Below, piece by piece: positions 1-64,000 of a stretch of DNA of 64,000 nt (within the stretch, counting starts at the first letter, position 1; every line of letters begins with the position of its first letter). The notes beneath the pieces are model-generated. The model did no database searches and had not been told where the DNA came from. It was given only the letters and a program-made list of their open reading frames with translations. Made by a program: the position numbers and the translations under genes. Source of the DNA: Hyphomonas sp. (lineage in GTDB: Bacteria; Pseudomonadota; Alphaproteobacteria; Caulobacterales; Hyphomonadaceae); NCBI GenBank assembly GCA_017792365.1, contig CP051229.1, positions 434,001-498,000 of the forward strand. Reading direction: 5' to 3'.

Positions 1-270
1 GAGTGCGGCGCGATGAAGCTGAACATCCGGGTAAACTCGGTCCATCCCGGCATCATCGACACGCCCATGATGTCGAGCGCCATCAATGCGGCCCGTCGCG
101 GCGATGAAGGCGACGACGATGTCCGCAGGCGCTTCGCAAAACAGCATCCGCTCGGCCGCGTCGGCCGCCCATCCGACATCGCGAACGCCGTCCGCTTCCT
201 CGCCTCCGACAGCGCCGCCTTCATGACCGGCGCCGAGCTCGTCGTCGACGGCGGCATGACCGCGACCTGA
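1..270 (+). CDS. SDR-family oxidoreductase, C-terminal fragment
   Basis: The frame is open from the first base of the window, so this is the last 89 or so residues of a gene that begins upstream. It matches the end of classical short-chain dehydrogenases: an IRVNSVHPGIIDTPM stretch after the catalytic helix, the HPLGRVGRPSDIANAVRFLASD segment, and the closing TGAELVVDGGM motif. Such enzymes are cytosolic NAD(P)-dependent oxidoreductases. The Tyr-x3-Lys active site and the nucleotide-binding region lie outside the window, so the substrate cannot be named. The Met at position 13 is internal, not a start. Confidence 0.88.
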   Translation, partial: ECGAMKLNIRVNSVHPGIIDTPMMSSAINAARRGDEGDDDVRRRFAKQHPLGRVGRPSDIANAVRFLASDSAAFMTGAELVVDGGMTAT

Positions 271-312
271 TGCGCGATCCATCCTCCAAAGTCACCCGCA
301 TCAACAATCCCG

Positions 313-343
313 CTCATCCCGGCGAAGGCCGGGATCCAGTCCA
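313..343. repeat. REP-like intergenic palindromic repeat, copy 1
   Basis: A perfect 8-bp inverted repeat (ATCCCGGC at 316-323, GCCGGGAT at 328-335) encloses a GAAG loop and is followed by CCAGT. This wording (TCATCCCGGCGAAGGCCGGGATCCAG-type) is common in intergenic regions of alphaproteobacterial genomes, as far as I recall. It lies between the SDR gene and the next gene and could also act as a transcript-end hairpin. A related element occurs at 30985-31032. Confidence 0.6.
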
Positions 344-386
344 CATGAAGCAGAGCCGGGCGCAGCCCGTCACATGCATATAACAA

Positions 387-875
387 ATGACCGATCGCAT
401 ACCCGAACCCCTGCCGGATGAACTCGAACTGCCCCTGACCAAAAGCGGCCTCCCGAGCGCCGTCCGGCTCGTCGCCCTGACCGCGATCGGCGTCATGCTG
501 CTGGTGGCGTTTCAGGGCGTCTCGGCAAGCGACATGGCGCGGTGGGCCGCAGGCATCGCAATCATCGCCGGCGGTGTGATCTTCCTGTTCCTGCGCATGG
601 CCCACCCGGTGCTGCTCCACCTCACAAGACAGGGCTTCACCTACAGGATCGGCTCAAAGCGGTGGACGCGATCGTGGCGCGACGTCTCGGCCATCGCCGC
701 CGAAACCACGCCCAGCAAGAAGGTCTGGGTCACCGTCAGATGGAAGTCGCCCCAGCCGCGCATGGCTCCGATGAACGACATGCCGACTGAGAAAGACGGC
801 TTCGTCACCTCGTTCGGCCTAACGCCCTACGAACTCGCCGCGCTACTCAACCGTTATCGCACCGGAAAACCCTAG
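387..875 (+). CDS. Hypothetical membrane protein with two TM segments
   Basis: Encodes 162 residues that I do not assign to a named family. An acidic, proline-rich N-terminus (residues 1-20) is followed by two adjacent hydrophobic helices (about 26-45 and 53-70) and a soluble C-terminal half of alternating strand-like segments (FTYRIGSKRWTRSWRDVSAI). This layout resembles small bacterial proteins with a PH-like domain behind a membrane hairpin, but that is a guess. The region just upstream of the ATG has no convincing Shine-Dalgarno sequence. The gene stands alone between the SDR gene and guaA, and its codon use matches its neighbours. Confidence 0.7.
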   Translation: MTDRIPEPLPDELELPLTKSGLPSAVRLVALTAIGVMLLVAFQGVSASDMARWAAGIAIIAGGVIFLFLRMAHPVLLHLTRQGFTYRIGSKRWTRSWRDVSAIAAETTPSKKVWVTVRWKSPQPRMAPMNDMPTEKDGFVTSFGLTPYELAALLNRYRTGKP

Positions 876-956
876 ACGGCTGCGCAATCGGGCCGTTTCC
901 ACAGGCCGGTAGGCCCCCGACATTGACGACAGGCCTGAACCTCTTCATCTGACGCC

Positions 957-2537
957 ATGGCGAACACAGCTCCCCCCACGGCGAATCACGAACGCGTCCT
1001 GATTGTCGATTTCGGCAGTCAGGTCACACAGCTCATCGCCCGGCGCCTGCGCGAGATGGGCGTTTATTGCGAGATCCATCCCTTCAACAAGGCCGACGGC
1101 GCCTTCATCGCCGATTACGGCCCCAAGGCGATCATCCTCTCCGGCGGCCCGTCCAGCGTCTACTGGGACAACGCCCCGATGGCCGACACAGCCGTCTACG
1201 AGGCAGGCGTGCCGGTCCTCGGCATCTGCTATGGCCAGCAGGTGATGATGCACCAGCTCGGCGGAACCGTCGAAGGCGGCACAAGCCGCGAATTCGGCCG
1301 CGCCTTCATCGAACCCGTCGTCCAGGACGATCCCTTCCTGTCGGGCCTCTTCGCCAACGGCGACAAGGAACAGGTCTGGATGAGCCACGGCGACCATGTT
1401 TCGCACATGGCGCCAGGCTTCGGCGTCATCGCCAAGTCGCCGGGCGCGCCAATGGCCGTGATCGCAGACCCCGAGCGCCGCTTCTACGCCACCCAGTTCC
1501 ACCCCGAAGTCCACCACACCACCCACGGACGCACCATCCTCTCGAACTTCGTCAAAGGCGTCGCCGGCCTGAAGGGCGACTGGACCATGGCCGCGTTCCG
1601 CGAAGAAATGGTCGGCAAGATCCGCGCACAGGTCAAAGACGGCAAAGTCATCTGCGGCCTCTCCGGCGGCGTCGACTCCTCCGTCGCCGCCGTCCTGATC
1701 CACGAAGCCGTCGGCGACCAGCTCACCTGCGTCTTCGTCGACACCGGCCTGATGCGCATGGGCGAGGCCGACGAAGTCGTCACGCTGTTTCGCGACCACT
1801 ACAACATCCCGCTAGTCCACGTGGACGCCGGCGACACCTTCCTTGGCGGACTCAAGGGCGTCTCCGACCCGGAAGCCAAGCGCAAGTTTATTGGAAAGAC
1901 CTTCATCGACATCTTCGACGCCGAAGCCTCGAAGGTCGGCGGCGCACAATTCCTCGCACAGGGAACGCTCTATCCCGACGTCATCGAAAGCGTCTCGTTC
2001 GACGGCGGCCCGTCCGTCACCATCAAGTCTCACCACAATGTCGGCGGCCTGCCGGAGCGGATGAACCTCAAGCTGGTCGAACCGCTGCGCGAACTCTTCA
2101 AGGACGAGGTGAGGGCGCTCGGCCGCGAACTCGGCCTGCCCGAAGCCTTCGTTGGCCGCCATCCCTTTCCGGGCCCCGGCCTCGCGATCCGCATTCCCGG
2201 CGAAATCACGCCCGAACGCGTCGAGACCCTCCAGAAAGCCGACGCCATCTACCTCGATGAAATCCGCAAGGCCGGGCTCTACAACGAGATCTGGCAGGCC
2301 TTCGCCGTCCTGCTGCCGGTCAACACGGTTGGCGTCATGGGCGACGTCCGCACCTACGAAAGCGTCCTCGCCCTGCGCGCCGTAACCTCAACCGACGGCA
2401 TGACCGCGGACTATTACCCATTCCCCCACGACTTCCTCGGCCGCTGCGCCACCCGCATCATCAACGAAGTAAAAGGCGTCAACCGCGTTGTCTACGACGT
2501 CACCTCAAAACCCCCGGCACGATCGAGTGGGGAGTAG
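957..2537 (+). CDS. guaA: GMP synthase (glutamine-hydrolysing)
   Basis: Converts XMP, ATP and glutamine to GMP, the last step of guanine nucleotide synthesis, in the cytosol. The 526 residues show a class I glutamine amidotransferase domain (about 12-200) with nucleophile Cys91 in GICYGQQ and His182/Glu184 in QFHPEVHH. The ATP-pyrophosphatase domain has the SGGVDSS loop at 236-242, and a dimerisation domain follows ([17 protein letters not shown]). Length is typical. The extreme C-terminus is odd: the family normally ends SKPPGTIEWE, whereas this reads [10 protein letters not shown]. One missing C in the C run at 2511-2515 and one extra G in the run at 2529-2532 would exactly restore the usual ending, so the last residues are probably a double indel. 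Confidence 0.97.
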
Positions 2538-2585
2538 GGGCGTCAACGCCAGCGCCACACCGGCAGGAACCCGGGAGACCGTCGG

Positions 2586-2933
2586 ATGACGACGATGTAC
2601 GGCATCCCCAATTGCGACACGATCCGGAAAGCCCGCAAATGGCTGGCCGACGCAGGCGTCGACTACGACTTCCACGACTACAAGAAATCCGGCGCGCCGG
2701 CCGCGAGGCTGAAGTCGTGGGCCGCAGAGGCGGGCTGGGAGGCGCTGCTTAACAAGGCCGGCACGACCTTCCGCAAACTGCCGCCAGAGGAGAAGTCCGA
2801 CCTCGATGAGACCAAAGCTTTGGCCCTGATGGTTGAATACCCATCTATGATCAAACGACCGGTGCTGGAGGCTGATGGCGAGCTGCTCATCGGCTTCGAT
2901 CCGGAGCGCTACCAGCAAGTTCTCAAAGGCTAA
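2586..2933 (+). CDS. ArsC/Spx-family protein (YffB-like)
   Basis: A 115-residue thioredoxin-fold protein of the ArsC/Spx group. It starts with the strand-turn-helix MYGIPNCDTIRKARKWL; a single Cys (about residue 10) lies in the position of the ArsC/glutaredoxin active site. The core DYKKSG, FRKLP and MIKRPVLE segments match YffB-type proteins, where the conserved Arg of KRP contacts the Cys thiolate. YffB proteins are thought to be glutathione-dependent thiol reductases; arsenate reduction is not implied. The gene is 48 bases after guaA on the same strand and could be read through from it. Confidence 0.85.
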   Translation: MTTMYGIPNCDTIRKARKWLADAGVDYDFHDYKKSGAPAARLKSWAAEAGWEALLNKAGTTFRKLPPEEKSDLDETKALALMVEYPSMIKRPVLEADGELLIGFDPERYQQVLKG

Positions 2934-3069
2934 TTGCGCTTCTGTGGGTTAGCCTGCGCTAAAATGCTGCAAGTGCGTAACCGGGGGTAGACGAATCCCT
3001 CGCGGGCGCCTATGTACCCGTCACCCAAGCCATCGCAAAACGATCCTTGAGTCTCATCAGAAAGTTGCA

Positions 3070-3546
3070 ATGAATCCAAATAACACGACCTTCGCCGACA
3101 GGCAGGCCGCATCGGCCGCTGCCAAAAAAGCCCTCCTCGAAAAATTCAAGCCAAAGCCAACGGTCCAGGCTGAAGAGCCGATCGACCACGAGAAGGAACG
3201 GCGCGAACGCATCGAGCAGATCCGCGAGCAACGCGCCAAGGAGCGCGAAGAAAAGCGTCGCGCCAAGGCCGAAGCAGAAGCAAGAGCCGCCGAAGAGCGC
3301 ATCGAGGCTGAAAAAGCCGAAGAAGCCGCCCGCCTCGAAGCTGAGCAGAAATCAGACGCCGAAAAACGCGCCGAGCGCAAAGAGCGCAAGAAGGCGATGA
3401 AGGAAGCGGCGCGCCAAAAGAAAATGGAGCGCCAGCAGGGCGGCGGCCGCAGCAGCGCCGCAGCCGCATCAACCGGCGACACCGCTTACGACGCCCGCAA
3501 GGCGCACGAGCAATATATCCGCGAACTCGAGCGCAAACGCGCCTGA
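3070..3546 (+). CDS. DUF6481-type charged coiled-coil protein
   Basis: Encodes 158 residues, of which about 35-125 are an almost uninterrupted run of Glu, Lys, Arg and Ala, predicted as one long charged helix or coiled coil. The flanks are more conserved looking: an N-terminal TFADRQAASAAAKKALLEKF segment and a C-terminal TAYDARKAHEQYIRELERKR segment. This arrangement fits the alphaproteobacterial DUF6481 family, whose function is unknown. There is no signal peptide or membrane segment. A long GC-rich palindrome follows at 3582-3611. Confidence 0.75.
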   Translation: MNPNNTTFADRQAASAAAKKALLEKFKPKPTVQAEEPIDHEKERRERIEQIREQRAKEREEKRRAKAEAEARAAEERIEAEKAEEAARLEAEQKSDAEKRAERKERKKAMKEAARQKKMERQQGGGRSSAAAASTGDTAYDARKAHEQYIRELERKRA

Positions 3547-3581
3547 TCACGACGCGGACCAGAAAAAGTCCATTTAAATCA

Positions 3582-3611
3582 GCGGCCGGCGGAAATATTT
3601 CCGCCGGCCGC
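3582..3611 (+). terminator. 30-bp perfect palindrome, likely terminator hairpin
   Basis: Two 15-base arms (3582-3596 and 3597-3611) are exact reverse complements: GCGGCCGGCGGAAAT and its complement. Nine or ten GC pairs form the base and the A/T tip would open as a small loop. It lies 36 bases after the DUF6481-type gene and before the next plus-strand gene. There is no U tract, so intrinsic termination is likely but not certain; a symmetric protein-binding site is the alternative. Confidence 0.55.
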
Positions 3612-3683
3612 ATCCGTTTGCGCCTCTGCGCCCCTCTAACCTGAAAGGCCCCGCGTCCAGCGTGGCAAATCGGGAGAGAAAAC

Positions 3684-4055
3684 ATGGGGCCGGAAATTGC
3701 CATTCCCTTGGCTGCTTTCGCCACGGTCGTTGCGATCGTCTGGGCGATCCAGCACTACGCAGCAAAGAAGCGCGCGGAAGCCTACGCAACCGTACGCCTC
3801 GCCATCGAGAAGGGGCAGGAAATCACGCCCGATGCGATGGAGGCCATGACACGCCTCGCGCATCCGCTGGCGGATCTGCGCCGCGGCATCCTGCTGCTGG
3901 CGCTGACGGTGGCCATCGCCGGCTTCGGCTGGCTGGTGTCGATGGAAGAAGATGAAGCGCTCGGACCGCTGCTGGGCATCTCACTGTTTCCCGCATGTCT
4001 CGGTCTCGCCTATATCGGGCTCCACTACTTCGCGAACGCCAACAAGTCGTCCTGA
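3684..4055 (+). CDS. Small membrane protein, DUF6249-like
   Basis: Encodes 123 residues with an N-terminal helix (about 5-23), a short amphipathic stretch rich in Ala, Glu and Lys, and two C-terminal helices (about 66-84 and 92-112). The order TM, charged linker with an ITPDAMEAM-like segment, TM-TM is that of the DUF6249 family, which often precedes ECF sigma genes. A GGGAGAG Shine-Dalgarno precedes the ATG. The gene is immediately followed by the sigma factor and a second membrane protein, so it is probably part of that unit. Confidence 0.7.
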   Translation: MGPEIAIPLAAFATVVAIVWAIQHYAAKKRAEAYATVRLAIEKGQEITPDAMEAMTRLAHPLADLRRGILLLALTVAIAGFGWLVSMEEDEALGPLLGISLFPACLGLAYIGLHYFANANKSS

Positions 4056-4069
4056 CGGGAGCAGTGGCC

Positions 4070-4591
4070 GTGACCGGCCAGACCGACGACCCGGATACCA
4101 TCGCCGCGGCTATGCGCGGCAGCCGCAAGGCGTTCGAGCGACTGGTGCGCAACCATCAGTCCGCCGTCCGGGCGCTGTCGCGCCGCCTCGCGGGCAATTC
4201 CAGCGATGGCGACGACATCGCCCAGTCTGCTTTCCTGACGGCGTGGCGACGGCGGGCGACATGGCGTGGCGGCTCATTCAAGGCATGGGTCTGCGCCATC
4301 GCATACCGGGAATTCCTCCAGGCCCGGAAGGCCGGGCAGGGCGGTTACAAGGAAGCGCCCGAGTCCGACGTCGGTGTATCGCCAGCGCTCGGCGAACAGC
4401 TCGACCTGTTGCGCGCCTTCGCCGACCTTGAACCGAACCAGCGCGCCGCCGTCGCACTCTGCCTTGGCGCCGGCATGTCACACGCGGAAGTCGCCTTCGC
4501 CATGGCCGCTCCGCTCGGCTCGGTGAAGTCCTGGGTCAACCGCGGGCGCGCCAATCTGCAGCGAAGCCTCGCAGTCTACGAGAAGGTGTGA
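4070..4591 (+). CDS. ECF-type RNA polymerase sigma factor
   Basis: Encodes 173 residues with sigma region 2 (AFERLVRNHQSAVRALSRRLAGNSSDGDDIAQSAFLTAWRR, about 18-60) and region 4 (LEPNQRAAVALCLGAGMSHAEVAFAMAAPLGSVKSWVNRGRANL, about 122-166), with no region 1 or 3. The start is GTG at 4070, placed 8 bases after GGAG; a GTG at 4064 in the same frame is too close to that site. The stop overlaps the next start (GTGA), so the downstream membrane protein is probably translationally coupled and may be its anti-sigma partner. Confidence 0.88.
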   Translation: MTGQTDDPDTIAAAMRGSRKAFERLVRNHQSAVRALSRRLAGNSSDGDDIAQSAFLTAWRRRATWRGGSFKAWVCAIAYREFLQARKAGQGGYKEAPESDVGVSPALGEQLDLLRAFADLEPNQRAAVALCLGAGMSHAEVAFAMAAPLGSVKSWVNRGRANLQRSLAVYEKV

Positions 4592-4983
4592 GACGTTGGT
4601 GGAACGAGAACGAGATGTTTGAGAGCAGAACCGGAATGGGTGACAGTCTCGAAGCAAGGCTCGCCGCCGACGAAGCGACGATAGCGGACGACGGGTTCTC
4701 CGCCCATGTCACGGCGCAGGCTGGCAGCCGTTCGAGATTTCGTCGCAGTTGGCTGGTGGGCGCCGGCATAATCGGCGGCGCCGCCGCTGCGCTCAGCCTT
4801 GGTCAGGCATTTCCCGTCGTGAAGCAGGCGTTCGCCAACGCCGCCCCGCCGCAGCTGATGATTTCGCTGCCAGCCCTCGATTTGACGGTCCAACTGACGC
4901 GCGACACCGTCTTCGGCCTCGTACTGGCGCTGGTCCTGCTGGCTGGAGCCGCCGCCGCCCGCTTCGCCAGCGACGATATCTGA
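4588..4983 (+). CDS. Membrane protein coupled to the sigma factor, possible anti-sigma
   Basis: Encodes 131 residues from a GTG that overlaps the sigma-factor stop by 4 bases. The N-terminal 45 residues are hydrophilic and acidic (DSLEARLAADEATIADDGF), then come two hydrophobic segments (about 49-68 and 106-125) around a periplasmic-sized loop. A cytosolic tail before a TM helix is the general plan of ECF anti-sigma factors, but I see no zinc-binding anti-sigma motif. Function is inferred only from position and topology. Confidence 0.65.
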   Translation: MRRWWNENEMFESRTGMGDSLEARLAADEATIADDGFSAHVTAQAGSRSRFRRSWLVGAGIIGGAAAALSLGQAFPVVKQAFANAAPPQLMISLPALDLTVQLTRDTVFGLVLALVLLAGAAAARFASDDI

Positions 4984-5037
4984 CACGATTGCCTTTTCTG
5001 CCGTCCTCTGCTCCCTTCCGCGGACGGGCAGGAGGCG

Positions 5038-5619
5038 ATGATGGGGTCGGTGAGCTATTTCGTTCTGGGTCTGGCGCTGTTTTTCGGCACGCACCTGTTC
5101 TCGACCTTCCGGTCGAGGGGACCGGGGAATATCCGGGAAAAGATGGGATACGGCCCTTACATGGGGCTCTATTCGCTGGTCTCGATCGTCGCCCTCGTGC
5201 TGATCGTCATGGGCTACGGCTCCCTGCGGAACATGATCCCGGTCTGGGATCCGCCGATCTGGACGCGGCACATCCCCCTGACCTTGATGCTGCCGTCCCT
5301 GATCCTGCTGGTCGCGGCCTACGCGCCCACCGGCTATATCAAGAAGGCGGTCAAGCACCCGATGCTCGCGGCCGTGAAGATCTGGGCCTTTTCACATCTC
5401 TGCGCCAACGGCGATCTCGCCTCGATAGTCCTGTTCGGTTCGTTCCTCGCCTACGCGGTGATCGACCGCATCGTCATCAAGCGCAGGGGCGATCCCACAG
5501 AGGGCAAGTCCCCGGCCATCATGGGTGACGCCATCTCGGTGATCGGCGGGATCGCAGCCTACGCCGGCATCGTGTTCTGGGCCCATGCCGCGTTGTTCGG
5601 CGTGCCGGTCCTTCCGTAA
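5038..5619 (+). CDS. NnrU-family membrane protein
   Basis: Encodes 193 residues with about six hydrophobic helices and the hallmarks of the NnrU family: an N-terminal GLALFFGTHLFSTFR segment, IREKMGYGPYMGLYSL, and the HPMLAAVKIWAFSHLCANGD motif in the middle with its conserved His residues. NnrU was named from denitrification gene clusters, but homologues are widespread and their role is unsettled. No nitrogen-oxide genes are seen nearby. An AGGAGG site precedes the ATG pair at 5038/5041. Confidence 0.9.
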   Translation: MMGSVSYFVLGLALFFGTHLFSTFRSRGPGNIREKMGYGPYMGLYSLVSIVALVLIVMGYGSLRNMIPVWDPPIWTRHIPLTLMLPSLILLVAAYAPTGYIKKAVKHPMLAAVKIWAFSHLCANGDLASIVLFGSFLAYAVIDRIVIKRRGDPTEGKSPAIMGDAISVIGGIAAYAGIVFWAHAALFGVPVLP

Positions 5620-5712
5620 ACGGAAGCACAAACCCGGCGCTATGATTGCCACAGCCCCTGCGTCGCCCTAAGTCTGGTGCGGTCGATTGTGCGCCGCATC
5701 AACGGGAATTCC

Positions 5713-6537
5713 ATGTCGAAACAGATACAGACGCGCCGCAAGACGGTCCGCGACATCCGCGCGGCCAAGGGCGCAACCCCGCTGGTCTGCCTCACGGCTT
5801 ACACCGCGCCGATGGCCGAACTTCTCGACGAGCGCGTCGACATGATGCTGGTCGGCGACTCGGTCGGCATGGTGGTCCACGGCCTTCCGACAACCGTGGG
5901 CGTCACCCTCGACATGATGATCATGCACGGCAAGGCCGTGATGCGCGGCTCCACGCAGGCCTTCGTCGTCGTCGACATGCCGTTCGGCTACTATGAGGGC
6001 TCGCTGGAGCAGGCGTTCACAAACGCATCTCGCGTCATGCGCGAAACCGGCTGTCAGGCTGTGAAGATCGAATCGGGCGCTTACGCCGCCGACACCGTCC
6101 GCCATCTTGTGGAACGCGGCGTTCCGGTTGTCGCGCATGTCGGCCTGAGACCCCAGGCGACCCACGTCGACGGTGGCTTCAAGGCCAAGGGCCGCACCCA
6201 GGAAGAGGTCGACCGGGTCATGAACGAAGCCCTAGCCGCAGACGAGGCCGGCTGCCTGGCGATGGTCGTGGAGGGGGTCGCCGAAGAGCTCGGCCGGCAA
6301 GTTACAGCCGCCGTATCGTGCCCCACGATCGGCATCGGCGCGTCCACGGCCTGCGACGGCCAGATCCTCGTGACCGACGACATGCTGGGAATGTTCGACT
6401 GGACGCCAAAATTCGTCCGCAAATACGCCGATCTCCGCTCAGAAATCGGCAAGGCGGTCGACGGCTATGCTGAGGATGTCCGGCAGAGACAGTTCCCGTC
6501 TGAGGCCGAAACCTACAACTTCAAGGGTCAGAACTGA
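5713..6537 (+). CDS. panB: 3-methyl-2-oxobutanoate hydroxymethyltransferase
   Basis: Transfers a hydroxymethyl group from 5,10-methylene-THF to 2-oxoisovalerate to form ketopantoate, the first committed step to pantothenate and CoA. The 274 residues show the TIM-barrel motifs of PanB: LTAYTAPMAELLDE, MLVGDSVGMVVHG with the metal-binding Asp, KIESGAYAADTV, AHVGLRPQ, and the C-terminal IGIGAS. The ATG at 5713 is chosen because GGGA lies 6 bases upstream and homologues begin near this point. No other pantothenate gene is in the window. Confidence 0.96.
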   Translation: MSKQIQTRRKTVRDIRAAKGATPLVCLTAYTAPMAELLDERVDMMLVGDSVGMVVHGLPTTVGVTLDMMIMHGKAVMRGSTQAFVVVDMPFGYYEGSLEQAFTNASRVMRETGCQAVKIESGAYAADTVRHLVERGVPVVAHVGLRPQATHVDGGFKAKGRTQEEVDRVMNEALAADEAGCLAMVVEGVAEELGRQVTAAVSCPTIGIGASTACDGQILVTDDMLGMFDWTPKFVRKYADLRSEIGKAVDGYAEDVRQRQFPSEAETYNFKGQN

Positions 6538-6634
6538 TCCCCGATCAACAGCCCATTCGTCACAGCGTTCTTCGTTTGCTCCGGGCGCGCCCCGCCGCTA
6601 AGTTGCCCGCGATTTGAGGTAGGAGCGCCTGTTC

Positions 6635-7369
6635 GTGGCCGATATTTTCAGTGAAGTCGAAGAAGGCCTGCGGCAGGACCGCGCCTCGGCGCTATGGAAG
6701 AAGTACGGTCCGATCGTCATCGGCGCCGCCGTTCTTCTCGTCGCGGCCGTCGCCGTATGGGAATATATGCGCTGGTCCCGCGCCGAAGCGATCGAAGCCT
6801 CCGCCACCGAGTACTCGACCGCGATGGATCTCCTCGAAAGCGACGATACCGAAGCCGCCGAACAGGCCTTCGGGAACATCGCGGCCGGCGACGGCGGCTT
6901 TGCCGCTCTGGCGGCTCACATGGCGGCCTCCGCTGCCGAGGCCAGTGGCGACACCGAATCGGCGATCGAGCATTTCGAAACCGCCGCCGCGAAAACTGAC
7001 AACATCTATGCCGATCTCGCCGTCCTGAAGGGCGCCTACCTGCAGGCGGATACAGTCGGCCTCGCAGAGCTTGAAGCCATCGTCGCGCCGATCCTCACCG
7101 GGTCCGGTCCGACCGATGCGCTGGCGCGCGAGCTGATTGCCGCCAAGGCGCTGGCCGAAGGCGACATCGAACGCGCCCGCCGCGACTACCAGACCCTCTC
7201 GCTGAGGCTCGACGACGGCAGCCGCCTGCCTGCCTTCCAGCAGCGCGTCCAGCGCGCCCTGATGGTGCTGCCGCCGGCTGCGGCGCCCGCAGCGACTGAA
7301 ACACCCACGGAAGACGCCGGAGCCGACGCTCCGGGATCCGCCGAACCCGAGGATGCTCCGGCCCAATGA
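6635..7369 (+). CDS. YfgM-like tetratricopeptide membrane protein
   Basis: Encodes 244 residues from GTG. A short cytosolic tail (MADIFSEVEEGLRQDRASAL) precedes one TM helix (about 26-46). The rest is periplasmic, with paired helices typical of TPR-like folds (EAAEQAFGNIAAGDGGFAALAAHMAAS, AIEHFETAAAK) and an Ala/Pro/Glu-rich tail. In E. coli the equivalent YfgM sits in the same place beside bamB and der and is linked to periplasmic chaperones. The stop overlaps the bamB start by 4 bases (ATGA), indicating coupled translation. Confidence 0.85.
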   Translation: MADIFSEVEEGLRQDRASALWKKYGPIVIGAAVLLVAAVAVWEYMRWSRAEAIEASATEYSTAMDLLESDDTEAAEQAFGNIAAGDGGFAALAAHMAASAAEASGDTESAIEHFETAAAKTDNIYADLAVLKGAYLQADTVGLAELEAIVAPILTGSGPTDALARELIAAKALAEGDIERARRDYQTLSLRLDDGSRLPAFQQRVQRALMVLPPAAAPAATETPTEDAGADAPGSAEPEDAPAQ

Positions 7370-8697
7370 ACACGCTCGTCAAACTAGCGACGCTCGCCAG
7401 CGCCGCCGTATTGCTCGCCGGCTGCGGACTGTTCGGCGGCGGACGCACCGAAATCTCGGAAGAGGAGCGGGCCGCCCGCATCTCGCTCAGCGTTCTCGAC
7501 CAGCAGCTCGAGCCCGATCCAACCCTGGCTGCAACCACAGTCGCGCTTCCGGCCGCAACCCAGAACGCTGACTGGCCCCAGGCGGGCAGGGTGCCCACCA
7601 AGCTGGTCGGCAACATCGACGCCGGCTCGAACCTCCGCGTTGCGTGGCGCACCAACGCTGGCGCCGGCTCGGCGCGGAAACGCAGGATCGTCGCAGCGCC
7701 CGTCGTCAGCGACGGCACGATCTACGTCGTCGACGCTGACCAGACCGTCCGCGCGTTCGACGCCGCCAATGGCCGCAACCAGTGGGAGACGGCGCTGGAA
7801 TCCGGCCTCGAGCGCGACCAGATCGCAGTCGGCGCAGGGATCGGCATTGCCGGTGACCGCGTTCTCGTGACCTCCGGGTTTGGCTACGTGGTGGCCCTGT
7901 CGCGCACGGACGGCAGCGAAATCTGGCGCCGCCCGGTCGAGACGCCAGTTTCCGGCTCGCCGGCAATCCTCGGCGGCCGCGCCTACGTCACCTCGACCAA
8001 CAACGAGCTCTACGTCATCGACGTGTCCACGGGCGAACTCATGTGGACGGATCAGGCGATCGCCGAATCCGCCCGCATCCTCGCATCGCCCAGCCCGGCC
8101 GTGAACGCAGATCTGCTTGTTGCGCCATTCTCCTCCGGCGAACTCATCGCCTACGTCCCGGCCAACGGTCGCCGCCTCTGGCAGGACACGCTGACAACGG
8201 TCGGCCGCTTCACGCCGCTGTCGGCCATCAATGACATCTCGGGTCGGCCCACCATCGAGGACGGCGTCGTCTACGCCGCCAGCCATTCCGGCGTTCTCGC
8301 CGCAATCGATGCGCGGACCGGCACACGCATCTGGAACCGCCTCTTCGGCTCGCGCCTCGGCCCGGTGGTCAGCGGCCAGTACCTCTTCATCGTCGGAACC
8401 GACGGACAGGTCGCCTGCATCAACAAGATCGACGGCCGCGTCATCTGGGTTCGCAAGCTAGCGGGCTTCGAGGACGAGGAGAAGAAACAGGACGCAATCG
8501 TCTGGACCGGCCCGCTGGTTTCGAACGACCGCCTGATCCTCGTCTCGTCTCAGGGCGACGCCCTGGCGCTGTCGATCCAGACCGGCGAAACCATCGCAGA
8601 CCTTGATCTTGGCCAGTCAGTGTATATTGAACCCATCGCCGCGGGCGGCCTGATCTATTTCCTCACGGACGAGGGAACGCTGATCGCGGTCCGCTAG
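7366..8697 (+). CDS. bamB: Outer-membrane assembly lipoprotein BamB
   Basis: A PQQ-type beta-propeller lipoprotein of the BAM complex, which inserts beta-barrel proteins into the outer membrane. The 443 residues begin with a lipoprotein signal (VLLAGC lipobox, lipidated Cys near 20), followed by repeated propeller blades whose [29 protein letters not shown] and [18 protein letters not shown] motifs recur about every 45 residues. It is translationally coupled to the YfgM-like gene and followed by der, the same order as in enterobacteria. Confidence 0.94.
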
Positions 8698-8726
8698 TCG
8701 CGGCAATCGCCGCATGGAGCTCGGAC

Positions 8727-10130
8727 ATGACCCTGGCGGTCGCCATCGTGGGTCGCCCGAACGTCGGAAAGTCCACACTTTTCAACCGCCTCGCCGGCGG
8801 CAAGATCGCGCTGGTCCACGACCAGCCGGGCGTCACGCGCGACCGCAAGGAGGCCATGGGCCGTCTCGGCGGCCTCGATATGCGCCTGATCGACACGGCC
8901 GGCTTCGAGGACGTGACGGATGAATCCCTCGAAGCGCGCATGCGCCGCCAGACCGAACTGGCCATCGCCGCCGCCGATGTCTGCATCTTCCTGATCGACG
9001 CGCGCGAAGGCGTGACCCCCGTCGACGAACGCTTCGCCCAGTTGCTCAGGCGCTCGGGCAAGCCGGTCGTTCTCGCGGCCAACAAGTGCGAGGGCAAGCG
9101 GGGCGATGCCGGCCTCATCGAGTCCTGGAACCTCGGCATGGGCGAGGCCGTCGCCATTTCCGCCGAGCACGGCGAAGGCATGGCCGATCTCTACGAAGCC
9201 CTCGCTGCAGTCGAGGCCGAACTCATCGCAGCCGACCCCACCGCCATGGCGGACGAGACCGAGGTTGAACCCGAAGCGCCGTTCGATCCGGATGCAGAAG
9301 CGCCTCCCGAAACCGACAAGCCGGTCCGCATCGCCTTCGTCGGCCGTCCGAACGCCGGCAAGTCGACGCTCCTCAACGCGATCCTCGGCGACGACCGTTT
9401 CCTCACCGGCCCTGAAGCCGGCATCACCCGCGACAGCATCACGGTCGCCTGGCAATGGCGCGATCGCGAAATCCGCCTCGTCGACACCGCAGGCCTCCGC
9501 AAGCGCCAGCGCGTGCAGGAAAAGCTAGAGCGCATGTCGACGTCCGAGACGATCCACGCGCTCCAGTTCTGCGATGTCGTCGTCCTCGTGATGGACCCGA
9601 ACGACGCCTTCGAAAAACAGGACGTCCAGATCGCTGGACTCGCCCTTCGCGAGGGCAGGGGCCTCGTCTTCGCGATCACCAAGTGGGATGCGATCGACCA
9701 GAAAACCGAAGCAAGAAAAGTCATCCAGTCGCTCGCCGAGCGCCGCATTCCGCAGGCGAAGGGCGCGCCCATAGAGTTCGTCTCGGGCAAGAACGGCAAG
9801 AACCTCGACCGGCTCATGGACGCCTGTCTCTCCGTTCACCGTCACTGGTCCGCCCGCGTGAAGACGCGCGACCTCAACGACTGGCTGCACTACGTCGTAC
9901 AGAAACACCCGCCGCCGGCCCCGGACGGCAAGCGCGTGAAGCCGCGCTACATGGCCCAGATCAAGACCCGCCCGCCAACCTTCGTCCTGATGGCCTCGCG
10001 CGCGGAATCGATGCCCGAAACCTACAAGCGCTACCTTCTCAACGAATTGCGCGAAGCCTTCGACCTTCCCGGCGTGCCAATCCGGCTCGAGGTGAAGCAG
10101 GGCAAGAACCCCTACGCCGACAAGGGCTGA
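8727..10130 (+). CDS. der: Ribosome biogenesis GTPase Der (EngA)
   Basis: A double GTPase needed for 50S subunit maturation. The 467 residues contain two complete G domains: the first P-loop GRPNVGKST at 9-17 with DTAG near 55 and ANKCEG, the second GRPNAGKST near 207-215 with [16 protein letters not shown] and TKWD. A C-terminal KH-like domain ([38 protein letters not shown]) closes the protein. An acidic linker (about 170-195) separates the G domains. Its stop TGA abuts the stop of the convergent SDR gene. Confidence 0.97.
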
Positions 10131-10841
10131 TCAGCCGACCATGTCGCGATATGCGAAGCGCTTGCCGTGCTCGGCAAAGCTCTCCGCCAGCAGTCCGGGA
10201 ACCACGCTGGCCACGTCATCGGGAGAAGGCAGCGTCGCCGGATCCTCGCCCGGCATCGCCTTGAACCGCATTTCGGTCCGCGTCGCGCCGGGGTCGAACA
10301 GGTTCACGCGGACCGACGTGTTCTCCACCTCATCCGCGTAGCAATTGACCAGCGCCTCCAGCGCCGCTTTCGACGCCGCATAAGGCCCCCAGAACGCCCG
10401 GTGCCGCACCGCCGCGCCGGATGTGACGAACAGCGCCCGCCCCGCCGGGCTCTTGCGCAGCAACCCGTCCATCGACCGGATCAGCCGCCAGTTCGCCGAA
10501 AGGTTCACGTCCATCGTTTCCTGGAAGCTCGACGGCGACACATGCGTCAGCGGCCCGATCGTGCCCAGCACGCCGGCATTGCCGAACAGGCCGTCGAGCC
10601 GGCCGAACTTCGCGACCAAGGCATCGCCGAGACGGTCGATCGCATCGCCATCCTTCATGTCCATGGGAACCAGCGTCGCCTCACGGCCGCTGCGTTCGCG
10701 GATCTCGTCATCCAGCTTGGTCAAGGCCGCCTGCGACCGCGCAGTGCAGACAACATGGTTGCCCGCCTCGGCCAGCGCCAACGCCGCCGCGCGTCCAATC
10801 CCGCGCGAGGCGCCGGTAACGAGAACAATCCTGCGATCCAT
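10131..10841 (-). CDS. SDR-family NAD(P)-dependent oxidoreductase
   Basis: A 236-residue classical short-chain dehydrogenase. It has the Rossmann motif VTGASRGIGRAAA (about 6-18), GNAG near 88, and the catalytic Ser (FVTSGAAV) and YAASKAALEALVN active site. Substrate unknown. It starts 5 bases after purF ends and is probably cotranscribed with it; in alphaproteobacteria an SDR gene directly after purF is a common arrangement. It ends tail to tail with der with no bases between the two stops. Confidence 0.9.
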   Translation of the reverse strand: MDRRIVLVTGASRGIGRAAALALAEAGNHVVCTARSQAALTKLDDEIRERSGREATLVPMDMKDGDAIDRLGDALVAKFGRLDGLFGNAGVLGTIGPLTHVSPSSFQETMDVNLSANWRLIRSMDGLLRKSPAGRALFVTSGAAVRHRAFWGPYAASKAALEALVNCYADEVENTSVRVNLFDPGATRTEMRFKAMPGEDPATLPSPDDVASVVPGLLAESFAEHGKRFAYRDMVG

Positions 10842-10846
10842 GAAAC

Positions 10847-12325
10847 CTAATCGTCCAGCAGCGACAATTGCTCGTCCTTGGCGGCGCGATCCTCGTCATG
10901 GTCCACCAGCCGCGTCGGGTACTTGCCGGTAAAGCAATGATCCGCGAATTGCGGCGTCTCCTCGTCCCGCTTGGCCACGCCAAGCCCGGCATAGAAACCG
11001 TCCAGAGAGATGAACTTGAGACTGGTCACGCCAAGGAACTTGCGGATCTCCTCAACCGACATCGAAGAGGCGATCAACTCGCCCTTCGACGGCATATCGA
11101 TCCCGTAGAAGTCGGGATACTTGATCGGCGGCGAGGCCACCAGGAAATGGATCTCCGCGGCGCCTGCATGCTTCACCATGTCGACGATCCGCTTCGACGT
11201 ATTGCCGCGCACGATCGAGTCATCGATCAGCACGACCTTCTTGCCCTCCAGCAGCGGCCGGTTCGCCGCATGCTTGCGCGACACCGAAGTCACCCGGCTC
11301 GACTGCGTCGGCTGGATGAAAGTCCGCCCGACATAGTGGTTGCGGATGATGCCAAAGCCGAACGGGATGCCCGACGCCTGCGAATAGCCCAAGGCCGCCG
11401 GGCTGCCGCCATCGGGAACCGGGCAGACGATGTCGGCGTCGATCTTCGCCTCGCGCGCCAGCTGGCGGCCAAACTCGCACCGCGTCTCGTAGACGCTGCG
11501 CCCATACATCTCGCTGTCAGGCCGCGCGAAGTAGACATATTCGAACACGCAGGGCGTGGCCTTGCGACGCGGGAAGGGCGTCAGGCTCTCCACCCCGTCC
11601 TCCGAAATCACCACGACTTCGCCGTTCTCGATATCGCGAATGAAGCTGGCTCCGATCGCGTTCAGCGCACACGTCTCGGAAGCCAGCACCGGCGCGCCGT
11701 CGAGTTCGCCAAGCACCAGCGGCCGCAGGCCCCACGGGTCACGCGCGCCGATCATCTTCTTCTTGGTCATCCCGACAAAGGCATACCCGCCCTCAAGCCG
11801 CTTCAGCGCCTCAATGAACCGGTCGATGAAATTGCCGCGATCCGACCGCGCCGTCAGCTGCAGCACGACTTCGGTGTCCATGGTCGACTGGAAGATGGCG
11901 CCGGTCTTCACCAGTTCGGCGTGCAGCGAGCGGGCGTTGGTCAGGTTGCCGTTGTGGGCGATGGCGAATCCGCCGCCCGCCAGGTCGCCATAGATCGGCT
12001 GGATGTTGCGCAGGGCGACCTTGCCCGAAGTGGAATAGCGGTTGTGCCCGATGGCCACCCGGCCGGGCAGGCGAGCGATCGCCGATTTCTTCTCGCTGAA
12101 GTTGTCTCCCACCAGGCCAAAGTGCCGTTCGGTATGAAAGCGGTTGGTGTTCGGATCGTAGCTGGCGATGCCGCAGGCTTCCTGGCCGCGATGCTGCAGG
12201 CTGTGCAGCCCCAGAGCGGTCAGAACCGCCGCATCATCCCGGCCGAAAACGCCAAACACGCCGCACTTGTGGCGCATCCCGTCCTTGCTAGCCGGACTGA
12301 AATCGTCGTCCTCGACTATTTCCAT
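10847..12325 (-). CDS. purF: Amidophosphoribosyltransferase
   Basis: Makes 5-phosphoribosylamine from PRPP and glutamine, the first committed step of purine synthesis. The 492 residues have an N-terminal propeptide before the Ntn nucleophile Cys21 (HKCGVFGVFG), the glutaminase motifs GHNRYSTSG and AHNGNLTN, and a type I phosphoribosyltransferase domain with VVLIDDSIVRGNTSKRIV as the PRPP loop. Unlike the E. coli enzyme, a propeptide of about 20 residues is present, as in B. subtilis-type PurF. It follows cvpA, a widely conserved pairing. Confidence 0.97.
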   Translation of the reverse strand: MEIVEDDDFSPASKDGMRHKCGVFGVFGRDDAAVLTALGLHSLQHRGQEACGIASYDPNTNRFHTERHFGLVGDNFSEKKSAIARLPGRVAIGHNRYSTSGKVALRNIQPIYGDLAGGGFAIAHNGNLTNARSLHAELVKTGAIFQSTMDTEVVLQLTARSDRGNFIDRFIEALKRLEGGYAFVGMTKKKMIGARDPWGLRPLVLGELDGAPVLASETCALNAIGASFIRDIENGEVVVISEDGVESLTPFPRRKATPCVFEYVYFARPDSEMYGRSVYETRCEFGRQLAREAKIDADIVCPVPDGGSPAALGYSQASGIPFGFGIIRNHYVGRTFIQPTQSSRVTSVSRKHAANRPLLEGKKVVLIDDSIVRGNTSKRIVDMVKHAGAAEIHFLVASPPIKYPDFYGIDMPSKGELIASSMSVEEIRKFLGVTSLKFISLDGFYAGLGVAKRDEETPQFADHCFTGKYPTRLVDHDEDRAAKDEQLSLLDD

Positions 12326-12362
12326 TGCTCAAAGCCTCCAGCGCACGGCCCCGACCACAGTC

Positions 12363-12932
12363 TCATTCGTCCGATCCGGCAATTGAATCAACCGGCTCGG
12401 CGATCGCTTCACCCGCTTTTTCGACAAATCCCGGAATCGTGTTGCGTATCCACGACGCTGCGCCGTCCAGATATGGGTAGCTGAACGCATCCGTCATCTG
12501 CTCCGGGACAGATTCTTCAGGCAACACCTGCTGCACCAGCAGAACGAACAGCACGCCGGCGAGAATCCCCCGCGCAATCCCGAACGCAGCCCCAGCCAGC
12601 CGGTCCAGCAGGCCGATCTCGGGCGAAGCGTGCACCAATCGCGACAACCGCCCGCCAATGAACGCGGCCAGCGAGTAGGCGACAAGAAAGCCGATCAGGA
12701 ACACGATCGTCGCCGGCACAAGGTCCGACCAGCTGTCCGGAAACAGCGGTTCCACAAACCCGCCCAGCAGCCGCACGAACACGAAGCCGACAATACCGCC
12801 AACGATGAAGGACAGAACGGACGACGCTTCGCGAATCAGGCCGCGGCCAAGCGACATCACCATCGAAACGATGATGACGATCAGCAGGATCAGGTCGAAA
12901 ACCAGCCCTGGGCCCTGGGACAGATCCGACAA
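12363..12932 (-). CDS. cvpA: CvpA family membrane protein
   Basis: Encodes 189 residues with four hydrophobic helices in the first 120 residues, including the family segment DLILLIVIIVSMVMSLGRGLIREASSVLSF, and a hydrophilic C-terminus. CvpA is an inner-membrane protein first described for colicin V production and now linked to envelope stress resistance. The likely start is TTG at 12932, preceded by AGGGAGA at suitable spacing; no ATG lies near the family start. It is one base after radA stops and 37 bases before purF. Confidence 0.88.
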   Translation of the reverse strand: MSDLSQGPGLVFDLILLIVIIVSMVMSLGRGLIREASSVLSFIVGGIVGFVFVRLLGGFVEPLFPDSWSDLVPATIVFLIGFLVAYSLAAFIGGRLSRLVHASPEIGLLDRLAGAAFGIARGILAGVLFVLLVQQVLPEESVPEQMTDAFSYPYLDGAASWIRNTIPGFVEKAGEAIAEPVDSIAGSDE

Positions 12933-12933
12933 G

Positions 12934-14297
12934 CTAGTCTCCCTGAAGCGTATCGATGAGCGCCTGCACGCTGGATAACCCGATAACCTTGAGGCCGTCG
13001 ACCTGTTCTGGCGCCCCAGGGGGTGTGACCGCGCAGTCAAACCCCAGACGCGCCGCCTCCCTCAACCGGGTCTCCAGCCGGCCGACCGGCCGGACCGCGC
13101 CGGACAGTGCAATTTCGCCGAAAAACACGGTTTTAGATGGTACGCCTCGGTCCAGAAGCGAAGAGGCAAGCGCAGCTGCAGCTGCAAGATCCCCGGCCGG
13201 CTCACTGATGCGATACCCTCCGGTCACGGAAAGATAGACGTCCCGCGCGCCCGTCCGCAGCCCGCAACGCGAATCAAGCACGGCCAGCAGCATCGCGAGA
13301 CGCGAACTCTCCCAGCCCACGACCGAGCGCCGCGGCGATCCGGCGACTTCCTGCCCGACCAGCGCCTGCACCTCCGCCAGCATCGGCCGCGACCCTTCCA
13401 TAGCGGCAAACACAGCCCGTCCAGAAGCGCCTTCATCTCCCGCGCCAAGGAACATCGCCGAAGGGTCGGTCGTGCTCACCAGACCCTGTTCACGCATCTC
13501 GAACACGCCGATTTCGTCAGTCGGCCCGAACCGGTTCTTCACAGACCGCAGGATACGGAACTGGTGGCCGCGCTCACCCTCGAAGTAAAACACCGCGTCC
13601 ACCATGTGCTCCAGCACACGCGGTCCCGCGATCTGCCCGTCCTTCGTCACATGCCCGACGAGGATGACGATCGCGCCGCTCTTCTTCGCAAACCGCGTCA
13701 GCTCCTGCGCGCACGCCCGCACCTGACCGACAGAACCCGGCGCCGCCTCCAGCCCGTCCGACCACAGCGTCTGCACGCTGTCGATCACCACGAGGTCCGG
13801 CGACGTCGCCTTCAGCGCCTTGAGGATCGAGCGCAGATCCGTCTCGGACGCCAGCTGAACCGGCGCATCGGCCACTCCCAGTCGCCGCGCGCCTGAATTT
13901 GCGAGACCGATTCCTCGCCCGAAATATACGCCGTCGAAACGCCAGACTTCGCCATCGACGCAGCAGCCTGCAGAAGCAGTGTCGACTTCCCGATCCCGGG
14001 ATCGCCCCCAATCAGCACGGCGGACGATCGCGCAATCCCGCCGCCGAACACGCGGTCCAGTTCCGAAATCTGCGTCGACAATCGCTCCGGCGGCGGCTCT
14101 GCGGAATCCAGCGGCGAAAACTCCACCCCGCTCACCTTCGAACGGCTCGCGCCTTTCTCCGCCGGCATCCCGCCCGGCGCGCCCACGGTTTCCTCAACCA
14201 GCGTATTCCACTCGCCACAGCCCTCGCACTTGCCCGACCACTTGCCGTGGACGGTCCCGCAAGACTGGCAGACAAAGGCGGTCGAAGCCCGGGCCAT
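12934..14297 (-). CDS. radA: DNA repair protein RadA, reading frame interrupted
   Basis: RadA is a RecA-like ATPase that drives branch migration in recombination. The N-terminal part has the zinc finger (CQSC...CEGC, about 10-27) and Walker A GGDPGIGKST near 95; the C-terminal part carries the KNRFG motif, the LonC-like domain and the DVYLSVTGGYRI segment. The frame breaks near 13875-13895, after SGEESVSQIQAR: the downstream frame resumes with RRLGVADAPVQLA, matching the family. A 1-base loss, or a 4-base loss in an alternating GC stretch, explains it. The combined length of about 455 codons is normal, so this is a single gene with an indel, not two genes. Confidence 0.9.
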
Positions 14298-14409
14298 GGC
14301 GATAAGCTCGAATCAATGTGACGGGCGGATGTTGGCAGGTTTCGCAAATCGGTGCGAGAAAGGACCGGGCGGCGCAATCCAGCAGTCTGTAGCGCAAGGA
14401 TATTTCCCG

Positions 14410-15682
14410 GTGGATGTCTCCAGACGCAACCTGCTGCAAGCCGCGCCCGCCGCCGGATTGCTGCTTGCGGGCCCATCGCTGGCGTCATGCGCCAGCAGCA
14501 TAGCAGCCCAGTCGGCCGAAACCTCGCCATCGTTTCCGGACCTTGCCGCCAGCGCTCAACCGATCACCCCCGACGAGCACGCAGCACGCGTCGAGAAGGC
14601 GCAGCGCCTGCTGCAGGATGTTGGCGCCGCCGCGCTCCTCCTCGAGTCCGGATCCTCGCTCACCTATTTCACCGGCATCCGCTGGGGCCGCTCCGAACGC
14701 TTCACCGGCGCCATCATCCCAGCCTCCGGCGCACCCGCTATCGTAACCCCTGAGTTCGAGGAACCCTCGATTCGCGAAAGCCTCCGCATCGAAGCGGACA
14801 TCCGCGTATGGAACGAACACCAGAACCCGTTTGGGCGTGTGGCCGGCATCCTGTCGGATCGGGGCGCCACGGATGGCCCCATCGCGATCGAGGAAACGGT
14901 CCGCTTCTTCATCGCCGACGGCGTCGCCGACGCCACCGGCCGCCCGCAGATCAGCGCCAACCCCATCGTCCGCCAATGCCGCATGTACAAGTCGCCGGCC
15001 GAACTCGCCCTGATGCAGACAGCCACCGACATCACCATGGCCGCCTATCGGCACGTCCACGCCAACCTCCAGCTCGGCATGTCATCCGGCGACGTCTCGG
15101 CCATGATGAGCAACGCCACACGCGCGCTCGGCGGATCGGTAGAATTCTCGATGGCTCTTCTCAACGAAGCCAGCGCCTATCCCCACGGGACGGATACGCC
15201 GCAGGTCATTCGCGAAGGCTCGCTCATCCTCATGGATTGCGGCGCATCCGTTCACGGCTACGAGTCAGACGTGTCGCGCACATGGATCTTCGGCGAGCCG
15301 ACAGCGAAACACCGGGAGGTCTGGAACACGGTCCGGCGCGGCGGAAATCGCGCTCGAAACGGCGCAGGTCGGCACGCCCGCCGGCGCGGTCGACGATGCG
15401 GTGCGCAGCTACTACGAAAGCCTGGGTTATGGCCCGGGATACGCCACGCCCGGACTTTCGCATCGCACCGGCCACGGCATCGGCCTCGACGGCCATGAGC
15501 CAGTCAACTTCGTCCACGGCGAAACGACGCCACTGGCGCCTGGCATGTGCGTGTCCAACGAGCCCGGCATCTACATATTCGGCGAGTTCGGCGTCCGCCT
15601 CGAAGACTGCCTCTACATGACAGAGCAGGGGCCGCAGCTCTTCTCGCAATTCTCGCCCTCGATCGACCAGCCGTTCGGCTAG
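14410..15682 (+). CDS. Exported M24 metallopeptidase (Xaa-Pro peptidase-like), frame interrupted
   Basis: A secreted creatinase/prolidase-fold enzyme. The GTG start at 14410 has AAGGA 8 bases upstream. It opens with SRRNLLQAAPAAGLLLAG then LASC, a twin-arginine-like signal with a lipobox, so the product is probably a periplasmic lipoprotein. The creatinase N domain (about 55-190) is followed by the M24 domain with metal ligands in LILMDCGASVHGYESDVSRTW, HRTGHGIGLDGHEP, SNEPGIYI and VRLEDCLYMTEQG. One extra G near 15335 breaks the frame after HREVWNTVR; removing it restores AAEIALETAQVGTPAGAVDD and the C-terminal half. About 423 residues in total. The stop overlaps the convergent PLP-enzyme gene. 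Confidence 0.86.
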
Positions 15683-16806
15683 AGCCGCGCGAATGTTGGC
15701 GTGAACTGCGCCAGCCAGTCCACGTGCGGCGCAATGTCGAGACCCTGCGCCTCCAGCCACGCAGCGGAGTGACAGGTGTCCTCATACCGCTCCCCGCCAT
15801 CGCAGATCAGCGTAGCGATGCTTCCTTCGCGCCCGCCCGCCTTCATCTCGCCCGCCAGCACCAGCGACGCACAGAGATTGAGCCCGGTCGAAGGGCCGAA
15901 CCTGCGCCCGGTCAGGTCCTTCAGCCACCACACCGCAGCAATGCTCGCCGCATCTGAAATCTTCATCATCCGGTCGACAATCTGCGGCAGGAAGGAAGGC
16001 TCCATCCGCGGCCGCCCCACGCCCTCGATCCGCGAGCGCACGCCTGCCTGGCTCGCATCCTCACCGGAGACATAACCATCGTAGAAGACCGACCCCTCCG
16101 GGTCCGCCACGCAAACCTTCGTGTCGCAGAAGCAGTCCGCCCGATAACGCAGGTACCGCCCGATCGTCGCGGACGTGCCCCCTGTTCCCGCGCCGACGAC
16201 GATCCATTCCGGCGCCGGATGCGGCTCGCTCTCGAGTTGCTGGAAAAGGCTCTCGGCGATGTTGTTGTTCGCGCGCCAGTCCGTCGCGCGCTCAGCATTG
16301 GTGAACTGGTCGAGGTAATACCCGCCGCTCTCCGCCGCCAGCTCCTCGGCCTTCGCGTAGATGTCGCCAGCCGCCACCTCTACCGTCTGTCCGCCATTGC
16401 GCGCGATCTCGGCAATCTTCCGCGCCGACGTTCCTTCCGGCACCACCGCGACAAACGGCAGCCCGAGCAACCGGGCGAAGTACGCCTCCGACACCGCCGT
16501 GCTCCCCGAAGACGCCTCGATCAGCGTCGTCTCGGGCCCGATCCGGCCGCTGCACAGACCGTACAGGATCAGCGACCGCGCCAGCCGGTGTTTCAGGCTC
16601 CCGGTCGGGTGGATGGACTCATCCTTGAGGTAGATGTCCACCCCATCCAGCCCGCCGACTGTCAGCTTCTGAAGGTGCGTATCCGACGAACGGTTGAAGT
16701 CGGCGTCGATCGTCCGCATCGCCTGCCGCAACCACGCCCGCCGCGACGGCTCGCCGGAAGCGCGCGAATGATCGCCAAGAATGAAGTCTGGTTCTCTGGA
16801 GGTCAT
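15679..16806 (-). CDS. PLP-dependent cysteine synthase/desulfhydrase family enzyme (Cds1-like)
   Basis: A 375-residue fold-type II PLP enzyme. It has the PLP-lysine motif IYLKDESIHPTGSLKHRLA (Lys in SLKHR), the phosphate-binding VGAGTGGTSATIGRYLR loop and ASSGSTAVSEAYFARLLGLP. The pattern resembles actinobacterial Cds1, a cysteine desulfhydrase, more than CysK: it has a longer N-terminus, a WRANNNIAESLFQQL motif and a C-terminal extension (CDGGERYEDTCHSAAWLEAQGL). The reaction, H2S release from cysteine or synthesis of cysteine, is inferred. It lies 72 bases after mlaF on the same strand. Confidence 0.84.
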   Translation of the reverse strand: MTSREPDFILGDHSRASGEPSRRAWLRQAMRTIDADFNRSSDTHLQKLTVGGLDGVDIYLKDESIHPTGSLKHRLARSLILYGLCSGRIGPETTLIEASSGSTAVSEAYFARLLGLPFVAVVPEGTSARKIAEIARNGGQTVEVAAGDIYAKAEELAAESGGYYLDQFTNAERATDWRANNNIAESLFQQLESEPHPAPEWIVVGAGTGGTSATIGRYLRYRADCFCDTKVCVADPEGSVFYDGYVSGEDASQAGVRSRIEGVGRPRMEPSFLPQIVDRMMKISDAASIAAVWWLKDLTGRRFGPSTGLNLCASLVLAGEMKAGGREGSIATLICDGGERYEDTCHSAAWLEAQGLDIAPHVDWLAQFTPTFARL

Positions 16807-16878
16807 GCCGTCAGCCGGTCCGGTCGCAACGTGTGGTCGCGCACCATAGCACCCATGCGGGCGCCGCCAATCGCAAGC

Positions 16879-17640
16879 CTACATCGCCGGCTGGATCGGA
16901 CCCTCGGCGCGCCCGTGCACGAACTGGTCGATGAAGTCATTGCCCGAATTGTCGATCTGGTCGACCGGCCCGGACCAGATGATCTTGCCCTCGTGCAGCA
17001 TTGCCACGGTGTCAGCAATTTTGCGCACGCTCGCCATGTCATGGGTGATCGTCACAGCCGCAGCGCCCAGCGCCTTCACCTGCTCGACGATCAGATCGTT
17101 CACTGCATCGGCGGTGATCGGGTCAAGCCCCGTCGTCGGTTCGTCGAAGAAGATCAGCTCCGGCTGCGCAATGATCGCGCGCGCCAGCGAAACCCGCTTC
17201 TGCATCCCGCCAGACAACTCCGCAGGCCGCAGGCTGGCGACCGACTTGCCCAGCCGCACCTTGGACAGCGAAGCGATCGCACGCTCGCGCGCTTCCTTGC
17301 GCCCCACGCCATCGCGATACATCAGTGCGAACGCCACATTCTCCCAAACCGTGAGGCTGTCGAACAAGGCGCCGCCCTGGAACAGCATGCCGCTCCGTCG
17401 GCGCATGCCGTCGATCGACTTCTGGGATTTCACCCGCTTGCCGTCGAACAGGACCTCGCCGCTATCCGGCGACATCAGTCCCAGCGCGCACTTGATCGTC
17501 ACCGACTTCCCGGTTCCAGACCCGCCGACAATCACCAGCGACTCGCCCTTGCGCACTGACAGGTCCACGCCCGTCAGCACATGCTTGGCGCCGAACGACT
17601 TCGCAAGTCCGCGCAATTCCAGGACAGGGGTATCACTCAT
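16879..17640 (-). CDS. mlaF: Phospholipid-transport ABC ATPase MlaF
   Basis: ATP-binding subunit of the Mla-type system that moves phospholipids between inner and outer membranes. The 253 residues contain Walker A GGSGTGKSVTIK (about 38-49), the Q-loop MLFQGGALFDSLTVWENVAF, the signature LSGGMQKRVSLARA, Walker B LIFFDEPTTGLDP and the H-loop THDMASV. The QGGALFDSLTV wording is characteristic of MlaF/Ttg2A. It lies 3 bases after mlaE. No MCE-domain gene (mlaD) follows, which is unusual. Confidence 0.93.
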   Translation of the reverse strand: MSDTPVLELRGLAKSFGAKHVLTGVDLSVRKGESLVIVGGSGTGKSVTIKCALGLMSPDSGEVLFDGKRVKSQKSIDGMRRRSGMLFQGGALFDSLTVWENVAFALMYRDGVGRKEARERAIASLSKVRLGKSVASLRPAELSGGMQKRVSLARAIIAQPELIFFDEPTTGLDPITADAVNDLIVEQVKALGAAAVTITHDMASVRKIADTVAMLHEGKIIWSGPVDQIDNSGNDFIDQFVHGRAEGPIQPAM

Positions 17641-17643
17641 GAC

Positions 17644-18450
17644 CTAGAGCCCTACCTGCACGAAGATCGAGGTCAGCACGTAATTCGTCGCCAGAATCAG
17701 CACGGCCGCGCCAACCACCGCCAGCGTCGCCGCACGACCGACGCCTCCGGCGCCGCCCTTCGACCGGTCGCCCTGATAGCAGCCCATCATCGCGATGATC
17801 ATGCCGAACACCGCCGCTTTGATCACGCCCGACCAGATGTCGCCCGCGGTCACGAACTGCCACGTATTGCGAAGATAGCTCGGGCCCGAGAAGTCCAGCG
17901 CTCCCACGCCCACGAGATAGCCGCCCATCACGCCGATGATGTCCGCGACCAGAACCAGCACGGGCAGGGTGAGGATCCCCGCCAGAACGCGCGGCGCATA
18001 AAGATACCGGTGCGGCTTGGTCGACAGCGTCGCCAGCGCATCGATCTGCTCCGTCACGCGCATCGCGCCGATCTCGGCCGCAATGCCCGCGGAAACCCGC
18101 CCCGCCAGCATCAGGCCGGCAAGCACCGGACCCAGCTCCCGCGTGATCCCCAAAACGACGATGTTCGGCACGAACTGCTCGGCGTTGAACCGCGACCCGC
18201 CGGTATAGATGTTGAGCGCCAGCGCCGCCCCGATGAACACCGCCGTAAGGCCGACGACAGGCAGCGAGAAGAACCCGATCTTCAGGCACTGCCGCAGCAC
18301 CTCTCGCACATAGATCACCGGCGTCACGCACGCGATCAGCACGCGCAGCGCAAAAATCGTGATCCGGCCGACCTCGCGGAACGCGGCCAGCACGGAATGA
18401 CCGATCATCTGGAACGGTCGGATAACGACGGGAATCTCAGCCGAACTCAT
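17644..18450 (-). CDS. mlaE: Phospholipid-transport ABC permease MlaE
   Basis: Permease partner of MlaF. The 268 residues contain five or so TM helices and the MlaE family motifs: GFFSLPVVGLTAVFIGAALALN, TRELGPVLAGLMLAGRVSAGIAAEIGAMRVTEQIDAL (the EQIDAL segment is diagnostic) and the C-terminal VNxxLTSIFVQ-like end. Its start overlaps the alr stop by 4 bases (ATGA), so alr, mlaE and mlaF form one transcript, possibly with the PLP-enzyme gene. Confidence 0.93.
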   Translation of the reverse strand: MSSAEIPVVIRPFQMIGHSVLAAFREVGRITIFALRVLIACVTPVIYVREVLRQCLKIGFFSLPVVGLTAVFIGAALALNIYTGGSRFNAEQFVPNIVVLGITRELGPVLAGLMLAGRVSAGIAAEIGAMRVTEQIDALATLSTKPHRYLYAPRVLAGILTLPVLVLVADIIGVMGGYLVGVGALDFSGPSYLRNTWQFVTAGDIWSGVIKAAVFGMIIAMMGCYQGDRSKGGAGGVGRAATLAVVGAAVLILATNYVLTSIFVQVGL

Positions 18451-19511
18451 GATCCACCCGTATAGCTACGCTCAGCCCGTCCGCCGATACGGCACAGAAG
18501 CTCGTAGTCAATCGTCGACATGGCGGCGGCTTGGTCGCCAATCCAGTGGTTGCGGCCCCAAAGTTCGATCTGATCGCCGACTTCTGCCGCCACTCCGGTG
18601 ACATCGAACACGATCATGTCCATCGAAACCCGCCCGACGATCGGGATTTCAGATCCCTTCAGGAAACCAGCGCCGCGATTTGTCGCCAGCCGGCTGAACC
18701 CGTCGCCATACCCAACGCCCACGGTCGCCAACTTGCGCGGCGCCTCGCTCGTCCACTCCGCGCCATACCCAACCGTCTCACCCGCGCCGATCTCCCGCAG
18801 CTGCAGGATCGGGGCGGTCACCGTCATCACCGGCTGAGGGGAGGGCCCTTCCGCCGGAACCGGTCCGCCGCCATACATGCCGATGCCAGTCCGCACCTCG
18901 TCGAAATGGTAATCCGGCCCCAGATAGACCCCGCCCGTCGAACCGAAACTGCGCTTTGCATCCGGCCACAGCGCGGCGCCTTCACGAAACGCCGCCAGCT
19001 GGCGCGCATTCATCGGATTGTCCGGCTCGTCTGCACAGGCGAGGTGGCTCATCACATATTCGAGCTTCGCATCCTTCGTCAGCTCGGCCGCAGCCGCCCA
19101 GTCCGACGGGCTCAGCCCCAGCCGGTTCATGCCGGTGTCCAGCGCCATCGTCGCGCGCGGCCGGTCCGCGCCCAGCTCAACCCAGAATCGCACCTGATCC
19201 AGCGTGTTCAGCACCGGCGACAATCCCGCCGAGCGAATGAGGTCGATATTATCCGCAGACGGCCCATGAAACACCGCGATCTGCTGCGCCGGCCCGATCG
19301 CATAGCGCAGCGCCACGCCTTCCTCGGCCCACGCCACGTAGAACCGCATGCACCCCGCGCGCGCCAGCGCTCGCCCGGCCTGCTTGGCGCCCGTGCCATA
19401 CGCGTCCGCCTTCACAACGCCGGCCGCATTGGCCGGCGCAGCGCGATCCGCCAGCATCCGCCAGTTCGCCGCCAGCGCAGCAAGGTCGATCTTTACCTGA
19501 GGTCCGATCAC
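18447..19511 (-). CDS. alr: Alanine racemase
   Basis: Interconverts L- and D-alanine with PLP, supplying D-Ala for peptidoglycan. The 354 residues begin with the TIM-barrel domain, where Lys34 in VVKADAYGTG binds PLP. The C-terminal beta domain has the catalytic-Tyr region GETVGYGAEWTSE, followed by the YGDGFSR motif. It lies between dnaB and the mlaE-mlaF pair; dnaB-alr-radA is a common alphaproteobacterial order, here split by four inserted genes. Confidence 0.95.
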   Translation of the reverse strand: MIGPQVKIDLAALAANWRMLADRAAPANAAGVVKADAYGTGAKQAGRALARAGCMRFYVAWAEEGVALRYAIGPAQQIAVFHGPSADNIDLIRSAGLSPVLNTLDQVRFWVELGADRPRATMALDTGMNRLGLSPSDWAAAAELTKDAKLEYVMSHLACADEPDNPMNARQLAAFREGAALWPDAKRSFGSTGGVYLGPDYHFDEVRTGIGMYGGGPVPAEGPSPQPVMTVTAPILQLREIGAGETVGYGAEWTSEAPRKLATVGVGYGDGFSRLATNRGAGFLKGSEIPIVGRVSMDMIVFDVTGVAAEVGDQIELWGRNHWIGDQAAAMSTIDYELLCRIGGRAERSYTGGS

Positions 19512-19576
19512 ACACGCATCCCCGTCCGCAACAGCGGCTGCTTAGGCATGGTTGCAAAGCGTGGCAACTTTCAGGC

Positions 19577-21055
19577 TCAGCCGCGGTCGTCGTAGCGCGG
19601 GCGTTCCAGCGTCGAGAATTTCACGCGCGACGGGCTGAATCCAACGTCCACACGCCCGATTGGGCCGTGACGCTGCTTGGCCACGATGATTTCGGCCACA
19701 TTGAACTTGGCGTCCATCTGGGCCTTCCAGTCCGCATGCCGCGGATCGTCCTCGCTCGGCTCCAGCCGCTCGAGGTAATAGGCCTCGCGATAGATGAAGA
19801 GCACCACGTCGGCGTCCTGCTCGATCGAGCCCGATTCCCGGAGGTCAGACAGCTGCGGCCGCTTGTCCTCACGCGACTCCACCTGACGCGACAGCTGGGA
19901 GAGGGCGATGATCGGGATCTGCAATTCCTTGGCGAGCGCTTTCAGCGCCATGGTGATCTGCGTCACCTCCTGCACCCGGCTGTCCGAGCGCGAGCCAGCC
20001 GCAGGCGTGATCAGCTGCAGGTAGTCGATGATCAGCAGGTCCAGCCCATACATCCGCTGTTGGCGGCGCGCCCGCGCAGCGATCTGCGAAATCGAGATGC
20101 CGCCCATGTCGTCGATGTAGAGCGGCAGGTTGGCCGATGCGTCCGCCGCCTCGCGCAGCGCCTCATAGTCCGCCGGCGTTAGCTCGCCCCGCCGCAGCTT
20201 GTCCGACGGCACGCCCGCAATGTCCGCAAGCACACGCGTCGCCAGCTGGTCCGACGACATCTCGAGAGAGAAGAAGCCGACAACCGCGCCGTCCTGCGTC
20301 TTGGCGGTCCCGTCCGCCTGGATCTCGCGCCGGCACGCCTTCGCAGCGCTGTAGGCAACGTTCACAGCAAGCGCCGTCTTCCCCATCGAGGGACGCGCGG
20401 CGAGGATGATCAAGTCCGAGGGATGAAGCCCGCCCATCAGCCGGTCGAGATCGGCCAGACCCGTGGCCACGCCCGCAATCTTGCCGTCGCGCTTGTAGGC
20501 GTTCGTCGCCGTCGTGATCGAGACCGCCAGCGCATCCGCGAACTCAACGAAGCCCTGTCCGCCCACGCCCTTTTCCGCCAGCCCGAACAGGCGCTTTTCC
20601 GCCGCCTCAAGCTGCCGCTCGCCGGATTCATCGATCTTGGCCTCGGTCGCCTTCTGGACGATCTCCGAGCCGATATCGATCAGCTCGCGCCGGATCGCGA
20701 GATCGTGGATCAGCCGCGCATAATCGATGATCTCCGGGCCAAACGCCGCCGCATCGATCAGCTCCGCCAGGTAGCGAACCCCGCCGATTTCCGCGAGCTG
20801 CCCATCGCGCTCGAAATGCTCGCGCAGCGTCACGCCATTGCCAACACGTCCGTTGGAGATCATGCGATCGAGAACCGCAAAGATTTCCTGGTTGGCCCGC
20901 GAATAGAAATCGCCTGGCGTTAGGATATCCGCCACGCGCTCATGCGCGTTATTGTCGAACAGAATCGCGCCCAGCACAGCCATCTCCGCCGCCACGTTGT
21001 GCGGGGTTTTCGAGGCGTCAGCAGGGGAGGCCTTCAGGTCGCGGACGTTTTCCAT
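19577..21055 (-). CDS. dnaB: Replicative DNA helicase DnaB
   Basis: Hexameric 5'-3' helicase of the replication fork. The 492 residues have the DnaB N-terminal domain (PHNVAAEMAVLGAIL, about 18-150) that binds primase, then the RecA-like domain with Walker A ARPSMGKTALAVN (near 225), Walker B LLIIDYLQLI and the ALSQLSRQVESREDKRPQLSDLRESGSIEQDAD stretch that is nearly invariant in the family. No intein is present. It follows the ribosomal genes after a terminator and has a 150-base upstream gap for its own promoter. Confidence 0.97.
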   Translation of the reverse strand: MENVRDLKASPADASKTPHNVAAEMAVLGAILFDNNAHERVADILTPGDFYSRANQEIFAVLDRMISNGRVGNGVTLREHFERDGQLAEIGGVRYLAELIDAAAFGPEIIDYARLIHDLAIRRELIDIGSEIVQKATEAKIDESGERQLEAAEKRLFGLAEKGVGGQGFVEFADALAVSITTATNAYKRDGKIAGVATGLADLDRLMGGLHPSDLIILAARPSMGKTALAVNVAYSAAKACRREIQADGTAKTQDGAVVGFFSLEMSSDQLATRVLADIAGVPSDKLRRGELTPADYEALREAADASANLPLYIDDMGGISISQIAARARRQQRMYGLDLLIIDYLQLITPAAGSRSDSRVQEVTQITMALKALAKELQIPIIALSQLSRQVESREDKRPQLSDLRESGSIEQDADVVLFIYREAYYLERLEPSEDDPRHADWKAQMDAKFNVAEIIVAKQRHGPIGRVDVGFSPSRVKFSTLERPRYDDRG

Positions 21056-21210
21056 GGGCCGCTCTTAGCGCACCCGGAATTTCGATTCGCCGCTTGATTT
21101 TCACTTACCAACCAGAATCCGATTCGCTGTTAGCGGAGTGCCGAATTCTTTCTCAAAATGAACCCGCGCAGACCATCTCCCGAGCTATGCGCGGATAGCG
21201 ATGGCGCAAA

Positions 21211-21236
21211 TAAAAAGGGGAGCCCGAAGGCTCCCC
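21211..21236 (-). terminator. Rho-independent terminator of the rpsF-rpsR-rplI operon
   Basis: Read on the minus strand, GGGGAGCC, loop UUCG, GGCUCCCC is followed by UUUUUA. This is an 8-bp GC-rich stem closed by the very stable UUCG tetraloop with a U tract. It lies 34 bases after the rplI stop and separates the ribosomal operon from dnaB. Confidence 0.92.
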
Positions 21237-21269
21237 TCAACGCATTGGATTATCGCGAATTCTCGCGAT

Positions 21270-21857
21270 CTATTCTTCCGCCGGTCCACGCTCGGCGGCC
21301 GCTTCGGCAGCGGCAGCCGCCAGTTCGCCGGCCTGCTCGTCGGCGATCGCGCGCTCGGCCGCAGCAGCGGACTCGATCACGTTTTCACCGCGCGCCTGGC
21401 GCTCGGCTTCATCGCTCGAACGGGCGATGTTGAGCGTCACCGTCACCACCACTTCAGGGTGGAGGCGGATCTTGGCTTCGTGCATCCCGATCACCTTGAT
21501 CGGCTGGGTCAGGTGCACGTGCTTGCGCTCGACCTTGTGGCCTGCAGCCGACGCAGCCGCTGCGATATCGCGGGCCGCGACCGAACCGTAGAGGTAGCCG
21601 GTTTCGCCAGCCTGACGGATCAGCACATAGGTTGCGCCGTCGATCGCCTTGCCATCGGCTTCAGCCGAGGCGCGGGCCTGAGCGTTACGCTCTTCGATCG
21701 CCGCACGCTCGCGCTCGAAGCGCTGGCGGTTGGCGTCGGTCGCGAGCAGCGCCTTGCCCTGCGGCAGCAGGAAGTTGCGGGCGAACCCGTTACGGACGCG
21801 AACTTCGTCGCCGATGCCGCCGAGCTTGTCGACGCGTTCAAGTAGAATGACTTGCAT
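21270..21857 (-). CDS. rplI: 50S ribosomal protein bL9
   Basis: Encodes 195 residues. The N-terminal domain MQVILLERVDKLGGIGDEVRVRNGFARNFLLPQGKAL is the canonical L9 signature, followed by the long connecting helix and the C-terminal RNA-binding domain (YLYGSVAARDIAAAA, KVIGMHEAKIRLHPEVVVTVTLNI). The last 45 residues are an Ala/Glu-rich tail beyond the usual length of about 150, a feature also found in other alphaproteobacterial L9 proteins. It is the last gene of the operon before a strong terminator. Confidence 0.97.
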   Translation of the reverse strand: MQVILLERVDKLGGIGDEVRVRNGFARNFLLPQGKALLATDANRQRFERERAAIEERNAQARASAEADGKAIDGATYVLIRQAGETGYLYGSVAARDIAAAASAAGHKVERKHVHLTQPIKVIGMHEAKIRLHPEVVVTVTLNIARSSDEAERQARGENVIESAAAAERAIADEQAGELAAAAAEAAAERGPAEE

Positions 21858-21871
21858 GACGCGACCTCACT

Positions 21872-22126
21872 TCACGACGTAGGGCAGGAGCGCCGGTGGC
21901 GCGCCCGCTTGATGGCGTTGGCGAGCTCCCGCTGTTTCTTCGCAGAAACCGCGGTGATCCGGGCCGGGACAATCTTGCCCTTTTCCGAGATATACCGCTG
22001 CAGCAGCTTCACATCCTTGTAGTCGATCGCCGGTGCGTTCTCGCCAGAGAACGGGCACACCTTGCGGCGGCGTCCGAACGGACGGCGCGAGGGCAGGTTG
22101 GCGATATTGATCTTCTGTTGAGCCAT
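21872..22126 (-). CDS. rpsR: 30S ribosomal protein bS18
   Basis: Encodes 84 residues with the S18 core: [59 protein letters not shown]18 binds S6 on the platform of the small subunit. The Cys in KVCPF is present. It lies between rpsF and rplI with gaps of 9 and 14 bases, the standard operon order. Confidence 0.97.
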
Positions 22127-22135
22127 GTGTCCCTC

Positions 22136-22516
22136 CTAGTCGCGATCACGTGACGGACGGTCGTCGTCACGGCGCTTGCGGCGATCATCACGATCCTTGC
22201 GGGCGACAACCGGCGAAGGCTCTTCGCTGAATTCCTCAACCTTGATGGTGAGGTAACGCAGGACGTCCTCGTTGATCCGGTGGCGACGCTCGATCTCGTG
22301 CAGCACCGAGCCGGGGGCGTCGATGTTGATCAGCGAGTAGTGCGCCTTGCGGGATTTCTTGATCGGGTAGGAGAGATTGCGCAGGCCCCAGTACTCGGTC
22401 TTGCCGACCGAACCGGAAGCTTCTGTCACGATCTTGGTGATGTCCTCGACCAGGCCGTCGACCTGCTGAGGCGAGATATCGGGTCGGGTTACGACCACGT
22501 GTTCGTAAAGAGCCAT
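22136..22516 (-). CDS. rpsF: 30S ribosomal protein bS6
   Basis: Encodes 126 residues. The family fold is clear: YEHVVVTRPDISPQQVDGL, the YWGLRNLSYPIKKSRKAHYSLINID centre and RHRINEDVLRYLTIKVEE. The C-terminus is a charged Arg/Asp tail (RKDRDDRRKRRDDDRPSRDRD), like other extended alphaproteobacterial S6 proteins. It is the first gene of the rpsF-rpsR-rplI operon; the leader contains a hairpin that may be an autoregulatory site. Confidence 0.97.
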   Translation of the reverse strand: MALYEHVVVTRPDISPQQVDGLVEDITKIVTEASGSVGKTEYWGLRNLSYPIKKSRKAHYSLINIDAPGSVLHEIERRHRINEDVLRYLTIKVEEFSEEPSPVVARKDRDDRRKRRDDDRPSRDRD

Positions 22517-22547
22517 AATGGTTCCCTTCTGGAGACCGGCGGCGCGC

Positions 22548-22567
22548 CCGGATCGAAGGGGATCCGG
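22548..22567 (-). promoter_or_regulatory. Leader hairpin upstream of rpsF
   Basis: On the minus strand CCGGATC, a 6-base loop CCCTTC, and GATCCGG form a perfect 7-bp stem 31 bases before the rpsF start. rpsF leaders in many bacteria carry an S6:S18-binding hairpin with unpaired CCG. A GCCGCCGG stretch lies just downstream here. Assignment to that motif is an inference from position and structure only. Confidence 0.35.
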
Positions 22568-22627
22568 CCACGATGGCTCCTCAGCGCCCGGAATTGGGCC
22601 TTCGGACCGCCAGTCAAGCGAGGGGGC

Positions 22628-22655
22628 GTCATACGCCGTTTTGGGCCTGAATCAA
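22628..22655 (-). promoter_or_regulatory. Candidate sigma-70 promoter for rpsF
   Basis: On the minus strand TTGATT (22655-22650) and TATGAC (22633-22628) are separated by 16 bases, a plausible -35/-10 pair about 110 bases upstream of rpsF. No other strong promoter-like pair was noticed in the gap between rpsF and the upstream DUF2165 gene. Confidence 0.35.
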
Positions 22656-22700
22656 GGCTTTTTCGGCAGCCAACGCGTCACGCGCCCACGATCGCGCGCC

Positions 22701-23186
22701 TCAATCGTCCCTGCCAGCGACGAATAGCGCGATCAGCGCGATCATGCCGGCATAGCGGAAGGCCGATTCCAGCACAGGGCCCCGCATCACGTCGGACCGC
22801 CAGAGCTCGAACCAGCTCTCAGCAATTACGATGAATCCGCCGAAAAGCATGGCGATCGCCACCGCGCAGCCTACAAGCGCCAGGCGCTTGGAAGTCGCAA
22901 AGGCCGCAGCATCGGCTGATCGCTGCCGCCACATCGTGAATGCCCCGACAGAGCAGAGCAGCCCGGTCGCAGTCTTCGAGGCCAAGATCAGCGCCACGCC
23001 AAGGTAAACAACGATGGGGCTTGCCATCGCCTGCCAGCTGTCGGACCCGCCCTCGAATGTCGCCATCGACGTCGCCGCCTCTACCGCGCCGACCGTTCCG
23101 TTCCAGTCCAGAACATTGTGAAAGGCCCCCACGAGGCCCCACGCGGCGACACACACGACCAATACAATCTTGCTGATGCGCAGCAT
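22701..23186 (-). CDS. DUF2165-family membrane protein
   Basis: Encodes 161 residues from ATG at 23186; an upstream TTG is in frame but is less likely, since a purine-rich GGGAGGGACGGGAAAG precedes the ATG. Four TM helices (about 4-22, 58-78, 102-122, 136-155) and the family segments VVCVAAWGLVGAFHNVLDW and MFGGFIVIAESWFELW identify DUF2165, a predicted small integral membrane family of unknown function. It is monocistronic and separated from rpsF by a promoter region. Confidence 0.82.
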   Translation of the reverse strand: MLRISKIVLVVCVAAWGLVGAFHNVLDWNGTVGAVEAATSMATFEGGSDSWQAMASPIVVYLGVALILASKTATGLLCSVGAFTMWRQRSADAAAFATSKRLALVGCAVAIAMLFGGFIVIAESWFELWRSDVMRGPVLESAFRYAGMIALIALFVAGRDD

Positions 23187-23355
23187 CTTTCCCGTCCCTC
23201 CCTTGGCGCGCAATGCCGCGCGCAGTCCAATCGCCGACGCTGGCCGCTTGTCCCGCGGCCATGCATCTGGCGATACGAGCTAAGCAGGCGCGTACGGACG
23301 TCGCAACCGCCCGCCCATCGTTCTCGGATTTGACCTTGCGGAAGCGTCAGGCCGC

Positions 23356-24141
23356 CTAATTTGCCATCTCATGTCCGCTGGGCGCGATGCCAAACGCGCC
23401 AAGCGCCATCCAGATCGCCATTGCTACCATCATCACGTTCTCGGTCAGCGAGATGAAGCCCAACGGCACATTGGAAGACCCGCCGACGCAGGCGCATTTC
23501 AGCTCCCGCTTGTCGATATAGACGGCCTTGAAGACCGAAACCGCTCCCACGCTTCCGATGACGAAGGCCAGCGGCGCAGACAGCCAGGTCAGCACCCCCG
23601 CGACCATCAGCACGCCCGCCAACCCCTCCGCGTAAGGGTAAACATACCCATATCGCACCCATCGCCGCGCCAGCAGGTCGTAATTCAGAAACATCGTCGA
23701 GAACTTCTCGACATCCTGGAGCTTCAACAGCGCCAGCACGACCATCGAAAAGGCGATGAACCACTCAATCGTCAGGAGGCTCAGCGCGCTGCCAGTCGCA
23801 ACATATGCCCCGCCAAGCGCCATCAGCGCAGTCAGCGAAAACAGCACGATGACCGGCCGGTAACTCGTCTCGTCCGGCCGCTTTACCTCTTCGCCAAAAT
23901 GCCGACGCAGGTCGTCGTGCCCGCCGATCCGCTCGTTTCCGATAAACGTCTGCGGCGTCGTCTTCACATTGTGCTTGGCTTTGAACGCCTCGGTCTCTTC
24001 CCGCGACGTCAGCGGATGATCCTCGACAGCGTAGCCGTTGCGCTCGAGCAGGTCCTTGGATTTCAGGCCGAACGGACAGAGATGTCCCGGCATCACCATC
24101 CGGTACAGGATTGCTTTCTTTTGAACTCTCGTCTCGTCCAT
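23356..24141 (-). CDS. Glutaredoxin-MauE/DoxX membrane fusion protein
   Basis: A two-domain redox protein. The first 80 residues are glutaredoxin-like (ILYRMVMPGHLCPFGLKSKDLLERNGY, then TTPQTFIGNERIGGHDDLRRHFG) with a CPFG site that keeps only the first active-site Cys. Then come four or five TM helices of the MauE/DoxX type and a conserved CACVGGSSNVPLGFISLTENVMM segment with a Cys pair. Proteins of this type probably shuttle electrons at the membrane; the substrate is unknown. The start is ambiguous: ATGs at 24171 and 24141 are both in frame and neither has a clear ribosome binding site. Transcribed divergently from fabD. Confidence 0.8.
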   Translation of the reverse strand: MDETRVQKKAILYRMVMPGHLCPFGLKSKDLLERNGYAVEDHPLTSREETEAFKAKHNVKTTPQTFIGNERIGGHDDLRRHFGEEVKRPDETSYRPVIVLFSLTALMALGGAYVATGSALSLLTIEWFIAFSMVVLALLKLQDVEKFSTMFLNYDLLARRWVRYGYVYPYAEGLAGVLMVAGVLTWLSAPLAFVIGSVGAVSVFKAVYIDKRELKCACVGGSSNVPLGFISLTENVMMVAMAIWMALGAFGIAPSGHEMAN

Positions 24142-24278
24142 CGCCGAACTTTCGTTGAGTTCACTAAACATAGGCCGCCGGCGACCAGTTCCAACGAAAT
24201 CCCCCGGCGATAGCGCTGCTGCTTGCCCTAACGCTCCAGCCTCCCTATTCATCGCGCATCATCAGCGAAAGGACGGAC

Positions 24279-25247
24279 ATGGCGCGGATCGCCTACATCT
24301 TCCCGGGACAGGGCGCTCAGGCCGTCGGCATGGGCAAGGACCTCGCGGACGCCTTCGCATCCGCCAGAGCGGTCTTCGACGAAGTCGACGACGCCCTCGG
24401 CGAGAAACTCTCCGACCTCATCTGGAACGGCCCTGAAGACAAGCTGACCCTCACGGCAAACGCCCAGCCCGCGCTCATGGCCGTCTCGCTCGCCGCGACC
24501 CGCGCGCTGGAGACCGAATTCGGGGTGAGGATCGCCGACGCGGCCTATGTCGCCGGCCACTCGCTCGGCGAATACTCAGCGCTCGCCGCCGCCGGCGCGC
24601 TCTCGATCACCGACGCAGCAAAACTTCTGCGCGCCCGCGGCGACGCCATGCAGGCGGCGGTCCCCGTCGGGCAGGGCGCCATGGCGGCGCTGATCGGCAA
24701 GGTCGATCTGCCCACCGCCGAAGCCATCGCCGCAGAGGGCGCGAAGACCGATGTCGTCGTTGTCGCCAACGACAACAATGTCGGCAACGTCGTCATCTCC
24801 GGCACGGTCGCGGGCATCGAGGCCGCCATCGCCGCAGCAAAGGAAAAGGGCGTCCGCGCCATCCCGCTATCCGTCTCGGCGCCATTCCATTCGCCGCTCA
24901 TGCAGCCCGCCGCCGAAGCCATGCAGGCCGCGCTCGCCAGCGCCACGATCACAGCGCCCTCCGCGCCCGTCATCGCCAACGTCACCGCATCGCCCGTCAC
25001 TGACCCCGAACAGATCCGCAAGTTGCTGGTCGAGCAGATCACGGCCCGCGTCCGCTGGCGCGAAAGCGTCGAATGGCTGGGCGGCGAGGGCCAGGAACAG
25101 GGCAGGATCGAACGCTTCGTCGAAACCGGCGCAGGCAAGCAGCTCTCCGGCATGATCAAGCGCATCGTGTCCGGCGCCAACACGACCGCGCTGAACACGC
25201 CGGCCGATCTCGAGGCCTACGCCGCCTCCCTCAAAGAAGGAGCCTGA
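24279..25247 (+). CDS. fabD: Malonyl-CoA:ACP transacylase
   Basis: Loads malonyl groups from CoA onto acyl carrier protein for fatty-acid elongation. The 322 residues show the oxyanion-hole motif FPGQGAQ (8-14), nucleophile Ser95 in GHSLGEY, and the catalytic His in APFHSPLM near 208. First gene of fabD-fabG-acpP-fabF; fabG begins 4 bases after its stop. Confidence 0.96.
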   Translation: MARIAYIFPGQGAQAVGMGKDLADAFASARAVFDEVDDALGEKLSDLIWNGPEDKLTLTANAQPALMAVSLAATRALETEFGVRIADAAYVAGHSLGEYSALAAAGALSITDAAKLLRARGDAMQAAVPVGQGAMAALIGKVDLPTAEAIAAEGAKTDVVVVANDNNVGNVVISGTVAGIEAAIAAAKEKGVRAIPLSVSAPFHSPLMQPAAEAMQAALASATITAPSAPVIANVTASPVTDPEQIRKLLVEQITARVRWRESVEWLGGEGQEQGRIERFVETGAGKQLSGMIKRIVSGANTTALNTPADLEAYAASLKEGA

Positions 25248-25251
25248 GGCC

Positions 25252-25989
25252 ATGTTCTCTCTCGAAGGACGCTTCGCACTCGTCACTGGCGCATCCGGCG
25301 GCATCGGCGGCGCCATCGCGAAAACGCTCGCCGCACAGGGCGCACGCGTCGCGCTCTCCGGCACACGCATCGAGGCGCTGGAGGCTGCAGCCAACGGCCT
25401 CGCTAACGATCCCGTCGTCCTGCCGTGCAACCTCTCCGACGATGCCGAAGCCGCTGCCCTCCCGGGCCGCGCGGAAGAAGCGCTCGGCGGCCTCGATATC
25501 GTCGTCTCAAACGCTGGGCTCACGCGCGACGGCCTGCTGATGCGCATGAAGGACGAGGATTGGAACGAGGTCATCAACGTGAATCTCGGCGCCTATTTTC
25601 GCCTGGCGCGTGCATCCATGCGCGGAATGATGAAACGCCGCCACGGACGGATCATCGGCATCACCTCCGTCGTCGGCGTTACCGGAAACCCCGGACAGGC
25701 GAATTATGCGGCGTCAAAAGCCGGCATGATCGGTTTTACGAAGGCTTTGGCGCAGGAAGTCGCCTCTCGCGGGATTACCGCAAACTGCGTCGCGCCCGGC
25801 TTCATCCAGACCGCCATGACCGACGGCTTGCCCGACGCCCAGAAAGAGGCCCTGCTCAAATCGATACCCACAGGTCGTCTCGGTTCCATTGACGACATCG
25901 CCGCCGCGGTCGCATATCTAGCCAGCGATGAATCGGCCTATGTGACCGGCCAGACGCTGCACGTGAATGGCGGCATGGCGATGATCTAG
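25252..25989 (+). CDS. fabG: 3-oxoacyl-ACP reductase
   Basis: NADPH-dependent reduction of 3-oxoacyl-ACP in fatty-acid elongation. The 245 residues contain the Rossmann loop TGASGGIGGA (12-21), NAG at 87-89, and the catalytic set Ser139, Tyr152, Lys156 (NYAASK). It ends with the TGQTLHVNGGM motif. A hairpin follows at 25996-26012 before acpP. Confidence 0.96.
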   Translation: MFSLEGRFALVTGASGGIGGAIAKTLAAQGARVALSGTRIEALEAAANGLANDPVVLPCNLSDDAEAAALPGRAEEALGGLDIVVSNAGLTRDGLLMRMKDEDWNEVINVNLGAYFRLARASMRGMMKRRHGRIIGITSVVGVTGNPGQANYAASKAGMIGFTKALAQEVASRGITANCVAPGFIQTAMTDGLPDAQKEALLKSIPTGRLGSIDDIAAAVAYLASDESAYVTGQTLHVNGGMAMI

Positions 25990-25995
25990 GCCTAG

Positions 25996-26012
25996 GGCGA
26001 CGCAGCGTCGCC
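25996..26012 (+). terminator. Hairpin between fabG and acpP
   Basis: GGCGACG and CGTCGCC form a 7-bp stem with a CAG loop 7 bases after the fabG stop. It is followed by an A/T-rich stretch (CAAATAAATTAA) but no U run. It may attenuate read-through and explain the separate, high-level expression expected for acpP; it might equally be an mRNA-stabilising structure. Confidence 0.4.
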
Positions 26013-26099
26013 TATGGTCAAATAAATTAAGGCGTGTTACCGCGCCGCAACAATCGTCGGGTCGCAATTTGGCCCGGCAGGTGAGTGGAAGGAACGGAT

Positions 26100-26333
26100 A
26101 TGTCCGACGTCGTCGAGCGCGTGAAGAAAATCGTGGTCGAGCGCCTGGAAGTCGATGCTGACAAGGTCGACGAAAAGGCAAGCTTCATTGAGGACCTGGG
26201 CGCGGACAGCCTTGACCTCGTCGAACTCGTCATGGCCTTCGAAGAAGAGTTCGCCATCGAGATCCCCGACGATGTGCAAGAGCAGATCGGCACCGTCGGC
26301 GACGCCGTGAAATTCATCCAGGAACGCGTCTAG
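26100..26333 (+). CDS. acpP: Acyl carrier protein
   Basis: A 77-residue carrier whose Ser37 in the [12 protein letters not shown] motif receives the 4'-phosphopantetheine arm. It is strongly acidic, with the four-helix pattern of ACP ([35 protein letters not shown]). ATG at 26100 is used because AAGGAA lies just upstream; an in-frame ATG 15 bases earlier would add MEGTD. The 110-base gap before it likely holds its own promoter. Confidence 0.97.
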
Positions 26334-26365
26334 TTTCGACGCATCCCCGGACGTAGGAGCACACG

Positions 26366-27649
26366 ATGCGCCGCGTCGTCATAACAGGCATCGGACTCGT
26401 CTCGCCGCTGGCCAACGGCCGCGAAGCGACATGGGAACGCCTGATCGCAGGAAAGTCCGGCATCGGGGTCGTCGACACGTTCGACGTCTCCGACCTGTCG
26501 TGTAAGATCGGCGGTCAGGTGCCCTGGAAGGACGGACGCGGCGGCGGCTCCGCCGACGACCCCGCAGCGTTTGATCCAGACACGGTGATGTCCGCCAAGG
26601 AACGTCGCCGCGTCGATGAATTCATCCTCTACGGAATGGCGGCGGCCGACGAGGCGCTGGATGACGCCGGCTGGCATCCGGAATCCCGCGAAGACCGCAT
26701 CCGCACCGGCGTCATGGTCGGCTCGGGCATTGGCGGACTCTCGACCATCGCCGACACCGCAGTCCTCTTGAAGGAGCAGGGCCCCCGCAAGGTCAGCCCG
26801 TTCTTCATCCCGTCTGCGCTCATCAATCTCGCATCCGGCCAGATCTCGATCCGCCACGGCCTCAAGGGTGCCAACCACGCGGTCGTCACGGCCTGCGCCA
26901 CCGGCGCCCACGCAATTGGCGATGCAGCTCGCCTCATCATGCTCGGCGACGCCGATGTCATGGTGGCTGGCGGCGCCGAAGCCTCCATCTGCCGCATCGG
27001 CTATGCCGGCTTCATCGCCTGCCGCGCCATGTCCACCAGCTACAACGACACGCCCGAGAAGGCGTCCCGTCCATACGACACTGACCGCGACGGCTTCGTC
27101 ATGGGCGAAGGCGCCGGCATCGTCGTGCTCGAAGAATATGAGCACGCAAAAGCGCGCGGCGCGAAGATGTATGCCGAAGTCGTCGGCTACGGCCTCTCCG
27201 GCGACGGCTTCCACATCACCGCCCCGGATGAAAGCGGCGATGGCGGCGAACGCGCCATGCGCATGGCGATTGGACGCTCCGGCCTCGACCCGTCCGAGAT
27301 CGACTACGTCAACACCCACGGCACCTCGACGCCTGCAGGCGATGAAACCGAGGCCCACGCCGTCGAGCGCGTGATGGGCAATTCCGTCGAGGGCAAGTCG
27401 CTGTCGTCGACGAAGTCCGCCGTCGGCCACCTCCTCGGCGCAGCCGGCGCCATCGAAGCCGCGTTCTGCGCGCTCTCGATCCGCGACGGCGTCATCCCGC
27501 CAACGCTGAACCTCGACAACCCGAGTTTCGAAACGCCGCTCGACCTCACGCCGCACAAGGCGGTGAAGAAACCGGTCCGCGCGGCCCTGTCCAACTCATT
27601 CGGCTTCGGGGGCACGAACGCCGCACTGGTGCTGAAACAGGTCGACTAG
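26366..27649 (+). CDS. fabF: 3-oxoacyl-ACP synthase II
   Basis: Condenses malonyl-ACP with acyl-ACP in chain elongation, and is the form normally needed for cis-vaccenate. The 427 residues have catalytic Cys177 in TACATGAHAIG and two His residues near 317 (VNTHGTSTPAGDETE) and 354 (KSAVGHLLGAAG), with the closing NSFGFGGTNAALVL. An insertion near residues 54-70 (KDGRGGGSADDPAAFD) is longer than in E. coli FabF. It ends one base before mltG. Confidence 0.96.
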   Translation: MRRVVITGIGLVSPLANGREATWERLIAGKSGIGVVDTFDVSDLSCKIGGQVPWKDGRGGGSADDPAAFDPDTVMSAKERRRVDEFILYGMAAADEALDDAGWHPESREDRIRTGVMVGSGIGGLSTIADTAVLLKEQGPRKVSPFFIPSALINLASGQISIRHGLKGANHAVVTACATGAHAIGDAARLIMLGDADVMVAGGAEASICRIGYAGFIACRAMSTSYNDTPEKASRPYDTDRDGFVMGEGAGIVVLEEYEHAKARGAKMYAEVVGYGLSGDGFHITAPDESGDGGERAMRMAIGRSGLDPSEIDYVNTHGTSTPAGDETEAHAVERVMGNSVEGKSLSSTKSAVGHLLGAAGAIEAAFCALSIRDGVIPPTLNLDNPSFETPLDLTPHKAVKKPVRAALSNSFGFGGTNAALVLKQVD

Positions 27650-27650
27650 C

Positions 27651-28703
27651 GTGAAAGCCAATCAAACCGGACTGCCCGCCTCCGACGAGCGCGGTTTCGC
27701 TCGGCCATTGATCCTCGCCCTCCTGGCGCTCATCGCGCTGGCGGCCATTACGGCGATCGGCGGCTGGCTCTACGCACAGAACCAGTACGCAGGGCGAGGC
27801 CCGGAAACTCCCGACGGCGCCGATCGCATCGTGATGATCCAGAGCGGCGCCGGCACCGGCCAGATCGCCAATCGCCTCGCAGAGGCCGGCGCCATCGAAA
27901 GCGCAGACGATTTCCGCATCGCCGTCCGGCTCACCAGCAACGATGGCAATCTGCGCGCCGGCGAATACGCCATTCCGTCCGGCGCCAGCATCAGGGAGAT
28001 CATCGATCTACTGATCGAAGGCCGCTCGCTCCTTTATCCGATCACCGTCCCCGAAGGCCTCACCAGCGCGATGATCGTCGCCATCGTCGAACAGTCAGAG
28101 ATCCTCACCGGCGACGTCCCCGAAACCATCCCCGCCGAAGGTTCGCTCCTGCCAGACACCTACATGGTCCATCGCGGCGACACGCGCGAAGCCGTCCTCT
28201 CACGCATGGCCGAAGCCCACGATGAGGTGATGGAGGAGCTCTGGCCCGAGCGCCAGGAAGGTCTGCCGTTCGACACGCCGGAAGAGGCCGTTATCCTCGC
28301 GTCGATCGTCGAAAAGGAAACCGGCCTCGCCGAAGAGCGGCCGGAAGTCGCCGCCGTCTTCGTCAACCGCCTGCGCATTCCCATGCGCCTCGAAAGCGAC
28401 CCCACCATCATCTACGGGCTGACACAGGGCGTGCCGCTCGGTCGCGGCCTCCGCCGCAGCGAGATCGACCGCCGCACCGACTACAACACCTACCAGATCG
28501 ACGGCCTGCCGCCGACGCCGATCTGCAATCCCGGTCGCGCCTCGATCGCCGCCGTGCTCGATCCGCCGGAAACCGACGCCCTGTTTTTCGTCGCTGATGG
28601 CTCGGGCGGCCACGCATTCGCCTCGACCTATTCCGAACACTTGCGCAATGTCGCTAACTGGCGTCGGGTCGAAGCCCAGCGCGCCGCACAGGCCGGCCAG
28701 TAA
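27651..28703 (+). CDS. mltG: Endolytic murein transglycosylase MltG
   Basis: Cleaves nascent glycan strands at the inner membrane and is thought to terminate chain synthesis. The 350 residues from GTG have a short cytosolic tail, one TM helix (about 18-40), a LysM-like region, and the YceG domain with the catalytic Glu in ASIVEKETGLAEERPEVAAVFVNRL near 222, followed by the DPTIIYGLTQG and YNTYQIDGLPPTPICNPGRASIAAVL motifs. It follows fabF by one base, as in many alphaproteobacteria. Confidence 0.95.
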   Translation: MKANQTGLPASDERGFARPLILALLALIALAAITAIGGWLYAQNQYAGRGPETPDGADRIVMIQSGAGTGQIANRLAEAGAIESADDFRIAVRLTSNDGNLRAGEYAIPSGASIREIIDLLIEGRSLLYPITVPEGLTSAMIVAIVEQSEILTGDVPETIPAEGSLLPDTYMVHRGDTREAVLSRMAEAHDEVMEELWPERQEGLPFDTPEEAVILASIVEKETGLAEERPEVAAVFVNRLRIPMRLESDPTIIYGLTQGVPLGRGLRRSEIDRRTDYNTYQIDGLPPTPICNPGRASIAAVLDPPETDALFFVADGSGGHAFASTYSEHLRNVANWRRVEAQRAAQAGQ

Positions 28704-28746
28704 CGGGCGACATGCCGCGCGGATGCGGCAGACAGGAGACGGGCAC

Positions 28747-29619
28747 ATGATCCGCGGAATGACCGGCTTCGGTCGCGCACAGGGCGCAGGCGACTGGGGC
28801 GCATGGCAATGGGAGGTCCGCTCCGTCAACGGTCGCGGCGTCGATGGCCGGGTCAACTGTCCGCCGGGCTTCGAGCCCGTCGAGTTCGAGGCCCGCAAGC
28901 GCCTCAAGGACCGCTTCGCGCGCGGCAATTTCCAGCTTCAGCTCCGCATCGACGCCGACCAGCAATCCGCCGTGTCCTCCGTCAACGCCGCCGCGCTCTC
29001 CGCACTGACCCGCCGCATCCGCCTCACCACCGGCAAGGCGCCGTCCGACACGGCCATCGCCCAGCTCATGCTCTCGCCAGCCATCCTCGACGCGCGCCGC
29101 GCCGGCGTCGAACTCACGGACGAGATCGCCGCCGATGTCCTCGCCGGCCTCGACAAGGCCTTCACCGCGCTTGAAGGCGCGCGCGAGGAGGAGGGCGCAA
29201 CCCTCTCCACCATCCTGCTCGACATCCTGTCCGAAGTCGCCCGTCTCGCCGCCCATGCGCGCCAGCTCGCAGGCGAGCAGCCCAACCTGATCCGGGAACG
29301 CTACGAAACCCGCATCAGGGAGCTGGATGCCGGCGACAAGGTCGAACCCGAAAAGCTCGCGCAGGAAATCCTGCTGCTCGCCAACAAGGCCGATGTCCGC
29401 GAGGAGCTGGACCGCCTCGACGCGCACATCGAAAGCGGCCGCTCGATCATCGGCAAGGAAGAGCCGGCAGGCCGGAAACTCGATTTCCTCTGTCAGGAGC
29501 TTAACCGGGAGACAAACACTCTGTGCGCAAAATCAGCTTCCCTGGAGCTGACGAATGTAGGCCTTGAGCTAAAGTCCCTGATCGATCAGTTCCGCGAGCA
29601 GGTGCAGAATGTCGAATAA
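28747..29619 (+). CDS. YicC-family endoribonuclease
   Basis: Encodes 290 residues beginning MIRGMTGFGRA, the family hallmark; an ATG 150 bases earlier is in frame but lies inside mltG. The C-terminal half contains the DUF1732 segment KVEPEKLAQEILLLANKADVREELDRLDAHI and ends GRKLDFLCQELNRETNTLCAKS. E. coli YicC is a stress-linked endoribonuclease. The last 11 bases overlap gmk, and the YicC-gmk pairing is widely conserved. Confidence 0.93.
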   Translation: MIRGMTGFGRAQGAGDWGAWQWEVRSVNGRGVDGRVNCPPGFEPVEFEARKRLKDRFARGNFQLQLRIDADQQSAVSSVNAAALSALTRRIRLTTGKAPSDTAIAQLMLSPAILDARRAGVELTDEIAADVLAGLDKAFTALEGAREEEGATLSTILLDILSEVARLAAHARQLAGEQPNLIRERYETRIRELDAGDKVEPEKLAQEILLLANKADVREELDRLDAHIESGRSIIGKEEPAGRKLDFLCQELNRETNTLCAKSASLELTNVGLELKSLIDQFREQVQNVE

Positions 29620-30268
29620 CCGCCCCCGTCGCGGCGTCATGTTCGTGGTCTCCAGCCCTTCGGGCGCTGGAAAAACCACGCTCTGCCGCCGTCTGATCAC
29701 CGAAGTCCCGGGCGTGTCGCTCTCGGTCTCGTCCACCACGCGCCCGATCCGCGCCGGCGAATCCGAAGGCGTCGACTACGATTTCAAGTCGGTCGACCAG
29801 TTCAAGGAGATGATCGACCGCGACGAATTCATAGAATGGGCAAAGGTGTTCGAGAACTATTACGGCACCCCGCGCAAGGAAGTCGAAGCTAAGCTGGTGC
29901 AGGGCACGGATGTCGTCTTCGACGTCGACTGGCAGGGCGCCCGCAAGCTCAAGTCCAAACGACCCGGCGACGTCGTTTCCGTCTTCATCCTTCCGCCCTC
30001 GATCGAGCTCCTCAAGAACCGTCTCGAAAACCGTCCCGGCACCGACCCCGCCACGCTCACCCGGCGTCTCGCCGGCGCCGGCAACGACATCCTGCGCTGG
30101 GGCGAATACGACTACGCCATCGTGAACGACAACCTAGACACGGCGTTTTCGGAACTCCGCTCCATCCTGATGACCGAACGCACAAAGCGCACGCGCGCCG
30201 CGCTCGGCGAACTCGTCGACAACCTTCTCGACGACGCCAACAAGTTCATCGCCTCCCGCAAGGACTGA
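29609..30268 (+). CDS. gmk: Guanylate kinase
   Basis: Phosphorylates GMP to GDP. The 219 residues have the P-loop SPSGAGKTTL (about 15-24), the GMP-binding SVSSTTRPIRAGESEGVDYDF segment, the FIEWAKVFENYYGTP motif and a VDWQGARKLK segment. Its start lies inside the end of the yicC gene (11-base overlap). With guaA it gives the window two steps of guanine nucleotide supply, though the genes are 27 kb apart. Confidence 0.96.
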   Translation: MSNNRPRRGVMFVVSSPSGAGKTTLCRRLITEVPGVSLSVSSTTRPIRAGESEGVDYDFKSVDQFKEMIDRDEFIEWAKVFENYYGTPRKEVEAKLVQGTDVVFDVDWQGARKLKSKRPGDVVSVFILPPSIELLKNRLENRPGTDPATLTRRLAGAGNDILRWGEYDYAIVNDNLDTAFSELRSILMTERTKRTRAALGELVDNLLDDANKFIASRKD

Positions 30269-30292
30269 CGACGACCCAGCCCGGGGCAGGGC

Positions 30293-30927
30293 TCAGCGCT
30301 GTTCTTCCTGCTTGTCCATCAGCGCAGCCATCGCCGAGGCCGGATCATCCCTGCGCAGGCCCTCGGTCACCCCGCGCCGGTTGGCCTCCGGATGGTTCTG
30401 GCTGGCCTTCCACTTGCCCTCCAGCCGGTCGACCACGATCTCGACCCGGAAATCCCGTTCAGCTGCGCGGCGATGTACGCATCCGGCGCATCGGAAACCG
30501 CCCACGGCTCCTTCCGGTGGCCCTCCTGCTGATCCGTCAGCGCCCCGATCTGCGCCCGCAGCCAGTCAGCATCCTCGACCACCCGCGCGACACCCCACGC
30601 CGACACCACGACGTAGTTCCACGTCGGCACGACCTTTCCGTGCTCCCGCTTGGTCGCGTACCACGACGGCGAGACATAAGCCTGCGGGCCCTGAAATAGC
30701 GCCATCACCTCGCCGCCGCGCCGTAGAACCTCCAGCTGCGGATTGTTCCGCGCTAGGTGCCCGCGCAGGACCGGCCGCTCGCTCGCATCCTCGACAATCA
30801 GGAGCGGAACCAGGCTGGCCTCCAGCCCGCCACCCCCATGCGTCACCAGCGTGGCCAGCGGATAAGAACGGATCGCGTCATGCAGCACCTCGGCGCGCAT
30901 CTCGCGAAAAGCTGGCGGCGTATACAT
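30293..30927 (-). CDS. PaiB-like FMN-binding transcriptional regulator, frame interrupted
   Basis: A protein of the PaiB/FMN-binding split-barrel family, about 211 residues. Family motifs are MYTPPAFREMR at the start, PLLIVEDASERPVLRGHLARNNPQ, and VSPSWYATKREHGKVVPTWNYVVV. The frame is lost after AYIAAQLNGI near 30460: the rest (FRVEIVVDRLEGKWKASQNHPEANRRGVTEGL) is intact in another frame, consistent with one missing base. PaiB of B. subtilis represses degradative enzymes; the target here is unknown. It is convergent with gmk and separated from ksgA by a repeat element. Confidence 0.82.
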
Positions 30928-30984
30928 GGCGTCCGACCCGATCCCGAACAGAAACGCCACCCCTACACCAACGCCGCCCAATCG

Positions 30985-31032
30985 TCATTCCGGCCGAAGC
31001 GCAGCGAAGAGCCAACCCAGCGGCCCGAATGA
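30985..31032. repeat. REP-like intergenic repeat, copy 2
   Basis: TCATTCCGGCC (30985-30995) and GGCCCGAATGA (31022-31032) form an 11-bp inverted repeat with one mismatch, enclosing GAAGCGCAGCGAAGAG and AACCCAG. The start (TCATyCCGGC) and CCCAG tail recall the element at 313-343. This CATTCCGGCCGAAGCG-type sequence is one I recall as a common intergenic repeat in alphaproteobacteria. It lies between the paiB-like gene and ksgA. Confidence 0.55.
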
Positions 31033-31087
31033 TCTCACCAACCTCGCCCAAAGCCCCCGCCGCAGGCGCGCCGAGCAAAACTCGCAG

Positions 31088-31909
31088 CTACCCCCGCCAC
31101 GCACGCGCCAGCGCCCGGAACTCCCCCTGCGACAGCGTCTCAGGCCGCCGCTCCGGATCGATCCCCGCGACCTCCAGCAACTCCGCAGCCCGCGGCTTCC
31201 CAACCGCCTCCAGCTGCTTCAGGCTCGCGCGCAACATCTTGCGCCGCTGACCGAAGGCGGCAGCCGCCACCGTCTCGATCGCCTCAAGATCATCGAACGC
31301 CTCAGCCGCAGCCAGCGGCGCCAGCGCGACCACACCGGACTCCACCGGCGGCGGCCGGAACGCGCCCGCCGGCACCCGAAACGCCAGCCGCGCCCGCATC
31401 GCCGCCTGCGTCAGCACAGCCAGCCGCCCATAATGGTTCTCGCCCGGCTGCGCGCAGATGCGCTGCGCCACCTCCAGCTGGAACATCAGCGCCATCTCAC
31501 CGCGCCAGCTCCCGGCCTTGAGCCATTTCACCAGCAACGGTGTCCCGACATTGTAGGGCAGGTTGGCCACGATCATCGCCGGCCCGTCCACGCCAGCGCT
31601 CCGCACCAGCGCCTCGTAATCCATCTCCAGCGCATCGCCCGCAACCACCTCGAGCCGCCCGCCCGCGACCTCCGGCCAGCGCCCCAAAGCCTCCGCGAAC
31701 CGGTCATCCCGCTCGATCGCAATTACCTTTGCCGCGCCGTTCTCCAGCAGAGCCCGCGTCAGTCCGCCCGGTCCCGGCCCGACCTCGATCACCAGCCGCC
31801 CCTCGACGGGCCCCGCCGCCAGCGCGGCGCGTTTCAGGATGTCAGGATCGAACAGGAAGTGCTGCCCAAGAGACTTCTTCGCCGCCCCCGGCGTCAGAGG
31901 CGTCGTCAT
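31088..31909 (-). CDS. ksgA: 16S rRNA (adenine1518-N6/adenine1519-N6) dimethyltransferase
   Basis: Dimethylates two adjacent adenines in helix 45 of 16S rRNA (RsmA). The 273 residues show LGQHFLFDPDILKRAA, the SAM-binding VIEVGPGPGGLTRALLE and the catalytic NLPYNVGTPLL motif. The start overlaps the pdxA stop by 4 bases. It is the last gene of the lptF-to-ksgA run, the same order seen in many alphaproteobacteria and, for surA-pdxA-ksgA, in E. coli. Confidence 0.96.
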   Translation of the reverse strand: MTTPLTPGAAKKSLGQHFLFDPDILKRAALAAGPVEGRLVIEVGPGPGGLTRALLENGAAKVIAIERDDRFAEALGRWPEVAGGRLEVVAGDALEMDYEALVRSAGVDGPAMIVANLPYNVGTPLLVKWLKAGSWRGEMALMFQLEVAQRICAQPGENHYGRLAVLTQAAMRARLAFRVPAGAFRPPPVESGVVALAPLAAAEAFDDLEAIETVAAAAFGQRRKMLRASLKQLEAVGKPRAAELLEVAGIDPERRPETLSQGEFRALARAWRG

Positions 31910-32922
31910 GCCGTCGCCGCCCGCGCCGTCGCCATGGCGTCCGCCAGCCGGATCGCGGCGATCAGCGCGTCGCTCCGCACCGTCCCGGCGCGCGCCGCCT
32001 CATAGGCCGTCCCGTGATCCGGAGACGTGCGCACGAACGGCAGGCCCAGCGTCACATTCACCCCGTTCCACATGTCCAGCGTCTTCACAGGGATCAGCCC
32101 CTGATCATGATACATGGCGATCACCGCGTCATAGGCGCCGCCCAGCATCTCGTGAAACACCGTGTCCCCGGGCCGCGCATCGCTCGCGTCCACGCCTGCC
32201 GCCCGCAGCCGCGCCGCCGCCGGGTTCACGATCTCGATTTCCTCCCGTCCCAGCGATCCGTCCTCGCCAGCATGCGGATTGACCCCGCACAGCGCGATGC
32301 GCGGCGAGGCAATCGCGAAATCCCGCGCCATCGCCGCAGCCGTGATCTTTCCGACCTCGACAATCCCGTCCGCGCTCAATAGCGCGCCCACATCGCCAAG
32401 CGGCACATGGATCGTCGCCAGCGCCACGCGCAGTCCGCCGCCCACCAGCATCATCACAGGCCACGGCGTCACACCGTCTTCAGCCGCCAGCGCCGCGAGG
32501 AATTCCGTATGCCCCGGATGCGCAAACCCAGCCTTGTAGAGCAGCGCCTTCGAGATCGGATTGGTGACGATCCCGGCGGCGGATCCGTCCCGCACATCGT
32601 CGACCGCCCGTTCGATCCACTCAATGATCGCGCCAGCCGCCTCGACATCGGGATTGCCGGGGGAGGGCGATCCCTCGCAAGCCATCGGCAGGATCGGCAG
32701 GCCCAGATCGAACGCATCCACAGCGTGCCGACCGTCGGCGATCTCGATCAGCGAACCATCGACGCCAGCAGCCTCACGCGCCGCCTTCGCAACGTCAGGA
32801 TCGCCAATCAGATAGAAGGGGCGCTGCCCAGCCTCACGACGCGCCCATGCGCCCCAAGTCGCCTGCGGTCCCGCGCCGGCCGGGTCGCCCATGGTCACCG
32901 CCAGAGGGAGCAGCCCGGTCAT
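31906..32922 (-). CDS. pdxA: 4-hydroxythreonine-4-phosphate dehydrogenase
   Basis: NAD-dependent step in pyridoxal phosphate synthesis by the DXP-dependent route. The 338 residues contain MGDPAGAGPQ near the start (usually GDPAGIGPE), TNPISKALLYKAGFAHPGHTEFLA with the metal-binding His, GVNPHAGEDG and MYHDQGLIPVK. It begins 6 bases after surA ends and is coupled to ksgA. Confidence 0.96.
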   Translation of the reverse strand: MTGLLPLAVTMGDPAGAGPQATWGAWARREAGQRPFYLIGDPDVAKAAREAAGVDGSLIEIADGRHAVDAFDLGLPILPMACEGSPSPGNPDVEAAGAIIEWIERAVDDVRDGSAAGIVTNPISKALLYKAGFAHPGHTEFLAALAAEDGVTPWPVMMLVGGGLRVALATIHVPLGDVGALLSADGIVEVGKITAAAMARDFAIASPRIALCGVNPHAGEDGSLGREEIEIVNPAAARLRAAGVDASDARPGDTVFHEMLGGAYDAVIAMYHDQGLIPVKTLDMWNGVNVTLGLPFVRTSPDHGTAYEAARAGTVRSDALIAAIRLADAMATARAATA

Positions 32923-32928
32923 GACCGG

Positions 32929-34194
32929 CTAGCGAATGTCGATCGTCGCCTCGCGGCGAACGTCGCGCAGATAGCGGTCCGCCAGCATCGAGATTTCGGT
33001 ATCGAACAGGCGGTCGCGCAGTTCATCCCGTGACGGCAGCTGCGACCCGCCAGTCGACCGCGAGCAGACGAACAGCATCATTTTCGACGCGCCAAGGTCC
33101 ATCACCTCGGTCGACTCGCCGGTCTCAAGGTCCTCAACCGCCGACTTGAACGGATCGGTCAGCTGTTCCGGGTCGATCTCGCCCATATCGACGATGTTGA
33201 CGTCGCCGATGGAGTTTGCCGCCGCCTGCAGGCCGCTGCACGCCGTCACATCGGCCCTCAGCTGCGTGAGCTTGTCCATCGCATCATCGGCCTGAGAAAT
33301 CGCCTGGCGCAGGTTCAGGCTGACTTCATCGCCCGTCACCGGCTCACGCTTGCCGAGCAGGGCGATCAGGTAAACGCCGTTCTCAGAAGCAATCGGCGGC
33401 AGCAGAACCGGCGGCGTCGCGTCCTCGACCGCAGTCATCACTTCCGGGCGAATATCCGCACGCGTCAGCCAGCCCAGCTCGCCGCCAGCCGATGCAGACG
33501 GCGCCGCGGAGAATTGCTGCGCCACCTGGTCGAACGGCGCGCCCTGTTCGATCTGCCGCTTCAGCGTCTCGGCGCGCTCCAGCGCAACCGTCTGGGACGA
33601 CGCATCCGGCGCATAAAGGAAGATCTCGCCAATCCGGTATTGTTCCTCATTCTGGGAGCTCTCCAGCCGCTCCAGCATGGAATCGACGCGCAGTTCCGAA
33701 ACCCGAACCTGCTGCGCAAACCGCCCACGCACGATTGCCGCCCAAGCGATGTCGGCGCGAAGCTGGTTGCGGATCGTGTCCGGATTGATGCCCGCCTGCT
33801 GGAAGTTCGACAGGAACGCGTCGACGGTCAGGCCGTTGCGCTGCGCCAGACGCGCAATATCGCGCTCGATCTCGTCATCCTCGATCGTGTCGCCCTCGGT
33901 CAGCTCCTGAAATTCCTGGAACTTCAGCTTTTCCTCGATCAGGCTCTCGATCGCTTCCTGCTCGGCCTGCTGGACCAGCTCCTCGGTAATCTGCGCGCCA
34001 AAGCCCAGAAGGATCATGCGCGCCCGGTTCCGCACGTCGGTGAACGAAATCACCTCGTCATTGACCAGCGCGGCCACGCCCTCGATCGGCTGGCTGCCGT
34101 CCGCCGGCGTCTGCACCGTCGTGTCCTGGGCCTGTACAACCGGCGCAACCAGTACGGCGCAGCCAGCCAGACCGGCAAGAATCAGGTTTTTCAT
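32929..34194 (-). CDS. surA: Periplasmic peptidyl-prolyl isomerase/chaperone SurA
   Basis: Chaperone for outer-membrane proteins such as LptD. The 421 residues start with a cleavable signal (MKNLILAGLAGCAVLVAPVVQAQ), then the SurA N-terminal domain (IEGVAALVNDEVISFTDVRNRARMIL) and a parvulin domain (about 185-290; YRIGEIFLYAPDASSQ, GAPFDQVAQQFSAAPSASAGGELGWL). A second, degenerate parvulin-like region follows. It lies directly after lptD, its best-known client. Confidence 0.93.
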   Translation of the reverse strand: MKNLILAGLAGCAVLVAPVVQAQDTTVQTPADGSQPIEGVAALVNDEVISFTDVRNRARMILLGFGAQITEELVQQAEQEAIESLIEEKLKFQEFQELTEGDTIEDDEIERDIARLAQRNGLTVDAFLSNFQQAGINPDTIRNQLRADIAWAAIVRGRFAQQVRVSELRVDSMLERLESSQNEEQYRIGEIFLYAPDASSQTVALERAETLKRQIEQGAPFDQVAQQFSAAPSASAGGELGWLTRADIRPEVMTAVEDATPPVLLPPIASENGVYLIALLGKREPVTGDEVSLNLRQAISQADDAMDKLTQLRADVTACSGLQAAANSIGDVNIVDMGEIDPEQLTDPFKSAVEDLETGESTEVMDLGASKMMLFVCSRSTGGSQLPSRDELRDRLFDTEISMLADRYLRDVRREATIDIR

Positions 34195-34322
34195 CTCTTC
34201 ACCTTGCTAGCGCGGTCGACCGCCTGCCGACCTTTGCTGCCGCCACAAACACCCCATCGCGACGCATTTCGCAACATATCCAAGGCTTCACCCACCGAAA
34301 AGGGCGCAACGCAGCCTCAGTA

Positions 34323-36525
34323 TCAGTCAAACGTGTCTTCCCGCACGCCGCCAAGGCCAGTCAGGACGAACTCGAACTTGATCGAATCCGACGGCCCCAG
34401 CGTCCGGTCCGTGGCCCCATACCGCTCATAGGTCAACGCAAACCACGAGCAATCGTCCTGATAGGCAATGCCCGCAGACAACCGGATATCCTTCGCTTCG
34501 GTCAGGTTGCGCTGCTGACGGATGATCGCGGACCACCGGTCGGTCACCTCGAACTGGCCGGTCCACAGGATGCCTTCATCCTCAACGCCAGAGGGATTGT
34601 CAGCGATCCGGAAGTAACGCGCATTCGCCCGCACCCGCCAGACATCCGCGGTCATGTTGGCGTCGATCCGCTCGAAGTCGAACTCGTCATTGAAGCGCAC
34701 CCGGGCGCCCGTCGAAAAGGACCGACCCAGATCCAGCTTCGCGCCGGCGACATAGTCGGACTCTTCCTCTGACAGGTTCGACAGGTCGCTGAAGGACGGA
34801 TCGGGCTCGGACCGCCAGCGACGCCCGACCACGCCGGAAATCTCCACGCCATTGTTGAATGTCGCCGAGGCGTTGACGCCCAGCGCCGTCCGCGCCCCGC
34901 CTTCCCACAGGTCGTAATGACCAATCGCCTGCGGCCGGAAGATGTTGGACTCGTCCGCCTCGAACAGGATCGCATCCTCGTTCGGAATGCGCGGATCGTT
35001 GGCGTCCTCGGTGCCGTAGGCCGCCATCGCGATCGGCTCGACGACGATGTCGACGTTCTCGCCACGCCGCACCAGCGGCCAGCTCGCAGTCACGCCGCCA
35101 AGGCCGAGCGTCCGCGAGATGTTGGTGGCGCCGCCGCCCTGACCATCGTCGAGGCTGTAATAATCCGCCCGCACCAGTCCGAACGGCTCGACCACGACGC
35201 CTGGCCCGACGATATACTGGTTGCCCCAGTCGACGCTTCCCGTCGCGCGCGCCGCGTCCTGGCTCAGGTCCTGCGTCGGCAGCAATTGCGCCTCGTCACG
35301 GAACAGCCCCACGCCGCTGACGCTCGCGCTGACCTGACCATTGCGTTTCAGGTCGAAGATCCGCTCCGCATAGATCAGCGGGGTAACTTCGGGGATCTGC
35401 GCCTCGATATCGCCAGCCCTCAGGCCCTGAACCGCCAGCAGCCCCGTCTCGACGTAATAATTGGGGTCCTGTCCGGTGGCGTAGAGCTGCGACAGCAATT
35501 GCCGCGGCTGGCTGGTGTAGAGGCCGCGCGGGTCATCCTCGCCATCGATATCATACCGCTGGTCGAGGGTCGTCCGTCTGCCGCTCGACGCCAAAGCCCC
35601 AGAGCCAGTCGTCGTTGATCTGGAACGCGCCGGTCCCATAGACGTGGCTGCGCCAGTCTCCTCGCCGAACGTCTCCCCGTCGCCATCGAAGTCCTGCTCG
35701 TTGGTGAAGCTGCTCGAAGTCGACGAAACCGGAGAAGAACCGCTTGCGGTAATCCACGCGCATCAGCGGATTGACCTTGGCGTTGATCTGCGGCGTCAGC
35801 GTCAGCTCCGAATGCTCGGACAACGCGAAATAATACGGCACCTCCGCATAGACCCCGCGCTTGGACGAGATGCCGATATCCGGCGGCAACAATCCGCTGC
35901 GCCGTTCCGACGTCGGGTCAGGATGCGAGAAATAGGGGATGTAGATCACCGGCACGCCTTTGATCTCGGGACAGCGTCCGGTACGAGATCATCTGCGTTT
36001 CTGGTTTTGCACCGCCCGCCGCGAGCGGATCGACCATGTCGGCGAGCTCTCGGTCTCCTCGCAGAGCGGGCATCCGGTATAGATCACCTGCTCGAGCGTG
36101 TTGCGATTGGCGTCCTCACGGATCGCCGCAGAGGCCGTCGCGATCCCCGTCTCGCCAATCCGGGTCGAAAAGCCGGTCGCAAACCCGTTGCGGAAATCCT
36201 CGTCCACCTCCAGCTCGTCGGCGAACTGCATCAGGCCGCTTTCGTCCAGGACCTGCACATTGCCCTGCGCGCGCATCGTCCCCGCCTCGCGGTCGTAGAC
36301 AACGCGATCAGCCAGCAGCACCCGCTCGCCAACCCGCACTTCCACGTCGCCCTCGGCGATGAACGTCCCTGAAGCTTTGTCATCGGTCACCGTCGATGCG
36401 CGCAGCATCACCGGCTCTTCCTGGCCTTCGGTCTGGGGAGCTTCAGGGGTCTGGGCGAACGCGCTTGCGCCCATCGAAAGGGCGATGATTGCGGTGGACA
36501 GCGACAGAAGACGTAACAAGTTCAC
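34323..36525 (-). CDS. lptD: LPS-assembly protein LptD, frame broken at several points
   Basis: Outer-membrane barrel that inserts LPS. Starting at GTG, a signal peptide (MNLLRLLSLSTAIIALSMGASAFAQ) leads to an OstA-like periplasmic domain (ADRVVYDREAGTMRAQGNVQV) and the barrel, about 734 codons in all. The frame is lost around 35955-35991, where three single-base losses would restore MISYRDAV...EIKGVPVIYIPYF, and again near 35717, 35655 and 35575. Between breaks the family sequence is intact (PDPTSERRSGLLPPDIGISSKRGVYAEVPYYF; GAFQINDDWLWGFGVERQTD). Because LptD is normally essential and all neighbours are intact, sequence error is the first explanation; a decayed gene is the alternative. Confidence 0.88.
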
Positions 36526-36690
36526 AAACCCCGTACGATCGCCGCCGCCTCATCCCAGACCTCAGAGCGATAGGGGATGGCGTCACTGGCGTCCAGCTAT
36601 GAACACGCTTTCCGGGCGTCTGCGAATGAAGTTGCTGCAATGGTGCGGCACATTCGCCTCACGCTTGATTCGGCGGTATTTCCCGCCGCC

Positions 36691-37854
36691 TCAGCCGTCT
36701 TCCGCGTGCGACAGCAGGGTCAGCACCGCAAACAGCGCAAACAGGGGCGGGCACCAGGCCGCCGCTTCTGGCGAGGTCGCCCCGGTCGACGCCATGCCCG
36801 CCGAAATCCGGGTCACGAAGAACAGCAGGAAGCCCGACAACGCCCCAAGGCCGATCATCTGGGACATCCCGCCAGACCGCGCCAGCCGCAGGCACACAAC
36901 CGCCCCGATCAGCGTCATGGCCACCATCATCACCGGCGTCGCCAGCAGGGTATGGAACTTCAGCCGGTAGGCGTCGACATTCATGCCAGCGGCATGGTTC
37001 TGCCGGATGAACTCCGGCAGCTCCCAGAACGGGATCCGGTCAGACGCGGCAAACCGCGTCAGCAGGGTCTCGGCCCGCAGGTTGGTCGGCAGCGCCAGCT
37101 GGTCATGGCGCAACACCTCGCCGCCAAACCGGTTCTCCGTCACGTCTTCCAGCTGCCAGAACCCCGACACCAGCCGCGCCCGCGCCGCATCGATCCTGTG
37201 CGTGAACTCCCGGTCGCGCACCCCGCCTGCGCCCGGGCTGAAATAATAGAACGTCACATCCTCCAGCGCCTCGGCCCGGCCCACGACGCCCTCGGCATGG
37301 ATGATCGCCTGGGTATTCGGATTGAGATCGCCAACCGCCGCCCCGGCCGCATCGACATCCCCGCCCGCCGACACATCCCCCTGGCTCAGCCACACGCCGT
37401 CGACGGCTTCAGCGCCCTCGGGCGTGAAATTGATCAGCCGGTCGCGCCGCTGCTCGAACGCCGTCTGCGTCTGGGTAGCCAACGGATCGATCACCCCGAC
37501 CATGATCACGCCCAGCAGCCCGGCCAGCACCATGGCGGGACCCAGAAAGCGCCACGCGGAAACGCCCGCCGCCCGGATCGCCGGTATCTCGCTCCGGCGG
37601 TTCAACTGCGAGAACGTCATGATCGACCCGACCAGGATCGCAAAGGGCAGGGTCTCGTTGATCAGCCGCGGCGTCTTCAGCATGGTCAGCTCGAACGCCG
37701 TCAGGATGCCGATATCCGCCCGGCTGCCCACGGTCCGCATCTGCTCGACGACATCGACCAGCAGGATCGCCAGCACGATCACGCCCAGCGTCAGCAGCAG
37801 CCCATTGAGGCACTGCCGGAAGACATATCTCTGGATGCGGCCCGCAATCACCAT
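36691..37854 (-). CDS. lptG: LPS export ABC permease LptG
   Basis: One of the two transmembrane subunits that extract LPS from the inner membrane with LptB. The 387 residues have six TM helices (three at each end) around a periplasmic beta-jellyroll (about 100-270), and the YjgP/YjgQ motifs IQRYVFRQCLNGLLLTLGVIVLAILLVDVVEQ and FHTLLATPVMMVAMTLIGAVVCL. It begins 5 bases after lptF. A small CGGCGG/CCGCCG hairpin lies at its end (36671-36688) before lptD. Confidence 0.93.
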   Translation of the reverse strand: MVIAGRIQRYVFRQCLNGLLLTLGVIVLAILLVDVVEQMRTVGSRADIGILTAFELTMLKTPRLINETLPFAILVGSIMTFSQLNRRSEIPAIRAAGVSAWRFLGPAMVLAGLLGVIMVGVIDPLATQTQTAFEQRRDRLINFTPEGAEAVDGVWLSQGDVSAGGDVDAAGAAVGDLNPNTQAIIHAEGVVGRAEALEDVTFYYFSPGAGGVRDREFTHRIDAARARLVSGFWQLEDVTENRFGGEVLRHDQLALPTNLRAETLLTRFAASDRIPFWELPEFIRQNHAAGMNVDAYRLKFHTLLATPVMMVAMTLIGAVVCLRLARSGGMSQMIGLGALSGFLLFFVTRISAGMASTGATSPEAAAWCPPLFALFAVLTLLSHAEDG

Positions 37855-37859
37855 GTCGG

Positions 37860-38990
37860 TTACGCCAGCTTCGCGTGCAGCGGCATGCGAGGACGCCTGC
37901 GCAGCTTCACGCCCATTCCGGGCAGGACAAAGAACAACAGGCTGGTGATCGCAACCACGGCGATCGGCAGCGCATACTGCAGCCAGTTCAGCGACGGATT
38001 GCCTTCGCCCGCCGACACCGCTCCGAACTGCGCCAGCCGCAGCGTCACCGCGCCAGCCGACGCAAACGCGATCCGCCTTCCATAACCGCGACGGCTGAAA
38101 TCCCCGCCAAGGATCGCAATGATCGCCAGCATCGCCATGGCGATGTTCAGCAACGGATCGGCGATCCGCGCATGCCTTCGGCCATGAACTTCGACGTTCT
38201 GGCTGTCATAGAAATTCGTCATGTCCGGATAGAACAGCTCCGGCAGGAACCGGTCGGATTCCTTCAGCTGCACCGCCGTCTGGTCATTGAAGAACGGCGC
38301 AAGGTCGAACGTCGTCTGCTCGAAGCTCAACGCCTCCAGCGCGCCATTGTCGGCGAGGTGCTGCACATGCCCCTCGCGCATCACGATCGCCGGAATGCCC
38401 TCGATCTCGATCGCATAGCCTTCTTTGGCGATCCACGTCGAAACCTCTTCAGGATTGCGGCTGTCGTGAACCAGGATGTCCCGCATCTCGCGGCCGTTCA
38501 CATCCTGTGCGAACGTCGTCAGTCCGTCCCCGGTCGAATAGAACGCCCCCGGTCGCACCAGCGACGCCATCAGGTCGGTCGAGGCCAGCGTCACCGTTTC
38601 GCGCATCTCGCGAAACGCCGCCGGCTGTATCCACAGGTTCAGCCCCAGATGCAGCACCGCCGCCAGCGTCGCCAGCCGCAGCACCGGAGAGGCCACCTGC
38701 CAGTTCGACATGCCGGACGATTCCGCCACCACGATCTCGTTCTCGCGATGCGCGACATTCAAGGCCCCGGTCGCGGCAATGAACAGCGCCAGCGGCAAGA
38801 GCAGCGACACGATCTGCGGCGCCGCCAGAACCGACACCCAAAGATAGGTGCCCACCGTCTGCCGGTTCTCGACGATCAGCTCGATCTGCTGCAGGCCCTG
38901 GGTCAAGAGGGCGATCATCACCAGGCCGCCGACAATCGCGACGAGGGTTCTCAACACGCTCCGGAACAGATAACGCTGGAACTCGGACAT
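37860..38990 (-). CDS. lptF: LPS export ABC permease LptF
   Basis: Partner of LptG. The 376 residues from ATG at 38990 begin MSEFQRYLFRSVLRTLVAIVGG, the normal family start; upstream in-frame ATGs lie too far out. Six TM helices flank the periplasmic domain, and the NVAHRENEIVVAESSGMSNWQVASPVLRLA motif is the coupling-helix region that contacts LptB. First gene of the lptF-lptG-lptD-surA-pdxA-ksgA run, divergent from pepA. Confidence 0.93.
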   Translation of the reverse strand: MSEFQRYLFRSVLRTLVAIVGGLVMIALLTQGLQQIELIVENRQTVGTYLWVSVLAAPQIVSLLLPLALFIAATGALNVAHRENEIVVAESSGMSNWQVASPVLRLATLAAVLHLGLNLWIQPAAFREMRETVTLASTDLMASLVRPGAFYSTGDGLTTFAQDVNGREMRDILVHDSRNPEEVSTWIAKEGYAIEIEGIPAIVMREGHVQHLADNGALEALSFEQTTFDLAPFFNDQTAVQLKESDRFLPELFYPDMTNFYDSQNVEVHGRRHARIADPLLNIAMAMLAIIAILGGDFSRRGYGRRIAFASAGAVTLRLAQFGAVSAGEGNPSLNWLQYALPIAVVAITSLLFFVLPGMGVKLRRRPRMPLHAKLA

Positions 38991-39158
38991 CTGCGAATCC
39001 AGTAGCGGCCAGAAAAATGCCTCCCTGCGGGGGCGGCGGCGAAGACAACCCGGTTGGCGCCAGCGCGATTGAGACTGGGCTGGCGGGACCGTGCTAGCGA
39101 TGCGAAACGCATTCGTCGATGGTAGATTGTAGTCAAACTGCGGCCTGAAAGAACCTTC

Positions 39159-40631
39159 ATGCAAATCAAGTTCACGACCGAGCCAACCGGCGACGCCATT
39201 GCCTACCTCGCCTACGAGGGCAAGAAAGGCCCGGAACTCGGGGAGGCGACCCCCGCCGACGGCAAGGCCGCGCTCACGCGCGCAGCCGGCGCCGCAAAGT
39301 TCAAGGGCGGGGCGGGCCAGACCGTGGAACTCCTGTCCCCGTCATTCGCCGACGCCGACCGCGTGCTGCTCGCCGGCGCAGGCAAGAATGATTCGGCCGA
39401 CCAGCTGTCGTGGAACAAGGTCGGCGCCGCGCTGGTGAAGCGGCTTGCAACCTCCGGCGCCAAATCGCTCAGCGTCGTCGGCGCGCCGGACAACCATGCC
39501 GCCGCGGCCATCGCTTTCGGCGCACGGCTCGCCGCCTACCGCTTCGACGGCTACCGCCCGAACCTCAAGGACGACAAGAAACCAACCCTCGCCACCGTCA
39601 CCGTCGTTGTCGCCGATGCGGCCAAGGCCAAGTCCGCCTACGCCGCCCTCGCGGCCCGCGCCGAAGGCGTTGAAACGGCCCGCGACCTCGTCTCCGAGCC
39701 GCCGAACGTCCTCCACCCGGAAAGCTACGCCGACCGCATCGCCAAGCTGGAATCCCTCGGTCTCGAGATCGAGATCCTAAAAGCAGCCGACATGAAGAAG
39801 CTCGGCATGCATTCACTGCTCGGCGTCGGTCTCGGCTCGCAGCATGAATCGCGCCTCTGCGTCATGAAATGGTCGGGCGCCAAGGACAAGAAAGCCAAGC
39901 CGCTCGCACTCGTCGGCAAGGGCGTCACCTTCGACACGGGCGGCATCTCGATCAAACCCGGGCCCGGCATGGAAGACATGAAGGGCGACATGGGCGGGTC
40001 CGCCGCGGTCGTCGGCACGATGGTCGCGCTCGCCAAGCGCAAGGCCAAGGCCAACGTCGTCGGCATCGTCGGCCTCGTCGAGAACATGCCGGACGCCAAG
40101 GCCCAGCGCCCCGGCGACATCGTGAAGTCCGCCGCTGGCCGCACCATCGAGATCCAGAATACCGACGCCGAGGGCCGCCTCGTCCTCGTCGACGCCCTCT
40201 GGTACGCGCAGGAAAAGCACGACCCAGCAGCGATCATCGACCTCGCGACCCTCACGGGCGCCATCCTCATCGCGCTCGGCCAGGAAAACGCAGGCCTGTT
40301 CTCCAACAACGACAAGCTGTCCGAACAGCTCGCCGCTTCGGGCAAGACCGCCGGCGAGACCGTCTGGCGCCTGCCGCTCGCTCCGGGTTACGACAAGCTG
40401 CTCGACAGCCAGTTCGCCGACGTCAAGAACATCGGCGGCCGCAATGCGGGCTCGATCACCGCCGCACAATTCCTCCAGCGCTGGATCGACGACGGCCGCC
40501 CATGGGCCCACCTCGACATCGCCGGCACCGCTTGGAAGACCGGCAATGACGATGCGATGGAGCCATCGTGGGCGACAGGGTGGGGCGTGCGTCTCCTCGA
40601 CCAGTTCGTCGCGGACAATTACGAAGACTAG
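39159..40631 (+). CDS. pepA: Leucyl aminopeptidase (M17)
   Basis: Cytosolic two-metal aminopeptidase. The 490 residues contain the M17 signature NTDAEGRLVLVDALWYA, the metal-binding KGVTFDTGGISIKPGPGMEDMKGDMGGSAAV segment and the C-terminal DIAGTAW motif. The N-terminal macro-like domain is divergent, as usual. pepA followed by holC is a common proteobacterial order; here holC begins 2 bases after the stop. Confidence 0.95.
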   Translation: MQIKFTTEPTGDAIAYLAYEGKKGPELGEATPADGKAALTRAAGAAKFKGGAGQTVELLSPSFADADRVLLAGAGKNDSADQLSWNKVGAALVKRLATSGAKSLSVVGAPDNHAAAAIAFGARLAAYRFDGYRPNLKDDKKPTLATVTVVVADAAKAKSAYAALAARAEGVETARDLVSEPPNVLHPESYADRIAKLESLGLEIEILKAADMKKLGMHSLLGVGLGSQHESRLCVMKWSGAKDKKAKPLALVGKGVTFDTGGISIKPGPGMEDMKGDMGGSAAVVGTMVALAKRKAKANVVGIVGLVENMPDAKAQRPGDIVKSAAGRTIEIQNTDAEGRLVLVDALWYAQEKHDPAAIIDLATLTGAILIALGQENAGLFSNNDKLSEQLAASGKTAGETVWRLPLAPGYDKLLDSQFADVKNIGGRNAGSITAAQFLQRWIDDGRPWAHLDIAGTAWKTGNDDAMEPSWATGWGVRLLDQFVADNYED

Positions 40632-40633
40632 GA

Positions 40634-41128
40634 ATGGCGAAGAAGCCTTCAGCGATCGCGAAAGCCGAATGGTGGTTCTACCATATCGAACGCGGCTCGC
40701 TGGAAAGCGCGCTCGGCCCGCTGCTTGAGAAATGCCTCGAGCGGGGCTGGCGCGTCGTCATCACCGGCAAGGACGACACGCTCCACCATCTCGACGAGAA
40801 GCTCTGGACATGGCGCGACGACAGCTTCCTGCCGCACGCGCTGATCAAGACGAAAGGCGGCAAGACCGACCCCGCCTCCCAGCCGATCCTCCTGTCCTCG
40901 GAGGCCGCCCCGGCCAACGGCGCAAAGGTCGCCATGCTGCTGAACGGCTCGGAGGCCGACGCCTCGGAATTCGACCGCTGCATCGTGGTTTTCGAAGGCT
41001 CGGACGAGGCCGCCCGGTCCGCCGCCCGCAGCCAGTACAAGGCCGCCAGCGACAGCGGCGCCGCCGCCCGCTATTTCCAGCAGGACGCCCAGGGCGCGTG
41101 GTCCGAATGGCAGCCGAAAAAGAATTGA
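40634..41128 (+). CDS. holC: DNA polymerase III chi subunit
   Basis: Clamp-loader accessory protein that links DNA polymerase III to SSB. The 164 residues from ATG at 40634 show [50 protein letters not shown], and [13 protein letters not shown]. The upstream alternative start lies within pepA. It is paired with pepA as in other alphaproteobacteria. Confidence 0.92.
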
Positions 41129-41204
41129 TCCAGCCCGGTTGAGCCCCCCGCTGCCCCAGTTTATAGGGGCGGCCCGCTTAGATTTTCAGTTTCCAGGACG
41201 CCCC

Positions 41205-41626
41205 ATGCCGGTCCAACGCACCCTTTCGATCATCAAGCCCGACGCGACGAACCGGAATCTCACCGGCGCGATCAACAAGATCTTCGAGGAAGCCGGCCTG
41301 CGCATCGTCGCGCAGAAACGGGTCATCCTCCCGCGCGCCCAGCCGAGGAATTCTACGCCGAGCACAAGGAACGTCCCTTCTTCGGCGAACTGGTCGACTT
41401 CATGACCTCCGCGCCGGTCGTCCTGCAGGTGCTCGAAGGCGAGAACGCCGTCGCCCACCACCGCGAAGTCATGGGCGCCACCAACCCCGCCAACGCCGCC
41501 GAAGGCACGGTCCGCAAGCTTTACGCTCAGTCGGTCGGCGAAAACTCGGTCCACGGCTCCGACAGCCCGGAAAGCGCCGAGCGCGAAATCAACATCTTCT
41601 TCAAACCGGAAGAGATCGTAGGCTAA
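41205..41626 (+). CDS. ndk: Nucleoside diphosphate kinase, frame interrupted
   Basis: Transfers phosphate between NTPs and NDPs through a phospho-His. The N-terminal part reads [40 protein letters not shown]; the frame then fails near 41343, where one missing G turns [19 protein letters not shown] into nonsense. From 41402 on the correct frame resumes ([40 protein letters not shown]) through the active-site His in [11 protein letters not shown]. With the G restored the product is 140 residues, the standard length. An indel in one gene, not two genes. Confidence 0.92.
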
Positions 41627-41691
41627 GCCTGCCGTGATCGCCCGGGCCGTCTTGTTCATCCGGAACGGGCGCTGGGAACGAATAGCACGCC

Positions 41692-43200
41692 ATGACGACT
41701 GACCCGCAGAAGATGCCAGTCATCATCGGCGTCGGCCAGATCAATGACCGCCCCGACAATCCGGACGACGGCCTCGACTCCGCCGGTCTGATGGCGCGCG
41801 CGCTTGAGGTCGCCGATGCAGATGCGGGCGGCGGCTGGCTGGCAGACCTCGACGCCCTGTTGGTCATCGAACAGATATCCTGCCCCGAGATCGCAGATCT
41901 CCCTGCCGCCGTCGCCACCGCGCTGGGCGTACAACCCAGAACCTCGCGCAAGACCGACGGCCCGATGGGCGACAGCCCGGTCCGCCTGCTCAACGAGGCC
42001 GCAAACCTGATCGCCTCGGGGGATGCGCAAACGGTCGCCATCACCGGCGGCGAAGCCCTGCGCACCGCCGCAAGGCGCGCAGCCCTCGCCAGCGGCGGCG
42101 CGGCCCACGACCACAGCGCCATGAAGCGCTCATCCGAAAGGCGCCGCCCCAAATACGGGCAGCGCTACGGTCTTCTCACGCCCAGCGATCTCTACCCGCT
42201 CTACGAAAACGCAACGCGCGCCGCCTTCGGCCAGACGCTGGAGCAGGGCCAGGCCGAAAGCGCGCTCATCTGGTCCAACCTCTCCAAGGTCGCCGCCGCC
42301 AGCGACCACGCATGGATTCGCCAGCCGCGAACCCCGGACGAGATCCTCGCGATCGACGACAACAACCGCCCCATCGCATTCCCGTACTCGAAATTCATGG
42401 TCGCCAATTCGTCGGTCAATCAGGGCGCAGGCTTCATCGTCACCAGCCTCGCAAAAGCGCTGGCCAGCGGCATACCGGAAGACCGCCTCATCTATATCGG
42501 CAAGGGCGCCCACGCCGACGAACCGGCCAACGCCCTCACACGCGACAGCTACGCCCGCTCCGTCAGCATGCAGGTCTCGCTCGAACAGGCGCTGAAACTC
42601 AACCGGCTCTCGGTCGCCGACCTCGACGCCATCGAGCTCTATTCCTGCTTTCCCTGCGTCCCCAAGATGGCGCGCCGCACCCTCGGCCTCCCGCCCGACG
42701 CGCCGATGACCGTGTTCGGCGGTCTCACTTTCGGCGGCGGTCCGATCGCCAACTACATGAGCCACGCCATCGCCTGCATGGTCGAACAGCTAAGAGAGGA
42801 GGGCAGGTACGGACTACTCTTCGCCAACGGCGGCATCGCCACCTACAACCATTCCATCGTCATCGGCCGCGACCCGGCGCTGGCCGAAAACCACGACTTC
42901 GACTTCCAGTCCGACGCCGACAGCCGCCGCGGCCCCATCCCCGACCTCGACGAAGACTACGTCGGCAGGGGCGAACTGGAGACCTACACCATCCTCTACA
43001 ATCGCGACGGCTCGATCCGCCACGGCGTCATCCTCGCCCGCGCGCCTCACGGGGCACGCTTCCTCGCGAAAATCCCGCCCGCAGATGCATCTGCACTGGC
43101 CCGCCTCGAAACCGGCGACGCCAGCCTCATCGGCGCGCCCGGCGATTGCGCCAGAGACGAGGACGGCGATCTCCTCTGGACCTTCGCCAACCCCGCCTGA
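41692..43200 (+). CDS. Thiolase-superfamily acetyl-CoA acetyltransferase-like protein
   Basis: A 502-residue protein of the SCP-x/acetyl-CoA acetyltransferase-like branch of thiolases. It starts PVIIGVGQINDRPDNPDDGLDSAGLMARALEVA and carries FMVANSSVNQGAGFIVTS, DLDAIELYSCFPCVPKMARRTLGLP and FGGLTFGGGPIANYMSHAIACMVEQLR, the last matching the GGxxGGGG-like loop of thiolases; its C-terminal domain is longer than in degradative thiolases. The Cys in SCFPC may be catalytic. Together with the next gene (enoyl-CoA hydratase) it suggests beta-oxidation or branched acyl-CoA metabolism. Confidence 0.82.
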   Translation: MTTDPQKMPVIIGVGQINDRPDNPDDGLDSAGLMARALEVADADAGGGWLADLDALLVIEQISCPEIADLPAAVATALGVQPRTSRKTDGPMGDSPVRLLNEAANLIASGDAQTVAITGGEALRTAARRAALASGGAAHDHSAMKRSSERRRPKYGQRYGLLTPSDLYPLYENATRAAFGQTLEQGQAESALIWSNLSKVAAASDHAWIRQPRTPDEILAIDDNNRPIAFPYSKFMVANSSVNQGAGFIVTSLAKALASGIPEDRLIYIGKGAHADEPANALTRDSYARSVSMQVSLEQALKLNRLSVADLDAIELYSCFPCVPKMARRTLGLPPDAPMTVFGGLTFGGGPIANYMSHAIACMVEQLREEGRYGLLFANGGIATYNHSIVIGRDPALAENHDFDFQSDADSRRGPIPDLDEDYVGRGELETYTILYNRDGSIRHGVILARAPHGARFLAKIPPADASALARLETGDASLIGAPGDCARDEDGDLLWTFANPA

Positions 43201-43274
43201 CCTAACCTTACGTCACGGTTGCGTAGCGTGACCTGACGCGCCAGAAACGTGCCGCAAACACAGGAGCGCCCAGC

Positions 43275-44045
43275 ATGACCGACCAAGTCAAGATCACCCA
43301 GTCCGGCGGCGTGATGGAAATCTGCTGGAACCGCCCCGACAAGAAAAATGCGCTCTCCCAGGCCATGTACTCGGCCGCCAACGACGCGCTGCTGAAGGCC
43401 TCAGCCGACCCATCCGTCCGCTGCGTCCTGCTCTGCTCCGAGGGCGACGCCTTCACCGCCGGCAACGACATCGCCGACTTCGCCAAGGCCAACGCCAGCA
43501 CGGACCACGGCCCGCGCGACAGCTCCAGCTACATCCGCACCATCGCCGCCTTCGACAAGCCGCTCGTGGCCGGCGTGCCCGGCCTCGCCATCGGCGTCGG
43601 CATGACCATGCTGTTCCACTGCGACCTCGTCTTCGTCGCCGAAGACGCAAAGCTCTCCATGCCCTTCGTCAATCTCGCGCTGGTCCCCGAGGCCGCATCC
43701 TCCATCACCGTCCCGGCCCGCGTCGGCTACGCCCGCGCCTTCGCCATGTTCGCGATGGGCGAAGCGGTCACCGGCAAGCAGGCGGAAGAGTGGGGCATCG
43801 CCAACAAGGCCTTGCCCGCGGCCGAGGCCATCCCGGCCGCCCGCGCCGCCGCCGAGCGCCTCGCCAAACAGCCCCTCGGCGCCGTCATGGCCACCAAGAA
43901 GCTCATGCGCGAAGCCGAACGCTACGCCAAACAGATCGACATCGAGATGGAATGCTTCGGCGCCCAGCTGAAATCCGCCGAAGCCGCAGAGGCCTTCGCC
44001 GCCTTCGCGCAAAAGCGCAAACCCGACTTCACCAGGGTCAGCTAG
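43275..44045 (+). CDS. Enoyl-CoA hydratase/isomerase family protein
   Basis: Encodes 256 residues of the crotonase fold: ICWNRPDKKNALSQAMY at the start, the oxyanion-hole AFTAGNDIADF segment, and GVPGLAIGVGMTMLFHCDLVFVAEDAKLSMPFVNLALVPEAASS. The second catalytic Glu of classical hydratases appears as the E in PEAASS, consistent with either hydratase or isomerase action. It lies 74 bases after the thiolase gene. Confidence 0.9.
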   Translation: MTDQVKITQSGGVMEICWNRPDKKNALSQAMYSAANDALLKASADPSVRCVLLCSEGDAFTAGNDIADFAKANASTDHGPRDSSSYIRTIAAFDKPLVAGVPGLAIGVGMTMLFHCDLVFVAEDAKLSMPFVNLALVPEAASSITVPARVGYARAFAMFAMGEAVTGKQAEEWGIANKALPAAEAIPAARAAAERLAKQPLGAVMATKKLMREAERYAKQIDIEMECFGAQLKSAEAAEAFAAFAQKRKPDFTRVS

Positions 44046-44054
44046 CCCGCGCCG

Positions 44055-45200
44055 CTACCGCTCGGCCGCCAGATACCGCAGCTCCGGAAACTCCTCCGGC
44101 AGCTGCGTCGTCACGAACGTCTCGGCCGCCTGCCGCTCCGCCGCGCTCTCGGCAAACGTCGCCTCGAAGAACGCCCGCACCGCCAGCTTGGCGATCTGCT
44201 GCTGGCGGCCAGACGAGATCGTCTCGCCAAGATCGCGCGTGCACGCCCCGACATACTCCTCGGGAATGACCAGCCCGTCGCTCGCATCGCCATACTTGCC
44301 CGCGAACGGATGCCCGTCCCAGGAAAAGTCGGCCGCCGCACACGCCATCGCGTCCGGGTTGCCCAACAGCCGCATCGGCCCGGACGACATGCCCACAAAG
44401 CCGACATGCGTGCCGCCGTCGATCTCCAGCAGCCCGCCGTCGCGCACCCGCGAAGGGATCGGCTCCGCATTCGTCCGGTGCGCGACAATCGCATCCTCCG
44501 TCCCGGAGATCGACAGATACGGCGCATCCGAATGATCGAAGAAGCCCGGCCCGAACACATCCACCGGCCCGGCCATCGACACCGCCGCCTTGATCCGCGG
44601 ATCGCGCCACTCCGGATGAAACGTCGCCAGCGTCGTCGTCAGCCCGCCCAGCGACAGCCCCATGGCGCCGATCCGCTCCGCATCGATCGTGCTCGCAAAC
44701 GGCTTGTCATCGCCCTCCAGCGCCAGCACCTGATCGATCAGGAAGCGAACGTCTCCCGGCTGGCTCGGCACGTCCTCGATCGTCGCGCCGCCCGGCGCCG
44801 CGCCGTTCGACAACGGAAAGTTTGTGGACGCGACCACATAGCCATGGCTCGCCAGATGCTCCGCCAGATAGTCGCCGCCCTCCCGGTTCGACAGGAAGCC
44901 GTGGCTGTAGATCACCAGCGGCGATGATCCGTCGAAGTCCTCCGGATACCAGATCAGCGTCGGCAACACCCGTTCATCGCTACCGGCATAATCTCCATTC
45001 GCCGGCGTGGGCCGCGAAGAGTCCACCCAGTCCATGTCAGCCCGGACAACGGCGTACGGCCCATCGCCGATGCGCTCCGCACTGATGCTGCCCGACGGCG
45101 GCGGCGACGTGCCCGTCGCAGCCAGTCCGATCCCGACGCCTGCCGCGCCCAGCACAACCACGCCAAGCGCGCCCAGACCGACCCATTTCAACATGCCCAT
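44055..45200 (-). CDS. Membrane-anchored alpha/beta hydrolase
   Basis: Encodes 381 residues from ATG at 45200, which has GAGGAG and GAGGGG upstream. One N-terminal TM helix (about 4-27, MLKWVGLGALGVVVLGAAGVG) is followed by an alpha/beta-hydrolase domain with the oxyanion-strand VIYSHGF, the nucleophile motif GLSLGG and a late GTHVGF His. The layout resembles PAF-acetylhydrolase/dienelactone-hydrolase-like exported esterases. The substrate cannot be read from sequence. It ends 9 bases from the convergent enoyl-CoA hydratase. Confidence 0.83.
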   Translation of the reverse strand: MGMLKWVGLGALGVVVLGAAGVGIGLAATGTSPPPSGSISAERIGDGPYAVVRADMDWVDSSRPTPANGDYAGSDERVLPTLIWYPEDFDGSSPLVIYSHGFLSNREGGDYLAEHLASHGYVVASTNFPLSNGAAPGGATIEDVPSQPGDVRFLIDQVLALEGDDKPFASTIDAERIGAMGLSLGGLTTTLATFHPEWRDPRIKAAVSMAGPVDVFGPGFFDHSDAPYLSISGTEDAIVAHRTNAEPIPSRVRDGGLLEIDGGTHVGFVGMSSGPMRLLGNPDAMACAAADFSWDGHPFAGKYGDASDGLVIPEEYVGACTRDLGETISSGRQQQIAKLAVRAFFEATFAESAAERQAAETFVTTQLPEEFPELRYLAAER

Positions 45201-45301
45201 GCCCCTCGACTCCTCCGCGGCGACAGCTTCAACAGCCGTCCGATCACCTTGTCCGCACCCAACCTTACATCCCGAAATATCAGCCTGCATCAGCGCATCA
45301 A

Positions 45302-45328
45302 GTCGGCTGAGTCGCACGGCTAGCCGAC
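45302..45328 (+). promoter_or_regulatory. Hairpin in the metY leader
   Basis: GTCGGCT (45302-45308) and AGCCGAC (45322-45328) form a 7-bp stem with a 13-base loop in the 170-base gap between the hydrolase and metY, 43 bases before the metY start. I could not match the region to SAM-II or other methionine riboswitch consensus sequences that I know. Confidence 0.25.
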
Positions 45329-45370
45329 CCGCGTTGCGCCTGCTAGCAAGCCCACCGGGAGGATCCAGAC

Positions 45371-46666
45371 ATGACCGACAAGCCTATGCACCCCGAGACC
45401 ATGGTTCTGCACGCCGGATGGCGCGCCGATCCCTCAACGGGCTCTGTCGCCGTGCCGATCTACCAGACGACATCCTACCAGTTCGACAGCACCGAACACG
45501 CCTCGAAGCTCTTCGGCCTTGAAGAGTTCGGCAACATCTACACCCGGATCATGAACCCCACGACCGACGTCCTGGAAAAGCGCATCGCCGCGCTCGAAGG
45601 CGGCGTCGCAGCGCTCGCCACCGCATCGGGCCAAGCCGCCACCACGCTCTCGATCCAGAACCTCGCCGCGGCCGGCGACAACATCGTGTCCTCGACCGCA
45701 CTTTATGGCGGCACATGGAACCTCTTCGCCAACACGATGAGAGAGCAGGGCATCGAAGTCCGCTTCGTCGATCCCGCCGACCCTGCAGCCTTCGAAAAGG
45801 CCACCGACGAGCGCACCCGCGCCTACTACGCCGAAACGCTGCCGAACCCGAAACTCGCCGTCTTCCCCATCAAGGAAGTCGCCGACATCGGCCGCAAGCA
45901 CGGCATCCCGCTCATCATGGACAACACCGCCGCGCCGCTCCTGTGCCGTCCGTTCGACCACGGCGCCGCCGTGATCGTCTATTCCGCCACCAAATACCTT
46001 GGCGGCCACGGCACCACGATCGGCGGCCTCATCGTCGACGGCGGCAATTTCGACTGGGCCGCCCACAAGGATCGCCAGCCCGCGCTCAACACGCCCGACA
46101 AGTCCTACCACGGCGCCGTCTGGACCGAGGCGACCAAGCCAATGGGCCCCATCGCCTACATCATCCGCGCCCGCGTCACGCTGCTGCGCGATCTCGGCGC
46201 CGCCATGTCGCCCTTCAACGCCTTCCAGCTCATGCAGGGCATCGAAACCCTGCCGCTGCGCATGGCCCGCCACAGCGACAACGCCGAGAAGGTCGTCAGC
46301 TTCCTCGCAGGCCGCAACGACATCTCCCGCGTCATTTACCCCTCCAAGCAGGAAGGCGAAGACCGCCGCCGCGCCGACGCCTACCTCAAGGGCGGCTTCA
46401 GCGGCCTCGTCGGGTTCGAGCTGAAGGCCGGCGTCGAAGCCGGGCGCAAGTTCATCGACAACCTCAAGCTGCTCTACCACGTCGCCAATATCGGCGATGC
46501 GCGCAGCCTCGCCATCCACCCGGCCAGCACCACGCACTCCCAGCTCACGCCGGAAGAGCGCACGCAGACGGGCGTCTCAGAAGGCTATGTCCGCCTCTCG
46601 ATCGGCCTCGAGCACCCCGACGACATCATCGCCGATCTCGAACAGGCGCTCGCAGCCGCGAAGTAG
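45371..46666 (+). CDS. metY: O-acetylhomoserine aminocarboxypropyltransferase
   Basis: Makes homocysteine (or methionine) directly from O-acetylhomoserine and sulfide (or methanethiol) with PLP. The 431 residues belong to the Cys/Met metabolism family: PIYQTTSYQFDS, IYTRIMNPTTDVLEKRIAALEGGVAALATASGQAA, the PLP-lysine VIVYSATKYLGGHGTTIGG, and HPASTTHSQLTPEERTQTGVSEGYVRLSIGLEHPDDI. The length of about 430 is that of MetY rather than MetB or MetZ. It stands alone and ends before a strong hairpin. Confidence 0.93.
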   Translation: MTDKPMHPETMVLHAGWRADPSTGSVAVPIYQTTSYQFDSTEHASKLFGLEEFGNIYTRIMNPTTDVLEKRIAALEGGVAALATASGQAATTLSIQNLAAAGDNIVSSTALYGGTWNLFANTMREQGIEVRFVDPADPAAFEKATDERTRAYYAETLPNPKLAVFPIKEVADIGRKHGIPLIMDNTAAPLLCRPFDHGAAVIVYSATKYLGGHGTTIGGLIVDGGNFDWAAHKDRQPALNTPDKSYHGAVWTEATKPMGPIAYIIRARVTLLRDLGAAMSPFNAFQLMQGIETLPLRMARHSDNAEKVVSFLAGRNDISRVIYPSKQEGEDRRRADAYLKGGFSGLVGFELKAGVEAGRKFIDNLKLLYHVANIGDARSLAIHPASTTHSQLTPEERTQTGVSEGYVRLSIGLEHPDDIIADLEQALAAAK

Positions 46667-46695
46667 GGCGGCTCGCGTCGTTTGCCCAAAGAGAA

Positions 46696-46721
46696 CGGGC
46701 GGGCCCGACAGGACCCGCCCG
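46696..46721. terminator. Bidirectional hairpin between metY and the DUF883 gene
   Basis: CGGGCGGG (46696-46703) and CCCGCCCG (46714-46721) form a perfect 8-bp GC stem with a 10-base loop, 29 bases after metY and 24 bases after the end of the convergent gene on minus. No U tract on either side, but position between converging genes fits termination. Confidence 0.6.
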
Positions 46722-46745
46722 CACGTCAATTCAGTCGTCTGTCGT

Positions 46746-47048
46746 CTAGTGGCGGCGCGTCAGCGCAACGCATGCCGCACCGGCTGCGAACGCAATCGCC
46801 AGCGCCGTCATCGGATACGATTTCAGCGTGTGGACCGCCGCGCCGGATGCATCGCGCGCCACCGTCTTCGCATCGTCGTAGAAGCTTTCGCCCGCCGCCT
46901 TGCCGCTCTTCAGCGCCTCGCGCGAACTGATGCCGATGCTCTCGCCAGTGCTCTTCAGGAGCGCAGCGACGTCGCCGCGCAGAACCTTCAGGTCCTGCCG
47001 GATGGCCGAAAGATCGGCGCCGGGATCGGGTTGGTTGGAGCTTGCCAT
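46746..47048 (-). CDS. DUF883/ElaB-YqjD-like membrane protein
   Basis: Encodes 100 residues: a helical N-terminal part (ADLSAIRQDLKVLRGDVAALLKSTGESI), an amphipathic middle and a C-terminal TM helix (about 77-95) ending in RRH. This is the plan of the ElaB/YqjD/DUF883 family, inner-membrane proteins whose E. coli members can bind ribosomes in stationary phase. Single gene between two convergent or co-oriented neighbours. Confidence 0.75.
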   Translation of the reverse strand: MASSNQPDPGADLSAIRQDLKVLRGDVAALLKSTGESIGISSREALKSGKAAGESFYDDAKTVARDASGAAVHTLKSYPMTALAIAFAAGAACVALTRRH

Positions 47049-47147
47049 GTCGAATACCTCGTTGGGATCTGCTCTTCATCCAACGCGTCACCCCCGCTGC
47101 CGTTCCGGAAACGCTAGGTCAGGCCCGCTCCAGCCCCGCTAACCGCG

Positions 47148-47792
47148 TCAGCGAAAGCTGATCCGCACCGGCTCGCCGTTGATCTCCAGCTCCTGCGGCC
47201 CCGGCGGATCGAGCTGCTCCGGCGCACACAACCGCACGATCGAAAGCGGATAGAGCAGGTGCTCGGCGTGCAGCAGCCGCCCGGCCAGCGTCTCCGCCGT
47301 ATCGCTGCCGTGAACCGCTATCCGCGCCTGGGCGATCACCGGGCCCTCATCCACTCCGGCGGTCACATGGTGCACCGTACAGCCGTGCTCCGCATCGCCG
47401 GCATCCAGCGCGCGCTGGTGCGTGTCCAGCCCCGGATACTTCGGCAGCAGCGAAGGGTGGATGTTGATCAGCCGCCCGGCCCACCTCTCGACAAACCACG
47501 GCGTCAGCACCCGCATGAACCCCGCCAGCGCCACCAGTTCGACCCCGGCGGCAACCAGCTCCGCATCCAGCGCCCGCTCGAACGCCTCGCGATCCTTGCC
47601 ATACTGCTTGTGATCCAGCGCGAAGGTCGCAACCCCGGCGGCCTCCGCCTTCGACAACCCCGCCGCGTCCGGCCGGTTCGACCCCACCGTCACGATCTCA
47701 GCTGGCCAGTCAGCGGTCCTGGCTGCGCGCAACAGCGCTTCCATGTTCGAGCCGCGGCCCGAAATCAGGATACCCAGTCGCTTCCGGCTCAC
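47148..47792 (-). CDS. purN: Phosphoribosylglycinamide formyltransferase
   Basis: Transfers a formyl group from 10-formyl-THF to GAR in purine synthesis. The 214 residues contain [13 protein letters not shown], the catalytic [47 protein letters not shown] segment and the usual Asn-His-Asp set. The start overlaps the purM stop by 4 bases; purM-purN is a standard pair. Confidence 0.95.
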
Positions 47793-48820
47793 GCTTCCGC
47801 AACCTCGCCGATCACGAAGGCGGACTCATCCGCCTCCGCCAGCGCCGACAGCACATCCATCACGTCATCGGCGGCCACCGAAACGATCATGCCGACGCCG
47901 CAATTGAACGTCCGCAGCATCTCGGTGTCGCTGATCTGCCCGATCTTCTGCATCCACTCGAACACCGGCGGGAAGGCCCATGCCTCCAGATCGATCTTCG
48001 GCTTCAGATGGTCCGGCAGCATGCGCGGCGTGTTCTCGGTGATCCCGCCGCCCGTAATGTGCGCCAGCCCCTTCAGCTTGCCCGCCCGGATCAGCGGCAA
48101 CAGCGCCTTCACATAGATCCGCGTCGGCGCCAGCAGCGCTTCGCCGACCGTCGCGCCCTCTGCAAACGGCGCGGCGTCCGACCAGCCCAGCCCGCTGCGC
48201 TCCACGATTTTGCGCACCAGCGAATACCCGTTCGAGTGCGGCCCCGACGAGGGCAGGGCGATCAGGACATCCCCCGCCGCCATCTCACTCGTTCGCGGCA
48301 GCACGGCGCCACGCTCCACCGCGCCAACCGCAAAGCCCGCCATGTCGTAATGATTGGCGCCATACATCCCGGGCATCTCGGCCGTCTCGCCGCCGACCAG
48401 CGCACACCCGGCCTGCCGGCACCCCTCGGCCACCCCGGCCACCACCTTGGCCGCCACTCCCGGTTCAAGCCGCCCCGTGGCAAAATAATCGAGGAAAAAC
48501 AGCGGCTCAGCGCCCTGCGCGAGAATGTCGTTCACACACATCGCCACCAGGTCGACGCCCACCGTCTCATGCATCCCGGTCTCGATGGCCACCAGCAGCT
48601 TGGTGCCGACCCCATCCGCGCCCGACACCAGAATCGGATCGCTGAACCCCGCAGCCTTGAGGTCGAACAGCCCCCCAAACCCGCCAAGCGCTGCATCCGC
48701 CCCCGGCCGCCGGGTCGACGCCGCCAGCGGCTTGATCGCGTCCACAAGCGCGTCCCCGGCATCGATATCGACGCCTGAGTCCTTGTAGGTCAGCGGTTGT
48801 TGCGGATTCTCATCGTTCAT
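47789..48820 (-). CDS. purM: Phosphoribosylformylglycinamidine cyclo-ligase
   Basis: ATP-dependent closure of the imidazole ring to AIR. The 343 residues from ATG at 48820 start with [27 protein letters not shown], the family N-terminus; an ATG 108 bases upstream would add a nonconserved extension. Other motifs are [55 protein letters not shown] and [17 protein letters not shown]. Divergent from the DUF2066 gene. Confidence 0.95.
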
Positions 48821-48919
48821 GACAGGCGGATTAACACGTGGTTCCCGGCCTCGCCAGCATCCACATTTCCGCTGCGCCAGCATCTTCGCTTTGCCGCAAC
48901 CCGCTGCTAGGAAACGCTC

Positions 48920-49921
48920 ATGAAACACATCGCGCGACTCTTCCTCGTCCTGTTCGCCTCAGCGGCCATGCTGGTCCCCGCCCACGCCGACGTCTTCCGC
49001 ATCAGCGGCATCGCGGTCGACGAGACCGCGCCAAACCAGACCGAAGCGCGCGCCAACGCCCGCACCAACGCGCGCCTCGCGGCAGCCAACCTCCTGATCG
49101 ACCGCCTGACGCTGCCTGAAGACCGCGCATCCGCCACCAGCCCGATCGACGTCTCGGAAATCGCCCGCTTCACCAACTCGATCGACACCGACGGCGAGGA
49201 AAAATACACCACCACGCGCTACATCTCGGTGCTGGCCGTCAACTTCGACGCCGACACGGTCCGCGACTACCTCGAAGCCCGCAACGTCCCCTATGTCGAC
49301 GGTCAGGCCGGCCTTGCGCTGCTCGTCCCCGTCGCGGGCCAGAACGTCGCCCCGGAAGCCTGGTCACAGGCATGGGCGGGCAGGTCCAACGACAACGTCC
49401 TCACGCCCTACGTCGCATCGACAGCAATCTTCGATCGGCCGGTCACATGGGCCGACGTCGCCGCCGAAGCTTCGTCCGCAGGCGCCTCGCGCGCCCTCGT
49501 CGCCGCCGCCTACATGTCCAATGGCGCGCTCTATTCCCGCCTCAGCGAACTGACGCCGGAAGGCGAGGAACGCGCCATCGCCGTCGCCGGCCCCTACGCC
49601 TCCTACGCGGAAGCGCAGGCCGGCTCGGTCGAGACCGCCCAGCGCGAATGGAAACGCGCCTCGGTCGTCCGCACCACCGGCGCCGCCGTGATGGACGTTG
49701 TCGCCCGCTTCAGCGACATCCGCGAATGGGTCACGATCCGCAAGGCCGTCGAAGCCTCGCGCATCGTCCGCGAGCTCGACGTCCAGTCGATCTCGGTATC
49801 GGGCGCCGACCTCTCATTCGTCTTCGCCGGACGCCCCGACCAGCTCGCTGCCGATCTCCGTTCGCGCGGCCTGCAGCTCTCGGGCACCGACGACGGCTAC
49901 GTCATCACGACCGCCCGCTGA
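48920..49921 (+). CDS. DUF2066 exported protein
   Basis: Encodes 333 residues with a cleavable signal ([23 protein letters not shown]). The N-terminal third reads [40 protein letters not shown], the DUF2066 signature, and there is no TM helix after the signal, so a periplasmic role is likely. Function unknown. In related genomes a DUF2066 gene commonly lies beside hda and purM, as here. Confidence 0.85.
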
Positions 49922-49973
49922 TCCAACAGGCGCCGACAGCCAGCGCCGCGCCAGTCCGCACGGAGCCGTCGCA

Positions 49974-50627
49974 TTGCAGCAGCTCTTCCTCGATTTTCCA
50001 AAGCTGGAAGAGGAAGCGCGCCCGCTCATCGAGACGGGCGCCTACGCCCCCGTCCTCTCCACCCTGCGAAACTGGAAAGGCTGGCCCGAACTCCAGCTGG
50101 CGCTCATCGGCGAACCCCAGTCCGGCAAGACCCGCCTCTTGAGGTGCTGGGCGGCGGAAACCGGCGGCGCCTACCTGCGCGCCGACCAGCTCGCCCATGC
50201 CGACGCCGCCGAGATCGCAGACCTTTCGCTAAAGGCCCTCGCCATCGACGACGCAGACAAGGTCGGCAGCGGCCAGAACCTCCTAGCCGCCATCAATCTC
50301 TGCCACGCCCGCAAGGCCCCGATCCTCCTTGCCGGAACGGTCCCGCCATCGACATGGTACGACGACCCGCCAGACCTCCTGTCGCGCACCCGCGCCATGC
50401 CCACAGTCGTCATCGACGGTCCGGATGAAGACGTCCTCCGCCAGCGCCTCGAAGACGCCTGCGCCCGCCGCCACCTGAATGTGCCGGAAGATTCCCTGCG
50501 CTTCCTCGTCGAACACATGGATTTCCGCTGGGATGCGATCGAACAGGTCGCCAACGCGATCGAGCAGACAAGGGGCAGGGCCTTCACCGTCAGGTCCGCC
50601 CGTAAGGCGCTGGATTCGCTACAGTAA
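49974..50627 (+). CDS. hdaA: DnaA regulatory inactivator Hda homologue
   Basis: A 217-residue AAA+ DnaA-like protein without the DNA-binding domain IV. The start is TTG at 49974, chosen because GGAG lies 8 bases upstream and the residues QQLFLDF that follow form the sliding-clamp-binding motif placed at the N-terminus in Hda proteins. P-loop GEPQSGKT (46-53), a diverged Walker B (LAIDDADKV) and sensor regions follow. Hda with the beta clamp promotes ATP hydrolysis by DnaA and limits re-initiation; in Caulobacter the homologue HdaA has this role. Confidence 0.87.
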   Translation: MQQLFLDFPKLEEEARPLIETGAYAPVLSTLRNWKGWPELQLALIGEPQSGKTRLLRCWAAETGGAYLRADQLAHADAAEIADLSLKALAIDDADKVGSGQNLLAAINLCHARKAPILLAGTVPPSTWYDDPPDLLSRTRAMPTVVIDGPDEDVLRQRLEDACARRHLNVPEDSLRFLVEHMDFRWDAIEQVANAIEQTRGRAFTVRSARKALDSLQ

Positions 50628-50759
50628 ATGCGGGTCGCGCATTGCGCGAAACTGTCAAAAATCCCCGCAAACTCAGCCAATCCGTAATAAATTGGTGCTA
50701 ACTATGCATTGAACCGGCGCAAAGTCCGGATCCGCAGGTGATGAAAAGGGACTGGCGAC

Positions 50760-53171
50760 ATGGCCAGCAAGGGCGAGGCGCAATCCCGCCAGAAGACGAC
50801 CCGGCCCGGCCCGCCAAAGCCGGAAGGCCACGCACGCCCGACGCGCGGCCGCCACAAGCGCTCGCCCGAAATCGCCGAGCTGATGGCGTCGCCGGCGCGC
50901 TTCTTCAACCGCGAGATCTCCTGGCTCCAGTTCAACACCCGCGTCCTCGAGGAAGCCGAAAACCAGCGCCACCCGCTGCTGGAACGCCTCCGCTTCCTCT
51001 CGATCTCGGCCAGCAACCTCGACGAATTCTACATGGTCCGCGTCGCCGGCCTGCGCCAGCAGACCCTGCGCTCGACCGGCGCCAAGACCAGCCAGGACGG
51101 CCTCACGCCCGCCGAACAGCTGGTGAAGATTTCCGAGCAGTCCGACAAGCTGAACGCCGAACAGCAGCGCATCTGGAACCTCGTACGCGACGACATGGAC
51201 AAGGTCGGGCTCTCCGTCCTCGACCCGCACGAGCTCAACAGCGCCGATCGCAAGTGGATCGAATCCGAGTTCATGCTGAAGGTCTTCCCGGTGCTGACGC
51301 CGCTGGCGATCGATCCGGCGCACCCGTTCCCCTTCGTGCCGAACCTCGGCTTCGCCGTCGGCTTCGCGCTCAAGCGCAAGGTGTCCAACGTCCACTTCAA
51401 CGCGATGGTGCTGATCCCGTCCCACGTCGCGCGCTTCATGGAGCTGCCGGAGAAGAAGGGCGCCGGCCGCCGCTTCATCTCGCTCGAAAACGTCATCACG
51501 ATCTGCCAGCCCGTCCTGTTCCCGGACTGCGCGATGGAAGGCCGCTGCCTCCTGCGCGTCATCCGCGACAGCGAACTGGAGATCGAGGAAGAAGCCGAAG
51601 ATCTCGTCCGCGAATTCGAGATCCTGCTGAAACAGCGCCGTCGCGGCCGTCTCGTCCAGCTCAAGATCGAAAAGAACGCCCCGGATAAGCTCAAGCAGTT
51701 CTTCGTGCGCGAGTTCAAGGCCGAACCCATCGACATCACCGAGGTCGACGGCCTCATCGGCATGGACCAGCTCTCCGAGCTCATCGTCTCCGACCAGCCG
51801 GACCTGATCTTCAAGCCGTTCGAACCGCGCTTCCCCGAGCGCGTCCGCGAACACGGCGGCGACCTCTTCGCAGCGATCAAGGAAAAGGACTTCTGCGTCC
51901 ACCACCCCTACGAATCGTTCGACGTCGTCCTGCAATTCCTATCGCAGGCCGCGCGCGATCCCGATGTCGTCGCCATCAAGCAGACGCTCTACCGCACCTC
52001 GAAGAACTCGCCGATCGTCGCCGCCCTGATCGAGGCCGCCGAAGCCGGCAAGAACGTCACCGCGCTGGTCGAGATCAAGGCCCGCTTCGACGAGGAGGCC
52101 AACCTCCGCTGGGCCCGCGACCTCGAACGCGCCGGCGCCCAGGTCGTCTACGGCTTCATCGACCTCAAGACCCACTCGAAAGTCTCGCTCGTCCTCCGCC
52201 GCGAGAAGGGCGAGCTGCGCACCTACACCCACTTCGGCACGGGCAACTACCACCCGATCACCGCGCGCATCTACGACGACCTCTCGCTGTTCACCGACGA
52301 GGAATCGCTCGGCCGCGATGCCGGCCGCCTGTTCAACTACGTCACCGGATACTCGCGCCCGCAGAACCTCGAAGGCGTCGCCCTCGCGCCGATCAACCTC
52401 AAGTCCACGCTACTGGAAAACATCGACGCCGAGATCGCGCTCGCCCGGAAGGGACGCAAGGCGACCATCTGGGCCAAGATGAACTCGCTCGTCGATCCGG
52501 TCATCATCGACCGCCTCTATGAGGCCAGCCAGGCCGGCGTCGACATCCAGCTCGTCGTCCGCGGCATCTGCTGCCTGCGACCCGGTGTCCCGGGCATGTC
52601 CGACAATATCAAGGTGAAGTCGATCGTCGGCCGCTTCCTCGAACACGCCCGCATCGTGTGTTTCGGCGCCGGCTCGCCGCTGCCATCGCCCCACGCCAAG
52701 GTGTTCATCTCGTCCGCCGACTGGATGCCGCGCAACCTCGACAACCGCATCGAAGCTCTCGTTCCGGTGCTCAACCCCACGGTCCACAAGCAGGTTCTCG
52801 AACAGATCATGGTCGCCAACCTCGAGGACAACATGCAGAGCTGGACCTTGAAACCCGATGGCGGTTATGTGCGTAGTGCGCCCAGGGACGGTGAGTCTCC
52901 GTTCTCGGCGCATGAGTATTTCCTCGAAACGCCGTCTTTGTCGGGTCGGGGAAGCGCGCTGCGGATGGCGAAGCCGCCGCAGCTGAGACCCCGGGCTAGG
53001 CGCTCAAGGCCATTCCCGGGCCGGTTAGGGCAGGGTGCACGATGCTGGCGACTTCTCTGTCCCGGACGCGCAAGACTGGTCGCCCGATCCGCGTCCGCCG
53101 TATCGGCGTCGTCGACGTCGGCTCCAACTCCGTCCGTCTCGTCGTCCATGATGTGCGCGGCCGCGCCATGA
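50760..53171 (+). CDS. ppk1: Polyphosphate kinase 1, C-terminus uncertain
   Basis: Makes polyphosphate from ATP. The product shows the PPK1 domains in order: N-terminal (FFNREISWLQFNTRVLEEAEN), head, and two catalytic phospholipase-D-like domains with the phospho-His in FGTGNYHPITARIYDDLSLFT and DPDVVAIKQTLYRTS, then SSADWMPRNLDNRIEALVPV. After LETPSLSGRGSAL the last 65 or so residues are not family-like and run 130 bases into ppx. The true end is therefore probably near 53000, after an indel; the final codons also show different codon use from the rest. Confidence 0.9.
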   Translation: MASKGEAQSRQKTTRPGPPKPEGHARPTRGRHKRSPEIAELMASPARFFNREISWLQFNTRVLEEAENQRHPLLERLRFLSISASNLDEFYMVRVAGLRQQTLRSTGAKTSQDGLTPAEQLVKISEQSDKLNAEQQRIWNLVRDDMDKVGLSVLDPHELNSADRKWIESEFMLKVFPVLTPLAIDPAHPFPFVPNLGFAVGFALKRKVSNVHFNAMVLIPSHVARFMELPEKKGAGRRFISLENVITICQPVLFPDCAMEGRCLLRVIRDSELEIEEEAEDLVREFEILLKQRRRGRLVQLKIEKNAPDKLKQFFVREFKAEPIDITEVDGLIGMDQLSELIVSDQPDLIFKPFEPRFPERVREHGGDLFAAIKEKDFCVHHPYESFDVVLQFLSQAARDPDVVAIKQTLYRTSKNSPIVAALIEAAEAGKNVTALVEIKARFDEEANLRWARDLERAGAQVVYGFIDLKTHSKVSLVLRREKGELRTYTHFGTGNYHPITARIYDDLSLFTDEESLGRDAGRLFNYVTGYSRPQNLEGVALAPINLKSTLLENIDAEIALARKGRKATIWAKMNSLVDPVIIDRLYEASQAGVDIQLVVRGICCLRPGVPGMSDNIKVKSIVGRFLEHARIVCFGAGSPLPSPHAKVFISSADWMPRNLDNRIEALVPVLNPTVHKQVLEQIMVANLEDNMQSWTLKPDGGYVRSAPRDGESPFSAHEYFLETPSLSGRGSALRMAKPPQLRPRARRSRPFPGRLGQGARCWRLLCPGRARLVARSASAVSASSTSAPTPSVSSSMMCAAAP

Positions 53172-54547
53172 ACCAGCGCTTCAACGAGAAATTCCTCGCC
53201 GGCCTCGGCCGCGACATGCAGGAAACCGGCAAGCTCCACCCCGAAGGCGTCGAACAGGCCATCACCGCGCTTAAGCGCTTCGCCGCCATCACCCGCGCCC
53301 AGAAAACCGACCTCGTCATCCCGTTCGCAACCGCCGCCGTGCGCGACGCTGCCGACGGCGCCGACTTCTGCCGCCGCGTCCGCGCCGAAACCGGCTTCGA
53401 GCTCCGCGTGCTCTCCGGCCCCGAAGAGGCGCTCATCGCCGCACAGGGCGTCGTCGCTGGCGCCCCGGGCATATCGGGCATCGTCGGCGACCTCGGCGGC
53501 TCCAGCCTCGAACTCGCCCACCTCCACGATGCAGAATTCAGGGAAGGCGCAACCTTCGCCCTCGGCCCGCTCGCCCTCAACGCCGCCAGCGGCAAGACCG
53601 ACAAGCGCACCCTGTCGAGGGTCAAGAAGGCGCTCAACAAGTCGCAATTCTTCGACCGCAACGAGACCACGTTCATCGCCGTCGGCGGCGCATGGCGCGC
53701 CATCGCCAACATCCACATGGAGCTCACCAGCGCCCCCCTGCGCATTCTCCAGAACTTCGCCGTGCCGGTCGCAGAGATCAAACCGCTCCTCGCCGAACTC
53801 GCCAGCGGCGCAAAGCACGCAGACCTCGTCCAGAAGGTCGCCAAGCGCCGCGTCGCCACCATCCCGTATGCAGCCATGGCGCTCGACGTCATTCTCGAAC
53901 TCGGCAAGTTCGAAACCCTGATGATCTCATCCTACGGCGTCCGCGAAGGCATCATCTTCCAGGAGATGACCGCCGAGGAACGCGCCAGCGACCCGCTCGA
54001 CGCCGGCCTCGACGCCATGGTCGCCGCCGACAGTCACGCAGCCGATTTCGGCCGCGCGCTCTCCGGCTGGGTCTCCAACGCCGCCGCCTACACGCTCTCG
54101 CCACGGCTCACCAACGCCGCCTGCCGCCTCGTCGACATCGGCGCCATGCTCCACCCCGACCACCGCGCCGATCTCGCCTTCGAACTGGTCGCCCGCGCGC
54201 CGCTGCCCGGATTGCTCCATCGCGAACGCGCAGCCCTCGCGCTCGCCATCGCCACCCGCTACACGCGCCACGTCCAGCATCCCGTCTCCGACCGCCTGCT
54301 GGACGAAGATACCGCCAAGCGCGCCCGCGCCCTCGGCGCCATCATGCGGCTGGGCGCCAATCTGTCCGGCCGCTCCGCCTCGCTGCTCAAGAAGGCCGAA
54401 CTCGCCTGCGACGGTTCAAGACTCGATCTCTACGTCCAGCACTCCCACCGCGCCCTCCTGTCAGAGACCGTCCAGCGCCGCCTCCAGCAGGCCGCAACCG
54501 AACTGGGCATGGAAGCCGTCGTCCACGCCGACTTCAAGGACCGCTAG
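53042..54547 (+). CDS. ppx: Exopolyphosphatase (Ppx/GppA family)
   Basis: Degrades polyphosphate or pppGpp; the opposite activity to the preceding ppk. The 501 residues start MLATSLSRTRKTGRPIRVRRIGVVDVGSNSVRLVVHD, the ASKHA phosphate-1 loop, then FATAAVRDAADG, VGDLGGSSLELA and a C-terminal HD-like helical region. Its ATG lies inside the reading frame of ppk as read here. Confidence 0.92.
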   Translation: MLATSLSRTRKTGRPIRVRRIGVVDVGSNSVRLVVHDVRGRAMNQRFNEKFLAGLGRDMQETGKLHPEGVEQAITALKRFAAITRAQKTDLVIPFATAAVRDAADGADFCRRVRAETGFELRVLSGPEEALIAAQGVVAGAPGISGIVGDLGGSSLELAHLHDAEFREGATFALGPLALNAASGKTDKRTLSRVKKALNKSQFFDRNETTFIAVGGAWRAIANIHMELTSAPLRILQNFAVPVAEIKPLLAELASGAKHADLVQKVAKRRVATIPYAAMALDVILELGKFETLMISSYGVREGIIFQEMTAEERASDPLDAGLDAMVAADSHAADFGRALSGWVSNAAAYTLSPRLTNAACRLVDIGAMLHPDHRADLAFELVARAPLPGLLHRERAALALAIATRYTRHVQHPVSDRLLDEDTAKRARALGAIMRLGANLSGRSASLLKKAELACDGSRLDLYVQHSHRALLSETVQRRLQQAATELGMEAVVHADFKDR

Positions 54548-54723
54548 ACGCAAGCCCACCAGCCGTCCCACCGATCCGCAGCGCCCCGAAATCCGTAAAC
54601 AGCCACAGCGCCGCAATACGCCGGCGCAGCAGGAAACACGGATGCGGCGATGCTCCCACTGGCGGGCCCGAAACTCAGGATCGTAAGCTCCACCCAACAG
54701 CCGCCGTTTCGCGGAGACGGATC

Positions 54724-55077
54724 GTGAAGCAACCAAAGGTCACAGTCTGGTACGACGGCGCATGCCCGCTCTGCATCCGCGAGATCGCCTTGTTCCGCAA
54801 ACTCGACCGCCGCAACGCGATCAACTTCATCGACGTCGCCGGACCAGACGCCTCATGCCCGCTCGACAGGGTGGAGCTGCTCAATCGCTTCCACGCCCGC
54901 GAAACCGGCAAGCCCATCGTCTCCGGCGCAGCAGCCTTCGCCGCCATGTGGCGCGCCATCCCGATCCTCGCGCCCCTCGGCCATCTCGCCCGCGCCCCCT
55001 TCATCCTCGCCCCCCTCGAATGGCTCTACCGCCGCTTCTTGGTCATCCGCCCAAGGCTCCAGAAGCTGTTCCGCTGA
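54724..55077 (+). CDS. DCC-family thiol-disulfide protein (DUF393)
   Basis: A 117-residue protein with the DCC signature VWYDGACPLCIREIALF (Cys pair C-P-L-C near residues 15-18) and INFIDVAGPDA. The GTG start at 54724 is the first in-frame start in front of the conserved strand. The family resembles truncated thioredoxins with a CPxC-like site; a redox role is presumed. Downstream ITSV-type hydrophobic stretches (PILAPLGHLARAPFILAPLEWLYRRFL) suggest membrane association. It is 176 bases after ppx, with no other feature seen in that gap. Confidence 0.83.
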   Translation: MKQPKVTVWYDGACPLCIREIALFRKLDRRNAINFIDVAGPDASCPLDRVELLNRFHARETGKPIVSGAAAFAAMWRAIPILAPLGHLARAPFILAPLEWLYRRFLVIRPRLQKLFR

Positions 55078-55120
55078 TCCTCTGCGCCGGTGCAGCGGAA
55101 CACACGATCACGTCCGTTTC

Positions 55121-55930
55121 TCACATGTAGGGCAGCCACATCATGTTGATGGCGGCAAAGGCGCCCACCGCCATCAACCCCGTCAGCAGCGTCACGATAC
55201 CGGCGGCCACGAACTTGAACCTCCCGGACGAACTGTCCGCCGCCACGAAATAGAGTTGCAGACCCAGCAACGGAACCAGGTAACTGCCCAGCGACAATGC
55301 TATGTCCGCAGGGCCGGACAGGGTGGAGTTCATCCACCGCGGCGACTGGTTCAGGAGGATCCAGCTGCTCACGCCCAACCGGAAAAACCAGACCCCGTTC
55401 ACGACCATGAAGGTACGCATGGCCCATCGCCTGTGCGCGTCGATCCGGCGCCGCATGGCGTCGCGCACGGTCAGCACGGCGAAGGCGATAATGAGCACGC
55501 CGTTCAGGGAGACGGAGAGCGCCGAGACATACGACAGATAGGAACCGCGCACCCACGTCAGCCAAAGCCCGCCGAGCGCCATGATCAGCGCCAGCGCAAT
55601 GAAGACCCGGCCATTCCATCTGTGAAACGGGCGATATCGATCCCGGATTTGCGGGATCAGCTGAGCCAGCCCGCCCAGCGTGATCACAGCCGCCAGAAGA
55701 ACGTGGATGGCAAACATCATGTTGCCGGCGCCGTCTCCCGGCACATGGCCGGTGATCAGCGGTTTCTCGTTCCAGGATTCAAGGTTCCCGCCCGCCGTTC
55801 GCAGGCCGTAGAACGCCACGATGAAGGCGATGAACGCCAGTTGACCAATAGCGGCCGTAATGAACCAGATGAGCCCGACCCGCCGCAGCATCGCCGCCGC
55901 ACGGGAGTAAGCCACTGAGCTGTATTTCAT
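55121..55930 (-). CDS. DUF2306 membrane protein
   Basis: Encodes 269 residues with seven or so TM helices. The conserved core is FAIHVLLAAVITLGGLAQLIPQIRDRYRPFHRWNGRVF and ALGGLWLTWVRG, with His and Arg residues at the membrane edge, which is the DUF2306 pattern; function unknown. ATG at 55930 is preferred over an ATG 18 bases further out. Its start lies 180 bases from that of the divergently transcribed AraC-type gene, so it may be that regulator's target. Confidence 0.82.
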   Translation of the reverse strand: MKYSSVAYSRAAAMLRRVGLIWFITAAIGQLAFIAFIVAFYGLRTAGGNLESWNEKPLITGHVPGDGAGNMMFAIHVLLAAVITLGGLAQLIPQIRDRYRPFHRWNGRVFIALALIMALGGLWLTWVRGSYLSYVSALSVSLNGVLIIAFAVLTVRDAMRRRIDAHRRWAMRTFMVVNGVWFFRLGVSSWILLNQSPRWMNSTLSGPADIALSLGSYLVPLLGLQLYFVAADSSSGRFKFVAAGIVTLLTGLMAVGAFAAINMMWLPYM

Positions 55931-56111
55931 CCGGTGTGCGCTCCACAATCGCCATTACACCCCGTAGACTACGAGGCCTCACAGGGGACGATTGGCCGGT
56001 TTGGGCGCCCGAAGTCCTCTCGATTTGGAAATCGGCCATGTTTTTCCGACAGATTCTGGAAGCGCCGGTGCGAGCAGGTTGGCCCGCGCCTCTACGGGGG
56101 ACGACCCAGAC

Positions 56112-57128
56112 ATGAATCTTCAGATCACATCCGGGATGCGCCCGGCGGCGGGCTGGCTAAAACGACCCGGCAGACCGCCCAGCTATCTGGAGGCGTGCTG
56201 GCTGCTCCTCGCGGTCTCGATCCTGGCGTTCGGGGCGGACTATTTCTTCGGCGGCGCCTCGCCGGCGCTGGGCGTCGTGCTTGCCACCGCCAGCAGCGTC
56301 ACCTGCGGTCTGTCCTGGCTGTTCACGCGCGCGCTTTTCCAGCCGCCGAACCGCCGCCAGCTTTGGGCCCCGGCCCTGGTCGGCGTGCTGTTTGCGCTCT
56401 GGGTGGTGCTCTACGGCGTCAACGGGTCCAGCCAGCATGAGAACGGCCCGCTCGGCTTCTTCCGGAGCGTCTACACGCTCGTTTCGTCCGCCATGCTGCT
56501 CCTGCCAATCGTTGAAGCGCTCGACCATGGCGGAACCGCAATCTCAAGGCATGAACAGAGGTTCCGCCGTCAATACATCGCGGGCTATGGCGCCATCCTG
56601 TCCATCGCGCTCATCATCGGCTTGCCCGAACTCGCCCGGTGGGAGCTGCCCGGCCAGGTCATCCTGTCGTTGACCGCGCTGGCCGGCGCAACGGTCGCGG
56701 TCCTGTATCGCAAGCGCCATCCGCAACCGGCCGCACCGCAAAGGCGACCACGAGCCGCCGGGGTTCACGAAGAGAACGCAGAGCTGGCTCAGGCCATCCG
56801 CGACATCATGAGCCAGCAACGCGCCTACCTGAACCCGGACCTGAAAGTCGCCGACATCGCCCGCCTGGCAGGCCAGCCCGAATACAAGGTCACGCGATGC
56901 ATATCGGGCGACCTCGGCTACAAGAACTTCAACCAGCTGACCAACGAGTTCCGGATCAAGGAGGCGCAGAGGCGGCTCTCGGACCCTGACCTCGATGACG
57001 ATTCAATCCTGGCCATCGCCCTCGACAGCGGATTCGGCTCCATCGGGCCGTTCAACCGCGCCTTCAAGGAACAGACCGGGCTGACGCCGAGAGCATTCAG
57101 GCTGCAACGCGCGAAGATGGAGACATAG
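56112..57128 (+). CDS. Membrane-bound AraC-family transcriptional regulator
   Basis: Encodes 338 residues. The first 200 contain five to six TM helices (YLEACWLLLAVSILAFGADYFFGG, LWAPALVGVLFALWVVLYG, YTLVSSAMLLLPIVEAL, YGAILSIALIIGL, VILSLTALAGATVAVLY) and the last 115 are an HTH_18-type AraC domain (VADIARLAGQPEYKVTRCISGDLGYKNFNQLTNEFRIKEAQRRL, FGSIGPFNRAFKEQTGLTPRAFR). ATG at 56112 is preferred to a further upstream start at 55992. Membrane-integrated AraC proteins probably sense a signal at the membrane; the likely target is the divergent DUF2306 gene. Confidence 0.85.
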   Translation: MNLQITSGMRPAAGWLKRPGRPPSYLEACWLLLAVSILAFGADYFFGGASPALGVVLATASSVTCGLSWLFTRALFQPPNRRQLWAPALVGVLFALWVVLYGVNGSSQHENGPLGFFRSVYTLVSSAMLLLPIVEALDHGGTAISRHEQRFRRQYIAGYGAILSIALIIGLPELARWELPGQVILSLTALAGATVAVLYRKRHPQPAAPQRRPRAAGVHEENAELAQAIRDIMSQQRAYLNPDLKVADIARLAGQPEYKVTRCISGDLGYKNFNQLTNEFRIKEAQRRLSDPDLDDDSILAIALDSGFGSIGPFNRAFKEQTGLTPRAFRLQRAKMET

Positions 57129-57162
57129 CCGGCGATCAATCTGACGGGACGAGGAGAGGCGC

Positions 57163-58020
57163 CTAGTCAGCCGACGCATTCTCCTTCGCCAGCTGCCGCT
57201 TCACATCCTCCAGGCCCTTCCGGATGGCGACGATCTCGTTCATCAGCGCCTCGCGCTCGCCGTGAGCCTGCGCTTCGGCTTTCTCCGCAATCTCCTTCGC
57301 CTCCGCATCGTGGATCAGCTGCATCGAATTCACGATCAGCGCGATGAAGAGATTGAGCACCGCAAAGCTCGTCACGATGATGAACGGCACGAAGAACACC
57401 CACGCCCACGGATAGGTCTCCATCACCGGCCGCACGATCCCCATCGACCAGCTTTCCAGCGTCATGATCTGGAACAGCGTGTACATCGACGCGCCGATCG
57501 ACCCGAACCACTCAGGAAACCCGGCGCCGAACAGCTTCGTCGCCATCACGCCGGCGACATAGAACACCAGCACCAGCACGGCGACGATCGATCCCATGCC
57601 CGGCGCCGCCGCGAACAGCGCATCGACCACCATCCGCAGCTTCGGCACCACCGACAGAAGCCGCAGCGCCCGCAGCACCCGCAGCGCGCGCAACACCGAG
57701 AACGCGCCCGAGAACGGAATGAGCGCCACCGCCACAACGAAGAAGTCGAAGACATTCCAGCCATCCCGGAAGAAGCGCGGCCCATAGGCGACAAGCTTGA
57801 GGCCGATCTCGATCACGAAGATCGCAAGCGCCGTCCGGTCGAGCGCCACCAGCAGCGGCCCGGCCGTTTCCATCGCCAGCGGCGACGTCTCAAGCCCGAT
57901 CGTCGCCGCATTGAGTGCAATGACGAACGTGATGAAGCGCGCAAAACCCGCGCTCTCCACAAACCGCTTCAGCGCAGCTCTGCGGCCCTCCATCGCGGGT
58001 CGAACCTGCGTTTCACTCAC
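57163..58020 (-). CDS. Prokaryotic voltage-gated sodium channel (NavAb-like)
   Basis: A 285-residue six-TM channel. Helix S4 carries Arg at 111, 114, 117 and 120 (VLRALRVLRALRLL), the voltage sensor. The pore loop contains TLESWSM at 187-193, the bacterial sodium-selectivity filter, within FQIMTLESWSMGIVRPVMETYPWAWVFF, nearly the NavAb sequence. S6 ends in VLNLFIALIVNSMQLI and the C-terminal 45 residues (AEAKEIAEKAEAQAHGEREALMNEIVAIRKGLEDVKRQL) form the expected four-helix coiled coil. GTG start at 58020. Single gene; why this organism has one is not shown by the context. Confidence 0.94.
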   Translation of the reverse strand: MSETQVRPAMEGRRAALKRFVESAGFARFITFVIALNAATIGLETSPLAMETAGPLLVALDRTALAIFVIEIGLKLVAYGPRFFRDGWNVFDFFVVAVALIPFSGAFSVLRALRVLRALRLLSVVPKLRMVVDALFAAAPGMGSIVAVLVLVFYVAGVMATKLFGAGFPEWFGSIGASMYTLFQIMTLESWSMGIVRPVMETYPWAWVFFVPFIIVTSFAVLNLFIALIVNSMQLIHDAEAKEIAEKAEAQAHGEREALMNEIVAIRKGLEDVKRQLAKENASAD

Positions 58021-58372
58021 TGCGGGCCTGCCTCATCAAGCGCTTCCAACCAGCTGCTGGCGCCCAGCTGTCGGACCCTGCGGTTCCGGAGATCGCGCCG
58101 CCATCACCAGCGCAGCGCCAACGTATTGCCCCCACCCAGCGCCTGACAACCCAACCCCATCCCCGCCAGCAAAAAATCCACTTGACCTGCACGCCCCGGC
58201 GCCGCTGCTGCCTCGATGAGAGGAAAAAGAAACGCAAAACACTGGCCGGAATATTGTGCGGATTGCAGGGATCATGAACGCTCAGGAAGCCTCCGGAAAA
58301 TTGTGACTTCGCCGCTGGGACCTTCTGTTCTACCGTTGTCGGGTTGGAGGATAGTTGGGGGTCTTGGGGAGA
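58021..58372. other. Intergenic region between the sodium channel and the large membrane gene
   Basis: No gene is supported here. Two short related stretches (CCGGAATATTGTG near 58238 and CCGGAAAATTGTG near 58295) occur about 57 bases apart and could be binding-site repeats. The region must hold divergent promoters for the channel and the membrane gene, but I see no clear -35/-10 pair. Confidence 0.4.
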
Positions 58373-60986
58373 ATGCCGGGAGCAGGGGGCGCATGGCTAC
58401 GTCAGGCTTGGCCTTTGGTCCTGTGTTTGGGCCAAGCGGCTGTCATCGCCGCGTTGATGATTTTTGCCATGTTCCGTTCGGATCTGGAGCCGCTGATCGG
58501 CTCGGAGATACCGCAGCTATTTCAATTCAGAATTGAGACTTGGCACTGGGTGCTAGGATGGGCCTTGCTGTGGGCAAGCCTGTCGACAAGCGCTGCGATG
58601 GTTCGCGGCCCCCAGCTCGGATTCCTTGTCAGCGGCCTGTTCGCCATGCTGATCGGCGTAGGAGCTTGGGGCTTGGCGGAAGTCTCGCTGATCGAGGCTT
58701 CCGGCGTGCTGGTCGTGACTTCGATGCTGCTCGCAGTCTGGGGTGGTTGGCTGATCGTCCAGTTTGCGCGCCTCAACCTGCTCTGGCCACCAAGGTCGGA
58801 CCACGCTCAGGTCGCCGCTGGCCAGAAAACAGTTCGGCCAGACACGGAGGATCTGACCGAGCTTTTCGTCTATGTTTTTGTGGGTCTGGCGGTTCTCGCA
58901 GTGGCCGCGAGTCAACGCGTCTGGCCGGGCGCCAGTCTGGCGGATCGCGCGGCCACCGGTAACGAGCTCGCACCTTCAATCCTGTTCGCCGCGCTGGTCC
59001 TCACCACGTTTCTGCCGCTTCTCACGGGGTTCTGGCTCAAGGCGCGCCGAGACGCCGAGAAGCACGGTCGGGAGTTCTGGCGGAATGACGTCGTCACGCC
59101 GGTGTCATTCCTGATCATAATGGTCGCCATATTCGCGGTTACGACGCTCGCATATTATGCGGCGCTATACGCGTCAGACACGATCAGTTCAGCGATCAGC
59201 TACGCCACCTTCATCGGCGTGCTTTTTGTGTTCGTGTTGGTGATCGTGCTGCCTCACCTGCTGAACTTCTTTCGGCGGCGAAGCGAAGACGCGATCGCCG
59301 CTGCCGAAGGCAGGCCGATCCATACATTTGGCGTGGCCTCGCTCGATGCGCCAGCCGCCTGGCTCAGCTACCTCGACACGTTATTGGTGAAAGTCATCGC
59401 GCCGCTGTCAGGCGGGACCCAACGCCGGTTTGCGCACGTTCACGTCATCCTCATCCTCACCCTGCTAAGCCTGTTGGGCCTCGATCCCAAGACCGTTCGG
59501 TCTTGCCCCCGTCGGCCTCGGTATCCTGCTCGCCGTTTCGTTGGGGCGCCGGTGGTCTTGGGTGGAAGAGGATCGCGAAACTGCCTCACGTCTGGAGCGG
59601 ACCCGCGGCGCCAACATTCATCTGGGCTTCGAGAACGACCTGAAGGACGAAGCGCTCACCGGGTACGCTGGTCTATTCATTCTCGTACCCCTGACGCTCT
59701 ACCAGATTCAGGACATCACCGGGTTTGCGCCTGCCTTCGAAGAGCAGTCGGGCAGCGTTCTTCTGACGTGGATCGTGTTCTTCGGCGGCGAACTCGCCAA
59801 AGCGGTGCCCTTTGTCGACTGGTGGGACATCTACGGAAACGAACAGCTCTCATCGACGGGAAAGCACCTGACCTTCCTCTCCAGGGCCGCTGTCGATCTC
59901 ATCATCCTCGCCGCACTGTTTCAGGCGCTAAGCATCTGGCAGCGCAACCGGGTCCAGACCAGCTTGTTCAAGGCGGGTCACCTCGATGCCTTTGACCCTT
60001 TCAAAGAGAAGGAATTCTTCCTGCAGGGGGTCGTGCGCTTGCGCGGCAAGGCTGGCGCACCGCAGTTCGACAACCATGTCGATGCATTGCGAAAAGCGAA
60101 GAGACTGCATGTAGATCGCACCACGTCTCCCTACGCCTACTTTGAAATTCGGAAGGAGTTCGCCAGCCAGATTGAAGCGCACGTCAGGGCGCGTACTGAA
60201 CTCTTGAAGGACTCAACCGCGATCTACGAGGCGCCCGCTCCATACAGCAGGCAGCGCCTCGCGGAGCTGATCGAGCCGTCCCAACACCCTGACTTGCGGG
60301 CAGGTGCGAACTGGATGATCAGTCGCTGGAACGTCTTGGTCGGCACGCCTCGAGAGCAACTGCGGCAGATTTCCGCAAGGTGGCAAAGGATCAGATTCCC
60401 CGTGGCGGATCAGTTCCGTGCTCAAGAGGACCCCGCCCCACGCCGTATCCAGAAGATGGAGTTCGAAAAAGTTCTGGTCGAGTTGGCGGCACCGCAGTGG
60501 AGTTCGAAAGTCAGTCCAGATGACCTCAGCCACCTGATGGAATCTTTGAGAATGGTCCGCGACGAGGACGAATTCGACTTCGCGCGAATTTTGGCGTTTG
60601 AGCTGTTCGCTCAGTTGCAGATGAGTGAAGCTGTATACTTCCTGTCGAAGTTCGTACTCCGCCAGCAGGATATCGACGAAGATGAGGGTTGGCGCCAGAA
60701 AGTCATCGCTTACGCGGAGGGCCCGGATACGGCGATGCGCCTCGGCCGTGCCGAAATGCGGCAGCGCGTATACGATGCGCTCTCGAGGATCGCTCTAAAC
60801 CGGTCTGCCGAAGACAGCGCGCGCACCAATGCCTGCACTCTGCTCAAGTGGATGGGCCAGGCCGATCCCGCAACAGCTAGCGCAGCCGAATACGCGGCCA
60901 ACCTCGCTAAACTCGCCTGCGAAGCCATCGAGAACGATCTCCGCCGTGAGAGTGAGCACGGGGACGAAGAGGACGAAGCTGAATAG
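58373..60986 (+). CDS. Large polytopic membrane protein of unknown function, frame interrupted
   Basis: About 870 residues in two pieces: one extra base near 59495 separates LGLDPKT from the resumed frame FGLAPVGLGILLAVSLGRRWSW. The N-terminal 490 residues carry roughly ten to twelve TM helices in groups, with a conserved-looking turn FFGGELAKAVPFVDWWDIYG. The C-terminal 350 residues are soluble and helical with no recognisable catalytic motif. I recall membrane proteins with a KAVPFVDW-type turn among uncharacterised families but cannot name one. The start is uncertain: ATG at 58373 is chosen; TTG at 58355 (after GGAGG) is the alternative. Codon use is more mixed than the neighbouring housekeeping genes, which may mean acquisition. 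Confidence 0.7.
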
Positions 60987-61013
60987 CCACGCCTGCCGCT
61001 CCGAACAGGCCCC

Positions 61014-62186
61014 CTAAACCTCGATCACCCGAACCCCATTCGGCTTGGCAGCCAGCGCCAGCTTGCCGGCTTTCAGCGCCAGCGCCTTTTCGCCGAACAC
61101 ATCGCGGCGCCATCCCGTCAGCGCGGCGATCTCCGGCGCGTCCTCGCGCGCGATGCGCTCAAGGTCGGCAGCGTTCGCGATCAGCCGCGGCGCCACGTCC
61201 TCCTCATCCGACACCTGTTTCAAAAGCACGCGCAGCAGGTCCGACAACGCCCCAGCCGGCGGGCCAGATGAAGCCGGCCGCTCCACCTGCGGCGCATACG
61301 CCTTGGGATCCGCCAGCGTCTCCTGAATCATCTCCACCAGCGACTGCCCGTGCTTCGAGCGCGAGAACCCCTTCGGCACAGCCCGCAACCGGTCCAGCGC
61401 CTCGGCGCTCGCCGGCCGCTGCTGCGCGATCTCCTGCAGCGCGTCATCTTTCAGGATGCGCCCGCGCGGCTTGTCGATGTCCTGCGCCAGCTGCTCGCGC
61501 CACGCCGCCGTGCGCGCCAGTAGGGCGAGATAGTCCGGCTTGTACTTGCGGATCTTCAGCCGCTTCCACGCCAGATCCGGATCGAAGGCATAGAGCGCCG
61601 GGTCAGTCAGCGCCGCATGCTCGTCCTCGATCCAGTGGACCCGGTCCTTCTTCTCCAGCCGGTTGCGCAGCCAGACATAGATCTCCCGCAGATAGGTCAC
61701 GTCCCCGCGCGCATAGTGCAGCTGCTTCTCCGACAAGGGTCGCCGCGTCCAGTCGGTAAACTGCGAGGACTTGTCGACCTGCTGCTTCAGGACCTTCGAG
61801 ACAATGTTCTCATAGCTGATCGAATCGCCCAGTCCGCAAGCCATCGCCGCGATCTGCGTATCGAAGATCGGGCCGGGCGGCTTGCCCAGGAGGCGCGCGA
61901 AGATCTCGATATCCTGCCGCGCCGCGTGGAACACCTTCACCCGGCTCTCATCGGCCACCAGCTCGAGGAACGGCGCAAGATCCAGCCCCGCCAGCGGGTC
62001 GATCATCACGTCGTAATCCGCCGTCGCCGCCTGTATCAGGCACAGCTGCGGCCAATACGTTGATTCCCTGTGGAATTCCGTATCCAGCGCCAGAAAGTCG
62101 CCCTTCGCCAGCTCTACACAGGCTTGCGCAAGGTCCTCACTGGTGGATATCAGCCTCAGGCGCTCGCCGCTGTCTTCCTTCGTCAC
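61014..62186 (-). CDS. rnd: Ribonuclease D
   Basis: A 3'-5' exoribonuclease of the DEDDy group that trims tRNA precursors. The 390 residues from GTG at 62186 (GGAG 6 bases upstream) have the DEDD motifs: Asp35-x-Glu37 in FLALDTEFHRESTYWPQLCLIQ, HAARQDIEI, and the tyrosine motif LHYARGDVTYLREIY. An HRDC domain follows (DIDKPRGRILKDDALQEIAQQRP). Divergent from aspS. Confidence 0.93.
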   Translation of the reverse strand: MTKEDSGERLRLISTSEDLAQACVELAKGDFLALDTEFHRESTYWPQLCLIQAATADYDVMIDPLAGLDLAPFLELVADESRVKVFHAARQDIEIFARLLGKPPGPIFDTQIAAMACGLGDSISYENIVSKVLKQQVDKSSQFTDWTRRPLSEKQLHYARGDVTYLREIYVWLRNRLEKKDRVHWIEDEHAALTDPALYAFDPDLAWKRLKIRKYKPDYLALLARTAAWREQLAQDIDKPRGRILKDDALQEIAQQRPASAEALDRLRAVPKGFSRSKHGQSLVEMIQETLADPKAYAPQVERPASSGPPAGALSDLLRVLLKQVSDEEDVAPRLIANAADLERIAREDAPEIAALTGWRRDVFGEKALALKAGKLALAAKPNGVRVIEV

Positions 62187-62221
62187 GCACGTCTCCGATC
62201 GGCCGCATCCGGGCCGTTGTA

Positions 62222-62250
62222 TTGACAATCGCGTTGGGGGCATGCGCTTG
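62222..62250 (+). promoter_or_regulatory. Candidate -35 element for aspS
   Basis: A consensus TTGACA occurs at 62222-62227, upstream of aspS. At the expected 17-base spacing the -10 position reads CGCTTG, a poor match, so this is only a partial promoter call. Confidence 0.2.
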
Positions 62251-62316
62251 TCCGCCCCAATGATCAAGCCGGACCCGCCATTTTAGGGCCCGAACCGAAC
62301 CAGGAGTCCAGTCCCG

Positions 62317-64000
62317 ATGCACGCCTATCGCACGCACAATTGCGGACAATTGCGCGCCAGCGACGTCGGGTCCAATGCCCGCCTGTCGGGCTGGGTCCAC
62401 CGCAAGCGCGACCACGGCGGCCTCCTGTTCATCGACCTGCGCGACCATTACGGCCTCACGCAATGCGTCGTCACGCCCTCGAACAAGAACTTCGAGCGGC
62501 TTGAGCGCCTGCGCGTCGAAAGCGTCGTCACGCTCACCGGCGAAGTCATCGCCCGCTCCGAAGAAACCAAGAACCCCAACCTCCCCACGGGCGACGTCGA
62601 ACTGCAGGTCGGCGAGGTCACGGTCCAGTCCGAAGCCGAGGAGCTTCCGCTCCCGGTCTTCGCCGAACCGGAATACCCCGAGGAGATCCGCCTCAAATAC
62701 CGCTTCCTCGACCTCCGCCGCGAGACGCTGCACAAGAACATCGTCATGCGCACCAAGATCATCGCGGAAATGCGCCGCGCGATGACCGAGGCGAAGTTCA
62801 CCGAATACTCAACGCCGATCCTCACTGCGTCCTCGCCCGAAGGCGCGCGCGACTTCCTCGTCCCCTCGCGCATCCACCCCGGCAAGTTCTACGCGCTGCC
62901 CCAGGCCCCGCAGGTCTACAAACAGCTCATCATGGTCTCGGGCTTCGACCGCTACTTCCAGATCGCGCCCTGCTTCCGCGACGAAGACCCGCGCGCCGAC
63001 CGTCTGCCCGGCGAGTTCTACCAGCTCGACCTCGAGATGAGCTACGTCACGCAGGAAGACGTCCTCGCCACGATGGAGCCGGTCATCCGCTCCGTCTTCG
63101 AGACCTTCGCCGAAGGCAAGCCGGTCACACAGGAATTCCGCCGCATCGCCTACGAAGACGCCATCCGCACCTACGGCTCCGACAAGCCCGACCTGCGCAA
63201 CCCGATCGAAATGCAGGACGTGTCCGAACACTTCCGCGGCTCCGGCTTCAAGGTCTTCGCCGGCATGCTGGAGAAAGACCCCGCGGTTCAGGTCTGGGCC
63301 ATCCCGGCGAAAACCGGCGGCTCCCGCGCCTTCTGCGACCGCATGAACTCATGGGCCCAGGGCGAGGGCCAACCCGGTCTCGGCTACATCTTCTGGCGCG
63401 ACGGCGACAACGGCGTTGAAGGCTCCGGCCCCATCGCCAAGAACATCGGCGAGGAACGCACTGAAGCCATCCGCACCCAGCTCGGCCTCGAAAGCGGCGA
63501 CGCCGTCTTCTTCGCAGCGGGCGACCCGAAGAAGTTCGCCTCCTTCGCCGGCGCCGCGCGCACGCGGGCAGGGGAGGAACTCGGCCTCGTCGACAAGGAC
63601 AAGTTCGAACTCTGCTGGATCGTCGACTTCCCGTTCTACGAATGGGACGAAGACAACAAGAAGGTCGAGTTCGGCCACAACCCGTTCTCCATGCCGCAGG
63701 GGGGAATGGACGCGCTCACCAACGAAGAGCCGCTCTCTATCAAGGCCTTTCAGTACGACATGGTCTGCAACGGCTTCGAGATCGCCTCCGGCGGCATCCG
63801 CAATCACATCCCCGAAACGATGGTCAAAGCCTTCGAGATCGCAGGCCTCGATCGCGCCACCGTCGAGGAACGCTTCGGCGGCCTCTACAACGCCTTCAGA
63901 TACGGCGCGCCGCCCCACGGCGGCATGGCCGCCGGCGTCGACCGCATCGTCATGCTCCTCCTCGGCGCCCAGAACCTGCGCGAGATCACCATGTTCCCGA
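62317..64000 (+). CDS. aspS: Aspartyl-tRNA synthetase, truncated by the window end
   Basis: Charges tRNA-Asp (and in many alphaproteobacteria also tRNA-Asn) with aspartate. ATG at 62317 follows AGGAG. The anticodon-binding OB fold ([28 protein letters not shown]) is followed by class II motif 1 region ([25 protein letters not shown]), motif 2 ([30 protein letters not shown]), the bacterial GAD insert (about 285-410) and the start of motif 3 ([23 protein letters not shown]). The frame is open through base 64000; only the last few dozen residues are outside. Confidence 0.95.

What the first reader, a model, noticed from the sequence alone, without database searches (positions are those of the whole stretch)
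58373..60986. Large unrecognised membrane protein with a soluble helical tail next to a sodium channel
About 870 residues, ten or more TM helices, a KAVPFVDWWDIYG turn between them, and a 350-residue cytosolic tail with no enzymatic motif. It shares its upstream gap with a divergently transcribed voltage-gated sodium channel and has codon use unlike its housekeeping neighbours. This is the best candidate in the window for an undescribed function.
Basis: partly seen in the sequence, partly recalled or inferred. Interest (0 to 1): 0.6.

Follow-up and report, generated by a model that had tools for sequence, protein, structure and literature searches.

The report
Orphan membrane protein with solenoid tail
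This is a broken copy of a so far unmodelled family of bacterial membrane proteins that carry interchangeable, probably protein-binding tails inside the cell; its place beside a sodium channel gene looks accidental.

Summary
In detail: 58373-60986 encodes about 870 residues with 12 hydrophobic segments, the KAVPFVDWWDIYG motif and a 350-residue soluble tail, beside a divergent sodium channel gene. As sequenced it is split over two frames at about 59483; intact relatives exist. The window pieces match no model in Pfam, NCBIfam, PHROGs or PADLOC and no PDB sequence. They belong to a real, patchy family: 48 of 105 genomes of the same taxonomic family, 51 of 299 of the order; in class (289) and phylum (299) samples only the own genome. 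The family is modular: variable N-terminal helices, a conserved ~240-residue membrane core, and a tail that is helical, a TPR array, or HEAT plus FGE-sulfatase. Charge and hydropathy averages suggest the motif segment lies on the periplasmic side (re-entrant or interfacial) and the tail in the cytosol. The sodium channel link is not supported: in none of 39 other genomes holding both genes are they together. Composition and a nearest relative in a less related genome point to horizontal transfer. Best reading, moderate confidence: a membrane receptor or scaffold that docks partners through its solenoid. A solenoid-gated channel is not excluded.

The parts
58373..59482 (+). N part of the split gene: 370 residues, poorly conserved hydrophobic segments plus the first helix of the core
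   Evidence: 54% identical to the intact H. johnsonii homologue
59475..59500 (+). Frame break, in the tight turn between the first two core helices; a short perfect inverted repeat (59489-59504) lies just after it
   Evidence: intact homologues read through this place
59484..60986 (+). C part of the split gene: 500 residues and stop (rest of the core, then the tail)
   Evidence: 66-67% identical to the H. johnsonii homologue
59360..60047 (+). Conserved core membrane module (profile A1, 246 positions)
   Evidence: E 1e-4 and 2e-79 on the two sides of the break
59799..59837 (+). Signature KAVPFVDWWDIYG inside a 21-residue amphipathic segment, inferred periplasmic or re-entrant
59931..60983 (+). 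Soluble tail, about 350 residues, inferred cytosolic
   Evidence: no Pfam match
60336..60983 (+). Predicted helical-repeat part of the tail, by alignment to residues 679-885 of the L002 model
57163..58020 (-). Divergent neighbour: bacterial voltage-gated sodium channel type gene; adjacency seen only in this genome of 40 that hold both
61014..62267 (-). Convergent neighbour: 3'-5' exonuclease with HRDC domain (RNase D type, name recalled), used as core-gene yardstick

Best explanation
The locus is a frame-broken, probably horizontally acquired copy of an undescribed family of integral membrane proteins found, as far as sampled, in one order of Alphaproteobacteria. Shown: a conserved core of four strongly hydrophobic helices with the signature segment between the last two, preceded by a variable set of helices and followed by interchangeable tails (helical, TPR, or HEAT plus FGE-sulfatase). 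Inferred: the core sits in the inner membrane with the signature segment facing the periplasm or dipping into the membrane from that side, and the tail in the cytosol. Proposed mechanism: the protein works as a membrane receptor or scaffold; the cytosolic solenoid captures a protein partner, and the core, through its conserved charged residues, senses or responds to an event at the membrane. In this genome the copy may be non-functional, if the break is not a sequencing error.
For: Family and distribution. Core conservation, 17 invariant columns in 28 rows. Tail exchange on a conserved core: of 55 tails scanned 9 match TPR_10, 4 FGE-sulfatase, 3 HEAT_2, FGE tails at two separate places of the core tree. 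Topology: family-averaged K+R per 10 residues is 1.91 in the linker, 0.34 and 0.52 on either side of the motif, 2.24 after the last helix (61 rows); hydropathy peaks of about 2.0-2.4 for four helices but about 1.2 for the motif segment, and a like pattern in 12 TPR-clade rows (1.9-2.6 against 1.1). Tail predicted as helical repeats, 211 of 885 residues at pLDDT 70-90, all in the tail, resembling designed and natural helical repeats, Z up to 11.0, rmsd 3.3, 141 aligned. Selection: dN 0.40 and dS 1.80 in the N half; core 87% identical to the H. johnsonii copy although 56% of third positions differ.
Against: No experiment or annotated relative gives a function. The membrane part could not be modelled (pLDDT mostly under 50), so the topology rests on charge and hydropathy alone; the segment before the first core helix also reaches a hydropathy of about 1.4 and the single-sequence scan counts the motif segment, or 5 segments in the core of L057, as hydrophobic, so the helix count, and with it the side of the tail, could be off by one. 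Z of 11 is within what helical repeats reach without kinship (note), and the window tail has no repeat-family match. Neighbours show no partner gene that would name a pathway. The window copy is not one open frame, so its activity in this genome is doubtful.
Confidence: 0.5

Rival explanations
1. A solenoid-gated channel or transporter: the last two core helices with the signature segment between them form a helix / re-entrant loop / helix pore, and binding at the cytosolic solenoid opens it.
For: The motif segment lies between two K/R-poor loops and between two true helices, with a K/R-rich stretch behind, as a re-entrant loop would; invariant E, K, R, D and Q in or near helices (E of ELAK is nearly invariant); 51 of 59 complete main-clade members have 8-11 hydrophobic segments by scan.
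Against: No similarity to any channel or transporter family; no filter-like motif that I recognise; an interfacial periplasmic helix fits the same charge pattern; no model of the core.
Confidence: 0.25
2. A membrane-acting component of a conflict or phage-defence system, whose fast-changing tail senses infection.
For: Patchy presence, tail turnover, TPR/HEAT/FGE domains of the kind reported in prokaryotic conflict systems (passages of PMC7159879), integrase and transposase near the closest relative, single neighbours that match GajB, IetS, JAB and DRT-helicase models.
Against: Of 10 proteins scanned with PADLOC 8 had no match and 2 only weak ones, best E 2.9e-5 to a TPR model; no family recurs in more than 4 of 128 nearest neighbours (25 rows of each list seen, ordered by number), and the 4-member PADLOC rows may be generic helicase hits; subfamilies keep fixed chromosomal places; no match in plasmids, phages or viral contigs.
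Confidence: 0.12
3. An accessory or regulator of the adjacent sodium channel.
For: Divergent genes sharing a 352-base gap in this genome.
Against: Adjacent in 1 of 40 genomes that hold both genes; 45 of 105 genomes have the channel without the family gene and 8 have the family gene without the channel.
Confidence: 0.03
4. A decaying pseudogene in this genome, irrelevant to its present physiology (compatible with any function of the family).
For: Frame break here; other broken copies in L164 and L091 and a shortened one in L033.
Against: Both halves keep the mark of purifying selection and no second lesion was seen in the translations; the break may be a sequencing error next to an inverted repeat.
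Confidence: 0.45

Closest known systems
HEAT / ARM alpha-solenoid proteins (Pfam HEAT_2 and related)
   Same: Tail predicted as stacked helices; 3 of 55 tails of the family match HEAT_2
   Different: The window tail itself has no Pfam match; it follows a polytopic membrane core that matches no Pfam model
FGE-sulfatase (C-type lectin fold) proteins of conflict systems and diversity-generating retroelements (PMC7159879, passages read)
   Same: Four family members end in an FGE-sulfatase domain, some behind HEAT-like repeats
   Different: The window member has no such domain; 3 of 4 genomes with FGE-tailed members had no reverse transcriptase match, the fourth only on another contig
Repeat-tailed membrane proteins such as TRP channels with ankyrin repeats (recalled, not tested)
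   Same: Polytopic membrane part plus cytosolic repeat solenoid
   Different: No Ion_trans match for this protein
BacNav voltage-gated sodium channels (neighbouring gene)
   Same: Adjacent in this genome only
   Different: Different family; no conserved linkage

Membership tests
The undescribed core-module family defined here (profile A1) | Core profile with RRW.W.E..R, DL.DEAL, ELAKAVPFVDW.(D/E)IY and RA.VDL signatures | tested here: met
   E 2e-79 for the main piece, 1e-4 for the piece before the break (the window was one of the 28 rows of the profile; searches show the match independently by single-sequence search)
The undescribed core-module family defined here (profile A1) | One continuous reading frame | tested here: not met
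   two frames; 71 complete homologues are single frames of 596-1137 residues
Characterised transporter or channel families | Profile match in Pfam, NCBIfam or PDB sequences | tested here: not met
   best E 0.11 in Pfam and NCBIfam for the window pieces; no family matched more than 2 of 28 core rows
Sodium channel partner protein | Conserved gene adjacency with the channel | tested here: not met
   0 of 39 other genomes holding both
HEAT/ARM repeat protein (tail) | Repeat profile or fold match standing above unrelated helical repeats | tested here: inconclusive
   no profile match for the window tail; Z up to 11 among many helical repeats
Known anti-phage defence proteins (PADLOC) | Match to a PADLOC model | tested here: not met
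   none for the two window pieces at E 0.1
DGR target protein | Variable FGE/C-type lectin domain with a reverse transcriptase | tested here: not met
   no FGE domain in the window tail; for FGE-tailed relatives
Solenoid-gated pore | Oligomeric pore with flux | not testable with these tools
   core models failed

The most novel reading that the evidence does not exclude
A new class of prokaryotic membrane pore, confined to one alphaproteobacterial order, built on a helix / re-entrant KAVPFVDWWDIY loop / helix unit and gated by exchangeable cytosolic solenoid, TPR or FGE-lectin sensors.
Probability: 0.13. Interest if true: 0.75.

Novelty: new variant of a known kind. Interest (0 to 1): 0.36.

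Why it matters
The family is conserved, patchily widespread in one order, and missing from the protein family libraries searched, so a curated model would name a gene in 51 of the 299 genomes of that order searched. A fixed membrane core with interchangeable sensor-like tails is a testable system for how cytosolic binding is coupled to a membrane module. Showing that the sodium channel neighbour is probably incidental removes a misleading lead.

Tried and rejected
Sodium channel linkage: tested across 105 genomes and dropped. A blastp of the channel against called genes gave nothing but is weak evidence, because the longest-ORF gene caller had picked an antisense frame over the channel in the window's own region.

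Mobile element origin of the window copy: no long flanking repeats (longest direct pair 26 bases at 73%), no tRNA in the window, no plasmid, phage or viral match. The horizontal transfer argument therefore rests on composition and on relatives alone. Several other frames of the window also have GC3 of 0.62-0.77; some are plainly wrong-frame calls (the antisense frame over the channel is one), but I did not sort them all, so the composition argument is only supporting.

Wider relatives: profile A2 gave 21 weak hits (E up to 0.1, one under 0.001) in genomes other than the own. I read 3 of those loci: two are MutS and one is a frame antisense to a penicillin-binding-protein-like gene (names recalled); the other 18 were not read. 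A1 in class and phylum samples found only the own genome.

Diversity-generating retroelement: no reverse transcriptase match in 3 of 4 genomes with FGE tails; in the fourth (G566) it is on another contig.

Internal duplication of the membrane part: profile comparison of N region and core gave no similarity. In the same call tail against core scored high; at least one row's core end (L076) had been set into the tail by a second domain match, so I did not use it.

Structure of the membrane core: two AlphaFold jobs with six rows failed there. Foldseek's top PDB rows span the low-confidence part and are not used.

Programmed frameshifting: a second copy (L164) breaks in the same turn, but the 71 complete copies read through, so I do not argue for it.

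Full report
WHAT IS THERE. The window holds two overlapping frames that together make one gene: 58373-59482 (370 codons) and 59484-60983 plus stop (500 codons). Intact relatives cover both parts in one frame, so the window copy is broken in the short turn between the first two helices of the conserved core. The GC of the gene is 0.60 against 0.635 and 0.651 for these neighbours.

NO KNOWN FAMILY. Neither piece matches Pfam or NCBIfam (best E 0.11), PADLOC at E 0.1, PHROGs at E 0.01 or PDB sequences (best E of the profile and piece searches 0.33). Scanning each of 28 core sequences against Pfam gave no family in more than 2 members, best E 0.0087. Three searches of the held papers gave nothing on it: (motif letters) found 0 papers; the listings (2 and 6 papers) showed nothing relevant by title. 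One of those papers, PMC7159879, was read only in passages. Papers outside that library were not searched.

A REAL FAMILY. Searching the C part in 105 genomes of the same taxonomic family gave matches in 48, including the own genome (one of these, G127, is a weak tail-only hit in a frame with a stop). With a core profile (A1, 28 rows) 51 of 299 genomes of the order match, in 11 of 54 genera. In evenly drawn samples of the class (289 genomes) and phylum (299) only the own genome matched. Plasmid, phage and viral-contig searches found nothing. So the family is patchy and, as far as sampled, confined to one order. The four named records among the matches are Hyphomonas, an alphaproteobacterium of the Hyphomonadaceae.

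ANATOMY. The conserved unit is a core of about 240 residues (window 59360-60047) with invariant R, W, W, E, R after the second core helix, D and E before the third, the ELAKAVP-VDW-(D/E)IY segment, and R, D, Q in the last helix. In front stand a variable number of hydrophobic segments: by the scan mostly 4-7 in the main clade (extremes 2 and 9), and 1-2 in the TPR-type clade, without detectable similarity to the core. Behind stands a tail that changes: of 55 tails scanned (54 of the 71 that one search listed, plus the window's), 9 match TPR_10, 4 FGE-sulfatase and 3 HEAT_2, while the window's tail matches nothing. FGE tails sit at two separate places of the core tree (L081 with L165, L157 with L159), so tails have probably been gained or lost more than once. 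The tree used 74 rows; the window's own region, L033, L091, L092, L164 and L172 (broken or partial) were left out and the window entered as two pieces with X between.

TOPOLOGY. Averaged over 61 main-clade rows (broken, partial and 12 TPR-clade rows left out), four core helices peak at hydropathy 2.0-2.4 while the motif segment reaches about 1.2 and the segment before the first core helix about 1.4 (every third position was printed). K+R per 10 residues is 1.91 in the linker between the second and third helix, 0.34 and 0.52 in the loops on either side of the motif segment, and 2.24 after the last helix. The 12 TPR-clade rows show a like hydropathy pattern. By the positive-inside rule (established knowledge) the linker and the tail are cytosolic and both loops around the motif periplasmic, so the motif segment would not cross the membrane: it is a periplasmic interfacial or a re-entrant segment. 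This is inference; the membrane part could not be modelled (pLDDT mostly under 50), and a helix count off by one would turn the tail to the other side.

TAIL FOLD. In the model of the intact H. johnsonii homologue (six-row alignment) the part from about residue 555 on is the only well predicted one: 211 residues at pLDDT 70-90, with dips to about 46-58; it is helical apart from a few short strands. VIA-align gives Z up to 11.0 with designed helical repeats, ATR and exportins over residues 679-885, window 60336-60983. The tool itself warns that helical repeats reach such values without kinship, so 'alpha-solenoid of HEAT/ARM type' is a likely description, not a membership.

THE SODIUM CHANNEL. 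The neighbour is a bacterial sodium channel type gene by profile and PDB matches. Channel homologues occur in 85 of 105 genomes and family members in 48 of 105; 40 hold both, including the window's own. Comparing the two lists by eye, none of the other 39 has them together: 31 have them on different contigs and 8 on the same contig, the nearest about 115 kb apart in G021. The adjacency is therefore most likely accidental.

ORIGIN OF THIS COPY. The core tree joins the window to the H. johnsonii copy L057 with full support, inside a clade of genomes of the genera labelled g4 and g6, g6 being that of H. johnsonii. The core part of the C half is 87% identical to that copy, the tail and the N half about 54%. 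G006 and G007 (the latter 82% complete) hold no family member at the threshold used, and G015 and G022 only distant ones of about 40%. With the deviating composition this favours horizontal acquisition. The H. johnsonii copy has a phage-type integrase about 1.2 kb away and a transposase within 5 kb. Beside the window copy the genes identified are the channel, an AraC-type regulator, a DUF2306 protein and the exonuclease, and no long flanking repeats were found. Several subfamilies elsewhere keep stable places beside genes such as uvrB, nadA, an M20 peptidase or a phosphate transporter, so many copies look like resident genes.

STATE OF THIS COPY. The N half shows purifying selection (dN 0.40, dS 1.80); in the C half dS is saturated but amino acids are far better kept than third positions. 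The break is thus recent or a sequencing error; I cannot decide. Other broken or shortened copies exist: L164 in the same turn, L091 near the motif, L033 shortened.

HOW IT MOST LIKELY WORKS. A conserved membrane module with exchangeable cytosolic binding tails fits a receptor or scaffold that couples binding in the cytosol to an event at the membrane (0.5). The same anatomy would fit a pore whose gate is the tail (0.25) or a membrane component of a conflict system (0.12). Which of these holds cannot be settled from sequence. Neighbour genes show no recurrent partner: among 128 nearest called frames (ten near-duplicate loci and the regions L034 and L172 left out) no Pfam or PADLOC family occurs in more than 4; the gene caller is crude and only the first 25 rows of each list, ordered by number, were shown.

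Noticed in passing
L164:7781-9843 (G538): A second family copy is broken in the same turn between the first two core helices as the window copy; with few broken copies seen this may be coincidence, sequencing error or a fragile site.
   Followed up: partly
L081:8257-10899, L165:561-3263, L157:7917-10694, L159:7934-10765: Family members whose tail ends in an FGE-sulfatase domain, at two separate places of the core tree; no reverse transcriptase match in three of the four genomes, so hardly ordinary DGR targets.
   Followed up: partly
L061, L064, L065, L066, L075, L076 and L032, L087, L088: Genes of one sequence cluster (uvrB by Pfam in the two members scanned) neighbour family genes of two distant subclades in different orientation, as if the uvrB side were a landing site or one paralogue replaced another.
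   Followed up: no
neighbour set: Four family genes lie beside a GMP synthase gene (guaA), which by recall is a known insertion site of genomic islands.
   Followed up: no
window 59489-59504: A perfect short inverted repeat (7-base arms, 2-base loop, read by eye) lies directly after the frame break and might favour sequencing or replication errors.
   Followed up: no
L089, L090, L094, L095, L167-L171, L173-L175: A divergent clade carries the same core behind only one or two helices and long, mostly TPR-matching tails; L094 and L095 end in a further shared stretch without a Pfam match.
   Followed up: partly
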